This document shows, one piece after another, positions 1 through 64,000 of a stretch of 64,000 nucleotides of DNA. The position numbers were made by a program, and so were the translations under genes. The notes under the pieces are model-generated. The model worked only from the letters and a program-made list of their open reading frames with translations, was not told the origin of the DNA and did not search any database. Within the stretch, counting starts at the first letter, position 1. Each line of letters begins with the position of its first letter. Source of the stretch: Methylorubrum populi (GTDB taxonomy: Bacteria > Pseudomonadota > Alphaproteobacteria > Rhizobiales > Beijerinckiaceae); assembly GCA_020741775.1 (NCBI GenBank), contig DYYG01000035.1, forward strand, positions 310,001-374,000, read 5' to 3'.

Positions 1-99
1 ATCGAGCACAGCACCCTGTTCGGACCGATCCGCCGGATGTTCGAGCGGGTACGGGAGATCTCGGGCATCATCCAGCACGAGGTCGGTGCCTTCGGCTGA
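1..99 (+). CDS. C-terminal fragment of a CDS entering from the left edge (function unknown)
   Basis: Frame 1 open from base 1 to TGA at 97-99: IEHSTLFGPIRRMFERVREISGIIQHEVGAFG*. Confidence 0.5.
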   Translation: MEHSTLFGPIRRMFERVREISGIIQHEVGAFG

Positions 100-142
100 G
101 CGCAATCCGGGCGGCAGAACTACCGCCCGGTCGATGCCCATC

Positions 143-388
143 TCAGTGCTTCAGCAGGCTCTCGAAGCTCGCATCGGGCTCGACCTTGCCGGCAAAGCGG
201 GCGAGGCGGCTCAGGCTCGGCTCGGACAGGCCGCCGGCATTGGCGTAGGTGGCCAGGGCGAAGCTCACCAGCAGCTCGGCCTCCTCATGGGTCATCGCCC
301 GGCCGCTCAGGGTGCTGGCGGCGCCGCGCACCGCGAGGGCGGCTTGGCGGAAGGCGGGGTCGTTCTTCAGTTCGTCCAGGCGACTCAT
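143..388 (-). CDS. hypothetical protein, 81 aa
   Basis: Complete ORF MSRLDELKNDPAFRQAALAVRG..., plausible amino-acid composition. Confidence 0.6.
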   Translation of the reverse strand: MSRLDELKNDPAFRQAALAVRGAASTLSGRAMTHEEAELLVSFALATYANAGGLSEPSLSRLARFAGKVEPDASFESLLKH

Positions 389-535
389 CGGGCGTCCTCG
401 GGGCCGTGCTTACTGTGTCATGTCCTGCCGACCGGGCCGGCGGCGAAATCTCTTTCGCGAACGCTCCGCCGCGCCGTCGTATCCGTGCCGGGTGCCGGTG
501 CGGGCAGGGAAAGGCGTGGCATAGCCTAGGTGTCT

Positions 536-602
536 CTCACAAAACTCCCGCTGCACCGTCGCGGCCAGAGAGGACAGGATGCAGAATCAGGAGTTTTGTG
601 AG
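536..602. repeat. Nested inverted repeat: 13-bp perfect arms CTCACAAAACTCC / GGAGTTTTGTGAG plus inner 5-bp arms CTGCA / TGCAG
   Basis: Arms at 536-548 and 590-602, inner arms at 551-555 and 580-584, read directly. Confidence 0.8.
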
Positions 603-751
603 GCACTCTAAGTCTGCGCCACGTGAACCACGCCCGAACAGGGGAGCCGCCCCCCACGAAGCCATGGCGGAGACCCGCCGTTTCGGCACGCTGCCCTCGC
701 CGAAACGCCGCCGTCCCATAGATCCGGGGCGAGCATCTGTGAGGGCGCGTC

Positions 752-934
752 ATGGACCGTGATCGAACCGAGGAGGCCGCCTATGCCGAGGGCCGGCACG
801 CCGCCGAGCGGAGCGAGGGGACGGAGGACAATCCCCATCCGCCGGATTCCGAGGCGCATCGCCTCTGGCGGGAGGGACACGCCTCGGTGACGGCCTCCGA
901 CGCCGTCGCCGACGATATCGGCGATTTCGCCTGA
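752..934 (+). CDS. small RMF/CrpP-like protein, 60 aa
   Basis: AYAEGRHAAERSEGTEDNPHPPDSEAHRLWREGHASV resembles the G-x-x-A...[CN]P[YH]...W-x-x-G pattern of ribosome modulation factor. Confidence 0.55.
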   Translation: MDRDRTEEAAYAEGRHAAERSEGTEDNPHPPDSEAHRLWREGHASVTASDAVADDIGDFA

Positions 935-946
935 AATGGGCCCGCG

Positions 947-1303
947 ATGGCTGTGCTGGAGACGCCGGATGGGCGCTATATCGTCGTGCGCGGCCGGCTC
1001 TGGCGGCGCCAGCGGCCCGACCTCGACCCGGTGCGGCGGGACCGGCTCGTCCACGACCTGATGGATGCCCGGCGAGCGGTGCGCGCCGCCAAAGGGGCCG
1101 ACGACGCCGACGCCCTCGCCAGGGCCCGCGCGGCGGTCGATGCCGCCAAGCATGAGCTCGGGGAACGCGGCCCGGTCTGGTGGACGGATGGCGCTCCCGA
1201 TCTCAATCGGCGCATGGCCGCCAACACCCCCTATGCCGATTGGTATGCCGGCCTGCCGGAAGAGGCCGGCGCCATCTCCAACCATCGGCCCGGTCGGAGG
1301 TAG
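947..1303 (+). CDS. hypothetical protein, 118 aa
   Basis: ORF MAVLETPDGRYIVVRGRLWRRQRPDLDPVRRDRLVHDLMDARRAVR..., follows the 752 gene closely. Confidence 0.6.
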   Translation: MAVLETPDGRYIVVRGRLWRRQRPDLDPVRRDRLVHDLMDARRAVRAAKGADDADALARARAAVDAAKHELGERGPVWWTDGAPDLNRRMAANTPYADWYAGLPEEAGAISNHRPGRR

Positions 1304-1755
1304 CAGCCTTCGAGCGGCCGCCGCTGCCTCCCTGAGCCTCGCCCGCCAATCATGTGCGGGACCGCACAGACCATCCCTGAGGTTTTATTTCTCCGCCTCA
1401 AATGCCCGCGTTGCGGCGCCCTCTGCTGCGATGCAACCGGGTTGCAACCGGACCGTCCAATTGCCAGAGCATCCCACTTCTGATTAATTCCAGATAAGAA
1501 ATGCAGTTGAGGCCGTTCCGCGGCCTCCGCATTGTCGCGGCGGATCGGCCTCGCCACCGTCGCGCGACGACAGCACGAACCAAGAGCCGGACGGCACGAG
1601 CCGGAAACCGGCCGCCACGGCACCGATCCACCCGCCGCGCGGGCTTCGGACCGGTCCCGGCACGGCATCCATGGGGAAGGGCAGATCGATCTGGCCGCCG
1701 GGCGGACCTCCCGTCCGCTCGCGTGGACCTCATCCTGAAACGGCAGATGGCAGCG

Positions 1756-2235
1756 ATGATAAAACTCACGGTCAACGGAGCCGAACGCAGCTTCGACGGC
1801 GATCCCGACATGCCGTTGCTCTGGTATCTGCGTGACGAGCTCGGCCTCACCGGCACCAAGTTCGGCTGCGGCATCGCCCAGTGCGGCGCCTGCACGATCC
1901 ATCTCGGCGGCACCGCCGCCCGTGCCTGCATCACCCCGGTCTCGGCGGCGGAAGGCCAGGAGATCACGACCATCGAGGGGCTCTCCCCCGACGGCAACCA
2001 TCCGGTCCAGGTCGCGTGGCGCGATCTGAACGTCGCCCAGTGCGGCTACTGCCAGACCGGCCAGATCATGCAGGCGGCCTCGCTCCTCAAGGACAGCCCG
2101 AAGCCGACCGACCAGCAGATCGACGAGAATATGAGCGGCAACATCTGCCGCTGCGGCACCTATCCGCGCATCCGCGCCGCGATCCATCAGGCCGCCGGCC
2201 AGACGGCCCCCGCCTCGAAGGGAGACCGCCTGTGA
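1756..2235 (+). CDS. (2Fe-2S)-binding protein, isoquinoline 1-oxidoreductase alpha subunit-like (IorA family)
   Basis: [50 protein letters not shown]... with [12 protein letters not shown] and [11 protein letters not shown] Fe-S motifs; alternative in-frame ATG at 1747. Confidence 0.9.
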
Positions 2236-4583
2236 TCCACGAAGCGAAGCTCATGGCGGAACTCGCCGCCTCCAAGGACGACGCCGGCCCGGTCCGGATC
2301 GACAATGTCAGCCGCCGCGGCATCCTCGGCGGCATGGGTGCGCTCGTGCTCGCCCTCTCGCTGACCGATCGAGCGAAAGCCGACGAGGGCCAGACCGAGG
2401 AGCAAAAAGCAAAAAAGTTCGGCGCCGATGGCATGCCCAACGGCTGGCGCGACGACCCGAAGGTCTTCGTCGCCATCGCCAAGGACGGCACCGTCACCGT
2501 CACCAACCACCGCTCCGAGATGGGCCAGGGCGTTCGGACCTCGATCGCCTTCACCGTGGCCGACGAGCTGGAGGCCGATTGGTCGAAGGTGAAGGTGGTC
2601 CAGGCCTGGGGTGAGGAGACGCATTTCGGCAATCAGGACACCGACGGCTCCCGCTCGCTCCGTCACTTCTTCCAGCATTTCCGCCATGCCGGCGCCGCCG
2701 CGCGGCTGATGCTGATCCAGGCCGCCGCCCAGCAATGGAAGGTGCCGGCCGGCGAGGTGAAGGCCGAGAACCACGTGCTTACCCACGCCAAGTCGGGCCG
2801 CACGCTCGGCTACGGCGAGGTGGCCGAGGCCGCGGCCAAGCTGCCGGTGCCGGCCCGCGAGAGCGTGCAGCTCAAGAAGCCGGAGGCCTTCCGCTATATC
2901 GGCAAGGGTAAGATCGGCCTGATCGACAACCACGACATCACCACCGGCAAGGCGATCTACGCCCTCGACGTCAAGCTCGACGGCATGCTTTTCGCGGTTG
3001 TCGCGCGCCCAGCGGTCTATGGCGGCAAAGTTGTCTCTTTCGACGATTCCGAAACCCTCAAGGTCCCGGGCGTCGTCAAGACCGTAAAAATCGAGGGCGG
3101 CGAGATCCCGTCCGAGTTCATGCCGCTCGGCGGCATCGCGGTGATCGCCAAGAACACCTGGGCGGCGATGAAGGGCCGCGAGGCCCTCAAGGTGACCTGG
3201 GACGATGGCCCGAATGCCGGCTACGACACCACCGCCTTCCGCAAGGAGCTGGAGGCGGCCGCGCGCAAGCCGGGCAAGGTCGTGCGCGTCGCCGGTGACG
3301 TCGATGCGGCGATGAAGGGCGCCAAGACGAAGATCGAGGCCGAGTATTTCGTGCCCCACCTCGCCCAGGCGCCGATGGAGAACCCGGCCGCGGTCGCGCG
3401 CATCAAGGACGGCGCCTGCGAGATCTGGGCCTGCACCCAGGGGCCGCAGGCGGCCCATGACCGGGTCGTGAAGCGCCTCAACCTCCCCGCCGACAAGGTG
3501 CGGGTGAACGTGACGCTGCTCGGCGGCGGCTTCGGCCGCAAGTCGAAGCCCGACTACGTGGTCGAGGCGGCCCTGTGCAGCCAAGCCATGGACGGTGCCC
3601 CGGTCAAGCTGGTCTGGACCCGCGAGGACGACATCCAGCACAGCTACTACCACACCATCTCGGTGGAGCGGATCGAGGCCGGACTCGACGAGAAGGGCAT
3701 GCCGGTGGCGTGGCTCCACCGCTCGGTGGCGCCGACGATCGGCTCGATCTTCGCGCCCGATCCCAAGCACGAGCTGCCGTTCGAGCTGGGCATGGGCCTC
3801 GTCAACAATCCTCTGGCCCTGAAGAACCTGCGGTTCGAGAACCCGGAAGCCGCCGCCCATACCCGGATCGGCTGGTTCCGCTCGGTCTCGAACATCCCGC
3901 ACGCCTTCGCGATCCAGTCCTTCGTGGCCGAACTCGCCCACGCGGCGGGCCGCGATCCCAAGGATTATCTCCTTGAGCTCATCGGCCCGGCCCGGAAGAT
4001 CGACCCGACCGAGATCGGCGATGTCTGGAACTACGGTGAGGATCCGAAGCGCTACCCCGTCGATACCGGCCGCCTGCGCCGGGTGATCGAGACGGTGGCG
4101 GACGGCGCCAAATGGGGCCGCAAGCTGGAGAAGGGCAGGGGCTTGGGGCTCGCCGGCCATTACAGCTTCGTGACCTACACCGCGGTCGCCGCCGAGGTGG
4201 AGGTGGACGACAAGGGCCAGGTGAAGGTCCACGCCATCGACATCGCCGTTGATTGCGGGCCGCAGGTCAACCCGGAGCGCGTCCGCTCGCAGATGGAGGG
4301 CGCGGTGGTCATGGGGATGGGCCTCGCCCTCACCTCGAAGATCACCTTCAAGAACGGCCGGGCCGAGCAGAGCAACTACGACGGCTACGAGGTCGTCCGC
4401 ATCGACACCGCCCCGAAGGCGGTGCGGGTGCATCTCCTGCCCTCGACCGACTACGGCGCCCCGCTCGGCGGCGTCGGTGAGCCGGGGGTGCCCCCGGTCG
4501 CGCCGGCCATCGCCAACGCGGTCTTCGCCGCGACGGGACGCCGGGTGCGCGAGCTGCCGCTGCGCGACCAGCTCAGCACCTAA
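2232..4583 (+). CDS. xanthine-dehydrogenase-family molybdopterin-binding subunit, isoquinoline 1-oxidoreductase beta-like (IorB family)
   Basis: GTG start overlaps the upstream TGA (GTGA); SRRGILGG Tat-like signal; [26 protein letters not shown] and [16 protein letters not shown] motifs. Confidence 0.9.
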
Positions 4584-4615
4584 GGGCCGGAGCGGCCTCG
4601 CTCACCGAGCATGAG

Positions 4616-4648
4616 AAAAACCCGGCGGCCGCAAGCCGCCGGGTTTTT
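4616..4648 (+). terminator. Rho-independent terminator
   Basis: CCCGGCGGC-CGCAA-GCCGCCGGG stem followed by TTTTT, preceded by AAAAA; immediately after the iorB-like stop. Confidence 0.9.
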
Positions 4649-4762
4649 CTTTGGGATGGGCAGCCATGGCGCACAGAGTCGTCGCCGTGGCCGCGCTTTC
4701 CGCAACCGGAGGCACGCGGAGCGGTTTCCCCTATCTGGATCTCCTGCAAGGAAACGAATTCC

Positions 4763-5149
4763 ATGACGCTGGCCGCACGCCTGCTTCCCGGCCTCTCCCT
4801 CGCCGCCCTTCTCCTCGCGGGGCCGGCGCTCGCCTCGTCCTGCTCCGACAAGATCGCGAAGCTCGACGGCCGGGCGAAGTCCGAGGCAAGCGCCTCGATC
4901 TCGGCCTCGACCGGCAGCAAGACCGTGGCCGCCCATCGCGAGGGCGAGGGGCAGACCGGGACCGGCGGCCAGACCGACAAGCGTGAGGCCCCTCCGGAGA
5001 AATCCGCCGAAGCCGGCAAGGGCGGCGATCAGGCCCAGCAGGCGCGGGTCGCGCTGGAGGAGGCCCGTACCGCCGACGGCAAGGGCGACGCGAAGGGCTG
5101 CGAAGAGGCCGTGACCCGCGCCGAGAAGCTTCTCGACGCCAAGCCCTGA
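4763..5149 (+). CDS. hypothetical secreted protein
   Basis: MTLAARLLPGLSLAALLLAGPALASSCSDKIAKLDG: signal peptide, then a charged Ala/Glu-rich mature part. Confidence 0.75.
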   Translation: MTLAARLLPGLSLAALLLAGPALASSCSDKIAKLDGRAKSEASASISASTGSKTVAAHREGEGQTGTGGQTDKREAPPEKSAEAGKGGDQAQQARVALEEARTADGKGDAKGCEEAVTRAEKLLDAKP

Positions 5150-5273
5150 GGGCTCGGCGGCAGGGTCCGACGGAACGGGCCCTGCCGCTTGTATCGAAGC
5201 CCGTTCTCCCCACAATGCGGACATCGTCGCCTGCCATCGCGCCGCGTCCGCGGAGAGGACCCGAGTCGACATC

Positions 5274-6419
5274 ATGACCGAGATTTCGCCGGAGGGTCTC
5301 GACCTTCGGCTACGCCAGCAATCGATCCTGTCCGATTTCGGCGTCGAGGCCCTGCGCGCCACCGAGTTGCTGCCGCTGCTGCAGCGGGCGACCGAACTCT
5401 GCGCGGAGGGCATGCAGGCCGAGTTCTGCAAGGCGCTCGAATATCAGCCGGCCCAGGACCTGCTCCTGGTCTGCGCCGGGGTCGGCTGGGAACCGGACTG
5501 CATCGGAAGGGCGGTCGTCGGCGCCGATCTCGCCTCGCCCGCGGGCTATGCCTTGAAGTCCGGACGCCCGGTCATCTCCAACCATCTTGAGAACGAGACC
5601 CGCTTCCGCACGCCGGAGCTGATGGCGAGCCACGGCATCCGCCGGGCGGTGAATGTGCTCATCACCAACCGGGACGGCCATTACGGCGTGCTGGAGGTGG
5701 ACGACACCCGCGCGGGCGTCTTCGGGCCGGCAGACATCGCCTTCATGCAGGGCTTCGCCAACCTGCTCGGCAGCGCCATCGAGCGTTTGCGCTCGGAGGC
5801 GCAACTCAAAGTCGCCCTGGAGCGGCAGGATCTGCTCAGCCGGGAGATGAGCCACCGGGTCAAGAACAGCCTCGCGGTGGTGGCGGGGCTCCTCGCCCTG
5901 CAGGCCCGCGGCACCGACAACGAGGATGTCCGCAACGCGCTCGCCGATGCGCGCACCCGCGTCGAGGCGGTGGCGCAGGTTCACGACCAGCTCTGGCGCC
6001 AGCCGGACCTGACCCGGATCGACGTGGCCGGCTTCCTCGAAACCCTGTGCGAGAAACTCACCGAGAGCGCGGGCGCCCATGCCCTGCTCTGCCGGGCCGA
6101 GGCCGTGACCATGCCGGCCGATCTAGCGATCCCCCTCGGGTTGTTCGTGAACGAGCTCGTCACCAACGCGATCAAGTACGCCTATCCCGACAGCCATGGC
6201 GAGATCCGGGTCGAGGCCGCCATGCGCGAGGATGGTGGCCTCACCGTCTCGGTCTGCGACGACGGAGTCGGCCTGCCGCCGGGCTTCGATCCCTTGAAGG
6301 CGCGCAGCAGCCTCGGCATGCGGGTCGTCGGCAATCTCGCCCGCCAGCTCGACGGCGCCCTGTCCCTGAAGTCCGGCAAGGGGGCTCATTTCGAACTGCG
6401 GATGGCTCCGCGCGCCTGA
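5274..6419 (+). CDS. GAF-domain sensor histidine kinase, HisKA_2/HWE-like
   Basis: REMSHRVKNSLAVVAGLLALQARG dimerisation motif, NELVTNAIKYAYP N-box, VCDDGVGLPPGF and GMRVVGNLARQLDG. Confidence 0.88.
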   Translation: MTEISPEGLDLRLRQQSILSDFGVEALRATELLPLLQRATELCAEGMQAEFCKALEYQPAQDLLLVCAGVGWEPDCIGRAVVGADLASPAGYALKSGRPVISNHLENETRFRTPELMASHGIRRAVNVLITNRDGHYGVLEVDDTRAGVFGPADIAFMQGFANLLGSAIERLRSEAQLKVALERQDLLSREMSHRVKNSLAVVAGLLALQARGTDNEDVRNALADARTRVEAVAQVHDQLWRQPDLTRIDVAGFLETLCEKLTESAGAHALLCRAEAVTMPADLAIPLGLFVNELVTNAIKYAYPDSHGEIRVEAAMREDGGLTVSVCDDGVGLPPGFDPLKARSSLGMRVVGNLARQLDGALSLKSGKGAHFELRMAPRA

Positions 6420-6476
6420 GGCGGGCGTGCCTGAACGGCTCTCACGAGCCTCCCGCCACCCGCCCCGTGACCGCCG

Positions 6477-6752
6477 TCAGTTGCCGGCGGGGCCGCCGCC
6501 GCTGCCGCCACCGGCACTGCCCTGCGGCACGACCCGCTCCGGCTGGTTGGAATTGCCGCCGACCGCCGAGTTGGTCTCGACGGTGCCGGCGGCGCTGTTG
6601 CCGCGCGGGATCGTCAGGTTGCGGTCACCACCCGTGTTGTTCTGTCCGCCGCCGATCGCCGGACCGCCGGGCTGCGGCGCGGACGGGGCCGTCGTCTGCG
6701 CCATCGCAGGCGCCGCGAAGGCCAGCGCACCGGCCAAGATTACCATACGCAT
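6477..6752 (-). CDS. small secreted Gly/Pro/Asn-rich hypothetical protein, 91 aa
   Basis: MRMVILAGALAFAAPAMAQTTAPSAPQPGGPAIGGGQNNTGGDRNLTIPRGNS... signal peptide with AMA-Q cleavage. Confidence 0.65.
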   Translation of the reverse strand: MRMVILAGALAFAAPAMAQTTAPSAPQPGGPAIGGGQNNTGGDRNLTIPRGNSAAGTVETNSAVGGNSNQPERVVPQGSAGGGSGGGPAGN

Positions 6753-6935
6753 CGGATCTTCCTTGTCTCGAAGCTGCGACGGCCCGCTGGGGCGAGCGGC
6801 CGCTACACGCGCCGGGACAACCGCGCTGGCCGGCGATGGCTCCGAGAAAGTCGACGCCTTCGGCGGGACGAAGCGTCCCATTCGACAGCCGTGCTCTCCG
6901 GCCCTACCAGGGAGAAAACCAGGGAGGAGGGAATC

Positions 6936-8768
6936 GTGACGCGCCACTCGAACGCGCCCGCCGGGCATCGTCGGCATGGCCTGCTTCCGGCGCGAATCGG
7001 GCTCACCACGGCGCTCCTGTGCCTGCCCGCCTTCTCCGTCTGCGCGCAGCCGGCTCCGGCGCCCGCCGCCTCCGGGGACTGGCCGGCCTTCGGGCGCGAC
7101 GCCTCCAACACGCATCATTCGCCGCTGGCCCAGATCGACCGCGACAACGTCGCCCGGCTTCGCCCCGCCTGGATCTTCCAGACCGGCACGACCGGCTATT
7201 TCCAGGCCGAGCCGGTGGTGGTGGACGGCGTGATGTATGTCTCGACCACGGGCAACCACGTCGCGGCCGTGGAGGCGAAGTCCGGCCGGGTGCTGTGGAC
7301 CTACACGCACAAGGCCCGCACGGAGAAGATCTTCGGGCCGCCGTCGAACCGGGGTGTCGCGGTGTCCGGCGGCCTCGTCTTCGAGGCCACCATGGACGGG
7401 CGCGTCATCGCCCTCGACTCCAAGACCGGCCGCCTGGTCTGGGACCGGGAGGCGGTACGCCCGGAGGAGGGAGAGACGGAAACCGCGTCGGCCCTGGCGG
7501 CGGGCCTGGGCGACAAACCGGTCCAGGGCTCCAGCCGGCTCGGCTTCAAGATGCCGCCGCTGGTGGCCGGCGGCCTCATCATCGTCGGCGTGACCGGGGC
7601 GGGCTACGGCCTCCATGTCGAGGACGAGAAGGGCGGCCTCGATGGCGGCGCCGTGGTCGGGATCGAGGGCGGCTACGGCCGGCGTGGCTGGCTCGCGGCC
7701 TACGACGCCAAGACCGGCGAGGAGCGCTGGCGCTGGTACGTGACCAAGGCCGAGGGCTGGGAGGGCGGCTTCGCCGAAACCACGCCGGACGGGCTGCCGC
7801 TTCACCGCGACATCGCCGCGGAGAAGGCGGCCGCGCCGCGCTACCCGGAAGCCTGGAAGGTGGGGGGCGGCTCGCTGTGGATGACCCCGGCCTACGATCC
7901 GGAACTCGGCCTGATCTATCTCGGCACCGGCAACCCGGCGCCGCAGAATTTCGGCCTGACCCGGCCGGGCGACAACCTCTACACCATGAGCCTCGTGGCC
8001 CTCGACCTGCGCAGCGGCCAGCTGCGCTGGCACTACCAGCAGGTGCCGCACGAGCAATGGGGCTACGATGTCGCGAGCCCGCCCTTCCTGCTCGATTATC
8101 CCACCAAGGACGGTCCGGTGAAGGCGGTGGCCCAGGCGAGCAAGCTCGGCTGGATCTATGTCCATGACCGCGCCGACGGGCGGTTGCTCGGAAAATCCGC
8201 GCCGCTGATCGCGCACAAGAATCTGTTCGTGCCGCCGAGCCCGGAGGGCACCGTGGTCAGCCCGGGGCCGCTCGGAGCCGTGTCCTGGCATCCGGTCGCC
8301 TACGACGCCGCCAGCGGCCTCGCCTTCGCGCAGGTACGGCACGGCGCGGCGACCTACACGGTCAAGGCCGTGCCGGCGGCGGGAGGGCGCGGCGAGATCC
8401 GCTACACCGAAACCGCCGAGGCCAGGGGCGAGCCCTCCTTCTCGACCCTGACGGCGGTCGACCTTGCCCATGGCGGCGGGGTCGCATGGACTCAGAAAGC
8501 CGGGAGCCGGCTCTCCGGCGGAACCCTCGCCACCGCGGGGGGCCTCGTCTTCTCGGGCGAGGAGGACGGGCATCTCGATGCGCACGATGCGCGGACCGGC
8601 GCGCTGCTCTGGCGCTTCCAATGCGGGGCGGGGATCGGCGGACCGCCGATCACCTACACCGTCGAGGGACGCCAATACGTGGCGGTGGCCGCCGGCGGCG
8701 CCTCCTTCACCAAGGCCTCCGGCTTTGGCACCGGCGACGCCCTCGTCGTGTTCGCCCTTCCGGATTGA
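6936..8768 (+). CDS. PQQ-dependent (quinoprotein) dehydrogenase, beta-propeller
   Basis: SGDWPAFGRDASNTHHSPLAQIDRDNVARLRPAWIFQTG; repeated propeller motifs (VAALDLRSGQLRWHYQ-like); GTG start after AGGAGGGAA. Confidence 0.88.
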   Translation: MTRHSNAPAGHRRHGLLPARIGLTTALLCLPAFSVCAQPAPAPAASGDWPAFGRDASNTHHSPLAQIDRDNVARLRPAWIFQTGTTGYFQAEPVVVDGVMYVSTTGNHVAAVEAKSGRVLWTYTHKARTEKIFGPPSNRGVAVSGGLVFEATMDGRVIALDSKTGRLVWDREAVRPEEGETETASALAAGLGDKPVQGSSRLGFKMPPLVAGGLIIVGVTGAGYGLHVEDEKGGLDGGAVVGIEGGYGRRGWLAAYDAKTGEERWRWYVTKAEGWEGGFAETTPDGLPLHRDIAAEKAAAPRYPEAWKVGGGSLWMTPAYDPELGLIYLGTGNPAPQNFGLTRPGDNLYTMSLVALDLRSGQLRWHYQQVPHEQWGYDVASPPFLLDYPTKDGPVKAVAQASKLGWIYVHDRADGRLLGKSAPLIAHKNLFVPPSPEGTVVSPGPLGAVSWHPVAYDAASGLAFAQVRHGAATYTVKAVPAAGGRGEIRYTETAEARGEPSFSTLTAVDLAHGGGVAWTQKAGSRLSGGTLATAGGLVFSGEEDGHLDAHDARTGALLWRFQCGAGIGGPPITYTVEGRQYVAVAAGGASFTKASGFGTGDALVVFALPD

Positions 8769-8787
8769 GGCTCGGAGGGCCGGCACG

Positions 8788-9306
8788 CTACTCCGCGGCG
8801 TCGGCCTCGCCGTCGTCCGGCGCCTGCGGGTCGGCCTCGTCCTCCGACACTTCGTCGTCCGTCTGAGAGGGAACGCCCGCCGAGTAGAAATCGCCCCGGC
8901 GCACCGCCTCGCCGCTATTGGCCATGACGCTGAGATAGGTGTTGAGCGTGTTGGGGGCGACATCCGGCAGACGCCGCGCGATCTCGGCATGCGACAGGCC
9001 CTGTGGGCCGGCACCCTCCAGCAGGGCCTTCAACCGGCCCTTGGCCGAATTCGCCCGCGGCCCCCGGCTGCCCCGCCCGCCGCCACGCCCGGCCCGCGCC
9101 TGCGGGTCGGCCGGGAAAGCCGCCTCTGCCGGTGCATATCCGGGGATGCCGTCCAGCGACGCGCCCTCGACGATCGCCGCGAGCGACTTCTCCGCCACGC
9201 GAAGCTTTGTCAGCTCGGCCGTCAAGCGCTCGTAATCGGCCTGGAGATCGGCCATGCGTCGCCGGACATCGGCCAATGCCTTGGCCAGCGTATCCCCCTC
9301 CGACAT
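8788..9306 (-). CDS. hypothetical protein with coiled-coil N-terminus and winged-helix-like segment
   Basis: MSEGDTLAKALADVRRRMADLQADYERLTAELTKLR... and KGRLKALLEGAGPQGLSHAEIARRLPDVAPNTLNTYLSVMANSGEAVRRG. Confidence 0.65.
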   Translation of the reverse strand: MSEGDTLAKALADVRRRMADLQADYERLTAELTKLRVAEKSLAAIVEGASLDGIPGYAPAEAAFPADPQARAGRGGGRGSRGPRANSAKGRLKALLEGAGPQGLSHAEIARRLPDVAPNTLNTYLSVMANSGEAVRRGDFYSAGVPSQTDDEVSEDEADPQAPDDGEADAAE

Positions 9307-9547
9307 GACGAACTTCAACTCCCAGGTGATGGATAGGGGCCTACAGCCACAGCTCGCCCCCGCCGTCAACCTAGTCGATGGATCCTCCCTTCACGGTCGC
9401 CCACCATGGGCGCGGACCGCCCCTCCGGCGATTCCGCGGCGGTTCCCCCATCCCCCTGTCCCTGCCTGCGCTTCCGAATGTCCCTCACGCCATCTCGCCG
9501 TGCGGTTGCAGAGGGACGACCGAACCGGCTCTCTCCTGCGGTCGGTT

Positions 9548-10768
9548 TCAAGCGGCGCTGCGCAATCCCTGCGGGCGGTCCGCCAGCACCTGGTGATAGG
9601 CGGAGAGAGCATTCCGAGCCGCCGCCTCCCAGGTGAAGGCTTGTCCGATGCGCGCCCGTGCGCGCCGGCCCATCTCCTCGCGCTGCGCCGGATCCGCCGC
9701 CACCTGCGTCAGCGCCTGCGCCAGGGCGGCGGCATCGCCTGGAGGAACGAGAAGGCCGCATCCGCCTTCCAGCTGGTAGGGAATGCCTCCGACCGACGAT
9801 GCGAGGACCGGCACGCCTTCGGCCATGGCCTCGAGCACGACCAGCGGGAGGGTGTCGGCCAGGGTCGGGAACACGAACAGGTCGGCACGGCGCATCAGCG
9901 GCGCGATCTCGGAATCGGCCAGATGTCCCGTGACGATGACTCTTTGATCGGCCCGGTCGGGTTGCAACGCCGAATAATCGATCTCGGGACGCCGATCGCC
10001 CGCCACGATCAGGGTGTAGGGGATGTCGAGCCCCCGGAAGGCGCTCAGCAGAACCGGCAATCCCTTGTTCGGGGTGTGGTTGGCGAGGAACATGCAGGTC
10101 AGCCCGCTCCGATCTTTGGCGGGCAGGCCGAACTTGCGATGGACGGCCTGATCGAGAGCGGGGTCGGGGGCAGCCGCGGCCGTCACCCCGTTGGACACGA
10201 CATGGATGGGGCCCCGGTAGCCCATCCCGTCCAGGATGCCGAAATCGGCCGGCGACAGGGCGAGGATGGCGCTCGCCCCCTGCACCACGCGACCGACGGG
10301 CTGCTCCACCAGCCGCCGCCACACCTCGCCGCGCAGGCGGTCGAACCCGTAGATCCTCCGGCCATTGGCGACTTCGTTGAAGCCGTGCGTCGAGACCACG
10401 TATGGAATTCCGGCGCGCCGCGCGGCGCCGGCGACCCGCTCCATTTCCAGGGCGGGCATCGGATTGTGCAGGTGAACGAGGTCGAAGGCGCCGGGACGGA
10501 TGCGGTCGGGGATATCCGAGCGGTAGAACAGCGTGCGGTAGCGCTTCGGCAAACGCGCCCAGGGCAGACCCGGCGGAAGCCAGGTCCGGACCGGCACCCG
10601 CGCCACTCCGGTCTCCGATCCGAGACTGGAGGCGTCGGCGTTCAGCATGCTGGCGACACTCATCCGGCAAGACGGCGCGAGGGCCGCGCTCAGTTGCTCA
10701 CCGGCCCGCGCGCCACCGCTCACCGACATGTGCGGCGGGACGATCAGGGGAGCTAGGACGCGGAACAT
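9548..10768 (-). CDS. glycosyltransferase family 4 protein
   Basis: FANHTPNKGLPVLLSAF..., LFVFPTLADTLPLVVLEAMAEGVPVLASSVGGIPYQLEGGCGLLVPPGD GT4 acceptor motif. Confidence 0.9.
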   Translation of the reverse strand: MFRVLAPLIVPPHMSVSGGARAGEQLSAALAPSCRMSVASMLNADASSLGSETGVARVPVRTWLPPGLPWARLPKRYRTLFYRSDIPDRIRPGAFDLVHLHNPMPALEMERVAGAARRAGIPYVVSTHGFNEVANGRRIYGFDRLRGEVWRRLVEQPVGRVVQGASAILALSPADFGILDGMGYRGPIHVVSNGVTAAAAPDPALDQAVHRKFGLPAKDRSGLTCMFLANHTPNKGLPVLLSAFRGLDIPYTLIVAGDRRPEIDYSALQPDRADQRVIVTGHLADSEIAPLMRRADLFVFPTLADTLPLVVLEAMAEGVPVLASSVGGIPYQLEGGCGLLVPPGDAAALAQALTQVAADPAQREEMGRRARARIGQAFTWEAAARNALSAYHQVLADRPQGLRSAA

Positions 10769-11718
10769 GCGTATTTCTCCGTGAGCTGGATCGAGAGCTC
10801 CGGATCGCGCCAGAGATTGGAGAGGGCCTCATCGATCGTATAGGCTTGGCTCCAGCCGAACAGATCGCGGATGCGCCCGTTATCCGCCGCCAGGAATGGC
10901 CGGTCGACCGCCCGTTTCCGCGTGTCGTCCTGGATCAAGGTGAAGTCGCTGCCGGTGATGGCCTTGAGTTTCCCGATGATCTCCGCGACGGAATAGGAAT
11001 GCGACGTGCCGAGATTGACGGTCACCGTTTCTCCGGCGACGACGTCACTGTTGAGGGTGGTCGCGACAAACCCTGCGGCGGCGTCCTGGACGTGAATGTA
11101 ATCGCGCTTCGGCCAGAGATTGCCGAGACTGATCGTCGTGCGGCCTGATTTGAGCTGGGCCACGATCTCCGGCAGGAGATGCGGATTGGTTTCCCCCGGA
11201 CCGATGACGTTGAAGAGCCTGACGATCACGGCCGACAGGCCGTGGGTTCGAGCGGCGTAGCGGACATAATGTTCGCCGTGCAGCTTGCTGAAGCCGTAGA
11301 TGTCGCTCGGCTCGATGAGCGCGGTGTCCTCGCGATGGGGCCTGTCGTCCGGCTTGTAGACCGCGCCGCTGCTGGCGAAGACGACGCGGCAGCCCGAGGG
11401 GCAGGCGGCCAGGATGTTCTGCGTTCCCAGCACGTTGGTCCGCACGGCCAGGGACGGGTCCTGCTCACATTCCGGAATGTAGTGGATCGCCGCGAGATGG
11501 ACCACTGCCTCGGGCTCGAACGTCTCGAAGGCCACACGCACCGCCTCCGGATCGTTGATGTCGATTTTCTGGAAATCGATGGCCGACATCTCGTCCGGTG
11601 TGAACCGGACCGTGCCGTAGCGCAGCGAATCCACGACACGAACGGTATGGCTGCGCATCAGTCGCCGCGTGACCTCGCGCCCGACATAGCCATTGCCCCC
11701 AGTGACGATGATCCTCAC
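10753..11718 (-). CDS. NAD-dependent epimerase/dehydratase (extended SDR)
   Basis: (V/M)RIIVTGGNGYVGREVTRR, VHLAAIHYIPECE, YGFSKLHGEHYV; start uncertain (GTG 11718 preferred over 11826). Confidence 0.88.
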   Translation of the reverse strand: MRIIVTGGNGYVGREVTRRLMRSHTVRVVDSLRYGTVRFTPDEMSAIDFQKIDINDPEAVRVAFETFEPEAVVHLAAIHYIPECEQDPSLAVRTNVLGTQNILAACPSGCRVVFASSGAVYKPDDRPHREDTALIEPSDIYGFSKLHGEHYVRYAARTHGLSAVIVRLFNVIGPGETNPHLLPEIVAQLKSGRTTISLGNLWPKRDYIHVQDAAAGFVATTLNSDVVAGETVTVNLGTSHSYSVAEIIGKLKAITGSDFTLIQDDTRKRAVDRPFLAADNGRIRDLFGWSQAYTIDEALSNLWRDPELSIQLTEKYACSAS

Positions 11719-12303
11719 GATCGTGCCTCCACGTCCCAGTTCATCAGGTATTTTTGAATCGAACTCACCCATTTTTAGCAATTTTGATTTTTCCAAACTC
11801 ATATAATATACGATGATCGACACCATATTCTAACAATAATGTCTTCTTAGACACGGAAATTATAGTAATTACATACACAAATCAGCAATTCAATCCTGCA
11901 AAAAACAAAAGCAATTGATCACATAATGATCTGTCCGCTTTATTTTAACGATGAGATAGTCAATATAAATTATTGGATAGCGCCGTACTCGATTAGGCGA
12001 TTTTCACGACCCGCCTCTTTCTACCAAGACGGGAGAGCGGATTGAATGACTCGTTATGATGAGATGCCGCGCGCTTTCAGGATTAACCCCTCAGGACAGA
12101 GGCCCTTTGGCGACACCTCCCACCGGTGCAACTGCAGCAAAATAAGAATTGAAAAACTCGGCTTCGCCCTAACAATAAAGCCAATTCAGTTTATAAATCA
12201 GTATTACCAGAAATTATTTTTCGATTTTATCAAATTTGGCGGCCGTATGACGAAGTGCGTCTTACTGAAAGCTTTTCGAGCAATCTGCTCTGGTATCCGT
12301 GAC

Positions 12304-12438
12304 GGTCCTCATGCTGAGGTGATGCGCCAGCAGCCTCGAAGCGCGCCGCGACTCTTCTCCCAACGGAGAATTGTCATGAGGCCGACCGTTCCGGGCTGCT
12401 TCGAGGCTCGCTTCGTTCGGCACCTCAGCATGAAGACC
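12304..12438. repeat. Palindromic intergenic element with 18-bp imperfect terminal inverted repeats
   Basis: GGTCCTCATGCTGAGGTG (12304-12321) / CACCTCAGCATGAAGACC (12421-12438), one mismatch; internal AGCCTCGAAGC / GCTTCGAGGCT. Confidence 0.8.
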
Positions 12439-12916
12439 ATGGGATGTGCGTAGCAAGTCCGTTCAAACAGGCTCTTGGTTCGACGCGAATGACGGTGCCA
12501 TCGTTCCGCACATTGCGGTCATCGAATGATGGGAAGAGTCACAGCGAAATGGGCGTCAGACGTCGGCCCCGATCCGCAGGGCACCGGTTCCATTCGCCCC
12601 CGCCACGCGATCCTCGGCGGAATGAACTGTCTCGCACAACACATCGAAACGACGGGATCGAAAGAACCGAAACGCCGCCGACGATCGCGGCTCCGCATGG
12701 AAGACTCTTTCCACGACCTGGGCGGAACGGCTGTGAGGCTGCTGGTGGAAGCGGGCCGCACCGGCCCCTCAGGCACTGCCCAGAAGATCCCGGAGCGCAA
12801 TCCGGTCCACGTTCAGAGGCGGCAGGTGCGCAGCGGAGCCATGATCGTCGCAACGAAAAGGCGCAAACCGCTTTCGGCGGGTCAATCACTTCCGGTTTCA
12901 AGTGATTGGAATGTCA

Positions 12917-12994
12917 TGGTCGGAGTGGCGGGATTCGAACCCACGACCCCTAGTCCCCCAGACTAGTGCGCTAACCGGGCTGCGCTACACTCCG
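12917..12994 (-). tRNA. tRNA-Pro (anticodon GGG)
   Basis: Reverse strand CGGAGTG...ACTAGTCTGGGGGACTAG...GGGTTCGAATCCC...CACTCCGACCA; acceptor, anticodon and T arms all pair; 3' CCA encoded. Confidence 0.95.
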
Positions 12995-13391
12995 ACGCCC
13001 CAAAGGGCTTGGCGCTATTAGCTTTCCGCTAAGGGCCACGCAACCCCTTTTTGAGCCGATCGCGCAACGAAGAGCGAACCGGTGCAGCGTCGCGCCTGCC
13101 GGAAGCCCGTCGTCCAGGGCGGCAGGTCGTCTGGCATCCAGCTTCATCGCGCGGCCCGTTGACCACCTCCCGCAACGGGTGCGCGCAGGCTGACATGCTT
13201 GCACAGCGGCGCCGAAGACTCAGGCGACCAATCCTCCTTAGCGTGGGGCATATCGGGCAGGTCCGCTCCTCGGCACCGGCACGACACCATGATCGCCGCG
13301 CGAACCGAAAGTATGCGGCGCGCAAGTTGCACAAAATACAACCTACTAGAAATCCAAGACGCTCTTCTCAAGCGCCGTCGCTCGACTTATC

Positions 13392-14153
13392 GTGATGATC
13401 TCGCCCCGTTTTCATCCGGCCATGTCCAGAAAATCGCTCGACCTGACGTTGGAAATCCTCAAGTCGCTCGACCGGGCGCATTCACGCGAGGATATCCTCC
13501 GGGCGATCATGCCGCGACTGAACGCATTCGGGATCGAGTACATCATCTCCGCGATGATCCCGCAGAAGCGCCTTCCCGCTCGCAGTCAAAAGAATTTCAT
13601 CATATTGGAGAATACCTCCGACGAGTGGAACCGGCTCTACTTCTCGAAGGGCTACATGTATTCGGATCCGATCGTGCAGGCGACTTTGACCAGCACGACG
13701 GGCTTCCGCTGGTCCGATGTCGAGGCCGCCGGTCCGCTCGACGCGCGCTCCCGCCAGATCATGGGCGAAGCCCGGGAATTCGGCCTCGGTGACGGTTTCA
13801 CCGTTCCGCTCGCTACCCTGGAGGAAGAGCGCGGCGGCCTGACCTTCGCCGGGCCGAAACTCGACATCAGCCCGGCGCAGCGAGGAGTCCTGACCCTGCT
13901 GGCCTCCTATGTCGTCGGTCAGATGCTCCTTATCGACAGCGGGCCGAATGAGCGCCGGATGGGCCTGACGCCGCGCGAGCGCGAAAGCCTGCAATGGGCG
14001 GCCGAAGGCAAGACCGATTGGGAGATCGGCGAGTTGATGGGGATCTCCCGGCACGGAGTCGATTTCCACCTGCGCTCCGCCCGGGTGAAACTCGGCTGCG
14101 TCACCCGCACCCAGGCGGTGGCGGAGGGATTCCGGCGCGGCCTGATCGTCTGA
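13392..14153 (+). CDS. LuxR family regulator with autoinducer-binding-like N-terminal domain
   Basis: C-terminal HTH LTPRERESLQWAAEGKTDWEIGELMGISRHGVDFHLRSARVKLGCVTRTQAVAEGFRRGLI; W/Y/D/P pattern WNRLYFSKGYMYSDPIV; internal ATG at 13422 possible. Confidence 0.92.
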   Translation: MMISPRFHPAMSRKSLDLTLEILKSLDRAHSREDILRAIMPRLNAFGIEYIISAMIPQKRLPARSQKNFIILENTSDEWNRLYFSKGYMYSDPIVQATLTSTTGFRWSDVEAAGPLDARSRQIMGEAREFGLGDGFTVPLATLEEERGGLTFAGPKLDISPAQRGVLTLLASYVVGQMLLIDSGPNERRMGLTPRERESLQWAAEGKTDWEIGELMGISRHGVDFHLRSARVKLGCVTRTQAVAEGFRRGLIV

Positions 14154-14296
14154 CACGACGCCCCCGCAGCGCCGCCCCGCCCGCGCATTGCCTCACCGGT
14201 GCAATCCACGATAGAGAAACCGAGACGCGATTCGGAGGCGTGCCCGACGGGATGGGCGCGTGCCGATGATCCGCTCACCCACCTCCGGACGAAACC

Positions 14297-14312
14297 CTAC
14301 GGATTCCCGTAG
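14297..14312. promoter_or_regulatory. lux-box-like operator 1
   Basis: CTACGGATTCCCGTAG, perfect 6-4-6 dyad, CT-N12-AG form, 58 bp upstream of the luxI ATG. Confidence 0.65.
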
Positions 14313-14343
14313 TGCCGCGGCGCGGCTGAATTTGGGACGACGA

Positions 14344-14359
14344 CTTCGGATTTCCGAAG
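14344..14359. promoter_or_regulatory. lux-box-like dyad 2 overlapping the luxI translation initiation region
   Basis: CTTCGGATTTCCGAAG, perfect 6-4-6 dyad with the same CTnCGGATTyCCGnAG pattern, 10 bp before the ATG. Confidence 0.5.
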
Positions 14360-14369
14360 AGGTGTTCCC

Positions 14370-15005
14370 ATGATCCATGTCGTGACAGCGGAGAACATGC
14401 AGGACTACGCCGGCGCCCTGGACCAGGCCTTCCGCCTGCGTCACCGGGTGTTCGTCGAGGAGCTGGGATGGAGCAACCTGGCCCGCCCGGATCGGCGCGA
14501 GATCGATGAGTTCGACGACGAGCATGCCATCCACCTGCTCGCCATCGACGAGACCGAGACCGTCATCGGCTATTCGCGCCTGCTGCCGACGACTCGTCCC
14601 TATCTGCTGCCGATGGTGCTGCCGCAGCTCTGCGAAGGCACGCCGCCCTCCAGCCCGCAGACGGTCGAGTGGGGCCGCATCTGCGTGGCCGAGAGCGCCC
14701 GCACCTCGGGCCGGCGACTCAACCCGACGGCGCTGGCACTGATGACGGCGATCGTCGAATGGGGTCTGCCGCGGGGCATCACCAGCTTCGTCTCCGAAAT
14801 GCCGACGAGCTGGATCCTCCGCCTCCTGCAGCTGCATCTGCACGCCGTGCCGCTCGGCCTGCCGCACGAGATCGAGGGCGAGGAGATCGTCGCGGTCGAG
14901 GCCGCCTTCGACCGTCGCTCGCTGCGCCAGCTCCAGAACAAGCGCGGCGACATCCGCTCCGTCCTGTCGCCGTCGCGGACCAGTGTCGCCCGCCTCGCCT
15001 CCTGA
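14370..15005 (+). CDS. acyl-homoserine-lactone synthase (LuxI family)
   Basis: LRHRVFVEELGW, DEFDDEHAIHLLAID, GYSRLLPTTRPYLL and WGRICVAESAR are LuxI-family signatures; directly downstream of luxR. Confidence 0.95.
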   Translation: MIHVVTAENMQDYAGALDQAFRLRHRVFVEELGWSNLARPDRREIDEFDDEHAIHLLAIDETETVIGYSRLLPTTRPYLLPMVLPQLCEGTPPSSPQTVEWGRICVAESARTSGRRLNPTALALMTAIVEWGLPRGITSFVSEMPTSWILRLLQLHLHAVPLGLPHEIEGEEIVAVEAAFDRRSLRQLQNKRGDIRSVLSPSRTSVARLAS

Positions 15006-15229
15006 GGCGCGAGAGGGAATGACGGGGTGGACCAGGGGAGGGTCCGCCACCGGAACGAAGGGCGCCGCGGCCCGAACGCCGCGACGCTCCACACACGAGG
15101 CCGGCCCAGCCGCACGGACCGGGCCCGTCCATCGATCCTTGTTTTTGCGACATTGTCGATCGGACCACCCTTCTCTTCGACGAAGGGCGCTCTCGACGGT
15201 CAAGCATATCTTGCACGGGGAGCAAGACT

Positions 15230-15832
15230 TTGAAGCGCAGACGCAGTGACGCCCGGCGGGGCGCGGCCCCGGGACTTGTTGGAACCCTGGCGGAGTCCGG
15301 CATCGTCGGACGCTGGGAATGGGATGCGGCCAGCGGCCGCTTCCTCCTCGATGAGGGCGCGGCCGCGCTGATCGCGGGCGATCCCCGCCTGGCCGGACAA
15401 CCCCTGCACGCGGAGCGTGCGACCGCGGGCCTGGCCCTGCCGGAAGCCGCCCGGCTCCTCGACGAGGTCCGCCGGGCCGCCGAGCAGGAGGACGACGTCC
15501 TCGTTCAGATCCGTGTCACGCCGCAGCCGGAGGCGCCGCGCTTCCTCGCCTGCCAGGGCCGGATCCAACGGGACGAGCGGCACCAGCCGCTCCGTGTCGA
15601 GGGCACGTTCGTCGACACCGCCGACGTCGCCCCCGAGACGCGCGCCCTGCTCGGCCTGGAGGAAGGAACAGCGGACGCCATCGACGAGGCCGCAGAACTC
15701 CTCATCGCCGCGCGGCGGGCCATCGACGCAAGCGGCAGCCGTCGGCTGCGGCAACTGGTCGATGTGATGCTCTTGGAAGTCGCGCGGGAGATCGCGAGCC
15801 GGAGCGAGCCGGCGCAACGGCGTCATCACTAG
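15230..15832 (+). CDS. hypothetical PAS-like protein
   Basis: SGIVGRWEWDAASGRFLLDEGAAALIAGDP...VQIRVTPQPEAPRFLACQGRIQRDERHQPLRVEGTFVDTAD resembles a PAS fold. Confidence 0.6.
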   Translation: MKRRRSDARRGAAPGLVGTLAESGIVGRWEWDAASGRFLLDEGAAALIAGDPRLAGQPLHAERATAGLALPEAARLLDEVRRAAEQEDDVLVQIRVTPQPEAPRFLACQGRIQRDERHQPLRVEGTFVDTADVAPETRALLGLEEGTADAIDEAAELLIAARRAIDASGSRRLRQLVDVMLLEVAREIASRSEPAQRRHH

Positions 15833-15946
15833 AGCGCTGTCGGCCGCGCTGGGATCGGTTCGGCGCAAGAGGCCGCGTTAACGAGAGGGCGCGTTGAGAC
15901 GAGGGTCTAGAGGCGGAGCAGTCGCCACGGGGGCGGGAACCGGTCT

Positions 15947-17272
15947 ATGCAGCGGCCCATGCCCGCCTGCCTCGCCATCGACCTGACCCGCCTGATCACG
16001 CGCCTGCGCCACGCGAACCCGACCGGGATCGACCGTGTCGATCTCGCCTATGCCCGGCACGTGCTGGGGACGGGCGACGCCGGAACCCGGTTCGGGCTGG
16101 TCTCGACCGCCCTCGGGCCGCGCATCCTCGATCGCGACAGCGCCCGCCACCTCGTCGAGACGGTCGCGGCGGGCTGGGTCGAGGATGTGACCGCCGCGGC
16201 GGATCCGGTGTTCCGGGCATTGGCCGCCTCGCTCACCGGAAGCCCGGCGCCCGAAGCCCGATCCCACCGCAAGGCCGGGCCGGACCAGGGGGGAGGGCGC
16301 CTGCATCGCCGCCGGCTTCAGGCCGAGACGATGCTGCGGGTGCTGCGCTCCGGCGGAGCCGAACACCTGCCGCCGGGGACCATCTATCTCCACACCTCGC
16401 ACCTGCGCCTCGACCTGCCGGGGCGCTTCGACTGGCTCTATACCCGGCGCGACGTGCGGCCGGTCTTCTTCGTCCACGACCTGATTCCGATCTCGCATCC
16501 GGAATATGGCCGCCCCGGAGAAGCCGGGCGCCATGCGGCGCGCATGGAAACCGTGGCGCGCCACGCCGCCCATGTCCTCGTCAATTCATGCGATGTCGGG
16601 GCGCGCTTCACCGAGTACGCGCGGAGGCGGGGCTGGGCCCCGAAGCCGGTGACCGTGGCACCGCTCGGTGTCGAGCCGGTCTTTTCCGCAGAAGCGGGCG
16701 GGGCCGCTTTGCCGAGTCTGGCCCGGCCCACCTTCCTGGTCTGCGGCACCATCGAGCCGCGCAAGAATCACCTGCTTCTGCTCAATCTCTGGCGCGACCT
16801 CGCCGAGCGGATGGGGGAGGGCACCCCGCGTCTGGTTCTGGTCGGCCGCAGGGGCTGGGAGATCGAGAACGTCGCCGACATGCTCGACCGCTGCCCGTCC
16901 ATCCGCGTCCATGTCGGCGAGGTGGTCGGCCTGTCGACCCACGGCCTCGCGGCCCTGATGCGCAGCGCCACCGCCCTGCTGATGCCCTCCTTCATCGAGG
17001 GCTACGGCCTGCCGGTGGTCGAGGCGGCGGCGAGTGGGCTGCCGGTCGTCGCCTCCGACATCCCGGTCCACCGGGAGATCGGCGGGGATTTCGCCCATCT
17101 GCTCGATCCCCTCGACGGGCCGGGTTGGACCCGGGCCGTCCGCGCCCTGAGCGAGCCGGGCTCCCCCCTTCGCGCGGAGCTGGCGGGGCGGCTGTCCGGC
17201 TACCGGCCTCCCGACTGGGCCGCGCATTTCGAGCGGGTCGACGCCGTCCTCGCCGGCCTGACCGAGGCGTGA
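15947..17272 (+). CDS. glycosyltransferase (GT4-like)
   Basis: FVHDLIPISHPEY, FLVCGTIEPRKNHLLLLNLW, ALLMPSFIEGYGLPVVEAAASGLPVVASDIPVHREIGG. Confidence 0.9.
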   Translation: MQRPMPACLAIDLTRLITRLRHANPTGIDRVDLAYARHVLGTGDAGTRFGLVSTALGPRILDRDSARHLVETVAAGWVEDVTAAADPVFRALAASLTGSPAPEARSHRKAGPDQGGGRLHRRRLQAETMLRVLRSGGAEHLPPGTIYLHTSHLRLDLPGRFDWLYTRRDVRPVFFVHDLIPISHPEYGRPGEAGRHAARMETVARHAAHVLVNSCDVGARFTEYARRRGWAPKPVTVAPLGVEPVFSAEAGGAALPSLARPTFLVCGTIEPRKNHLLLLNLWRDLAERMGEGTPRLVLVGRRGWEIENVADMLDRCPSIRVHVGEVVGLSTHGLAALMRSATALLMPSFIEGYGLPVVEAAASGLPVVASDIPVHREIGGDFAHLLDPLDGPGWTRAVRALSEPGSPLRAELAGRLSGYRPPDWAAHFERVDAVLAGLTEA

Positions 17273-17421
17273 GCCCGGCAAGGACGCGCCCGACCCTGTG
17301 ACGGCCTCCGACCCGGCGGTTGCCTGCCGAAGGCCGGAGGACTTAAGAAAATGATCCAGACGATCCCGCCCCGGACAGCGAGGGCGGGGTGCGGCGATAT
17401 CCCGGGAAGAGAGTGAAACCG

Positions 17422-17745
17422 ATGAAAGTGGTCGATCTCGACCGGCAAACGGTCAAGCAGGGCTTGGCGGACGGCTCGCTCCTGCTCATCGACGTGCGCG
17501 AGGACCATGAATTCGCCCGCGGCCACATCCCAGGCTCCGTCTCCCACCCGCTCTCGACCTTCGATCCGGAGGCTGTCAGGGCCCTGATCGAGGCGGATGG
17601 GCGCCGGCCGGTCTTCTCCTGCGCATCGGGTGTGCGCTCGGTTCACGCCCTGGCCGCGGTGCAGCAGGCCGGCCTCGACCTGCACGAGCATTACGCGGGT
17701 GCCTTCAAGGATTGGTACGCTGCGGGCGAGCCGATCGAACCCTGA
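17422..17745 (+). CDS. rhodanese-like domain protein
   Basis: LLIDVREDHEFARGHIPGSVSHPLSTFDP...PVFSCASGVRSVHALAAVQQAG; active-site CASGVRS. Confidence 0.9.
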   Translation: MKVVDLDRQTVKQGLADGSLLLIDVREDHEFARGHIPGSVSHPLSTFDPEAVRALIEADGRRPVFSCASGVRSVHALAAVQQAGLDLHEHYAGAFKDWYAAGEPIEP

Positions 17746-17861
17746 AACGCCAGATTGGCACAGCAAACCTCAAGGCAACTCGCCCGAAGGGGCCGCCATG
17801 TGCGGGAGCGCACGCCCCACACTGCATCCTGGGGACTAGGCCGCGCCATGCAGGGAACCGA

Positions 17862-19007
17862 ATGATGCGCAGCCTCAGGCCTCTTCATCTCCTCACGCCG
17901 CTGATGGCCTTCGCCCTCCTGGGCGCCGGGTCGGCGAGCGCGCAGATGCCCGGCGCTCCGCCCCCGGGCGTGACCGTCGCCAAGCCGGTGGTGAAGGAGA
18001 TCGTCGAGCAGGACCAGTATACCGGCCGCTTCGATCCGATCGAATTCGTGGAGGTCCGTGCGCGCGTCACGGGTTACCTCGACAAGATCATGTTCCAGGA
18101 CGGCGCGAACGTGAAGAAGGGCGACGTGCTCTTCATCATCGACCGGCGCCCCTACAAGGCGGCCCTGGAGCAGGCCCAGGCCGCGCTGACCTCGGCCAAG
18201 GCGCGCCTGTCCTTCACGCAGACCGATCTCGAGCGCGCGCAGGTGCTCTCGCGGGGCGGCAACATCTCCGAGCAGGTCACCGACCAACGCCGGCAGGCCT
18301 CGCAGACGGCGCAGGCCGATGTCGACAGCGCCGAGGCCGCCCTCCGCAACGCCCAGCTCAACTACGACTTCACCGAGGTGAAATCGCCGATCAACGGCCG
18401 GATCAGCCAGCGCCTCGTCACCGAGGGCAACATCGTCATCACCGACCAGACCCGGCTGACGACGATCGTCTCGCTCGATCCGATCTATTTCGGCTACACC
18501 GTCGATGAGCGCTCCTTCCTGAAATATCAGAACACGCTCGGAATCGGCATGGGCCAGACCCAGCGCGGCAAGGGCGCTCCGATCCTGATCGCGCTGTCCG
18601 GCGAGGAGAAGCCGACCCGCAAGGGTACCCTCGACTTCGTGGACAACCGCGTCGACAACGCCACCGGCACGGTGCTGCTGCGGGCCACCGTCGAGAATCC
18701 GGACGGGTTCATCAAGCCGGGCCTGTTCGGCATCGTCTCGATGCCCGCGACCAAGCCCTATCAGGGCATCCTGCTGCCCGACGAAGCGGTTTCGGCCAAC
18801 CAGGACAAGCGCATCGTCTACGTGCTCGGCGAGGGCGACAAGGTCTCGGCCAAGGTGGTGAAGCTCGGCCCCATCGTCGATGGCTACCGCGTGATCCGTG
18901 AGGGCCTGAAGGGCGACGAGCAGGTGGTGATCAACGGTGTCGCCAAGATCCGTCCGGGCGCTCAGGTGAAGCCTGAGACGACCGAGCTGCCGCCGACCAA
19001 GAAGTAA
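17862..19007 (+). CDS. RND efflux periplasmic adaptor subunit (MFP)
   Basis: Signal peptide; TGRFDPIEFVEVRARVTGYLDKIMFQDGANVKKGDVLFIIDRRPYKAALEQAQAAL. Confidence 0.93.
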   Translation: MMRSLRPLHLLTPLMAFALLGAGSASAQMPGAPPPGVTVAKPVVKEIVEQDQYTGRFDPIEFVEVRARVTGYLDKIMFQDGANVKKGDVLFIIDRRPYKAALEQAQAALTSAKARLSFTQTDLERAQVLSRGGNISEQVTDQRRQASQTAQADVDSAEAALRNAQLNYDFTEVKSPINGRISQRLVTEGNIVITDQTRLTTIVSLDPIYFGYTVDERSFLKYQNTLGIGMGQTQRGKGAPILIALSGEEKPTRKGTLDFVDNRVDNATGTVLLRATVENPDGFIKPGLFGIVSMPATKPYQGILLPDEAVSANQDKRIVYVLGEGDKVSAKVVKLGPIVDGYRVIREGLKGDEQVVINGVAKIRPGAQVKPETTELPPTKK

Positions 19008-19163
19008 GGCCGCGCCGGCCGCGGGGGCGAGGCGCGGGAGCGGTCAAGAGAGAGATTCGAGTGCCGGCGCTCCGGAATCGTTCCGGGGTGCCGGCCTGAA
19101 CGCAGACGGCAAGCCGCACGGGTGGCGTCCCCACGCTCGTCCCGGCGGCGAGAGGTTTGAACG

Positions 19164-22100
19164 ATGCGTTTCGCCCATTTCTTCGTCGACCGGCCGATCT
19201 TCGCCTCGGTGACGTCGATCATCTTCCTGATCCTCGGCTTCGTCGCCTACGAGAAGCTGCCGGTCTCGCAATATCCGGAGATCGTGCCGCCGACGGTGAC
19301 GGTGCGCGCGAGCTTCCCCGGCGCCAATGCCGAGACGGTCGCGGCCACCATCGCGACGCCGCTCGAGCAGGAGATCAACGGCGTCGACAACATGCTCTAC
19401 ATGACGTCGTTGTCGACCAACGACGGCGCCATGCTGCTGACCGTCACCTTCAAGGTCGGCACCAACCTCGATATCGCCAACGTGCTGGTGCAGAACCGGC
19501 TCTCGGTGGCCCAGCCGCGCCTGCCGCCGGACGTGCGCAACCTCGGCGTCACCGTGCGCAAGGCCTCGCCCGACCTGATGCTGGTCGTGCATCTGCTCTC
19601 GCCCAAGCGCACCTATGACCAGAACTATCTGGCCAACTACATCTACCTCAACATCCGCGACGAGCTGCTGCGCCTCGACGGCGTCGGCGACATCTCGATC
19701 TTCGGCGGCAACGAATATGCCGAGCGGATCTGGATCGACCCGCAGAAGATGGCCGCCTACGGCCTGACTACGACCGACGTCACCAGCGCGCTGCAGGAGC
19801 AGAACGTGCAGGTCGCCGCCGGCCAGCTCAACGGCCCGCCGGCCGCGCCCGGCGCCGCCTTCCAGCTCGTGGTCCAGTCGCAAGGCCGCTTCCAGACGCC
19901 GGAGGAATTCGCCGACGTCATCGTCAAGGCGAGCGACGGCCGCCTCGTGCGCGTGCGCGACATCGCCCGCGTCGAGATGGGCCAGAAGGACTACACCACC
20001 AACTCCTTCCTCAACGACACGCCTGCGGTCGGCATCGGCGCCTTCCAGCGGCCGGGCACCAACGCGCTCGAGGCCGCGGAAACCGTCAAGGCGACGATGG
20101 AGAGCCTGAAGAAGAACTTCCCGCCGGATGTCGAGTACCGCATCGCCTACAACCCGACGGAGTTCATCGAGGAATCGATCCACGAGGTCTACAAGACCCT
20201 GTTCGAGGCGGTCCTCCTCGTCGTCATCGTGGTGATCGTGTTCCTGCAGAGCTGGCGCACGGCGCTGATCCCGGTGATCGCGATCCCGGTTTCGTTGGTC
20301 GGCACCTTCGCGGTCATGGCCGCGCTCGGCTTCTCGCTCAACAACCTGACCCTGTTCGGGCTGGTGCTCGCCATCGGCATCGTGGTCGACGACGCCATCG
20401 TCGTGGTGGAGAACGTCGAGCGCAACATGGCCGAGGGGCTCTCCCCCGGCGAGGCGGCGCACAAGACCATGGACGAGGTGGGCGGGGCGGTCATCGCCAT
20501 CGCCCTGGTGCTGGCGGCGGTGTTCATCCCGACCGCCTTCATCCCCGGCATCTCGGGCCAGTTCTACAAGCAGTTCGCGCTCACCATCGCGGCCTCGACC
20601 ATCATCTCGGCCTTCAACTCGCTCACCCTCTCGCCGGCCCTGTGCAAGCTCCTGCTGAAGCCGCACGACGCGCATCATCGGCCGAAATTCTTCCTGACGC
20701 GCTTCGTCAACTGGCTGGCGAGCCTGTTCAACCGCGGCTTCGACTGGCTGTCGAACGCCTATGGCCACACCATCCGCCTGCTGACCGGCACGGCGATCGG
20801 CATCATCGTGATGCTGATCCTGTATGCGGGCGTGATCGCCGGCACCCTGCATCTCGCCCGGACGACGCCCACGGGCTTCATCCCGGACCAGGACCAGGGC
20901 TACCTGATCGGCGTGGTGCAGCTGCCCTCCGGTGCCTCGCTCGACCGCACCACCGAGGTGGTGAACCGGGCCGCCGCCATCGCCCGCAAGATCGACGGCA
21001 TCACCAACACCGTCATCATCGCCGGCTTCGACGGCGCCACCTTCACCAACACCACCAACGCGGCGGTGATGTTCCTCACCCTCAAGAACGCCAAGGAGCG
21101 GGCTGCCCAGGGGCGCAGCGCTGCCGTCATCACCGGAGACGTGATGAAGGCGACCGCCGGCATCCAGGAGGCGCGGGTCATCGTCATCCCGCCGCCGCCG
21201 GTGCGCGGCCTCGGCCAGGGCGGCGGCTTCAAGATGCAGATCGAGAGCCGCCAATCCTCGGCCATCGGTCCGCTTCTGGCGGCGGCCGGCGAGGTGATGG
21301 GGCAGGCCAACCAGAGCAAGGACGTGACGCGGGTGTTCACCACCTTCGGCAACGACACGCCGCAGCTCTACCTCGACATCGACCGCACCATCGCGCGCAT
21401 GCTCAACGTGCCGCTCGCCAACGTCTTCTCGACGGTGCAGGCGGCGCTCGGCGGCACCTACGTCAACGACTTCAACACCCTCGGCCGCATCTACCAGGTG
21501 CGCGTGCAGGGCGACGCGGTCTACCGCATGTCCCAGCGCGACATCGAACAGCTGAAGGTGCGTTCCTCCACCGGCGCCCTGGTGCCGATGGGGACGCTCG
21601 CCACGATCCGCGAGATCACCGGTCCGCAGATCGTGCAGCGGTTCAACCTGTATTACTCGGTGCCGCTGCAGGGCGTGGCCCAGGCCGGCGTCTCGACCGG
21701 TCAGGCGCTCGACACCATGGAGGAGATCGCCAAGCGGTCCCTGCCCGAGGGCTATTCCTACGACTGGACCGAGATCGCCTTCCAGCAGAAGGCCGCTGGC
21801 GGCACCGCCATCTACGTCTTCGCGTTGGGCGTGCTGCTCGTGTTCCTCGTGCTCGCGGCGCAGTACGAATCCTGGGCGCTGCCGCTGGCGATCCTGCTGG
21901 TGGTGCCGACCGGCGTGCTCGCCGCCCTGTTCGGCGTGCAGCTCAGAGGACAGGACAACAACATCCTGACCCAGATCGGCCTGATCGTGCTGATCGGTCT
22001 GGCGGCCAAGAACGCGATCCTGATCGTGGAATTCGCCCACGACATCGAGGAGAGCGAGCACAAGGGCCCGGTCGATGCCGCCGTGCAGGCCTGCCGCCTG

Positions 22101-22358
22101 CGCCTGCGCCCGATCCTGATGACGGCCTTCGCCTTCATCCTCGGCGTGCTGCCGCTGGTCATCGCCACCGGCCCCGGCGCCGAGATGCGTCAGGCCCTCG
22201 GCACCGCCGTGTTCTTCGGCATGATCGGCGCGACCTTCTTCGGCCTGTTCCTCACGCCGGTCTTCTACGTGGTGATCCGCAAGACGGTGATCTGGATCGG
22301 CCGGAAGCGCGGCAAGGATCCGCACGACGCGCCGCACGGAGCACCCGCCCACGGGTGA
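19164..22358 (+). CDS. RND efflux permease, HAE1 (AcrB/MexB-like)
   Basis: FAHFFVDRPIFASVTSIIFLILGFVAYEKLPVSQYPEIVPPTVTV; GIVVDDAIVVVENVERNM; 1064 aa. Confidence 0.95.
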   Translation: MRFAHFFVDRPIFASVTSIIFLILGFVAYEKLPVSQYPEIVPPTVTVRASFPGANAETVAATIATPLEQEINGVDNMLYMTSLSTNDGAMLLTVTFKVGTNLDIANVLVQNRLSVAQPRLPPDVRNLGVTVRKASPDLMLVVHLLSPKRTYDQNYLANYIYLNIRDELLRLDGVGDISIFGGNEYAERIWIDPQKMAAYGLTTTDVTSALQEQNVQVAAGQLNGPPAAPGAAFQLVVQSQGRFQTPEEFADVIVKASDGRLVRVRDIARVEMGQKDYTTNSFLNDTPAVGIGAFQRPGTNALEAAETVKATMESLKKNFPPDVEYRIAYNPTEFIEESIHEVYKTLFEAVLLVVIVVIVFLQSWRTALIPVIAIPVSLVGTFAVMAALGFSLNNLTLFGLVLAIGIVVDDAIVVVENVERNMAEGLSPGEAAHKTMDEVGGAVIAIALVLAAVFIPTAFIPGISGQFYKQFALTIAASTIISAFNSLTLSPALCKLLLKPHDAHHRPKFFLTRFVNWLASLFNRGFDWLSNAYGHTIRLLTGTAIGIIVMLILYAGVIAGTLHLARTTPTGFIPDQDQGYLIGVVQLPSGASLDRTTEVVNRAAAIARKIDGITNTVIIAGFDGATFTNTTNAAVMFLTLKNAKERAAQGRSAAVITGDVMKATAGIQEARVIVIPPPPVRGLGQGGGFKMQIESRQSSAIGPLLAAAGEVMGQANQSKDVTRVFTTFGNDTPQLYLDIDRTIARMLNVPLANVFSTVQAALGGTYVNDFNTLGRIYQVRVQGDAVYRMSQRDIEQLKVRSSTGALVPMGTLATIREITGPQIVQRFNLYYSVPLQGVAQAGVSTGQALDTMEEIAKRSLPEGYSYDWTEIAFQQKAAGGTAIYVFALGVLLVFLVLAAQYESWALPLAILLVVPTGVLAALFGVQLRGQDNNILTQIGLIVLIGLAAKNAILIVEFAHDIEESEHKGPVDAAVQACRLRLRPILMTAFAFILGVLPLVIATGPGAEMRQALGTAVFFGMIGATFFGLFLTPVFYVVIRKTVIWIGRKRGKDPHDAPHGAPAHG

Positions 22359-22380
22359 AACCACGCCCGATAGGGGATGC

Positions 22381-22419
22381 GAGAACGGCCGGGAGCACTA
22401 GCTTCCGGCCGTTCTCGTT
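22381..22419 (+). terminator. Rho-independent terminator-like hairpin
   Basis: GAGAACGGCCGG-GAGCACTAGCTT-CCGGCCGTTCTC followed by GTTT. Confidence 0.75.
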
Positions 22420-22437
22420 TCACGAACAGGATCGCCC

Positions 22438-23310
22438 GTGCCCGGTTACCTGCCCTTCGCGGGCGCCCTGAAGCTTCCCGCCTATACCTGCGACAATTGC
22501 GGGTTCTGGCAGCGCCATTTCGAGGCGCCGCCGAGCTGCCCGATGTGTCTCGACGCGCGCCACGTGGTGCCGCAGGACGGTTGGCGCTTCCGCTCCGCGG
22601 CCGAAGCGCAGGCCGCCTTTCCCTGCCACTGGCAGGAACTGGAGCCGGGTGTCTGGCGCTTCTGGAACGAGCCGGTCTCCGGCATCGGCCCGAGCGCCTA
22701 CCTGATCCAGACGGAGGCCGGAAACATGGGCTTCGAGGGATGCCCCGTCTTCAGCGAGGCGGCCCTCGACCAGATCGAACGCCTCGGCGGCATGCAGGTG
22801 CTCTCGGCCTCGCACCCGCATTCCTACGGGGCCCTGGTGCAGTTGCAGGATCGGTTCGACCCGGAGCTGTGCCTGCCGGCGGCCGACTTCATCTGGAGCG
22901 CGGCGCTTCAGGTCTCCTGGCCCTATGACGACTTCCTGGAGCCGCTGCCGGGACTGGAGTTGCACCGCACCGCCGGCCATTTCGACGGCCATGCCGTTCT
23001 GTTCGACCGGAAGCGGAAGATCTGCTTCTGCGGAGACGCGCTCAAATTCGAACTCGACCCCGGCGATTTTCGCCGCGCGGTGACGATCTCCGCCCACAAG
23101 GCCTTCGTGCGCGGCGTTCCCCTGACGGTGAGCGAGCTGCGCCGCTACCGGGATGTGTTCGAGCGGCTCGACTTCACCCAGACCTGGACCCCGTTCGAAC
23201 CGGCGGCCAATGTCGGCCGCGCGCAAGTCCTGGCCTTGATCGACGCGATGCTGGGCACCCGCCCCCATGCCGCCCCGGTTCCGCTGACCGACCTCGGGCC
23301 GCGCGGTTGA
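22438..23310 (+). CDS. MBL-fold metallohydrolase-like protein with N-terminal rubredoxin-like zinc ribbon
   Basis: YTCDNCGFWQRHFEAPPSCPMC (two CxxC); ASHPHSYGALVQLQDRF, HRTAGHFDGHAVLF, FCGDALKF MBL-like motifs. Confidence 0.75.
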   Translation: MPGYLPFAGALKLPAYTCDNCGFWQRHFEAPPSCPMCLDARHVVPQDGWRFRSAAEAQAAFPCHWQELEPGVWRFWNEPVSGIGPSAYLIQTEAGNMGFEGCPVFSEAALDQIERLGGMQVLSASHPHSYGALVQLQDRFDPELCLPAADFIWSAALQVSWPYDDFLEPLPGLELHRTAGHFDGHAVLFDRKRKICFCGDALKFELDPGDFRRAVTISAHKAFVRGVPLTVSELRRYRDVFERLDFTQTWTPFEPAANVGRAQVLALIDAMLGTRPHAAPVPLTDLGPRG

Positions 23311-23809
23311 AACGCTCCGGGTGTTGTTTCAGACAGCCCCCCCATCCATCACGCGTCGCTCGTGTCGTTGCCGAGGATACCGTCCAGGTCTCTCGGAGAC
23401 CGGATGGTGTTTCGGCGAACGACTATGATCTTTGCTATTTCCGACCGCACAATCCTGCCGAAAGATCCCGGCCTCACGAACAGAAATCTCAAGGATAATT
23501 CATACAGAGAAGGCTTTTGCTTTCTCTATGTATAGTTGGCACGAATTTAAACTTGATATGGGCAGACAATGTTTTGAAAAACGCTCCGAAGGAATTACAG
23601 CAAGTTCTCCCGATGCAATTGCACTACACCCAGCATACCTATCGAGTTACAGACAGGCACATTTACATTTCATTAACTCAACATCCGATAAGGAATCCTT
23701 GCGATCCATCACAACTTCGAGAGCGCCTGATCTAGGCACACTCTCGATCAGCAAGTAAAACTGCTCCTGAGGGACGCGGTTGGAGGATCGCGACAGAGGG
23801 GCTCCAACT

Positions 23810-25270
23810 ATGTTCCGCAAGGCTCAGCACAACGACGCTCAGGCCAAGCTCGACGCGTTCAACCGCTCGCTTGCCATCATCGAGTTCGACCTGGACGGAA
23901 CGATTCTGTCCGCGAACCAGAACTTTCTCTCCATCCTCGGCTACGACCTCGAAGAAATTCGAGGCAAGCATCACCGGATGTTCGTTGATGCCGCCCATGG
24001 CGCGAGTGCGGATTACACTGCGTTCTGGGATCAACTGCGCAGCGGCCGGCACGTGGCCGGCGAGTTCCCGCGCATCAACAAGACCGGCCAGAGGGTTTGG
24101 CTCGAGGCCACCTACAATCCGATCCTCGATGCCAGCGGCAAGCCGGTTCGGGTGATGAAGCTCGGCGCCGACATCACCGCGAAGAAGAACGAGACCGACC
24201 GCCTGATGACGATGATCGACGGCATGCCCATCGCCGTCATGACGGTCGATCCCTACGACGACTTCAAGATCAATTACATCAACAAGACCTCGCGGACCAC
24301 GCTGGCGACGATCGAGCAGCATTTGCCGATCAAGGTCTCGGAGATGCTGGGACGATCCTTCGACGTGTTCCACAAGAACCCGCATCACCAGCGCAACCTG
24401 CTCGCGGATAACAGCCGCTTGCCGCATCGGGCCAAGATCAAGGTCGGCCCCGACACGCTCGATCTGCGGGTGTCGGCGATCAACGGCCCCGATGGCCGCT
24501 ATATCGGCCCGATGGTGACCTGGGGGGTGATCACGGCGGAGCTCGAGATGGCGGCGGAAGTGTCGCGGGTGGTGGCTGCGGTCGGCGCGGCGGTCGAGGA
24601 GATGCAGCTCTCAGCCGAGAGCATGTCGCGCTCGGCGGAAGAGGCGCGGCAGCGCGCCAGCTCGGTCGCGAACAGCTCGGAGCAGATGACCGCCTCGATC
24701 CAGGAGATCTCGGGACAGGTGGGCCGCGTTTCGGAGCGGGCCCAGAGGATCTCCGCCCAGGCCGAAGCCACCGATACGACCGTCCGCCAGCTCGCAGAGA
24801 ATGCCCGCAAGGTCGATACGGTGGTGGCGATGATCCGGTCGATCGCCGATCAGACCAACCTGCTCGCCTTGAACGCTACCATCGAGGCGGCCAGGGCGGG
24901 CGCCGCCGGCCGCGGCTTTGCCGTGGTGGCGGCGGAGGTGAAGGCGCTGGCCGAACAAACCGCGCGGGCGACCGGCGACATCTCCACCCAGATCGCCGCG
25001 ATCCAGAGCGCCACGGGGAATGCGGTCGATGCCATCGGCACGATCACGGCGGCGGTCACCGAATTGTCCGGCCTGACGCTCTCCATGGCGAGCGCAGTGG
25101 AAGAGCAGGCGGCATCGACCGAGGAAATGTCCGGCAACATCGCGGGCGTCTCATCGGCGGCAACGGCGACGGGATCCCTCGTCGAATCCGTTCGCTCGAT
25201 CGCCGACGGCCTCTCGGCCCAAACCATCAGCCTGGGGGCCAGCGTCGAGAAATTCGTCAGGGTGCAGTGA
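23810..25270 (+). CDS. PAS-containing methyl-accepting chemotaxis protein
   Basis: [34 protein letters not shown] hairpin: [51 protein letters not shown]. Confidence 0.95.
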
Positions 25271-25726
25271 GGCTCGTTCCTCCAACGGTTTCAGGCTCGG
25301 GGCGGTCATCCGGCCCGAGCGGCCGGGTGCGACCGGGCATCTGTGTCGGAGAACACGAAATCGGCGGCAACCATGCAACCGGAAGCCGGCAAGGCGCTTA
25401 TCGTGTCTCCCGCCCCGCGGCGGATAGCCCGGCATCCCCCATGATCAACTCGGCCTTCCTCATTCCTCCCGGCTTCGGCCCCCTGGCGAACCCGATCCTC
25501 TTCGGCGTGTCGGACGCTCTGGCGCAGCTCTTCCCGTTACAGGCGTCCGGCGGCTCGTGTCCGGAAGCCCCTGCCGCGCGGAGCGAGGAAAGCGCGTCCG
25601 CTTCCACCGGCCATCGGCCCTCTGACGCCGACCGGACCGCCTGATTCGCCGCGCCGGCTCCGCCCTTCTGCGGCCACGTTCGTCGCGACATTGCGCGGCC
25701 AGACGATCCGCGGAGACGCCTCACCC

Positions 25727-26374
25727 ATGTCCTTCCTTCAGGGACTGCCGATCAGCGATCTGATCGCCCATTACGGTTATCTCGCCATCTTCGTCGTCGT
25801 TGCCCTGGAAAGCGCGGGCGTGCCGATGCCGGGCGAGACGATCCTGATCTCATCGGCGGTCTATGCCGGCAGCACCGGCCAGCTCAACATCGTGCTCATC
25901 GTGGCCGCCGCCGCCGCTGCGGCGATCCTCGGCGACAATGTCGGCTACTGGGTCGGCCGGCGCTGGGGCATGCCGCTGCTGCTGCGCTACGGCCACCTCA
26001 TCGCCCTCGACCACGGCCGGCTCAAGCTCGGCCAGTACCTGTTCCGGGAGCATGGCGGGAAGATCGTGTTCTTCGGCCGCTTCACCGCGATGCTGCGCGC
26101 TTACGCCGCCGTGCTGGCCGGGGTGAACAAGCTCGATGCCCGCCGCTTCATGCTGTTCAACGGCCTCGGCGGCCTCGCCTGGGCCGGCATCATGGGTTTC
26201 GGCGCCTATGCCTGCGGGCGCCAGATCGAGCACATCGTCGGCCCTGTCGGCCTCGCTCTGCTCGCCTTCGTGATCTTCGGCGGCCTCGCCCTGTGGCTGT
26301 TCATGAAGCGCCACGAGGAGCGGCTGCTGGTCAAGGCGGAAGCCGCGATCCCCGGTCCGCTCACGGACCGGTAG
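25727..26374 (+). CDS. DedA family membrane protein
   Basis: ESAGVPMPGETILISSAVYAG, FFGRFTAMLRAYAAVLAGVNKL. Confidence 0.9.
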   Translation: MSFLQGLPISDLIAHYGYLAIFVVVALESAGVPMPGETILISSAVYAGSTGQLNIVLIVAAAAAAAILGDNVGYWVGRRWGMPLLLRYGHLIALDHGRLKLGQYLFREHGGKIVFFGRFTAMLRAYAAVLAGVNKLDARRFMLFNGLGGLAWAGIMGFGAYACGRQIEHIVGPVGLALLAFVIFGGLALWLFMKRHEERLLVKAEAAIPGPLTDR

Positions 26375-26406
26375 CTGTTTCGGGGCCGGTCAGATCCCGC
26401 TCTGTG

Positions 26407-26518
26407 CCTCACCTGAGGTGCCGCGTCGGCGGCCTCGAAGGAGGACTCTAGGGATCGCGGCGCCTTCTGGAGCCCTCCTTCGAGGCCTCCGCTTCGCTCC
26501 GGCCCCTCAGGATGAGGG
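26407..26518. repeat. Palindromic intergenic element related in motif content to 12304-12438
   Basis: GGCCTCGAAGGAGG (26431-26444) / CCTCCTTCGAGGCC (26474-26487) perfect arms, CCTCAcCTGAGG and CCTCAGGATGAGG at the ends. Confidence 0.7.
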
Positions 26519-26601
26519 CATGATTCGGGACTGACGGCCCAACCAAGCCCCAAGGCTTGTGCCCTGACCGGCGGGCCGACACCCTTTTCGAACCGATCTC
26601 G

Positions 26602-26629
26602 GGGCGGCGCTCTTGTGAGGGCGCCGCCC
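26602..26629. terminator. terminator-like hairpin 3' of tal-pgi (no U-tract on the minus strand)
   Basis: GGGCGGCGC / GCGCCGCCC. Confidence 0.4.
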
Positions 26630-26636
26630 TTTCTCG

Positions 26637-29456
26637 TCAGGCCGTCGCCGCCTTGATCGCCGCCGCGACACGCTTCACGCCAGCCGCGACATCGCCTCCC
26701 TTGATGTGAACGCGCAGCGCCCGGCGCTTCCGCTCGGCCAGAACCGCGAAATCACCCCTGGCCTGAGCCGCGATCACCGTGGCGAAACCGAGCTTGCGCC
26801 CGGGGATCGGCAGGTCGGCCGAGGGGTCGGCGGTGATCTGGAGGAACACGCCGGAGGCCGGTCCGCCCTTGTAGGCCTGCCCCGTCGAGTGGAGGAAACG
26901 CGGCCCGAATTCCAGGCAGGTCGCGACCTGGCGGGCATCGCGCATGGCGAGCCGCGCCTCTTGCAGGATCGCGTGATGCGCCTCGTTGCGCTCCACATAA
27001 GCGAGCAGGGCGAGGTAATCGCCCGGCTTCATCCGCGCGAGATGCGCCCCGACGATCGCCTCGAAGCCGTCCTGGCGCAGGGCCTCGGAATTGGCCGCAT
27101 CGGCGTAGAGCGCGACCGTCTCGTCTTCGAAGATCGGCGTCTCGGCCGGCAGGGCGCCGGTCTCCTCGGCCGCCGCGAACAGCTTCTTCGTCTCGATCTT
27201 GCTCGCCTCGACATCGGGCTGGTCGAACGGGTTGATCCCGAGCACGGCGCCGGCGACGGCGGTCGCGATCTCGAAGCGGAAGAATTCCTGAGGAAGCCGC
27301 TCGACCTTATCGAGGTCGATGCGCACCACCGGCTGCGCCTCGCTTTCCAGGATCTTCACCGCCTCGTCCTGCCGCGCATCCGCATGGCCGTCGAGGCGCA
27401 GATACACGAACAGGCGATCTTCGCCGTAGACCGCCGGCACGCCGACCGGCTCACCTTCGACCGGGATGATGCCGACGCCTTCCTTGCCGGTCGATTCCGC
27501 GATCAGCTGCTCGGCCCAGGTGCCGAAGGTGTCGATACCGGGGGAGGCGATGATCGTGATCTTGTCGCGGCCGAATTCCTTGGCCGCCGTCCCGATGGCC
27601 GCGCCGAGGCGCACCCCGGGATTGGCGGCGGGCGGGACCGCCGGACCGCAGGAGCGGACCATCATGCGGGCATTGTCGAGGAAGTCGCGGATCTCGACGC
27701 CGGCCGCCGCCGCCGGCACCAGACCGAAGGCCGAGAGCACCGAGTAGCGCCCGCCGATCTGCGGCACGCCGAGGAAGATCTTGCGGAAGTTGTCGTCCTT
27801 GGCCGCCTTCTCCATGGCCGATCCGGGATCGGTGACGGCGACGAAGTGCCGGCCGGCCTTCTCGGGCCCGACGACCCCCTTCATGCGGCCGAGGAAGTAA
27901 TCGCGGAAGACGTTGGGCTCCAGGGTCGAGCCGGATTTCGAGGCGACGATGAACAGCGTCGTCTCGAGCGTCACCGCCGCCTCGACGGACCGGACCTCGT
28001 CCGGATCGGTCGAGTCGAGGATGCGCAGCTTCGGAAAGCCCTCGCGATGACCGTAGGTGGCGGCGATCACCTCCGGCCCGAGGCTGGAACCGCCCATGCC
28101 GAGCACGACCACGTCGGTGAAGCCTTTCGCGCGGATCTCCTCGGCGAAGTTCTCGTAGAGGTCGACACGCTCCAGCTCGTCCTCGACGATGCGGAGCCAG
28201 CCGAGCCACTTGTCCTCGTCACGGCCGGTCCAGACCGTCTTGTCATGCGCCCAGAGCCGGCGGATCGCACCGCTCGCGCGCCAGGATTCGATGGCCTTGT
28301 CGGTCGCCGCCTGCAACGCCTCACCGAGCTTGCAGGTCTGCGCGTCGAGCCGGTGGCCGAGCAAAGCCGCCCGCTTGCCGGCGACGGCGCCGAGCAGCGC
28401 GTCGGCGGCATCGACGAAGAGCTGAACGCCCTCCTCGACGAGTTGGCGCGCCACCGCCTCGATATCGATGCCGGCCTCGGCGAGGCGCGCCATCACGGCC
28501 TCTGCCTCGTCGATCCCTTCCTCGAGCGTCGCTCGCGCTTTGCCATGGTCGCGGAACGCGTCCATGGTGGCCGGCGGCATGGTGTTGACGGTGTTCTTGC
28601 CGATCAGCTCCTCGACATAGAGCACATCGGAATAGGCCTTGTTCTTGGTTCCCGTGGACGCCCAGAGCAGCCGCTGCGCCTTGGCGCCCTTGGCTTCCAG
28701 CGCCTCCCACTTGGGCCCCGAGAAGATGCGCTTGTAGCGCTGGTAGGCGAGCTTGGCGTTGGCGATGGCCACCTTGCCCTTGAGGTCCTCGTAGCCGCCG
28801 ACCGCGTCGAGCTTCTTGTCGACCAGGGAATCGATGCGGCTGATGAAGAAGCTCGCGACGGAGGCGACCCGGGACACGTCGCCGCCCTTCTCCCCGAACT
28901 CGGTGAGGCCGTCGATGAAGGCGTGGGCGACCTCCTCGTAGACGCTCTGCGAGAACAGCAGGGTGATGTTGATCGAGATCCCCTCCGCCGTGAGCTGGCG
29001 GATCGCCGGAAGCCCGGCGGGAGTGGCCGGCACCTTGACCATCAGGTTGTCGCGGCCGACCGCCTTGTGGAGGCGGCGCGCCTCCTTCAGCGTCTCCTCG
29101 GTGTCGAGGGCGAGATAGGGCGATACTTCGAGGCTCACATAGCCGTCGGCGCCGTCGCTGGCCTCGTAGACCGGCCGGAGCACATCGGCCGCGTTCTGGA
29201 TGTCCTCAATGGCGAGCCCCTCGTAGAGGTCGATGACGCGGGCATCGCCCTGGCCGAGCACGGCCTTGAGGCTGTCATCGTACTCGGCGGTGTGGCCGAT
29301 GGCCTTCTCGAAGATCGCCGGGTTGGAGGTTACGCCGCGCAGATCGTCATTCTCGACCAGGGCCTTGAGTTCGCCCTTGGCGATGAAGCCGCGGGCGACG
29401 AAATCGAGCCAGACCGCCTGCTCATGCTCGGTGAAGAGGGCCTTCAGCGCGTTCAT
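26637..29456 (-). CDS. bifunctional transaldolase / glucose-6-phosphate isomerase
   Basis: N-term transaldolase (WLDFVARGF, GVTSNPAIFEKAI, NLMVKVPATPAGLPAI), C-term PGI (VLGMGGSSLGPEV, FIVASKSGSTLEP, GGRYSVLSAFGLVPAA). Confidence 0.95.
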   Translation of the reverse strand: MNALKALFTEHEQAVWLDFVARGFIAKGELKALVENDDLRGVTSNPAIFEKAIGHTAEYDDSLKAVLGQGDARVIDLYEGLAIEDIQNAADVLRPVYEASDGADGYVSLEVSPYLALDTEETLKEARRLHKAVGRDNLMVKVPATPAGLPAIRQLTAEGISINITLLFSQSVYEEVAHAFIDGLTEFGEKGGDVSRVASVASFFISRIDSLVDKKLDAVGGYEDLKGKVAIANAKLAYQRYKRIFSGPKWEALEAKGAKAQRLLWASTGTKNKAYSDVLYVEELIGKNTVNTMPPATMDAFRDHGKARATLEEGIDEAEAVMARLAEAGIDIEAVARQLVEEGVQLFVDAADALLGAVAGKRAALLGHRLDAQTCKLGEALQAATDKAIESWRASGAIRRLWAHDKTVWTGRDEDKWLGWLRIVEDELERVDLYENFAEEIRAKGFTDVVVLGMGGSSLGPEVIAATYGHREGFPKLRILDSTDPDEVRSVEAAVTLETTLFIVASKSGSTLEPNVFRDYFLGRMKGVVGPEKAGRHFVAVTDPGSAMEKAAKDDNFRKIFLGVPQIGGRYSVLSAFGLVPAAAAGVEIRDFLDNARMMVRSCGPAVPPAANPGVRLGAAIGTAAKEFGRDKITIIASPGIDTFGTWAEQLIAESTGKEGVGIIPVEGEPVGVPAVYGEDRLFVYLRLDGHADARQDEAVKILESEAQPVVRIDLDKVERLPQEFFRFEIATAVAGAVLGINPFDQPDVEASKIETKKLFAAAEETGALPAETPIFEDETVALYADAANSEALRQDGFEAIVGAHLARMKPGDYLALLAYVERNEAHHAILQEARLAMRDARQVATCLEFGPRFLHSTGQAYKGGPASGVFLQITADPSADLPIPGRKLGFATVIAAQARGDFAVLAERKRRALRVHIKGGDVAAGVKRVAAAIKAATA

Positions 29457-29520
29457 CTCGGTCGTCCTCGCGTGAATTTTTTAAGCGTCCCGCACCTGTA
29501 GATAGGGCGGTGACCACCGT

Positions 29521-29713
29521 AACCCTCCCCCGCTGCGGGGAAGGGTGCCCTGCGGAGCAGGCGGGCGGGCTTCGGCTCAGATCTGTCCGGAAGTGGCTTT
29601 CCCTCACCCGACCCGCCTCGGGGGCCACCCTCTCCCCATCCAAATCGGGCTTGCCCGCCTCGGACATTTGAGGCGGATATCGGGCACGCCCGACATCCGG
29701 AGGGGAGAGGGTT
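29521..29713. repeat. intergenic repeat-like block with several imperfect palindromes
   Basis: CCCTCCCCCGCTGCGGGGAAGGG, CGGGCTTGCCCGCCTCGG...CGGGCACGCCCGA, TCTCCCC...GGGGAGAGGG; sits between two convergent-free minus-strand genes. Confidence 0.45.
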
Positions 29714-29724
29714 TTCCGCGCACC

Positions 29725-31800
29725 TTACTTCTTGTGCTTCGCCACCTGAGCCCGAGCGGCCTCCAGCACCTTCTCGGCGGTGAAGCCGAACTTGGTGAGC
29801 AGGTCCTTGATCGGGGCCGAGGCGCCGAAGGTGTGCATGCCGACGATGGCGCCCGAGGAACCGGCATAGCGGTCCCAGCCGATCACGCTGCCCTGTTCCA
29901 CCGCCACGCGGGCCAGAACCTCCGGTGGCAGCACGCTGTTGCGATAGGCCTCGTCCTGGCGCTCGAACAGATTCCAGGACGGCATCGAGACGACGCGGGC
30001 TCTCACGCCCTCGCCCTTCAGGGTCTCGTAGGCGCCGACGCAGAGCTGAACCTCCGAGCCGGAACCGATTAGGATCACCTCGGGCGTGCCCTCACAATCG
30101 GCCAGCACATAGGCGCCCTTCGCGGTGCCCGAGGCGGCGCCGTATTGCGAGCGGTCGAAGGTCGGCAGCGGCTGGCGCGACAGGGCGAGCACCGCCGGCT
30201 GGTTCTTCAGCGAGAAGATCACCCGGTAGGCCTCGGCCACCTCGTTGGCATCGGCCGGGCGCAGGGTCACGAGGCCGGGGATGCAGCGCAGGGAGAGCAG
30301 TTGCTCCACCGGCTGGTGGGTCGGCCCATCCTCACCCACGCCGATCGAGTCGTGCGTGAAGATATGGAAGACCGGCAGTTCCATCAGCGCGGCGAGGCGG
30401 ATCGGCGGGCGCATGTAATCGGCGAAGACAAGGAAGGTGGCGCCGTAGGCGCGTAAGCCCACGAGTCCCAGGCCGTTCACGATCGAGCCCATGGCATGCT
30501 CGCGCACGCCGAAATGGATGTTGCGCCCGCCCGGCTCGAACGGGGTGAGCGAGCCGGCTCCCTCGAAGGTCAGGTTCGACTTGTTCGAGGGCGCGAGATC
30601 GGCCGAGCCGCCGAGCAGGAAGGGCACGTGCTGGGCGATGGCGTTGAGCACCTTGCCGGAGGATTCGCGCGTCGCCAGCCCCTTGGCGTCGGGCGCGAAC
30701 ACCGGAATGTCCTTGTCCCAGCCTGCGGGAAGCCGGCCTTCGAGGAAGGCGGAGAGATCCTCGGCATGCTCGGCATCCGCCGCCTTGGCGGCGTCGAAGA
30801 AGCCCTGCCACTGCGCGTAGAGCGCGGCGCCGCGCTTGCCGATGCCCTCGCTGAACGTGTCATAGACGCCGTCCGGCACCAGGAACTCGGATTCCTCCGG
30901 CCAGCCATAGGCGCGCTTGGCGCCCTTCACCTCGTCGGGGCCGAGAGCGTCGGAATGGGCCTTGGAGGTGTTCTGCTTGGTCGGTGCGCCGTAGCCGATG
31001 ATCGAGTTGACGATGATCAGCGTCGGGCGGTCGCTCGATTGCAGGAAGGTCTCGATCGCCGCCGAGATCGCGTGGGTGTCATTGGCATCGGCCACCCGCA
31101 GCACCTGCCAGCCATAGGCGAGGAAGCGGGCCGCCACCTCCTCGGAGAAGGCCAGCTCGGTATGGCCCTCGATGGTGATGGTGTTGTTGTCGTAAATCCA
31201 GCACAGGTTCGACAGGCGCAGATGCCCGGCGATGGAGGCGGCCTCCTGGCTGACGCCCTCCATCAGGTCGCCGTCCGAGCAGATGGCGTAGACGTTGTAG
31301 TCGAACAGCGGCAGGTCGGGCCGGTTCAGCCGCTCGCCCTTGAAGCGGCCGCCGATGGCCATGCCGACCGAATTGGCCACGCCCTGGCCGAGCGGGCCCG
31401 TCGTCGTCTCGACGCCGGTGGTGAAATGGTATTCCGGGTGGCCCGGGGTCCGGCTGTCGAGCTGCCGGAACTTCTTGATGTCGTCGAGCGAGATGGCGGG
31501 AGCGTTGCCGCCATCCTTCTCGGCCACGCGGGCGAGATGCAGCAGCGCGTAGAGCAGCATCGAGGCATGGCCCGCCGAGAGCACGAACCGGTCGCGGTTC
31601 GGCCAGTGCGGGTGGGCCGGATCGTAGCGGAGATACCGGTTCCACAGGGTGTAGGCGACGGGCGCCAGCGCCATCGGCGCGCCGGCATGGCCGGAATTCG
31701 CCTTCTGCACCGCGTCGATCGCGAGCGTCCGGATCGTGTCGATCGCGAGCTTGTCGCCCTCGCTCAGGGCCGCCTTGGGGCTCGTATCTGCACCGCTCAT
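29725..31800 (-). CDS. tkt: transketolase
   Basis: AIDAVQKANSGHAGAPMALAPVAYTLW, GPLGQGVANSVGMAIG, ICSDGDLMEGVSQEAASIAGH, FTHDSIGVGEDGPTHQPVEQL. Confidence 0.96.
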   Translation of the reverse strand: MSGADTSPKAALSEGDKLAIDTIRTLAIDAVQKANSGHAGAPMALAPVAYTLWNRYLRYDPAHPHWPNRDRFVLSAGHASMLLYALLHLARVAEKDGGNAPAISLDDIKKFRQLDSRTPGHPEYHFTTGVETTTGPLGQGVANSVGMAIGGRFKGERLNRPDLPLFDYNVYAICSDGDLMEGVSQEAASIAGHLRLSNLCWIYDNNTITIEGHTELAFSEEVAARFLAYGWQVLRVADANDTHAISAAIETFLQSSDRPTLIIVNSIIGYGAPTKQNTSKAHSDALGPDEVKGAKRAYGWPEESEFLVPDGVYDTFSEGIGKRGAALYAQWQGFFDAAKAADAEHAEDLSAFLEGRLPAGWDKDIPVFAPDAKGLATRESSGKVLNAIAQHVPFLLGGSADLAPSNKSNLTFEGAGSLTPFEPGGRNIHFGVREHAMGSIVNGLGLVGLRAYGATFLVFADYMRPPIRLAALMELPVFHIFTHDSIGVGEDGPTHQPVEQLLSLRCIPGLVTLRPADANEVAEAYRVIFSLKNQPAVLALSRQPLPTFDRSQYGAASGTAKGAYVLADCEGTPEVILIGSGSEVQLCVGAYETLKGEGVRARVVSMPSWNLFERQDEAYRNSVLPPEVLARVAVEQGSVIGWDRYAGSSGAIVGMHTFGASAPIKDLLTKFGFTAEKVLEAARAQVAKHKK

Positions 31801-31851
31801 CAGATTTCCGTCTTTCTCGCTTCCACCGCCCGCCCTGGGGACGGGCCGCGC

Positions 31852-33711
<1,860 letters not shown>

Positions 33712-34067
33712 TCCGATCTCCGTCGCCGTGTCCCGAACCGATCGGCGCGGGGCGAACGCGGGTCTCGGTCTTGCGCGAGGGCGTCAACGCGCGCGGGCTC
33801 GCGGAGAGGCGGCGGGCGTGACGTCGGTCGCTCTGTCAGCGCGAAGTGGCGCAGCCGCCGCGCTCCGCAAGGCTTGCGGGCTCACGATTGTGAAGCTGGC
33901 CCCTAAAGACCAGCAGCCAAGCCGATCCCGTCTCCGGGTTCCTGTCGTGACATAGGGTCTTTCGACGAACCGGGACCCACTCTGCGGGAAACCGCTCCAG
34001 AGCCGTGCCCGACCGCGCTGCAATCGAGCACGGCTCTAGCCCCTTGTTGTGACGCGCTTTCTTGCGC

Positions 34068-34102
34068 CGAACCGGTCTCCACTTCGGCGGAACGTGCTCT
34101 AG
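34068..34102. repeat. intergenic repeat-like motif GAACCGGTCTCCACTTCGGCGGAACGTGCTCTAG
   Basis: Resembles the dispersed GAACCGGT-TCCACTT...GCTCTAG sequence common between alphaproteobacterial genes; overlaps the stop codon of the 34099 CDS. Confidence 0.45.
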
Positions 34103-34689
34103 CGCAGTTCCGAGACGAGACTGACGACCGAACTGCCGAGATGGGCCGCGCCGGTCCCGGCACTGCGGACCGCGTCCCAGGTCGCGTCGATGGCGGCGAA
34201 GGGCAGGGCCCCCGCTGGCAGGAAGCGGCTGCCCTCCGGCTCTGCCGGGGCGGACATGGATTTCGGCGGCGGCTGCGTCGTCGCCATCCGGCTGGCGGGC
34301 TGGCGGCGGCGTTCGACGCGGGCCGTGGCGGGGGACCGGGCCGGACGGGGGGCCACCTCGGGCTCGCCCAGGGCGACGAGGGGCGCGAGGCGAGCGAAGG
34401 CCTCGCTCGCCGGAACGGGCTCAAGATCGGCGACGAGGGCCTTGCCCGGATTGAATGGCGAGAGGCTCGGCGCCACGGTCATGGATGGCGGGGCCGACAG
34501 AGTGGCCTGCGCAGGAGCCTCGATGCCGATCGAGCCGGTCACCTCCGGGCCCTGCTTGGCCGGTTCCCGGCAAACGAGGGACAACAGGGCGGCGACGACG
34601 GCGAGGCCGAGGGTCGGCAAGAAAGGCGGCAGGCCGGCGCGGGGCGTCGCGGCCACATCCGGCTTTCGCAACGGATCGACGACGCGCAT
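34099..34689 (-). CDS. hypothetical protein with one predicted TM segment
   Basis: MRVVDPLRKPDVAATPRAGLPPFLPTLGLAVVAALLSLVC... Confidence 0.6.
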   Translation of the reverse strand: MRVVDPLRKPDVAATPRAGLPPFLPTLGLAVVAALLSLVCREPAKQGPEVTGSIGIEAPAQATLSAPPSMTVAPSLSPFNPGKALVADLEPVPASEAFARLAPLVALGEPEVAPRPARSPATARVERRRQPASRMATTQPPPKSMSAPAEPEGSRFLPAGALPFAAIDATWDAVRSAGTGAAHLGSSVVSLVSELR

Positions 34690-34898
34690 GGACCGGACCC
34701 TCCCGCTGGATTCGAGAACGGCTTGAGTGTGCCGTCCCGTTTGCGGCAGAAGCGGGGCCGCCGCATGTCGATTCGTAACTCCCGTCGCCCTCCGACAGGG
34801 GGCGAAGCGGGCATGGGGTTTGCCTTACCAAGCGCCGTCCGATTGCCTCGGCGGGGCTTGCGCCGGCCTCGAACGGATCGCACCATTTTCGGGCCTCG

Positions 34899-35486
34899 AT
34901 GACCGAGACCAGCCTCACCGTCGCCGTGATCGACCCGAGCCGCGTCCGCGCCGCGATTCTGGAGGAGGGGCTGCGCGCCTCCGGTGTCGGCACCGTCGTC
35001 GTCCTTCCCGACGGGCCGGATCTTCAGGCGCGGGTGGCGAGCCTCAGGCCCGACGTGATCGTGGTCCATCTCGAGAGCCCGAGCCGGGACGTTCTGGAGC
35101 AGATGTCCGGCCTGTCCCGGCAGGCTGAGCGGCCGGTGGCGATGTTCGTCGACCGTTCGGACCAGACCATGATGCAGGCGGCGGTCGATGCGGGCATCTC
35201 GGCCTACGTCGTCGACGGCCTGCGGGCGGAACGGATCAAGTCAATCCTCGACATCGCCATCCTGCGTTTCAACGCCTTCGCCCGGTTGCAGCGCGAACTC
35301 GACGAGGCCCGTTCGGAACTCGCCGACCGCAAGCTGATCGAGCGCGCCAAGGGCATCCTGATGACGCGGAAGGGGATGAGCGAGGAGGAGGCCTACAAGC
35401 TCCTCCGTCGGCAGGCGATGAACGAGAAGCGCAAGATCGTCGACATCGCCCGCGCCATCGTCACCGCGGCGGACCTGCTCGGATGA
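34899..35486 (+). CDS. nasT: ANTAR-domain response regulator, NasT-like RNA-binding antiterminator
   Basis: C-terminal ANTAR: LQRELDEARSELADRKLIERAKGILMTRKGMSEEEAYKLLRRQAMNEKRKIVDIARAIVTA; degenerate receiver domain; followed by nasS-like gene. Confidence 0.9.
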   Translation: MTETSLTVAVIDPSRVRAAILEEGLRASGVGTVVVLPDGPDLQARVASLRPDVIVVHLESPSRDVLEQMSGLSRQAERPVAMFVDRSDQTMMQAAVDAGISAYVVDGLRAERIKSILDIAILRFNAFARLQRELDEARSELADRKLIERAKGILMTRKGMSEEEAYKLLRRQAMNEKRKIVDIARAIVTAADLLG

Positions 35487-36502
35487 AGCTGACCCTCGGA
35501 TACGTTCCGCTCACCGACGCGGCCCCGGTGATCGCCGCGGCGGAGCTGGGTTTCGCCCAGGAGGAGGGGCTCGACCTCACCCTGTCGCGGGAGCCCTCCT
35601 GGGCGACCCTGCGCGACCGGCTGGCGCTGGGCCATCTCGACGCCGCGCATATGCTGGCCCCGCTGGCCATCGCCAGCGCCCTGGGACTTTCCGGGCCGCA
35701 GGCGAGTCTGGCCATACCGATGGCGCTCAACCTCAACGGCAACGCCGTGACGGTCTCCAACACGCTCTGGGAGGCGATGGCACCGGCGAGCGATGCCCTC
35801 GACGACGTCGCGGAGGCCTTCGCGCGGATCGCCGGAGAACGGGCCGCCGCCGGGAACCCGTTGACGATCGGCACGGTCCATCCCTTCTCCAGCCACTCCT
35901 ACCAGCTCCGCCACTTCGCGCGGCGCGGCGGATGCGATCTCGATGCCTGCGTGCGGATCGTGGCGGTGCCACCTCCGGATACGGTCGATGCCCTCCGGCG
36001 CGGCCTCCTTGACGGCGTCTGCGTCGGCGCACCCTGGAACAGCGTCGCGGTCGCCGCCGGTCTCGGGCGCATCGCGGCCCTGTGCTGCGAGATCGTCCCC
36101 GATTGTCCGGAGAAGGTGCTGGCCGTGGCGGCTGAGGCGGCAGATGCGTCCGGGCCCCTGGTGCGGGCCGTCCATCGCGCCGGTCTATGGTGCGCCGAGC
36201 CCGGCAACCGCAATGCCCTCGGCACCCTGCTCGCCGAGCGGGGCGGCTTCGCCTCCGTCGATGCTCCCCTGATCGCCCGAACCCTCGGCGGAGCGCTGAT
36301 CGTGGATGCGCAGGGCACCGAACGGACGAACCCCGCCTATCTCCGCCTCGGTGCCGCAACCCACCGGCCGGACCCGGATCAAGCCCGATGGCTGGTGGCG
36401 CAGATGGTTGCCTGCGGTCAGATCGCACCGGGGGGCGACGAGGCGGAGCGCGCGGCCGCTCTCTACCGGCCGGACACCTTCGAGGCTGCGACCGGGGCGT
36501 AA
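35483..36502 (+). CDS. nasS: CmpA/NrtA-family protein without signal peptide, NasS-like nitrate sensor
   Basis: MKLTLGYVPLTDAAPVIAAAELGFAQEEGLDLTLSREPSWATLRDRLALGHLDAAHMLAP; ATGA overlap with nasT. Confidence 0.88.
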   Translation: MKLTLGYVPLTDAAPVIAAAELGFAQEEGLDLTLSREPSWATLRDRLALGHLDAAHMLAPLAIASALGLSGPQASLAIPMALNLNGNAVTVSNTLWEAMAPASDALDDVAEAFARIAGERAAAGNPLTIGTVHPFSSHSYQLRHFARRGGCDLDACVRIVAVPPPDTVDALRRGLLDGVCVGAPWNSVAVAAGLGRIAALCCEIVPDCPEKVLAVAAEAADASGPLVRAVHRAGLWCAEPGNRNALGTLLAERGGFASVDAPLIARTLGGALIVDAQGTERTNPAYLRLGAATHRPDPDQARWLVAQMVACGQIAPGGDEAERAAALYRPDTFEAATGA

Positions 36503-36677
36503 CACGTCCTAACCGTGCCCCGGCCGGAGCGGGATGACGCCTGAGAACGGCCAAGCCTGCGCATCAGACCGCCATTTGCCTAGTTTTTAAGCAAAGTCCT
36601 TCGGCTGCACCTCTTCCGCCCCGGACGTTCCCCGGCTCGTGCCCGAATTTGACGTCGCACAGCATGCCGGGATCGGT

Positions 36678-36692
36678 TGGCACGCTTCCTGC
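36678..36692 (+). promoter_or_regulatory. sigma54 (RpoN)-type -24/-12 promoter
   Basis: TGGCACGCTTCCTGC vs consensus TGGCAC-N5-TTGC; GG/GC spacing correct. Confidence 0.7.
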
Positions 36693-36707
36693 GAATCATT
36701 CCACACA

Positions 36708-36816
36708 GGCGTGCCAACGACGACGCGCCCTCACAGAATCAGCAAAGCCGCTGATCCGGATTCTCTGCACGCGACGATTGTCGATCGCGCAGGCGATCCC
36801 GGACGGCGGCTTTCTT
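36708..36816 (+). promoter_or_regulatory. Candidate ANTAR (NasT) RNA leader: dual hexaloop hairpins plus overlapping intrinsic terminator
   Basis: P1 36708-36729 loop AACGAC; P2 36738-36755 ATCAGC[AAAGCC]GCTGAT; terminator arms AAAGCCGC (36744-36751) / GCGGCTTT (36806-36813), TCCGG / CCGGA, then TTTCTT. Confidence 0.75.
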
Positions 36817-36850
36817 CATGTGCGCTCAGGGCAACGGAGACGAAGAGCGG

Positions 36851-38143
36851 ATGAGCATCGATCAGGGCAACACGACCCGTCGCGGCGTCCTCAAGGGAGC
36901 GGCAGCCGCCCTCGCCTTGGCGGGTGCCGCCCGCGCCGCCTTGCCGGCCGGTGCCTTCGCGCAGGGTGCCGGCCCGGAGGTGAAGGGCGTGAAGCTCGGC
37001 TTCATCGCGCTCACCGACGCGGCGCCGCTGTTCGTCGCTAAGGAGAAGGGCATCTTCGCCAAGTACGGCCTGCCGGAAACGGAGGTGCTGAAGCAGGCCT
37101 CCTGGGGCACCACCCGTGACAACCTCGTGCTCGGCTCCGAGGGCAACGGCATCGACGGCGCCCACATCCTCACGCCGATGCCGTACCTGATCTCCGCCGG
37201 CCGGGTGACGCAGAACAACGTGCCGGTGCCGATGTACATCATGGCCCGGCTCAACCTGAACGGTCAGTGCATCTCGATCTCCAAGGAATATCTCGACCAG
37301 AAGATCGGTCTCGACACCAAGCCGTTCAAAATCGCGCTGGAGAAGAAGAAGGCCTCCGGCAAGGCCGTGAAGGCGGCGATGACCTTCCCCGGCGGCACCC
37401 ACGACCTGTGGATCCGCTACTGGCTCGCCGCCGGCGGCATCGACCCGGACAAGGACATCGAGACCATCGTCGTGCCGCCGCCCCAGATGGTGGCGAACAT
37501 GAAGGTCGGCACGATGGACTGCTTCTGCGTCTGCGAGCCGTGGAACGAGCAGCTCATCCACCAGGGCATCGGCTACACCGCCGTCACCACCGGCGAACTC
37601 TGGAAGGATCACCCGGAGAAGGCCTTCGCCATGCGCGCGGCCTGGGTCGACAAATATCCTAACGCTGCCAAGGCCCTGCTGATGGCGGTGATGGAAGCCC
37701 AGCAATGGTGCGACAAGCCGGAGAATCGCGACGAGATGGCGGCCATCGTCGCCAAGCGTCAGTGGATCAACGTGCCGGTCGCCGATGTGGTCGACCGGAT
37801 GAAGGGCAAGTTCGACTACGGCACCGGCCGCATCGTCGAGAACAGCCCCTTCACCATGAAGTTCTGGGCCGACAACGCCTCCTATCCCTACCGGTCGCAT
37901 GACCTCTGGTTCCTCACCGAGGACATCCGCTGGGGCAAGTTCGACGCGCAGACCGACACCAAGGCACTGATCGCCAAGGTCAACCGCGAGGATCTCTGGC
38001 GCGAGGCCGCCAAGGCGCTCGGCGTCACCAGCCTCCCGGCTTCCACCTCGCGCGGCGTCGAGACGCTGTTCGACGGCAAGGTGTTCGATCCGGAAAACCC
38101 GGCCGCCTACCTCGCCAGCCTCGACATCAAGAAGGTCGCGTGA
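36851..38143 (+). CDS. nrtA: nitrate ABC transporter substrate-binding protein (CmpA/NrtA)
   Basis: NTTRRGVLKGAAAALALAGAARA Tat-like signal; VKLGFIALTDAAPLFVAKEKGIFAKYGLPETEVLKQASWGTTRDNLVLG. Confidence 0.92.
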   Translation: MSIDQGNTTRRGVLKGAAAALALAGAARAALPAGAFAQGAGPEVKGVKLGFIALTDAAPLFVAKEKGIFAKYGLPETEVLKQASWGTTRDNLVLGSEGNGIDGAHILTPMPYLISAGRVTQNNVPVPMYIMARLNLNGQCISISKEYLDQKIGLDTKPFKIALEKKKASGKAVKAAMTFPGGTHDLWIRYWLAAGGIDPDKDIETIVVPPPQMVANMKVGTMDCFCVCEPWNEQLIHQGIGYTAVTTGELWKDHPEKAFAMRAAWVDKYPNAAKALLMAVMEAQQWCDKPENRDEMAAIVAKRQWINVPVADVVDRMKGKFDYGTGRIVENSPFTMKFWADNASYPYRSHDLWFLTEDIRWGKFDAQTDTKALIAKVNREDLWREAAKALGVTSLPASTSRGVETLFDGKVFDPENPAAYLASLDIKKVA

Positions 38144-39000
38144 TGGCCACCGGAGCAACCCTCGCCGCAACCCGCGACCGCGCCGCCAAGGTTCGCGGCC
38201 CCCTCGTGACCCTGGCGGGCCTGCGCGGCATCGCTGCCCGGGTCCTGCCGCCGCTCGTCGTCCTGGCGGGCTTCCTGCTGCTGTGGGAGGTGCTGTGCTC
38301 CTCTCCGACCGCCGGCCTGCCGCCGCCCTCGCGGGTGGTGGCCGAGGCCTGGGACATCATCGTCGATCCGTTCTACGACAACGGCGGCACCGATAAGGGC
38401 CTGTTCTGGCACATCACGGCGAGCCTCCAGCGGGTCGCGCTGGGCTTCGCCCTGGCGGTGGTGGCGGGCGTTCTGCTCGGCACCCTGGTCGGCCAGTCCG
38501 AATGGGCGATGCGCGGCCTCGATCCGATCTTCCAGGTCCTGCGGACGATCCCGCCGCTGGCTTGGCTGCCGCTGTCGCTGGCCGCCTTCCGAGACGGGCA
38601 GCCGAGCGCGATCTTCGTGATCTTCATCACCTCGATCTGGCCGATCATCATCAACACCGCCGTCGGCATCCGCAACATTCCGCAGGACTACCGCAACGTC
38701 GCCGCCGTGATCCGGCTCAACCCGATCGAGTTCTTTGTGAAGATCATGCTGCCCTCCGCAGCGCCATACATCTTCACCGGTCTTCGCATCGGCGTCGGCC
38801 TGTCCTGGCTCGCCATCGTCGCGGCCGAGATGCTGATCGGCGGCGTCGGCATCGGCTTCTTCATCTGGGACGCGTGGAATTCCTCGCACATCAGCGAGAT
38901 CATCGTCGCCCTGGTCTATGTCGGGCTCATCGGCTTCGTCCTCGACCGTCTGGTCGCCGGCGTCGGCGTGCTCGTCACCCGCGGCACCAGCGCAGCCTGA
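38143..39000 (+). CDS. nrtB: nitrate ABC transporter permease
   Basis: LGFALAVVAGVLLGTLVGQSEWAMRGLDPIFQVLRTIPPLAWLPLSLAAF, SWLAIVAAEMLIGGVGIGFFIWDAWN. Confidence 0.92.
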   Translation: MATGATLAATRDRAAKVRGPLVTLAGLRGIAARVLPPLVVLAGFLLLWEVLCSSPTAGLPPPSRVVAEAWDIIVDPFYDNGGTDKGLFWHITASLQRVALGFALAVVAGVLLGTLVGQSEWAMRGLDPIFQVLRTIPPLAWLPLSLAAFRDGQPSAIFVIFITSIWPIIINTAVGIRNIPQDYRNVAAVIRLNPIEFFVKIMLPSAAPYIFTGLRIGVGLSWLAIVAAEMLIGGVGIGFFIWDAWNSSHISEIIVALVYVGLIGFVLDRLVAGVGVLVTRGTSAA

Positions 39001-39012
39001 GGGACGAACATC

Positions 39013-39807
39013 ATGGCCCATCTCTCCCTCTCCCAGGTCGGCATCACCTTCCGCCGCGGCGGCAAGACATCGGAAGTCTTGCGCGACGTGAACCTCGACA
39101 TCGCCAAGGGCGAGTTCGTCTCGATCATCGGGCATTCGGGTTGCGGCAAGTCGACGGTGCTCAACATCGTCGCCGGCCTGCTCAAGGCCTCGACCGGCGG
39201 CGTGCTCCTCGACGGCAAGGAGGTGAATGCCCCCGGCCCCGACCGCGCCGTGGTGTTCCAGAACCACTCGCTCCTGCCCTGGCTCACCGTGCGCGAGAAC
39301 GTGGCGCTCGCCGTCGACAAGGTGCTCAGGGGCAAGAAGTCGAAGGCCGAGCGGGCCCAGTGGATCGAGCACAACCTCGCCCTCGTGAACATGATGCACG
39401 CCGCCGACAAGCGCCCGGCGGAGATCTCCGGCGGCATGAAGCAGCGCGTCGGCATCGCCCGCGCGCTCGCCATGGAACCGACCGTGCTCCTGATGGACGA
39501 GCCGTTCGGGGCGCTCGACGCGCTCACCCGCGCCCACCTTCAGGACCAGTTGATGGAGATCCAGACGCGCCTGCGGAACACCGTCATCATGATCACCCAC
39601 GACGTGGACGAGGCGGTGCTGCTCTCCGACCGCATCGTGATGATGACCAACGGGCCCTCCGCCACCATCGGCGAGATCCTGCCCGTGGATCTGCCCCGCC
39701 CACGTCGCCGGCTCGATCTGGTGGAGGACGCCACCTACGTTCACGCGCGTGCCGCAGTCTTGGAATTTCTCTATGCCCGGCATGCCAGGCCCGCCCTCGC
39801 GGCGTGA
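39013..39807 (+). CDS. nitrate ABC transporter ATP-binding protein
   Basis: Walker A GHSGCGKST, signature ISGGMKQRVGIARALA, Walker B VLLMDEPFGALDALT. Confidence 0.93.
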   Translation: MAHLSLSQVGITFRRGGKTSEVLRDVNLDIAKGEFVSIIGHSGCGKSTVLNIVAGLLKASTGGVLLDGKEVNAPGPDRAVVFQNHSLLPWLTVRENVALAVDKVLRGKKSKAERAQWIEHNLALVNMMHAADKRPAEISGGMKQRVGIARALAMEPTVLLMDEPFGALDALTRAHLQDQLMEIQTRLRNTVIMITHDVDEAVLLSDRIVMMTNGPSATIGEILPVDLPRPRRRLDLVEDATYVHARAAVLEFLYARHARPALAA

Positions 39808-39834
39808 CTTGGTAAACCGGGGGGGCGTGACTTG

Positions 39835-41055
39835 ATGAGCATGAAGGAAAGACTTGTCGTCGTCGGTAACGGGATGGCTTCGCTTCGCTTCCTGGAGCGG
39901 CTGACCGAGCGGGCGCCGGGCCGCTACGATGTGACCGTGGTCGGCGCCGAGCCGGTGGCGGCCTACAACCGGGTGCTGCTCTCCTCGCTGCTCGGCGGCG
40001 AGGTGGACGAGGCGGCCTGCGGCTTCCGTCCCCTGTCCTGGTACGAGGAGCACGGCATCCGCCTCGTTACCGGCGCGCCGGTGACGGAGATCGACCGGGC
40101 CAACCGCCTCGCCGTCGTCGGGGAGACGCATGTCCTGCCCTATGACCGGCTGGTCCTGGCGGTGGGCTCGCTGCCGATCCGGCTGCCCCTTCCGGGCATC
40201 GACCTGCCCGGCGTCCTGACCTTCCGCGACTTCGCCGACGTGGCGGCGATCCGGAAGGCGGCGGTGGCTCACGCCAAGGCGGTGGTGATCGGCGGCGGCC
40301 TGCTCGGGCTGGAAGCCGCCGTCGGGCTCGCCCGGCTCGGAGTCGAGACCACCCTCGTCCACGTCATGGACCGGGTGATGGAGCGCCAGCTCGATCACAG
40401 CGCCGCCCGCCTCGTGCGCGCGGCGATGGAGGCCAGGGGCGTGCGGATGCTGCTCTCGGCCGACACCGCCGCCATCGAGGGCGACGGCCGGGTCGAGCGC
40501 TTGGTGATGAAGGACGGCACGGTGGTGCCGGCGGATCTCGTGGTGATGTCGGTCGGCATCCGCGCCTCGATGGCGCTGGCGCAATCCTGCGGGCTCGCCT
40601 GCGGACGCGGCATCACCGTCGACGACCGCATGACCACTTCGGACCCGGCGATCCATGCGCTGGGCGAATGCGCGGAGCACAGAGGCGTGGTTTACGGCCT
40701 CGTCGAGCCCGCCTACGAGCAGGCCGAAGTGCTGTCGCGCCATCTCGTCGGCGAAGCGGCGGCCTATTCCGGCACGTCCCTTGCCACGAGCCTCAAGGTG
40801 TCGGGCCTGCCGGTCTTCTCGGCCGGGCTGGTCGATACGCCGGACGGCGCCGAGGCGATCGTGATGCACGACGCCGCCGCCGGGCTCTACCGCAAACTGA
40901 TCGTCATCGACGGGCGGCTCGCAGGAGCCGTCTTCGTCGGCGACATCTCGGAGCAGGCGCGCTGCAAGGAGCTGATCCGCTCCGGCGCGCCGCTCTCCCC
41001 TGACGACCGGGACGATCTGATGTTCGGCCCGGCCCCGAAAACCCTCGCAGCGTGA
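39835..41055 (+). CDS. NAD(P)/FAD-dependent oxidoreductase resembling the flavin domain of NirB
   Basis: RLVVVGNGMASLRFLERLTER...YNRVLLSSLLGGEVDEA; AVVIGGGLLGLEAAVGLARLGVETTLVHVMDRVMERQLD. Confidence 0.88.
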   Translation: MSMKERLVVVGNGMASLRFLERLTERAPGRYDVTVVGAEPVAAYNRVLLSSLLGGEVDEAACGFRPLSWYEEHGIRLVTGAPVTEIDRANRLAVVGETHVLPYDRLVLAVGSLPIRLPLPGIDLPGVLTFRDFADVAAIRKAAVAHAKAVVIGGGLLGLEAAVGLARLGVETTLVHVMDRVMERQLDHSAARLVRAAMEARGVRMLLSADTAAIEGDGRVERLVMKDGTVVPADLVVMSVGIRASMALAQSCGLACGRGITVDDRMTTSDPAIHALGECAEHRGVVYGLVEPAYEQAEVLSRHLVGEAAAYSGTSLATSLKVSGLPVFSAGLVDTPDGAEAIVMHDAAAGLYRKLIVIDGRLAGAVFVGDISEQARCKELIRSGAPLSPDDRDDLMFGPAPKTLAA

Positions 41056-42857
41056 GTGAGGCAGCGATGGCAGACGATTTCAACGCCGAGCAGAAGCGCT
41101 ATCTGGAAGGCTTCGCCTCCGGCATCGCGGCGGCCCGGATGACCGGCGGGCTGGCGATCGGGCAGACGGCCGCGAGCGCGCCGTCCGAGCCGACAGGGCC
41201 GGACGCGATCCACATCAAGGCGCAGGACCGCACCGTGAAGGACGGCGGCAAGCTCTGCGACCAGGAGAAGTGGAAGCGCGCCGAGAACCCGTTCGACGGC
41301 CATAACCGCCTGATCGCCGAGGCCGCGACCGGCAAGGCGCCCAAGCCGGAGGACAATTTCCGCTGGCGCTATCACGGCCTGTTCTGGGTCGCCCCGACCC
41401 AGACCTCGTATATGTGCCGCCTGCGCATCCCCAACGGGATCCTGCAGCACTGGCAATTCGCCGGCATCGCCGACCTCGCCGACAAGCATGGCGGCCCCTA
41501 CAGCCACGTCACGACCCGCGCCAACCTTCAGGTGCGCGAGATCGCGCCGGAGCACGGCCAGGCCTTTCTCGACGGGCTGGTCGATCTCGGCCTCACCGCC
41601 CGCGGCTCCGGCGCGGACAACATCCGCAACGTCACAGGCTCCCCGACCGCCGGCATCGACGCGCAGGAATTGCTCGACACCCGGCCGCTGGCCAAGTCCT
41701 GGCACAACTGGATCCTCAACGACCGCTCGCTGTTCGGCCTGCCGCGCAAGTTCAACGTCGCCTTCGACGGCGGCGGCGTGATGCCGGTGCTGGAGGAGAC
41801 CAACGATATCGGCTTCCAGGCGATCGAGGTGCTGGAGGGCGCTGCCGTCCCCGCCGGCATCTGGATGCGCCTCGTGCTCGGCGGCATCTCCGGCCACAAG
41901 GATCTCGCCCGCGACACCGGCATCGTCCTCCGGCCCGAGGAGTGCAACCAAGTCGCCGACGCGATCCTGCGGGTCTTCATCGAGAACGGTGACCGGACCA
42001 ACCGCAACAAAGCCCGCATGAAGTACGTCCTCGACGCCTGGGGCTTCGACAAGTACCTCGCCGCCGTCGAGGAAAAGCTCGGCCGCAAGCTCGAACGGGT
42101 CGCCCCCGAGCACGTGGCGCCGAGGAAGCCCACCGACCGCTTCAGCCATGTCGGCGTGCACAAGCAGGTGCAGCCGGGCCTGAACTGGATCGGCGTGGTG
42201 CTCCCCGTCGGTAAGATGACCACCGACGAGATGCGCGAACTCGCCAAGATCTCCGCCGAGTGCGGCGACGGCCAGATCCGCCTCACCGTCTGGCAGAACT
42301 TCATCTTCTCCGGCGTGCCGGACGCCAGGGTGGCGGAGGTGGAGGCGCGGGTCGCGGCTTTGGGCCTCACCACCAAGGCCGCCGGCATCCGCTCCGGGCT
42401 CGTGGCCTGCACCGGCGCCCGCGGCTGCAAATTCGCCGCCGCCGACACCAAGGGCCACGCGATGATCATCGCCGATCATGTCGAGCGGGCGGTCCCCGGC
42501 CTCGACGTGCCGGTGAACGTCCACCTCACCGGCTGCCACCATTCCTGCGCCCAGCATTATATCGGCGATATCGGCCTGATCGGCGCCAAGGTCGTCGTCT
42601 CGGAGGAGGGCGACACCGTCGAGGGCTACGACATCGTGGTCGGCGGCGGTTTCGCCGAGAACCCGAAGATCGGCACCGAGATCTGGAAGGCGGTGAAGGC
42701 CGAGGACGCGCCCTCCCGCGTCGAGGCCCTGCTCAACGCCTATCTCGCCCGCCGCCTTGGCCCGGAGGAGAGCTTCCAGGCCTTCACCGCGCGCACCGGC
42801 CCCGAGGCCCTGCGCGACGCCGCCGAAGAACAACCTGCCCTCAAGGCCGCCGCATGA
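41052..42857 (+). CDS. NirA-type siroheme nitrite (sulfite) reductase
   Basis: Siroheme/4Fe-4S motifs CTGARGC (CX5C) and CHHSC (CX3C); YSHVTTRANLQVREI; position in nitrate cluster. Confidence 0.9.
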   Translation: MSEAAMADDFNAEQKRYLEGFASGIAAARMTGGLAIGQTAASAPSEPTGPDAIHIKAQDRTVKDGGKLCDQEKWKRAENPFDGHNRLIAEAATGKAPKPEDNFRWRYHGLFWVAPTQTSYMCRLRIPNGILQHWQFAGIADLADKHGGPYSHVTTRANLQVREIAPEHGQAFLDGLVDLGLTARGSGADNIRNVTGSPTAGIDAQELLDTRPLAKSWHNWILNDRSLFGLPRKFNVAFDGGGVMPVLEETNDIGFQAIEVLEGAAVPAGIWMRLVLGGISGHKDLARDTGIVLRPEECNQVADAILRVFIENGDRTNRNKARMKYVLDAWGFDKYLAAVEEKLGRKLERVAPEHVAPRKPTDRFSHVGVHKQVQPGLNWIGVVLPVGKMTTDEMRELAKISAECGDGQIRLTVWQNFIFSGVPDARVAEVEARVAALGLTTKAAGIRSGLVACTGARGCKFAAADTKGHAMIIADHVERAVPGLDVPVNVHLTGCHHSCAQHYIGDIGLIGAKVVVSEEGDTVEGYDIVVGGGFAENPKIGTEIWKAVKAEDAPSRVEALLNAYLARRLGPEESFQAFTARTGPEALRDAAEEQPALKAAA

Positions 42858-44461
42858 CCCAGCACGTCGCGCCCCCGCTCGTTCTCATCCCCGAGAGCGC
42901 CCCCTTCAACCCCGACCAGCGCTCCTGGCTGTCGGGCTACTTCGCCGCTCTCCTCGGCCCGGCCGTGGAAGGCGCCACCGCGCTGGCCCCCGGCGAGATG
43001 CCCGGCAGCGCGAAGAAGCTCGCCGACAACGACGACGCGCCCTGGCACGACCCGTCCATGCCGATCACCGACCGCATGGATCTGGCCAAGGACAAGTCGG
43101 AGCCGCAGAAGCTGATGGCCGCCATGGCCCAGCAGGATTGCGGCCAGTGCGGCTACAATTGCGCCGACTATGCCAACGCGATCTTCCTCAAGAGCGAGGA
43201 GCGCCTGAACCTTTGCCAGCCCGGCGGCAAAGAGACCCTGCGGATGCTGAAGAAGCTGGAGGAGGAGTTCGCCGCCTCCGGCGGCACGGCGGCGACTCCG
43301 GCGGCGGAAGCGGGCACTGCGCCGAAGAAGGAGCCGGAACTCGGCCCGCTCGGCTATTGCCGAGAGAACCCGGTCGAGGCGACCTTCCTCTCCCGCACTC
43401 GCCTCAATGCGCCGGGCGGCGAGAAGGAGACCTGGCATATCGAGATCGATCTGGCGGGCACGCCGATCGCGTATGAAGCCGGCGATTCCCTCGGGCTGTT
43501 CCCCGCCAACGCCCCGGCCCTGGTCGATGCGGTGATCGCCGAACTCGGCGCCCGGCCCGAGCGGATGATCGGCGGCAAGAGCCTGCGCACCCGGCTGCTG
43601 ACCGAGTATTCCCTCGGCGCGGCGCCCGATAACCTCTACCAGCTGCTCTCGCTGCTGACCTCGGGCGAGGCCCGGAAGAAGGCGCAGGCCCTGGCGGCGG
43701 GCGAGGACCCGGACGGCGACGCGCAATATCTCGACGTGCTCGGCGCCCTCCACAAGTTCCCGGGCGCCCGACCGGATGCCGAGGTGTTTCTCGAAGCCCT
43801 CGACGAGCTGCAGCCGCGGCTCTACTCGATCTCCTCCTCGCCGAAGATGGACAAGGGCCGGGTGTCGCTCACCGTCGATGCGGTGCGCTACACCCACCGC
43901 TCGCGGCTGCGCCTGGGGGTCGCCTCGACCCATCTCGGCGAGCGCCTGCCCGAGCAGACCAAGGTCCGGATCTACCTCCAGAAGGCGCACGGCTTCGGCC
44001 TGCCGGAGGATCTGTCCAAGGACGTGATCATGTGCGGTCCCGGCACCGGCGTCGCGCCCTTCCGTTCCTTCCTGCGCGAACGCGCCGCCACCGGGGCTCC
44101 CGGCCGCAACTGGCTGTTCTACGGCCACCAGCGGCAGGCCTCGGACTTCTTCTACAAGGAGGAGCTGAACGGCCTGAAAGACCAGAAGGTGCTCACCCGT
44201 CTCTCGCTCGCATGGTCGCGGGACGGCGGCGAGAAGACCTACGTGCAGGACCGGATGCGGGAGAACGGCGCCGAGCTGTGGAAGTGGCTGGAGGGCGGCG
44301 CCCATTTCTACGTCTGCGGCGATGCCAAGCGCATGGCCAAGGACGTGGAGCGGGCGATCATCGACGTCGCCGCCCAGTTCGGGGGCAAGAACCCCGACGA
44401 GGCGGTGGCCTATCTCGCCGCCCTGAAGAAGGCCGGGCGCTATCAGGCCGACGTGTACTGA
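42854..44461 (+). CDS. CysJ/FNR-like flavoprotein with N-terminal 4Fe-4S motif and no flavodoxin domain
   Basis: CGQCGYNCADYANAIFLKSEERLNLCQPGG Fe-S motif; RLYSISSSPKM, CGPGTGVAPFRSFLRER, FVYCGDAKRMAKDV-type FNR motifs; ATGA overlap with nirA-like gene. Confidence 0.9.
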   Translation: MTQHVAPPLVLIPESAPFNPDQRSWLSGYFAALLGPAVEGATALAPGEMPGSAKKLADNDDAPWHDPSMPITDRMDLAKDKSEPQKLMAAMAQQDCGQCGYNCADYANAIFLKSEERLNLCQPGGKETLRMLKKLEEEFAASGGTAATPAAEAGTAPKKEPELGPLGYCRENPVEATFLSRTRLNAPGGEKETWHIEIDLAGTPIAYEAGDSLGLFPANAPALVDAVIAELGARPERMIGGKSLRTRLLTEYSLGAAPDNLYQLLSLLTSGEARKKAQALAAGEDPDGDAQYLDVLGALHKFPGARPDAEVFLEALDELQPRLYSISSSPKMDKGRVSLTVDAVRYTHRSRLRLGVASTHLGERLPEQTKVRIYLQKAHGFGLPEDLSKDVIMCGPGTGVAPFRSFLRERAATGAPGRNWLFYGHQRQASDFFYKEELNGLKDQKVLTRLSLAWSRDGGEKTYVQDRMRENGAELWKWLEGGAHFYVCGDAKRMAKDVERAIIDVAAQFGGKNPDEAVAYLAALKKAGRYQADVY

Positions 44462-45390
44462 GGGTTCGTCCCCCCGGCCGCCCCACCGGCGGCCGGGTTG
44501 ACCCGCGGGTCCGCGCGCAGCCGCGCCGCGGCGAGATCGACGAAGGCCCGCACCTTGGCTGGTGCCCGGCGGCCCTCCGGGCTCACCACGTGGATCGGAA
44601 CCGGTGCCTCCTCATGCTCGGCGAGCAGGATCCGCAGGCGCCCCTCCGCCACCGCCGGGGCGACCTGATAGGACAGGAGGCGGGCGATCCCCCAGCCGTC
44701 GATTGCCGCCGCCAAAGCCGCGTCGACCGTGCTGCACAGGAGCCGGGACTGGACCGTCACGCTCATGCGCCGGTCGGGTCCGAAGCGCCATTCCGGTAGG
44801 GCGCCGGGACTGGTCGAGCCGATCACGGCATGGTCGCGCAGATCCCGGGGTGAGGCCGGCACGCCGTGCCGTTCGAGATAGGCCGGCGCGGCGCAGACCA
44901 CCTGGCGCACGCTGCCGACCCGGATCGCGGTGAGCCCGGAATCGGCCAGATGCCCGATCCGCACGCCGACATCGATGCCCTCCTCGATCATGTTGACCAC
45001 CCGGTCGAGGAACAGGGCCCGCACCGATACGGCCGCGTGGCGTGCGAGATAATCGGTCACCACCGGCAGGACGTAGAGACGGCCGAACTGCACCGGCGCG
45101 GTCAGCGTCAGCGTTCCGGCCGGCGTCGCGGTGGAGCCGCCGGCGGCGGCCTCCGCCTCCTCCAGATCCGCGAGGATGCGGCGGCAATCCTCGAGATAGC
45201 GTCCGCCCGCCTCGGTGAGCTTGACCGAGCGCGTGGTGCGGACGAACAGCCGCGCCCCGATCCTCTCTTCGAGCGCCGCGACCGTCCGCGTCACGGCGGG
45301 CGGACTCATGGCGAGATGGCGCGCCGCCGACGCGAAGCCGCCGCGCTCCGCCACCTTCACGAAGACCCGCATCGCCTGCCAGCGATCCAT
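44443..45390 (-). CDS. LysR family transcriptional regulator
   Basis: [62 protein letters not shown]. Confidence 0.95.
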
Positions 45391-45532
45391 CGCGCTCCCT
45401 CCCCCGCGAAGGACGGAGGATTATTCCGTTCAGCGCAACAGTCGATTACGAAGAACGTCGCTTCACGTCACCGCCGATCAGCAGTCTGATGGCGCCTGCG
45501 GCCGATCCCGCGGCCGGAAGGAGACGTATCCC

Positions 45533-46159
45533 GTGAAGCTCTACAGCCTGTCGCTCTCGGGCCATGCCCACCGGGCCCGCCTGTTCCTGTCGCTGCTCGG
45601 CCTGCCCTACGAGGTCGTCGAGGTCGATCTCGCCGGTGGCCAGCACAAGTCGCCGGACTTCCTGGCGCTCAATCCATTCGGCCAGGTGCCCGTCCTCGAC
45701 GATGACGGGACCATCGTGCCGGATTCGAACGCGATCCTGGTCTACCTCGCCAAGAAGCTCGGGCGCGGCGACTGGTTGCCCGAGGATCCCGAGGGCGCGG
45801 CACGGGTGCAGCGCTGGCTCTCGGTCGCGTCCGGCCCGATCGCCTTCGGCCCCGCCGCCGCCCGCCTCGTCACGCTGTTCGGCGCCTCCTTCGATACGAA
45901 GGAGGTGATTGCCCGCGCCCACACGATCCTCAGGCTCATCGATGCCGAATTGTCGGCCCGCGACTGGCTCGCCGCCGGACACCCGACCATCGCGGATGTC
46001 GCACTCTACAGCTACATCGCCGTCGCGCCGGAGGGGAATGTCGATCTCGCGCCCTATGCCCAAGTCCGCGCCTGGCTCGCCCGCATCGAGGCGCTGCCCG
46101 GCTTCGAGCCCCTGCCGCGATCGGCGGTCGGCCTCAGCGCAGAGGAGGGCAGAGCATGA
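45533..46159 (+). CDS. glutathione S-transferase family protein
   Basis: [62 protein letters not shown] start after GGAGA. Confidence 0.93.
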
Positions 46160-47100
46160 ACGAGTCGCTCCCCCACGCCGCGCCCTGGCACCGGGGCGAA
46201 GTGGCGCTCCAGGAGAGTGTCGGCATCGCCGGGCGCATGGCCGAACTCGGGCCGAAGGTGATCCGGGATCATCTGATCGCGCAGCACCGGGAGTTCTTTC
46301 CGCTGCTGCCCTTCGTGGTGATCGGGGCGGTGGACCAGGCGGGGCACCCCTGGGCGACCCTGCGGGCCGGGCCGCCGGGCTTTCTCCACGCGCCGGACCC
46401 GTTCCACCTGCGGGTCGAGGCGGGGCGCGAGGGCGACGATCCCGCCGAGGCGGGCCTGGAGGACGGGGAGGGGGTCGCCCTGCTCGGCATCGAACTCGCC
46501 ACCCGCCGCCGCAACCGACTCAACGGCACGCTCCGCCGCGAGGGGCCGGACGGCTTCACGGTGCGCGTGGCGCAGAGTTTCGGCAATTGCCCGAAATACA
46601 TCCGGGTCCGGCAGGAGGCGTCTGCGGCGGCAATGGTGGCGAGCCGGCCGCCTCCGGTGGTGTCGGATCGCCTCGATGACGTCGCGCGGGCGCGGATCGC
46701 GGCCGCCGACACCTTCTTCGTCGCCACCTTCATCGAGGAGGCCGGCTCGCGTCAGGTCGATGTCTCGCACAGGGGAGGGCCGGCCGGCTTCGTGCGGATC
46801 GGCGAGGATGGCTCCCTCGCGATCCCGGATTACTCCGGCAACCGCTTCTTCAACACCCTCGGCAACGTGATGGCCAATTCCCGTGCCGGGCTCGTCTTCC
46901 CGGATTTCTCGACCGGGGATCTGCTTCAGATGACCGGGCGGGCCGAAATCGTGCTCGATCCGGCCCGGTTCGGGGACATCGCGGGCGCCGAACGGCTCTG
47001 GCTCTTCCACCCGGAACGGGTCGTCCTCCGGGCCCAGGCGCTGCCGCTGCGCTTCGCCCCGGCCGATCTTCAGCCGGATTTCCGCCCGCACCGGATATAG
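46156..47100 (+). CDS. pyridoxamine 5'-phosphate oxidase family (FMN-binding) protein
   Basis: [42 protein letters not shown]..., [38 protein letters not shown]. Confidence 0.85.
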
Positions 47101-47720
47101 TTCGCCTGCCCCTTGCCGCTGGTCCAGGTCAGCCGGTCCTGCTCCACGAGGAGACGGACCTGCGAGGTCCAGCGCCGGCCGCGCTCGCTGCAATCGGCGG
47201 CCATGGTCCAGGCATTGCCCTCGCGGCGATTGTTGCGGAAGCGGCAGATGGTGCGGCCGGCCCGCGCGCCCTCCTCGCTGATCGTCGCCGGCAGGAAGCC
47301 GCGGCGGCGCTGGCGCTGTCCGCAGGCGACAGGCGTCGGGCCCCAGACACCGACATAAGCCGCGCGCTCCACCAGGGGGGCGGCGGGCCGCGCCTCGGCC
47401 GGGGGCACGACGGTCTCCAGCGGCGGGGCGGGGGCGGCGACCGGCACCAGCCGCGCCTGGCCGGGCGCGGGCACCCGCTCCGGCTCCGGCAGCCTCACTT
47501 CCGGCACGTCGATGCCGCTGCCGTCGGCGAGGCGGGTCTGGCCGGCCACGGCCGCGCCGGGGTTGTCATCGGTCAGGACCATCAGCGTGTAGGAGAACAG
47601 CGCCCCCCAACCGGCGGCCAGGATCATCGGGATGGCGAGCCGCCGCCGGGCCAGGGCGGGGGAGGGCGTCTCCCGCACCGCGCCGGGGCCGCCTTCGCCC
47701 TCGCCGGCCTCCTCACTCAT
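47070..47720 (-). CDS. hypothetical membrane-anchored proline-rich protein
   Basis: MSEEAGEGEGGPGAVRETPSPALARRRLAIPMILAAGWGALFSYTLMVL...C-term cysteine/tryptophan-containing domain CGQRQRRRGFLPATISEEG..TICRF. Confidence 0.65.
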   Translation of the reverse strand: MSEEAGEGEGGPGAVRETPSPALARRRLAIPMILAAGWGALFSYTLMVLTDDNPGAAVAGQTRLADGSGIDVPEVRLPEPERVPAPGQARLVPVAAPAPPLETVVPPAEARPAAPLVERAAYVGVWGPTPVACGQRQRRRGFLPATISEEGARAGRTICRFRNNRREGNAWTMAADCSERGRRWTSQVRLLVEQDRLTWTSGKGQANYIRCGRKSG

Positions 47721-47749
47721 CGTCCTGTCTCCGGAATCCGCCATCGCTC

Positions 47750-48382
47750 TCAGCGCCCGAAAATCCCCTTCAGGAACTGAGCCGTGCGGTTGCGCTTCTT
47801 CTTGCGCTCCAGTTCGGCCGCATCCTTCACCCAGGCGACCTGCACCACGCGGCGCTCGCCCTCGAACGGCTCGTGGCCGTGCCAGGAATTGTCCGCGCGC
47901 AGGAAGGCGAACATCGTCCCCATGGTCGGCGGCACCTCGACGGCGAAGGGAGCGTAGTTCTTGCCGTCGTAGAGCACCCGCAGCCGGCCGGCGGCCGGCG
48001 CCTCCCAGGCATCGTTCATGTAGACGAGGAGCGTCATCACCTTGGACGGCCCGTCGGTATGGATCGAGCCATATTTGAGCTGGCTGCGCTTCATGATGGT
48101 GGTCAGCCGCGGGCAGGACACGAGGTCGATGCCGAATTTCTCGCCCAGGATGCGGGAGAATTCGTCGCTCTCCAGCTCGTCGATCAGCGCCTTGAACCGT
48201 CCCTTCAGCGCGACCTCGTCCACGGTCAGGTAGCCGGGCTTGGAGATGTCGGGAAAGTCCTGGCGGATCTCCGCCACGGCCGCCTCGTTGAGGACGCCGC
48301 TCCCGAGAAAATAGGTGTAGGGCTCGCGCGTGACCGCAGCGGAGCGCACGGCCTCGAGATTGAGGATCGACAGGTTCGTCAT
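47750..48382 (-). CDS. 2OG-Fe(II) oxygenase-like protein
   Basis: IHTDGPSKVMTLLVYMNDAW...NSWHGHEPFEGERRVVQVAWV with HxD...H and R. Confidence 0.82.
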   Translation of the reverse strand: MTNLSILNLEAVRSAAVTREPYTYFLGSGVLNEAAVAEIRQDFPDISKPGYLTVDEVALKGRFKALIDELESDEFSRILGEKFGIDLVSCPRLTTIMKRSQLKYGSIHTDGPSKVMTLLVYMNDAWEAPAAGRLRVLYDGKNYAPFAVEVPPTMGTMFAFLRADNSWHGHEPFEGERRVVQVAWVKDAAELERKKKRNRTAQFLKGIFGR

Positions 48383-48582
48383 CGCTCGGCTGCGCTCCGG
48401 TTCGAAAGGATGCGTCGGGTCCCGCACAATCGGGGAGCGGCGCGTGGCAATGGATCTGCTGTGGCCCCACTCCCAGGATAGACTCCCGGATTGCGGCGGA
48501 GGCACGGCAACCCCTTCCCGGCGCAGGCGGAACCTGCCATGGTCAAGCTTGGCGGCTGCGACAGGCCGTCGACCGTACCTGC

Positions 48583-48903
48583 GTGATGAAACCTGTCACC
48601 CTCGTCGTCCTCGGCTCGGCCCTGGCACCCGTCCTCGGAACAGGCCCGGCCTTCGCTCAGCCCCGCGCGCCGACAGCGCGCTTGAGCTGTGCGGAAGCCA
48701 TGGCCATGGTGAAGACCGAAGGGGAGGCGACCCTCGGCTTCGGCGCCCGCCCGCCGGAACGCTTCGTGCGGGACCGCAGCTTCTGCGAAATCTCCGAGAT
48801 CGCCGAGCTGCGCTTCGTGCCGACGCGCGACAATCCGCAATGCCCGATCGGCTATCGCTGCCGCGAGCCCGATTACGGCGATTGGAACTGGGACGCGAAC
48901 TGA
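48583..48903 (+). CDS. hypothetical secreted cysteine-containing protein
   Basis: MKPVTLVVLGSALAPVLGTGPAFAQPRAP signal peptide; four Cys in the mature part. Confidence 0.7.
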   Translation: MMKPVTLVVLGSALAPVLGTGPAFAQPRAPTARLSCAEAMAMVKTEGEATLGFGARPPERFVRDRSFCEISEIAELRFVPTRDNPQCPIGYRCREPDYGDWNWDAN

Positions 48904-49136
48904 AAGCCTGCCTCTTCCTCAGGGTTTGGCGGGCGTCCACGGTGTCGCACCCCGCCCCACGGCGCGCTGCCACGCGCCCGGCGGCACGGGCGACATGACC
49001 GAAATTTCACGTGACAGGAGCGTCGCCGCGCCACGATCTCGCCACGACGGATAGCCAGGGGCGCCGAATTCGGCGATGGACCCCCGTCGATCGGCCCGCG
49101 TGAGGCCGGACCGATGCAGCGAGAAGGAGATTCCGC

Positions 49137-51251
49137 GTGGCCGCATTGAAGAGCGGGCTCGGCATCCAGGCCGTGCTCACCGCGCTCGTCGCGCTCCTGC
49201 TGCTGGCCGCGCCGGGGCTCCCCTCGCCGCCGCTCTACGTTTCCCTGGCGGGCTTCGCGATGGCGGGCATCCTGCTCGCCTCCAACACCCTCTCGGCCTA
49301 CCTCAAGATCTTCGTCTCGGTCTACGGGATCGGCTACCTGCTGCTGGCGCTGGCGAAGACGCTGGCGACCCTGGGCGCGCTGCCCGCGATGGTCGCCGCC
49401 CTGCTGCCGCCGGACTTCGCCGCCACCGGCGCCGTGGTCTTCGCCGCCATCGTGCTCGCCATCTCGTACTGGAAGCCGATCCGGGACATCACCCTGATCG
49501 CCGACCCCTATTTCGCGAGCCACGACACGCCGAGCCGCGAGATCGGCATGTTCCGCCGCTTCGGACGCACCGAGGGGCAGATCGGCCGCAACCTCGTCGC
49601 CCTGTCGATCTTCGTGAACTTCGCCGATGTGGCGATCACGCTCGGGTTCAACTTCTACTACCGCGACATGTACAATTCCCTGCAGGCCCTGGACGCTCAG
49701 GCCTTCTGGAATCAGGTGGTCTGGACCTTTATCCCACTCGCCGTGCTCAACGTCGCAATCGGCATGTTCGACCTCTACGTCGATTCCGGGCTGCAGCTGC
49801 GCTGGCGCACCTGGCTCACGCATAGCCTCTACGAGCGCTGGCTCGGCGACGGCACGCATTACCGCATCCCCTTCACCGACGAGCATGCCGACAACCCGGA
49901 TCAGCGTATCCAGTCGGACGTGAACGCCTTCATCGCCCAGACCACGACGCTCTCGACCCGGCTGCTGTCCCAGGCGGCGCAGCTCGTGTCGTTCATCGTC
50001 ATCCTGTGGACGCTCTCGCGCGACTTCGTGCTGCCCTTCACCGACACGGTGATCCCGGGCTTCCTGGTCTGGCTGGTGATCGCCTATGCGGTGGTGGGCA
50101 CGTGGCTGACCCACATCATCGGCAAGCCGCTGATCGGCCTCGATTACCGGCAGGAGCAGGTGGAGGCGGATTTCCGCTTCGCGCTCGCGCGCAACCGCAT
50201 CTATTCGGAGCAGATCGCGCTGCTGCGCGGCGAGCGGGCCGAGGCGTCGCGGCTGACGACTCTGTTCCATGCCATCGTCGACAATTACGTCGGCATCATC
50301 TTCCGGCGCATCAAGCTGATCGCCTTCACCTTCAGCTATCGCCAGGCGAGCACGATCTTCCCGCTGATCATCGCCGCGCCGTCCTTCTTCGCGAAGAAGA
50401 TCACCCTCGGCGCCCTGCAGCAGACGTCGAACGCCTTCAGCAACGTCCAGGGCTCGCTGAACTTCTTCATCAACTCCTACACCATCCTCGCCGCCTATAA
50501 GGCGAACACGATCCGTCTCGGCTCGTTCAAGCGGGCCATGACCAAGGCGGAGGCGCTGGCGGGCGCCGGCTACGGCCTCGCCCAGGGCAACGACACCACC
50601 GGCTCCGTCACGGCTCGCGGCCTGACCCTGGCCCTGCCCGACGGCCGCGAGATCGTCCGGGCCGAGGAGCTGACTCTGCCGAAGGGCGCCGCGACCCTGC
50701 TGACCGGCCCGTCCGGCTCCGGCAAATCGACCCTGTTCCGGGCGATCGCCGGCATCTGGCCGTTCGGCAAGGGCCGGGTCGATGTGCCGGCGGGGCAATC
50801 GGCCCTGGTCCTGCCGCAGCGGCCCTACATCCCCCTCGGCAGCCTGCGCGGCGCGGTCGCCTATCCCAACACCGTCGACCGCTTCTCCGATGAAGAAATC
50901 CGGGACGCGCTGCGCGCGGCTCAGCTTCCGCAATTCGCTGACCGGCTCGACGAGGTCGATACCTGGGACCGGCGCCTGTCGGGCGGCGAGCAGCAGCGCC
51001 TCGCCCTCGCACGGGCGATCCTGGCCAAACCCGACTGGCTGTTCCTCGACGAGGCGACCGCCGCCCTCGACGAGGAGACGGAGGCCGGCATCTACCGGAT
51101 GCTGCGGGAGAGCCTGCCGGGCACGACCATCGTCTCGATCGGCCACCGCTCGACCCTGAACCGGCACCACGATCAGCGCGTGGAGATGAAGCCGGCCGAG
51201 GGCGGTCGCTTCGAGCCGCGCCTGTCGGCGATGCCGGCCCCGGCAGAATAG
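49137..51251 (+). CDS. ABC transporter ATP-binding protein/permease (SbmA/BacA/YddA-like)
   Basis: ABC_membrane_2-type N-terminus (FNFYYRDMYNSLQALDAQAFWNQ, HYRIPFTDEHADNPDQRIQSDVNAF) and ATPase GPSGSGKST, LSGGEQQRLALARAIL. Confidence 0.92.
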   Translation: MAALKSGLGIQAVLTALVALLLLAAPGLPSPPLYVSLAGFAMAGILLASNTLSAYLKIFVSVYGIGYLLLALAKTLATLGALPAMVAALLPPDFAATGAVVFAAIVLAISYWKPIRDITLIADPYFASHDTPSREIGMFRRFGRTEGQIGRNLVALSIFVNFADVAITLGFNFYYRDMYNSLQALDAQAFWNQVVWTFIPLAVLNVAIGMFDLYVDSGLQLRWRTWLTHSLYERWLGDGTHYRIPFTDEHADNPDQRIQSDVNAFIAQTTTLSTRLLSQAAQLVSFIVILWTLSRDFVLPFTDTVIPGFLVWLVIAYAVVGTWLTHIIGKPLIGLDYRQEQVEADFRFALARNRIYSEQIALLRGERAEASRLTTLFHAIVDNYVGIIFRRIKLIAFTFSYRQASTIFPLIIAAPSFFAKKITLGALQQTSNAFSNVQGSLNFFINSYTILAAYKANTIRLGSFKRAMTKAEALAGAGYGLAQGNDTTGSVTARGLTLALPDGREIVRAEELTLPKGAATLLTGPSGSGKSTLFRAIAGIWPFGKGRVDVPAGQSALVLPQRPYIPLGSLRGAVAYPNTVDRFSDEEIRDALRAAQLPQFADRLDEVDTWDRRLSGGEQQRLALARAILAKPDWLFLDEATAALDEETEAGIYRMLRESLPGTTIVSIGHRSTLNRHHDQRVEMKPAEGGRFEPRLSAMPAPAE

Positions 51252-51392
51252 GCGGCCGACGCCAGACCTGCCCTGGGAAAGCTCTGCTCCCCAGGGCAAG
51301 ATTCCGGAGCGGCAGCCAGGATGCGAAAGGCTCACGCCTCGGGCACCGGAGGACGTTGACGGCGCCCCGCAGACCTTCCTATCTTTTCTGTC

Positions 51393-51644
51393 ATGTCGGT
51401 CGAGGTCGTCTATCAGTGGTCGGAGGATCACCCCGGAGCTGCGCTGCGGGAACTCGATGACGTGCGCATCCTGAAGGACGTGGTGACCTCGGATGGCGAC
51501 ACCATCGCGGCCGGCACGGAAGGCACCGTCGTCGCGATCTGGCGGGGCGGGGAAGCCTACGAGGTCGAGTTTCCAGAGCCGATGGGCGCACTGGCAACGA
51601 TCACGGCCGACGATATGGTTTTTGCTGGCAGGCCCGTCCCTTGA
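51393..51644 (+). CDS. DUF4926-like protein
   Basis: LDDVRILKDVVTSDGDTIAAGTEGTVVAIWRGGEAYEVEFPEPMGALATITADDM. Confidence 0.75.
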   Translation: MSVEVVYQWSEDHPGAALRELDDVRILKDVVTSDGDTIAAGTEGTVVAIWRGGEAYEVEFPEPMGALATITADDMVFAGRPVP

Positions 51645-51988
51645 AAACCTTTGGCGGGCGTGGCCCGCTGCGCGTGCCGAGGGATAAGATCGTCCACTAC
51701 CTCTTGAACGCGGATCACCCGAAGGGTGGACCGAAGGCGCGCTTCTTTCTGAGCTTCGGATTCGATCCGGCCATGCCCGGCGTCATGGCTGGCGCCTTGA
51801 TCGAGCATTTCAACCAGAATCCGGGAGTTCTGCTGCCTGAAACACCGACCGCAGGCGAGCGCATGGTTGTCGAAGGTCCGCTGAACTCGCCCGATAGCCG
51901 CCATCCGCATGTCCGCAGCATCTGGCAACGGGATGAAGACCCGATGGCATGGCGGCTCATCACAGCGGTGCCGCTCGTCAAGCGCTGA
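51641..51988 (+). CDS. DUF6883-like protein
   Basis: VPRDKIVHYLLNADHPKGGPKARFFLSFGFDPAMPGVMAGALIEHF...HPHVRSIWQRDEDPMAWRLITAVP; TTG start overlaps upstream TGA. Confidence 0.7.
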   Translation: MKTFGGRGPLRVPRDKIVHYLLNADHPKGGPKARFFLSFGFDPAMPGVMAGALIEHFNQNPGVLLPETPTAGERMVVEGPLNSPDSRHPHVRSIWQRDEDPMAWRLITAVPLVKR

Positions 51989-52044
51989 AGCCAGAGCGAT
52001 CGGGTTGTGCGGATATCTGGGTTGCTTACACGCCGGAGGCCGCG

Positions 52045-52851
52045 TCAAACGCCGGCCGCCTCCAGAAATCCCTCGACCATGCCGCGATAGCCGGCGCCGA
52101 ACAGGCGCAGATGCACCAGCGCCGGCCACAGGACGTAGATCGGGCGGCGCTCCGCCACGCCGGGCTCGGGCGGCCCGTAGGCCTCGCGGAAGGCCGGGCC
52201 GGGCCGGCCGAACAGGCCGAGCATCGCCAGATCGACCTCGGCATGGCCGTGATAGCAGGCCGGGTCGATCAGCCCCGCGACGCGGTCGCCGGCGACGAGC
52301 ACGTTGCCGCCCCAGAGATCGCCGTGAAGCAGGGAGGGCCGGGGTCGCCGCGGCAGGCGGTTCGGCAGATCGGCCGCGAGCCGCTCGATCCGCCGGACCA
52401 GAGCGGTGGGGAGATGGCCGGCATGGCAGAGCAGGCGCCGTTCGGCCCAGAAGGCCGGCCAGTCGTCGCTCCAGCCATTCTCGATGGCGACGGGACCGAA
52501 AGCGTAATTCTCCTGCCAGCCGTAGCGCTCGCCGGTCGCCGCGTGCAGCCGCGCCACCACTCGGCCGAGATCGGCCTGCGCACCGGAGCCGCCGCCCGCA
52601 TCGGGCAGTCGTTCGAGGACGAGCACCGTCCCATCGGCCGCGAGGACAGCGGGAGCCGGAACACCCGCCGCGACGAGGGCCGCCAGCATCCGCGCTTCGG
52701 CTTCGGGAGCAGGCCCGGTCTTCGCCACCGCCTCGCGCCCATCCTGCAGCCGCAGCCCGACACAGTGAGACAGGTCCCCGCCCGCCATCGGCCGGGCTTC
52801 GGCGAGAGCGCCGCCGAGCAGGGCCGCCGCGTGCCGGGCGAGGTCGCTCAC
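52045..52851 (-). CDS. fructosamine kinase family protein
   Basis: LLHGDLWGGNVLVAGDRVAGLIDPACYHGHAEVDLAMLGLFG; GTG start overlaps the phosphatase stop. Confidence 0.9.
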   Translation of the reverse strand: MSDLARHAAALLGGALAEARPMAGGDLSHCVGLRLQDGREAVAKTGPAPEAEARMLAALVAAGVPAPAVLAADGTVLVLERLPDAGGGSGAQADLGRVVARLHAATGERYGWQENYAFGPVAIENGWSDDWPAFWAERRLLCHAGHLPTALVRRIERLAADLPNRLPRRPRPSLLHGDLWGGNVLVAGDRVAGLIDPACYHGHAEVDLAMLGLFGRPGPAFREAYGPPEPGVAERRPIYVLWPALVHLRLFGAGYRGMVEGFLEAAGV

Positions 52852-53315
52852 CCCGCGATCCGGCGGGCGAGCGCCCGGGCGCCCGCCGTCACGTCGGCCC
52901 AGGTCTCGGCGAAACCCTCCTCCGCCCCGTAATAGGGATCGGCGACGGGTTCGCCCTTGCGGCCGGGCACATGGTCGAGGAGCAGGCTCAGTTCGGCCCG
53001 CGATCCGGCCGGGCACAGGGCCCTGAGCTTGGCGAGGTTGGCGTGATCCAGGGCGATCACATGGTCGAAGCGGCTGAAATCGGCCGGCGTCACCTGCCGG
53101 CCGCGATAGCCGGAAATGTCGATCCCGTTCGCGCGCGCCACCGCGATCGCCCGCGGGTCCGGCGGCTCGCCCGCATGCCAGTCGCTGGTGCCGGCGGAAT
53201 CGACGGTCGCTGCGAGGCCGATCCGCGCCGCCTCCAGCCGGAAGGCCGCCTCCGCGAGGGGCGAACGGCAGATGTTGCCCAGGCAGACGAACAGGATGGC
53301 GGAACGCTCCGTCAC
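52848..53315 (-). CDS. low-molecular-weight protein tyrosine phosphatase
   Basis: ILFVCLGNICRSPLAEAAF P-loop and DPYYGAEEGFAETWADV. Confidence 0.95.
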   Translation of the reverse strand: MTERSAILFVCLGNICRSPLAEAAFRLEAARIGLAATVDSAGTSDWHAGEPPDPRAIAVARANGIDISGYRGRQVTPADFSRFDHVIALDHANLAKLRALCPAGSRAELSLLLDHVPGRKGEPVADPYYGAEEGFAETWADVTAGARALARRIAG

Positions 53316-53324
53316 CGGAAGTCC

Positions 53325-53522
53325 TCAGGCCGCCGTCAAGGCAGCAAGGTCGGTACCGCTCGCCAAGTGTTCGGTCGCATCCAGAATCTCGAGGGCAACG
53401 ATCCGGCCCTCGGCATCGAAATCGAGGACGATTCCCGGCCGTACCTCCTCGCTTTCGACGATCGGCGTCTCGGTGAACCGGACATAGAGTGCGTCGGTCT
53501 CAGCATCGTAGCGACTCTTCAC
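53325..53522 (-). CDS. DUF2283-like protein
   Basis: MKSRYDAETDALYVRFTETPIVESEEVRPGIVLDFDAEGRIVALEILDAT; GTG start coupled to upstream TGA. Confidence 0.85.
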   Translation of the reverse strand: MKSRYDAETDALYVRFTETPIVESEEVRPGIVLDFDAEGRIVALEILDATEHLASGTDLAALTAA

Positions 53523-53764
53523 GCTTTCCTCCTGCCACGGTCGAGGAACATCGTGACGACACGGGCACCATCTGGCCGCGGAACGTATACCACACGCAGC
53601 ACACGCCCGTCGCGCTCGGGCACGGCCCGGAAGGCCCGCATCCGGTCCGGATGCACCGGATCCGGCTCACGACTGTCGGGCGCCGCGAGGATGCGCTCGA
53701 CCCATCCGCGGGCAACGCCTCGCTCGACGAGCGTATCGAGGGCGTGGGGCCCGTAGACGATATT
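53519..53764 (-). pseudogene. DUF4258-like ORF without a canonical start codon
   Basis: Reverse-strand frame NIVYGPHALDTLVERGVARGWVERILAAPDSREPDPVHPDRMRAFRAVPERDGRVLRVVYVPRPDGARVVTMFLDRGRRKA*; only non-ATG/GTG/TTG codons between the M24 TAG (53795-53797) and the conserved N-terminus. Confidence 0.6.
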
Positions 53765-53794
53765 CGCGGCGGGTCGTCCTGAGACAGCAAACCG

Positions 53795-55642
53795 CTATCC
53801 AGCACCGAGCGGCCGCGTCGCCGCCTCCAGCCATTCCCGCACCGGCGCGTCGAGATCGGGCGACAGGGCCTCCCGCACGCGCGCATGGTAGGCGTCGAGC
53901 CAGGCCGCATCCGCTTCACCGAGCAGCACCGGGTCGATCAGGCGCCGGTCGATGGGCGCCAGCGTCAGCGTCTCGAAGCCGAGCATCGCCCGCTCAGCCC
54001 CCGGAATCACCCGCTCTTCGACGAGGATCAGGTTCTCGATGCGGATGCCGTAGGCGCCCGCCCGGTAATAGCCCGGCTCGTTCGAGAGGATCATGCCGGG
54101 CTTGAGCGCCACCGTGCCGGTCTTGGCGATGCGCTGCGGTCCCTCGTGGACGGAGAGGAAGGCGCCGACGCCATGGCCGGTGCCGTGGTCGTAATCGAGC
54201 CCCGCCTGCCACAGGCTCGCCCGGGCGAAGGCATCGATCTGCGCGCCCGTGGTCCCCTGCGGGAAGACCGCGCGGGCGATGGCGATGTGCCCCTTCAGCA
54301 CGCGGGTGAAGCGGTCGCGCATCTCGTCGTTCGGGAGGCCGATGGCGACGGTGCGGGTGATGTCGGTGGTGCCGTCGGCATATTGCGCACCCGAATCGAT
54401 CAGGAACAGCTCGCCCTGTCGCGCGGTCCGGTCCGTGGACCGGGTGACGCGGTAATGGACGATGGCGCCGTTCGGCCCCGAGCCCGAGATGGTCGGGAAG
54501 GAGACGTCCCGCAGCAGGCCGCCCTCCTTGCGGAAATCCTCCAATGACTCGACGGCCCGGATTTCGCTCACGCCCTCGGACGCCGCCCGGTCGAGCCAGG
54601 CGAGGAAGCGGGTCACGGCGAGCCCGTCGCGGCGATGGGCGGCGCGGGTGCCGGCCGTCTCGGCCGCGTTCTTGACCGCCTTCATGGCGGTGATGGGGTC
54701 GGCTCCCGGCTCGGCGATGCCGCCGGCCGCCTCGACGAGATCCTTGAGGGCCGCCGCGCCCGTGGCCGTATCGAGGCGCACCCGCGCCGCGCCGGCGCAG
54801 AGGCGGGCGAGATCCTCGGCGAAGGCAGCGCGCGGCCGGCAATCGGCCAGGGGTTCGAGGGCGGCCCGCAGATCTGCGTCGATGTCCGGTGAGGTCAGGT
54901 AAAGGGTGGCCCGGCCCTCGCGGGGCAGGAGCGCGTAGCCGAGGGCGAGCGGCGTATGCGCGACATCGGCTCCGCGCAGGTTGAAGGCCCAGGCCAGGTT
55001 GTGGGGATCGGAGATCACCAGCGCATCGAGGCCGCCCTCGGCCAAAGCTGCGCGGATGCGGTCACGCTTCTCCTCGCGGGTTTCGCCGGCAAGAGCGTCG
55101 GGATGGAGGGAGACCCGGCCGGCCGGCGGACGCGGGCGCCCGGCCCAGACCGCATCCACGAGGTTGTCCTGGACCGGGCGGAGCGTGGCGCCGGCCTTGG
55201 CGGCGGCACGCTCCAGGCGGGCCACGCCGTCGGGTGTGTGGAGCCAGGGATCGTAGGCGAGGGTCTGGCCCGGCTTTAGATGGGTGGTGAGCCAAGCCTC
55301 CGGCGTCGTCTCGGCGAGCGGCACCACGGTGATCGTGCCGGGCTCGACCTGCTCCGGCGCCTGGAGCGTGTAGCGGCCATCGACGAACAGGGCGGCCGCG
55401 TCGGCGAGCACGATCGCCGTGCCGGCGGAGCCGGTGAAGCCGGTGAGCCAGGCGAGGCGCTCCGCATCGGCCGGGACATATTCGGATTGATGCTCGTCGG
55501 CCCGCGGCACCACGAAGCCGTCGGCCCGGATCTCGCGCAGGGCGGCGCGCAGAGCCTCGATCCGCTCGGGCCCCTTGGCATGGCCCGGCTCGTCGAAGGT
55601 CTGGAAGCGGGGGCGGGAAGAAGGCGCGGCCGGGTTCGTCAT
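53795..55642 (-). CDS. aminopeptidase P family (M24) Xaa-Pro peptidase
   Basis: LIDSGAQYADGTTDITRTVAIG, DYDHGTGHGVGAFLSVHEGPQRI, LSNEPGYYRAGAYGIRIENL. Confidence 0.95.
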   Translation of the reverse strand: MTNPAAPSSRPRFQTFDEPGHAKGPERIEALRAALREIRADGFVVPRADEHQSEYVPADAERLAWLTGFTGSAGTAIVLADAAALFVDGRYTLQAPEQVEPGTITVVPLAETTPEAWLTTHLKPGQTLAYDPWLHTPDGVARLERAAAKAGATLRPVQDNLVDAVWAGRPRPPAGRVSLHPDALAGETREEKRDRIRAALAEGGLDALVISDPHNLAWAFNLRGADVAHTPLALGYALLPREGRATLYLTSPDIDADLRAALEPLADCRPRAAFAEDLARLCAGAARVRLDTATGAAALKDLVEAAGGIAEPGADPITAMKAVKNAAETAGTRAAHRRDGLAVTRFLAWLDRAASEGVSEIRAVESLEDFRKEGGLLRDVSFPTISGSGPNGAIVHYRVTRSTDRTARQGELFLIDSGAQYADGTTDITRTVAIGLPNDEMRDRFTRVLKGHIAIARAVFPQGTTGAQIDAFARASLWQAGLDYDHGTGHGVGAFLSVHEGPQRIAKTGTVALKPGMILSNEPGYYRAGAYGIRIENLILVEERVIPGAERAMLGFETLTLAPIDRRLIDPVLLGEADAAWLDAYHARVREALSPDLDAPVREWLEAATRPLGAG

Positions 55643-55723
55643 GAGGCGAACCGTATCGCGTCGCGCCGGCCGGCAACACCCGTCTCGGGGCGGATCTCGG
55701 GGAGCCGCGCCGTCCGGTCGGTC

Positions 55724-56641
55724 TCAGCGCGGCCGCGGCGCCGCCCCGCCCCGGCGCAGCACCAGCGTCGCCCAGCCCTCGATCACGCCGGAGCGGGCGA
55801 GGTGGAAGCCGCGATGACGGTAGGTCGAAAGCACGCCCGGCACGTCGCGCTCGATCAGGCCGGACAGGATCAGCACGCCGTCATCCGCCACCACGGAGGT
55901 CAGCGACGGAGCGAGGCGCTTGAGCGGGCGGGCCAGGATGTTGGCGAACACCACGTCGAAACCGCGCGGGCGGTTCGCCAGCGCGTGGCGCACGCCCGGC
56001 CCCTGATAGAGCCGCATCAGCGGCCCGAGCCCGTTGAGGCGGGCATTGCCGCGGGCGGTCGTCACCGCCTCCGGGTCGAGGTCGCCGGCCACGACGGGGA
56101 TATGGAGTGCCCGGGCGGCGGCAAAGCCGAGAATGCCGGTGCCGGTGCCGACATCGAGGATGCGGGCGGGGCGGCGCTGCTTCAGCTCGGCCACGAGTGC
56201 CCGCAGGCAGCCCAGGGTGGTGCCGTGATGCCCGGTGCCGAAGGCGAGCGCCGCCTCGATCTCGATGGCGAGATCGTTCGGCCGCACCTGATCCCGGTCG
56301 TGGCCGCCATGGACGAGGAAGCGGCCGGCCCGCACCGGCTTCAGCCCCTCCAGCGAGGCCCGGACCCAATCCTGCTGGTCGATCGTCTCGAACACGGCCT
56401 CATCGGCCTGCGTTCCGAGGACCGGGCGGATCAGGCCGCGGATCATCTCCGCGTCAGGCTCCTCCGAGAAATAGGCTTCCAGCCGCCATGCCCCGGTCTC
56501 CTCCACCTCGAAGGCGGCCACCGCCGTCTCCATGGGATCGAACATCTCGCCCAGGAGTTCGGTCATGGCGCGAGCGGAGGGCTCGTCCGTGATCAGGCGC
56601 AGGACGTGCGTGGGTCGGTGCGGCGGCAGGCCTTCGAGCAT
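55724..56641 (-). CDS. prmA: 50S ribosomal protein L11 methyltransferase
   Basis: LAFGTGHHGTTLGCLRAL, ARILDVGTGTGILGFAAARAL, FDVVFANILARPLKRLAPSL. Confidence 0.92.
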   Translation of the reverse strand: MLEGLPPHRPTHVLRLITDEPSARAMTELLGEMFDPMETAVAAFEVEETGAWRLEAYFSEEPDAEMIRGLIRPVLGTQADEAVFETIDQQDWVRASLEGLKPVRAGRFLVHGGHDRDQVRPNDLAIEIEAALAFGTGHHGTTLGCLRALVAELKQRRPARILDVGTGTGILGFAAARALHIPVVAGDLDPEAVTTARGNARLNGLGPLMRLYQGPGVRHALANRPRGFDVVFANILARPLKRLAPSLTSVVADDGVLILSGLIERDVPGVLSTYRHRGFHLARSGVIEGWATLVLRRGGAAPRPR

Positions 56642-57265
56642 GTCCGCCCTCTACCACCGGCGCGCGCCGAGGGCCACGGGCATCGTGACCATGGGAGTCA
56701 TGACCGGAGGCGCTCCATTCCCGGCATCGCGAGCCACAAATGTTGCCCTAAAGTCATAGGCAAGTACAAAGATGCATAATCCGCAAGCATAATGTTTAAT
56801 TTTTAGACGAAACCTGCGGAACCGGGACGGAGAGACCGCGTTCTCACCGGCCAAAGCACCTCCCGTGCGACGCCGTCCGCCCTGTCCGGGGCTGGACGGA
56901 TGGGCCCTGGACAGGGCCGTGCGGGAGGCAATGCCGACTCCGTTCATCAGGCGCTGTTGAGTCTCCGTCGCGTCATGACATCCAGATCCGCCCGCCGCAG
57001 GCCCCCCATCGTCGTCCCGCGTGAGCCCCGGCCCGACCGGCGCCGCGCGACGCATTCGGACATCCTCGATCCGGGCGCTCTCGAAGCGCCGCTGCCCGGT
57101 GCTCTGCTGGTGCTGCTGAGCCGTCTGCATCGCGCCGAGTCGAAGCCCATTCAGGACAACGACCCCGCGTCCTGACCGCGACGGGAACCGCAGCGGTCAC
57201 ATTCGGCTTGGTTCGGCGATCGACGGCCCGCGATCACCGGGACCGTCTCAGCAAAGGATCGATCG

Positions 57266-57436
57266 ATGGCGGTGGTGTCGAGCAGCATCTTCGAAGAGGG
57301 CAAGTCCGCGAAGGCGATGGGCAAACCCGATTCCGCCAACCCTTACGAGGCCGGGTCGCAGGAGAGCCTGGACTGGCTCGAAGGTTACACCGCGGGTGAG
57401 CCCGAGCCCTCCGCAGCGGGCCCTTCCGACGACTGA
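57266..57436 (+). CDS. small RMF/CrpP-like protein, 56 aa
   Basis: MAVVSSSIFEEGKSAKAMGKPDSANPYEAGSQESLDWLEGYTAGEPEPSAAGPSDD; G..A...G....NPY...S...W..GY pattern. Confidence 0.65.
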   Translation: MAVVSSSIFEEGKSAKAMGKPDSANPYEAGSQESLDWLEGYTAGEPEPSAAGPSDD

Positions 57437-57581
57437 CCGGCCCATCCGGGCCTCTTTCGAGGCTCTCGGCGATGCTCACAGCCTGTCCGCCCACAGCGGC
57501 GGAGACGGTTTAGCGCCGAGAGGGCCGCGCGAAGGGAGGGAAGGCAAGCTTGCTCTCCCTCCCGCTTCGTTTCGACGGCGA

Positions 57582-58121
57582 TCAGGAGGCGAGGGCATGC
57601 TCCAGCTCGCCCTTCGTCATCTTCGAACGGCCGGGGATGTCCTGCTTGCGGGCCCGCTCCATCAGCTCGGCCTTGGTCGCACCACCCCTGCCGCCCTTCG
57701 ACGCCGTCTGGCCACTCCTGCCCCCGGTCTTGCGGGCAGAGGCGGTTTTCTTGGCGATGTCGGCCGGCTGATTCGAGTGCTGCTTGCCCTTGGCCGAGTC
57801 GGCCCTCTTCTTGGCGGTCGAGCGGTTGTATTCCGAGTCGGACAGCTTTTCGCGGGCCTTCTTGGGCAGGTAGCGTTCACCGCTCTTGCCGCTCTCCTTG
57901 CCCGATTTCGTGCCCCACTCTTCGTCGGTCCATTGCTTGAGGTGGTTGTCGCCGGATTTCTTGCCGGCATAGCCTCCGCCCTCTTTCTTGTATTCACTGG
58001 TCGCCATCTGCGCCTTGCGGGCGGACCATTGTCCGGGCTTGCCGCCCTTGGAGGATTGCGTGACCTCCTTCTTCACCTTGTCCCAGAGCTTCGGATCGGT
58101 CTTCTTCGCCGTGCCTGCCAT
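57582..58121 (-). CDS. Lys/Gly/Ser-rich protein (DUF5872-like) with C-terminal SAP/Rho-N-like motif
   Basis: QWTDEEWGTKSGKESGKSGERYLPKKAREKLSDSEY...; KAELMERARKQDIPGRSKMTKGELEHAL. Confidence 0.7.
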   Translation of the reverse strand: MAGTAKKTDPKLWDKVKKEVTQSSKGGKPGQWSARKAQMATSEYKKEGGGYAGKKSGDNHLKQWTDEEWGTKSGKESGKSGERYLPKKAREKLSDSEYNRSTAKKRADSAKGKQHSNQPADIAKKTASARKTGGRSGQTASKGGRGGATKAELMERARKQDIPGRSKMTKGELEHALAS

Positions 58122-58349
58122 CGGTTGCGCCTCATCATCGACATTCAGCTGTCAACAGAAGGCCTCATCCTGAGTTCCGGTCGGTCCGCGACCGCTCACA
58201 GCGATCATGGCCCTTCCGTAATCTCATCCGGGCGTTGACAGGGAAGAACGAAGCTTCCACCTGCGGCCCACCAACCGAGTGCCCTCCCGCCATCACCGCC
58301 GCGCCGCTCCGGCCCACGGTCCTGTCGAGAGGCAAGCTGAGGATCCGCG

Positions 58350-59300
58350 ATGTCTGACGGCGTCACCGCCACCGCTCCGAAGGTGTTCATCGATGGCGAG
58401 GCCGGCACCACCGGCCTCGGCATCCGCGAGCGCCTCGAACGCGAAGGGAAAGTGCGCCTCGTCAGCATCCCGCACGAGAGCCGCAAGGATGCGGCCGTGA
58501 AGCGGGCGATCCTCGAAGAGGTCGATCTCGTGGTGCTCTGCCTGCCCGACGAGGCCTCCCGCGAGACCGCAGCTCTGGCCGATAGCTTGCCCGGCGGCGG
58601 CCCGAAGCTCCTCGATGCCAGCACCGCCCACCGCATCGCGCCGGGCTGGGTCTACGGCTTCGCCGAGATGGCGCCGGAACAGGCCGAGGCGATCCGGACC
58701 GCGCAGCGGGTCGCCAATCCCGGCTGCTACCCGACCGGGGCGATCGCGCTGCTTCGGCCGCTGGTCGAGCGCGGCCTGATCCCGTCGGACCACCCCGTCA
58801 GCATCAACGCGGTGAGCGGCTATAGCGGCGGCGGCCGCAGTATGATCGAGAGCTACGAGCGGGGAGAGGGCGCGCCCTTCCTGCTCTACGGCCTCGGCTT
58901 CGGCCATAAACACCTGCCGGAAATCGAGGCCTATAGCCGCCTGACCCGCCGGCCGATCTTCATTCCCTCGGTGGGCAATTTCCGTCAGGGCATGCTGGTC
59001 TCCATCCCGCTCCATCTCGGGGCGCTGCCAGGCGCGCCGAAGCCGGGCGATCTCGAGGAGGTCCTGGCCGAGTGGTATGCGGGCTGCCCGTTGGTCAAGG
59101 TGGTGCGGGGCGCGGACGAGGGTGCCCATCGCGAGCGCCTCGAACCGGAAGCCCTCAACGACACCGATCGCCTCGAGCTGCGGGTGTTCGGTTCCGACAC
59201 CCACGGCCAGGCGGTGCTGGTCGGCCGCCTCGACAATCTCGGCAAGGGTGCCTCGGGGGCTGCGGTGCAGAATCTCGGCCTGATGCTCGGGCTCGACTGA
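58350..59300 (+). CDS. argC: N-acetyl-gamma-glutamyl-phosphate reductase
   Basis: [51 protein letters not shown]. Confidence 0.93.
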
Positions 59301-59388
59301 GCCGTCCCAGACTGAAACATTCCAATCGTCACGGCCGAGCGAGAGCAGACCGTGACCGAACTTTGGAAGTACGCCGAAAGTCTGTCAC

Positions 59389-59416
59389 GGGCCGCCCGCC
59401 GCAAGTCGGGCGGCCC
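59389..59416 (+). terminator. terminator-like hairpin downstream of argC, weak or absent U-tract
   Basis: GGGCCGCCCG / CGGGCGGCCC, 10-bp perfect stem. Confidence 0.4.
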
Positions 59417-60012
59417 ATGACTGTTCTCTCGCGCCAGATCGAGCGTTTTGCTCTCGGGCCCTTCCGACGGTGGAGCCAAGGCTTGCCGGCATAGCGGCGA
59501 AGACGGCTCAAGCACAGGCGGGATTGCACAAGCTTTTGCTTGCAGAAGCGACCGCAGGTGGTTCCGCCTCATCGTGAAATTTTCCGTCTCCCGGCATTCT
59601 ACGAGCCGAAATCCACAGAAAATACTCAGCCCTGCGGCAGGAGGCCGCATTCGGTTGCGACCGCATCGGCGTCGGGGCGTCGTTCGCGGCCTTTCGTGAT
59701 GGCTGGATTTTGAGAGAAGCAATCGGCACCCTGCTCAACATATTGAGAACGATGGGCTTTTATAAATACCTTCAGTTCCGAACTATCATTTGCAATATTT
59801 TCAGCCAACTGAGCGCATAGGCGAAATGTGAACGGGACCAATTATCGGCGCAGCTTGTGATCGGCACTTTTGGCGAGCCGGATCGCAGAAATAACGGCAT
59901 CACTTCATTTTGTTGGCTGTGCTCATAGCCATTTTCGATGCAGATGACTTGCTCCTAAGCGGTACTGAGCTTACCGTTATGGAACTTATCCCTCCCCATA
60001 GAAGATCGCGCC

Positions 60013-60537
60013 ATGGACACCAGCGAACAGGACGCGGAAACCGCCCGCCTCGTTACCCTGACGGCAGATGTCGTATCTGCCTATGTCAGCAACAATCATG
60101 TCCAGAGCGCCGAATTGCCGAAGCTCCTCGGGGAGGTGCATGAGGCGATCCGCTCGGTCAGCACGAGCGGCCGCGCTACGGTCGAGACCGGGCCGCCGAA
60201 GGCGACGCCGCAGGAGATCCGCAAGTCGATCAACCACGACTTCCTGATCAGCTTCGAGGATGGGAAGCCCTACAAGACGCTGCGCCGGCATCTCACCTTG
60301 CGCGGCCTCTCCCCGGAACAGTACCGGGCGAAATGGGGCCTGCCGAACGACTATCCGATGACGTCGGCGAGCTATTCCGAGCAGCGTTCGGAACTGGCCC
60401 GGGCGCTTGGCCTCGGCCAGCAGCGCCGCCGGGTCGCGGAGCCGGAGCCCGAGCTGGTGCCGGAGCCGGTCGCCGCCGAGCCGGAGCCCGCGCCGGAGAA
60501 GAAGCGCCGCGCCCCGCGCCGCAAGAAGGAAGACTAG
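60013..60537 (+). CDS. MucR/Ros family transcriptional regulator with degenerate zinc ligands
   Basis: LTADVVSAYVSNNHV, IRKSINHDFLISFEDGKPYKTLRRHLTLRGLSPEQYRAKWGLPNDYPMTSASYSEQRSELARALGLGQ. Confidence 0.92.
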   Translation: MDTSEQDAETARLVTLTADVVSAYVSNNHVQSAELPKLLGEVHEAIRSVSTSGRATVETGPPKATPQEIRKSINHDFLISFEDGKPYKTLRRHLTLRGLSPEQYRAKWGLPNDYPMTSASYSEQRSELARALGLGQQRRRVAEPEPELVPEPVAAEPEPAPEKKRRAPRRKKED

Positions 60538-60777
60538 GCCGCTTCCCACCCTCAAGCGGCCCGGCCGAAATCTGTTTCGGCGAACCCGCCACCGTTTCAA
60601 GCTTCGCCCCGGCCGCGTACCGGGGCGAAGCCATGTTCGGCGGTCGCCGTCGTCTTCCGAGGCAGACGTTTCACGCACCAGCCTCATCCATGGGCAATCT
60701 GCCCATCTGCAATGCAGCGGGCTCGGTTGAACCGGCCCTATCGAGCCGGCAAACGCATCTTCGGAGGGCGTTTGCCG

Positions 60778-61056
60778 ATGATCTGGCTGCACAAGCGCGT
60801 GCCGATGGACGAGGTCCGTTCGATCACGCTGCTGTTTCGCGATCAGGCCGCCTCCTTCGATCCGGAGGGCCGCATGCTGCTCGTCAGCGTCGCCGGAGCG
60901 GAGCCGGAGATCGGCCTCTGGCTCTGCCTGCCGGAGCTCGATCTGCTGCCGCCCTATTACGGCTTCAGCCTGTGCAGCCGCGCCGATCTTCCCCGCGCGC
61001 CCGCCCTCGTCGCCGGCTGCCCCGAGCATTTCGCCCGGCTGTTTCAGGATCGCTGA
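60778..61056 (+). CDS. hypothetical protein
   Basis: MIWLHKRVPMDEVRSITLLFRDQAASFDPEGRMLLVSVAGAEPEIGLWLCLPELDLLPPYYGF; start uncertain (ORF opens at 60712). Confidence 0.5.
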   Translation: MIWLHKRVPMDEVRSITLLFRDQAASFDPEGRMLLVSVAGAEPEIGLWLCLPELDLLPPYYGFSLCSRADLPRAPALVAGCPEHFARLFQDR

Positions 61057-61111
61057 TCCTCGGGGCCTCGTTTCCGAAAAGGGCCCGGCTTTGGCGCGCC
61101 CCTGGTCGAAA

Positions 61112-62152
61112 TCAGAGCGTGCGCCGCGACGGGGTGAGCCGCACACCGGGGGCCGGGCGTTCCAACAGCACCTCGCGGCGGAAGCGCACCAGCCGGGCCG
61201 GGCGCCCGGCATTGCCGCTGGTCAGCGTCTCGGTCTCCTCGACCAGTCCCTGCTGGGCCACGAGGCGGCGGAAGTTCTGCTTGTGCAGCCGAGTCCCGGA
61301 CAAGGCCTCGACCGTCCGCTGAAGCTGCAGCAAGGTGAAGGCCGGCGGCATCAGCTCGAACACCACCGGACGATACTTGATCTTGCCGCGCAGGCGGCCG
61401 ATCGCGGTGGCGAGGACGCGGCGGTGATCGTGGGCCATCGGCTGGCCGGTCACAGCGATGTCGGCGGGCACGGCGGCCCCCGCCTGCCCGTTGGCCTCCG
61501 GGATCAGACCGGCCTCGAACAGCAGTTCGTAGCGCTCCAGCACGCGCTCCTCGTTCCAGGCGCCGCCGATGCCGAAACTGAGGCCGACCCGGTCCTCGCG
61601 CAGCCGCCGAAGCTTGGGCTCGGCGGCGGCCCCGACCCAGGTCATCAGGCGGGCCTCGATCTCGGCGAGCGCCGCCGGCCGTCCCTCGCGAAAATCCTCC
61701 CAGGGCAGGTAGCGGTACCAGTTGCGCCAAGCCGCCTCGGCGAGCCCCGCCGGGCGCAGCTCGCGCACCAGGGCGAGATAGGCCACCGAGAGCAGGTGGA
61801 CGCCGTGCTCGCCCCCCTCCCGGTCGCGGTCGCCGAAGGTATAGAGCTGCTCGACATAGCCGAGCCGCTGGTGGGTCTGCTGCTCCACCCAGGCCCGCAG
61901 GCCCTTCTCCAAGGTGGCGTGCTCGGGCACGAGCGGCCCCGCCGGCAGCGCGCTCTCGCGGCCCGGCGCCTGTCCCGAGACCTGGACCGTCAGGGCGCGC
62001 GGCTCGCCATCCGTCGCCGCGATGATCACGGCCACGAGCCCCACCGAGGAGGCGCCCGCGTCGCGCATCCCCTTCTCCGCCGCGGCAGCGGCCACACCCA
62101 GTTCGGCCGTACTCATCTCGATCGTCGGCCTCGAGCCTGTCTCCTCGGGCAT
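61112..62152 (-). CDS. NrtR-like NAD regulator (Nudix-derived domain plus winged helix)
   Basis: Nudix-like N-terminus (VGLVAVIIAATDGEPRALTV...LEKGLRAWVEQQTHQRLGYVEQLYTFGDRDR) and C-terminal FTLLQLQRTVEALSGTRLHKQNFRRLVAQQGLVEET. Confidence 0.85.
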   Translation of the reverse strand: MPEETGSRPTIEMSTAELGVAAAAAEKGMRDAGASSVGLVAVIIAATDGEPRALTVQVSGQAPGRESALPAGPLVPEHATLEKGLRAWVEQQTHQRLGYVEQLYTFGDRDREGGEHGVHLLSVAYLALVRELRPAGLAEAAWRNWYRYLPWEDFREGRPAALAEIEARLMTWVGAAAEPKLRRLREDRVGLSFGIGGAWNEERVLERYELLFEAGLIPEANGQAGAAVPADIAVTGQPMAHDHRRVLATAIGRLRGKIKYRPVVFELMPPAFTLLQLQRTVEALSGTRLHKQNFRRLVAQQGLVEETETLTSGNAGRPARLVRFRREVLLERPAPGVRLTPSRRTL

Positions 62153-62254
62153 TCCCGCAGCGGCAGGAGCGGTTCCGGCGAGCCCCCTCCGCTCAGGTCC
62201 CTCCGCTCATGCCGGATCAGCCCCGCCACCGTCAACGGAACCGCCGGCTTCATC

Positions 62255-62291
62255 CGCAGGACCCTGCGCAGGGACCTTGCGCAGGACCTTG
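62255..62291 (+). repeat. three tandem copies of a 12-13 nt unit
   Basis: CGCAGGACCCTG / CGCAGGGACCTTG / CGCAGGACCTTG. Confidence 0.8.
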
Positions 62292-62420
62292 CACCATCTC
62301 GCAGATTGGCGGCTCCTCCGGTCGCGGCGGCGGTCCGATCCTGCTAGATCGAAGGAAGGGGTTATCGATCGGAGCGGCCATGGTGGACGGGCGGCACGGG
62401 AAGCGGGCAGGGGGACAACC

Positions 62421-63143
62421 ATGAGCAGCGGCACCGGGCTCGGCCTGTCCCGCCCTCCTGCCGGGACGGAGGTGGACTTACGCCTCTACGGTATCCTCGA
62501 TGTCGGCGTCCTGGGGGACGATGCGGCCGCGCTCGCCGCCTTGGCGGCGGAGGCGGTGGCCGGGGGCACCACGCTCCTGCAATACCGTGACAAGGACCTG
62601 TCGGATGCCCGCGCCGCCCTGGCCCGGATCCGGGCGATCCATGCGGCCATTGCCGGCCGCGCTCCGCTCCTCGTCAACGATCGGATCGATCTCGCCCTCG
62701 CCGCCGGGGTCGAGGGCGTGCATCTCGGCCAATCGGATCTCCACCCGGAGGAGGCCCGCCGCCTGCTCGGTCCCCGCGCGGTGATCGGATTGACGGTGAA
62801 GACCGGGGCCCAGGCCGACGAGCTCTACCGCCTGCCGATCGACTATGCCTGCATCGGCGGCGTCTTCTCCACCACCAGCAAGGACAACCCGGACCCGCCG
62901 GTCGGCCTCGACGGGCTGCAGCGGATCGTGTTCCGCGCCCGGCTCGCCCGGGGCCGGACCCTGCCGCTCGGAGCCATCGCCGGGATCGATGCCAGCAACG
63001 CCGCCTCGGTGATCCGTGCCGGCGCCGACGGGGTTGCGCTGATCGGCGCCCTGTTCAAGGGCGGCGCCACCGAGGCCAAGGCACGGGATCTGCGCGCGCG
63101 GGTCGACGAGGCGCTCGGGCAGCGCGGCAACGAAACCCGGTAG
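62421..63143 (+). CDS. thiE: thiamine phosphate synthase
   Basis: [56 protein letters not shown]. Confidence 0.93.
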
Positions 63144-63172
63144 GGACATGCAGGGATGAGGAGGGACGCGCC

Positions 63173-63979
63173 ATGACCGCCATCGCCGTGACCATCGCCG
63201 GGTCGGATTCGAGCGGGGGCGCCGGCATCCAGGCCGACCTCAAGACCTTCGCGGCGTTCCGGGTCTACGGCGCCAGCGTGATCACCGCCCTCACGGCGCA
63301 GAACACCCGCGGCGTGCAGGCGATCCACGACGTGCCCGGCGATTTCGTCGCGGCGCAGATCGATTCGGTGTTCTCCGATCTCGCGGTCGGCGCGGTGAAG
63401 ATCGGCATGCTGTCGCGGCCGGAAACCATCCGTGCGGTGGCGGACGGCCTGCGGCGGCACGCGGCCGGCATTCCGGTGGTGCTTGATCCCGTGATGGTCG
63501 CCACCAGCGGCGACCGGCTCATCTCCCAGGAAGCCATCGAGACCCTGCGCGGCGAGCTGATGCCGCTCGCCAACATCCTGACCCCGAACCTGCCCGAAGC
63601 CGCCGCCCTCCTCGACGAGAACGAGGCCGGGCACGAGAACGAGGCCGTGGCCCAGGGCCGGCGGCTGCTGGACCGGGGGGCGCGGGCCGTGCTGATCAAG
63701 GGCGGCCACGGCGAGGGGCGCGAGAGCGTCGATCACCTGATCGCCGCCAACGGCACCCTCCGCCGCTTCGCCGCGCCGCGGATCGAGACCCGCAACAGTC
63801 ACGGCACCGGCTGCACCCTCTCGGCGGCGGTGGCGGCCGGGCTCGCGAGCGGCCAGGGCCTCACCGAGGCGGTGGCGGCGGCGAAAAGCTACGTCACCGC
63901 CGCGATCCGGGCGGCGGATTCGGTGCCGGTCGGCCATGGCCACGGCCCGCTGCATCATTTCCACGCCCTCTGGCGATAG
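63173..63979 (+). CDS. thiD: bifunctional hydroxymethylpyrimidine kinase/phosphomethylpyrimidine kinase
   Basis: [67 protein letters not shown]. Confidence 0.96.
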
Positions 63980-64000
63980 GCAGATGCCGGTTCGGAAGAG

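Follow-up and report, generated by a model that had tools for sequence, protein, structure and literature searches.

A probable NasT-dependent antitermination leader before the nitrate/nitrite assimilation operon of a Methylorubrum-type genome

The leader at positions 36704-36817 of the window (the whole 64-kb stretch of DNA analyzed here) is very probably a NasT-dependent transcription antitermination switch that precedes a nitrate/nitrite assimilation operon. The anatomy of the leader, its conservation and the competence of the accompanying protein are observed. A preliminary description of this DNA had assigned NasT/ANTAR antitermination to the nrtA leader, and this assignment is supported by covariation, by the invariance of A1 and G4 in the loops, by the RNA-contact residues of NasT and by the adjacency of nasT. 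Judged by its sequence, the genome is of the Methylorubrum type, with M. zatmanii as the closest named relative (the NrtA segment used is 100% identical to that of the window). The features of the region are as follows.

34899-35486, + strand: nasT, with response-regulator-like and ANTAR domains (Pfam Response_reg and ANTAR above cut-off; ANTAR 2e-21)
35483-36502, + strand: nasS, NMT1-like nitrate/nitrite sensor (Pfam NMT1_2, E 8e-65)
36577-36593, + strand: TGCCTAGTTTTTAAGCA, a candidate NtrC-like site located about 100 nt 5' of the -24 element
36677-36692, + strand: putative sigma-54 promoter TTGGCACGCTTCCTGC, with the -24 GG at 36679-36680 and the -12 GC at 36691-36692
36708-36729, + strand: P1 hairpin, GGCGTGCC[AACGAC]GACGCGCC, hexaloop 36716-36721
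36738-36755, + strand: P2 hairpin (antiterminator), ATCAGC[AAAGCC]GCTGAT with a perfect stem, hexaloop 36744-36749
36744-36759, + strand: terminator stem, 5' arm, AAAGCCGCTG(A)TCCGG; shares bases with the loop and 3' arm of P2
36799-36813, + strand: terminator stem, 3' arm, CCGGACGGCGGCTTT, that is CCGGA-CGGCGGCTTT
36811-36817, + strand: U-rich tract of the terminator, TTTCTTC (TTTTTTC in M. zatmanii), read from the sequence
36851-38143, + strand: nrtA-type NMT1-like substrate-binding protein (domain match and homology to relatives)
38143-44461, + strand: genes 3' of nrtA, namely nrtB permease, nrtC/D ATPase, NirB-like FAD protein, NirA nitrite reductase and a sulfite-reductase-type flavoprotein

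Domain matches place nasT and nasS immediately upstream of the leader, as had been described. Both belong to one operon, with the start of nasS overlapping the stop of nasT (35483 versus 35486), and a gap of 348 nt separates the end of nasS from the probable nrtA start at 36851, the more conserved of the possible starts. The ATG at 36818 is an unlikely start, being missing in some relatives, and homology begins at 36851. The genes from 38143 to 44461 probably share the nrtA operon and match TIGR01183, TIGR01184, TIGR02374 (below cut-off), NF007126 and NF004859. Elsewhere in the window, a sub-threshold match to the Brucella sRNA CI27 (RF02600) was found on the minus strand at 34000-34109 (29.8 bits versus a gathering score of 59.8, E 0.0012); it runs into the 3' end of the searched stretch.

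P1 and P2 agree base for base with their earlier description in position, mismatch, G.U pair and loops. P1 contains a C36714.A36723 mismatch and a U36712.G36725 pair, with seven of its eight pairs formed, and is connected by an 8-nt linker to P2, which has a stem of 6 bp. Both loops (AACGAC and AAAGCC) carry A at position 1 and G at position 4. The leader thus combines the elements of an ANTAR dual-hexaloop target, i.e., two hairpins of at least 3 bp, six-base loops, a short linker and the A1/G4 signature. The second pair of P1 is C.A in 12 of 38 aligned leaders (mostly Methylorubrum, the window included) and U-A in 25; the C.A combination is possibly a tolerated wobble.

The loop and the first 3' bases of P2 (AAAGCCGC, 36744-36751) are complementary to GCGGCTTT (36806-36813), which is followed by CTTC. 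This pairing had been proposed as the core of a competing terminator hairpin and is exact, but the stem is longer than claimed: AAAGCCGCTG-(A)-TCCGG pairs with CCGGA-CGGCGGCTTT over 15 bp with one bulged A. The stem takes up the P2 loop and nearly the whole P2 3' arm, so that P2 and the terminator exclude each other, as was previously stated. The full length of the stem, the sigma-54 promoter and the Rfam narK RNA match discussed below are additions to the preliminary description. The computed minimum free energy fold consists of P1 and the terminator, with calculated energies of -32.9 kcal/mol versus -17.0 kcal/mol for P1 with P2, and the fold of a 141-nt stretch is better than that of 200/200 dinucleotide shuffles (z -2.9). 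When folding of the growing transcript is modeled, P1 and P2 persist until the 3' arm emerges and the terminator supplants P2 once position 36813 is out, an order that is, in the model, as expected for an attenuator. A simple terminator scanner called no terminator at the leader, because of the large apical region.

One might read the leader as an ordinary sigma-54 leader with a terminator left from nasTS, in which the hexaloops are chance hairpins of GC-rich DNA. Hexaloops of this kind are indeed frequent by chance, singly (227 A1/G4 hairpins with at least 5 pairs in the 64-kb window versus 220 expected) and in pairs (10 versus 7.8 expected). The combination of two hexaloops with a T-run and a terminator arm whose sequence complements the P2 loop is seen only once in the 64 kb and in 0/40 Markov shuffles, by which a chance origin of the composite leader was rejected; this sole composite site additionally has a sigma-54 promoter. 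With A1 and G4 invariant in 41 leaders, stems that covary and P2 overlapping the terminator arm, the chance reading is already contradicted by conservation and almost certainly wrong.

NrtA is present in 41 of 59 genomes of the genus, and leaders were taken from these and from named species. Across 41 aligned leaders, invariance is confined to TGGCA and TGC of the promoter, to closing and flanking positions in the stems, and to A1 and G4 in each loop; the remaining loop positions vary, except that position 5 of the P2 loop is nearly always C. Covariation was scored on the 38 terminator-bearing leaders against shuffle controls that keep relatedness, and the counts are therefore to be read as support and not as a probability. 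P1 and P2 together have six pairs changed on both sides and 25 double-changed cells versus 9.3 in shuffles, and the terminator has 29 versus 12.4; slid-structure controls perform far worse than the true pairings of either structure. The eight basal pairs of the terminator are all kept (GU allowed) in 38/38 leaders, with compensatory changes at three pairs and, among relatives, TCCGG/CCGGA in place of CCCGAG/CTTGGG. The pairing between P2 loop and terminator is likewise kept in 38/38. The preliminary description would have been refuted by a lack of compensatory changes in related genomes; they are present in P1 and in the terminator. A covariance model that includes the window's own sequence gives one strong match in this genome (67 bits versus 20.7 for the next), and no further NasT targets above background were found there with this model.

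An ANTAR target could also act through translation or RNA stability, with the terminator-like stem being secondary. The U-tract of the window is imperfect, containing one C (TTTCTTC), a Methylobacterium sub-clade has P1 and P2 before nrtA without a U-tract terminator, and ANTAR matches without terminators are known near ribosome sites (PMC3369931). Against this, the terminator stem covaries and is found in every leader of the genus with nasTS adjacent, almost all close relatives have an intact U-tract, and the likely nrtA start codon lies 37 nt downstream of the end of the stem, which does not cover it. We consider such a mode of control very unlikely and retain antitermination as the reading of this leader.

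The window's genome has exactly one ANTAR match, nasT, located 1.2 kb upstream of the leader. NasT aligns without gaps to EutV (6wsh), and the solved ANTAR structures align as well. Among the 11 EutV residues compared, which contact the hexaloop (PMC8934654), eight are identical in NasT (R142, K143, K149, E160, Y164, R168, M172 and N173 in EutV numbering) and three are conservative K/R swaps (K147R, R175K and R177K, EutV to NasT). NasT contains a receiver-like domain in place of a NIT domain and is thus distinct from the NIT-ANTAR type of NasR/nasF; its receiver-like and ANTAR domains, the RNA-contact residues and the NMT1-like NasS encoded in the same operon conform to a NasS-NasT system. A nitrate-responsive leader under the control of another ANTAR protein (NIT-ANTAR, NasR type) could be envisaged from the additional ANTAR proteins of some relatives, but with the adjacent nasT as the single ANTAR match in this genome we regard it as extremely improbable.

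The link between NasT and the leader is also seen in Hyphomicrobiales (Rhizobiales), where P2 with terminator was found in 26 of 31 nrtA loci with nasT adjacent versus 2 of 38 without, counted over loci with enough flank; these loci are related, so the events are not independent. The full set of elements also occurs outside the genus, e.g., in Rhodopseudomonas, Afipia and other relatives. In M. zatmanii, leader and terminator are present with no nasTS within 4 kb, and in genome G201 (probably M. zatmanii) the sole ANTAR gene is on the leader's contig at a distance of about 11 kb; nasTS thus seems to be separated from the leader in these genomes.

We infer a promoter and an activator site at the leader from their sequences. 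The sigma-54 element at 36677-36692, with GG at -24, GC at -12 and a 10-base spacing, matches exactly and is alone in doing so in the window (0.04 expected); the genome encodes RpoN. Because the GC is placed at -12, transcription is predicted to start at about 36704, four bases 5' of P1. The preliminary description depended on a start upstream of P1 (36708), and the conserved promoter provides it by prediction. The NtrC consensus given in PMC5424462 has 11 constrained positions, of which the candidate NtrC-like site TGCCTAGTTTTTAAGCA matches 10, and GC[CA]-N10-GCA occurs upstream of 34 of 47 leaders of relatives versus 3.5 expected. In many Methylobacterium leaders, about 100 nt 5' of -24, there is a conserved block resembling GCC...TTTGTGCA(N)YGCAC; it is partly degenerate in the window (36577-36593), where it is the candidate NtrC site.

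Using cmscan, we found a match to Rfam narK RNA (RF03032) at 36679-36754. With 28.9 bits, below the gathering score of 43.2, the leader was rejected as a member of this family and kept as a functional match; no match in Hyphomicrobiales reached the gathering score. The RF03032 consensus starts with GGCaCAgcucUUGCU, readable as a sigma-54 promoter, and continues with GGCAGCC[AACGGC]GGCUGCC and CGAC[AAAGAC]GUCG, each an A1/G4 hexaloop. Common to both are thus a 5' sigma-54 core, P1 (with loop AACGGC in RF03032), a second hexaloop and a competing U-tract terminator; they differ in the score of the leader and in the Rfam model, which pairs the first hairpin only and spans promoter DNA. The 30 RF03032 matches analyzed in other Proteobacteria have the promoter core in 30/30, the P1 A1/G4 hexaloop in 29/30 and, with a strict script, the full set including a terminator that competes with P2 in 22/30. 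A model built from Methylobacterium only recovers most of these matches, 21 at E < 0.01. Read by eye for the translation start, RF03032 leaders precede NarK-type, NMT1-type and molybdopterin-reductase-like genes. At least eight genomes have an ANTAR gene no more than 240 nt from the match. We used this adjacency alone and set aside the genome-level ANTAR count for narK RNA genomes (19/19 versus 8/36), which is confounded by taxonomy and genome completeness. From its sequences, RF03032 is likely a sigma-54-promoted ANTAR leader. The phrases “narK RNA” and “narK motif” were not found in the literature searched, which does not include the source paper of the family. The narK motif reportedly originates from the 2017 work of Weinberg.

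The Methylobacterium sub-clade mentioned above (e.g., M. dankookense, M. symbioticum, M. trifolii and M. jeotgali) has nrtA leaders with sigma-54 promoter, P1 and P2 but without the U-tract terminator. In the eleven leaders of this type, nasTS is not adjacent wherever the flank length allows judging. A second leader was found in 7/7 terminator-less genomes searched; in the five loci read, this leader follows nasTS, carries a terminator and stands before a NirB-like gene. The P2 loop is GAGGCC in 8/8 leaders of this second type (these five loci and three genomes without nrtA, all behind nasTS and mostly before a NirB-like gene), keeping G4 with G at position 1, and the computed fold of this P2 has a 7-bp stem and an AGGC tetraloop. 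In EutV only G4 is base-contacted, A1 being thought to block cross-loop pairing (PMC8934654), and the GAGGCC loops are therefore natural exceptions worth testing. We tentatively suggest, as a real possibility that we do not yet favor, that narK RNA and the window leader form one sigma-54-promoted ANTAR class of Gammaproteobacteria and Hyphomicrobiales, which would be split in the Methylobacterium sub-clade into a terminator-less nrtA copy (with NasT acting via Rho, translation or stability) and a G1 copy behind nasTS.

Termination, binding and nitrate dependence at the leader are what we infer from the analysis as a whole. The transcript would start just 5' of P1 from a sigma-54 promoter that NtrC probably activates when nitrogen is limiting. 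When nitrate is absent, NasS would hold NasT, the P2 loop and 3' arm would pair with 36799-36813, and the polymerase would then presumably terminate in the U-tract; fold and conservation of this element are observed. With nitrate or nitrite, NasS would let NasT go, which would bind the P1 and P2 hexaloops and stabilize P2, thereby blocking the terminator and allowing transcription of nrtA and the genes that follow. Expression of the operon would then require nitrogen limitation and nitrate together (an AND gate), since the promoter would read the former and the terminator the latter. The assimilation operon of Methylorubrum, Methylobacterium and relatives would gain a defined nitrate switch whose two inputs are readable in the sequence, with nitrogen status acting at the promoter and nitrate acting at the terminator, and RF03032, which is annotated merely as cis-regulatory, would gain a testable function. 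The P2 loops with G1 and the terminator-less leaders could serve as tests of the A1/G4 rule and of the idea that ANTAR proteins work by attenuation only.

Experiments are available for related systems (PMC3795266, PMC5424462, PMC3369931, PMC8934654). The nasA leader of Paracoccus denitrificans (PMC3795266, PMC5424462) is similarly an intergenic two-hairpin leader with nasTS directly upstream. NasS releases NasT there upon nitrate or nitrite and NasT binds the nasA leader RNA (PMC3795266), while leader hairpin I is required for growth on nitrate, its mutant growing on nitrate like a nasT mutant (PMC5424462). The window leader differs in having a clear sigma-54 promoter in front of it and the nrtA gene of an ABC transporter behind it; for Paracoccus, a site for NtrC upstream of nasT has been tested, and no such site was identified ahead of nasA. 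Klebsiella oxytoca nasF/NasR (PMC3369931, PMC7496416) shares the ANTAR dual hexaloop, a P2 overlapping an intrinsic terminator and nitrate induction (proposed here), but NasR senses nitrate itself via its NIT domain, whereas in the window sensing is predicted for NasS and RNA binding for NasT. EutV/eutP (PMC3369931, PMC8934654) is alike in the two A1/G4 hexaloops, the P2 within the terminator and the RNA-contact residues, and unlike in the ethanolamine/AdoCbl signal, the kinase EutW and its Gram-positive hosts. The kind of switch is thus already known from Klebsiella nasF and Paracoccus nasA, to which the window leader adds a member.
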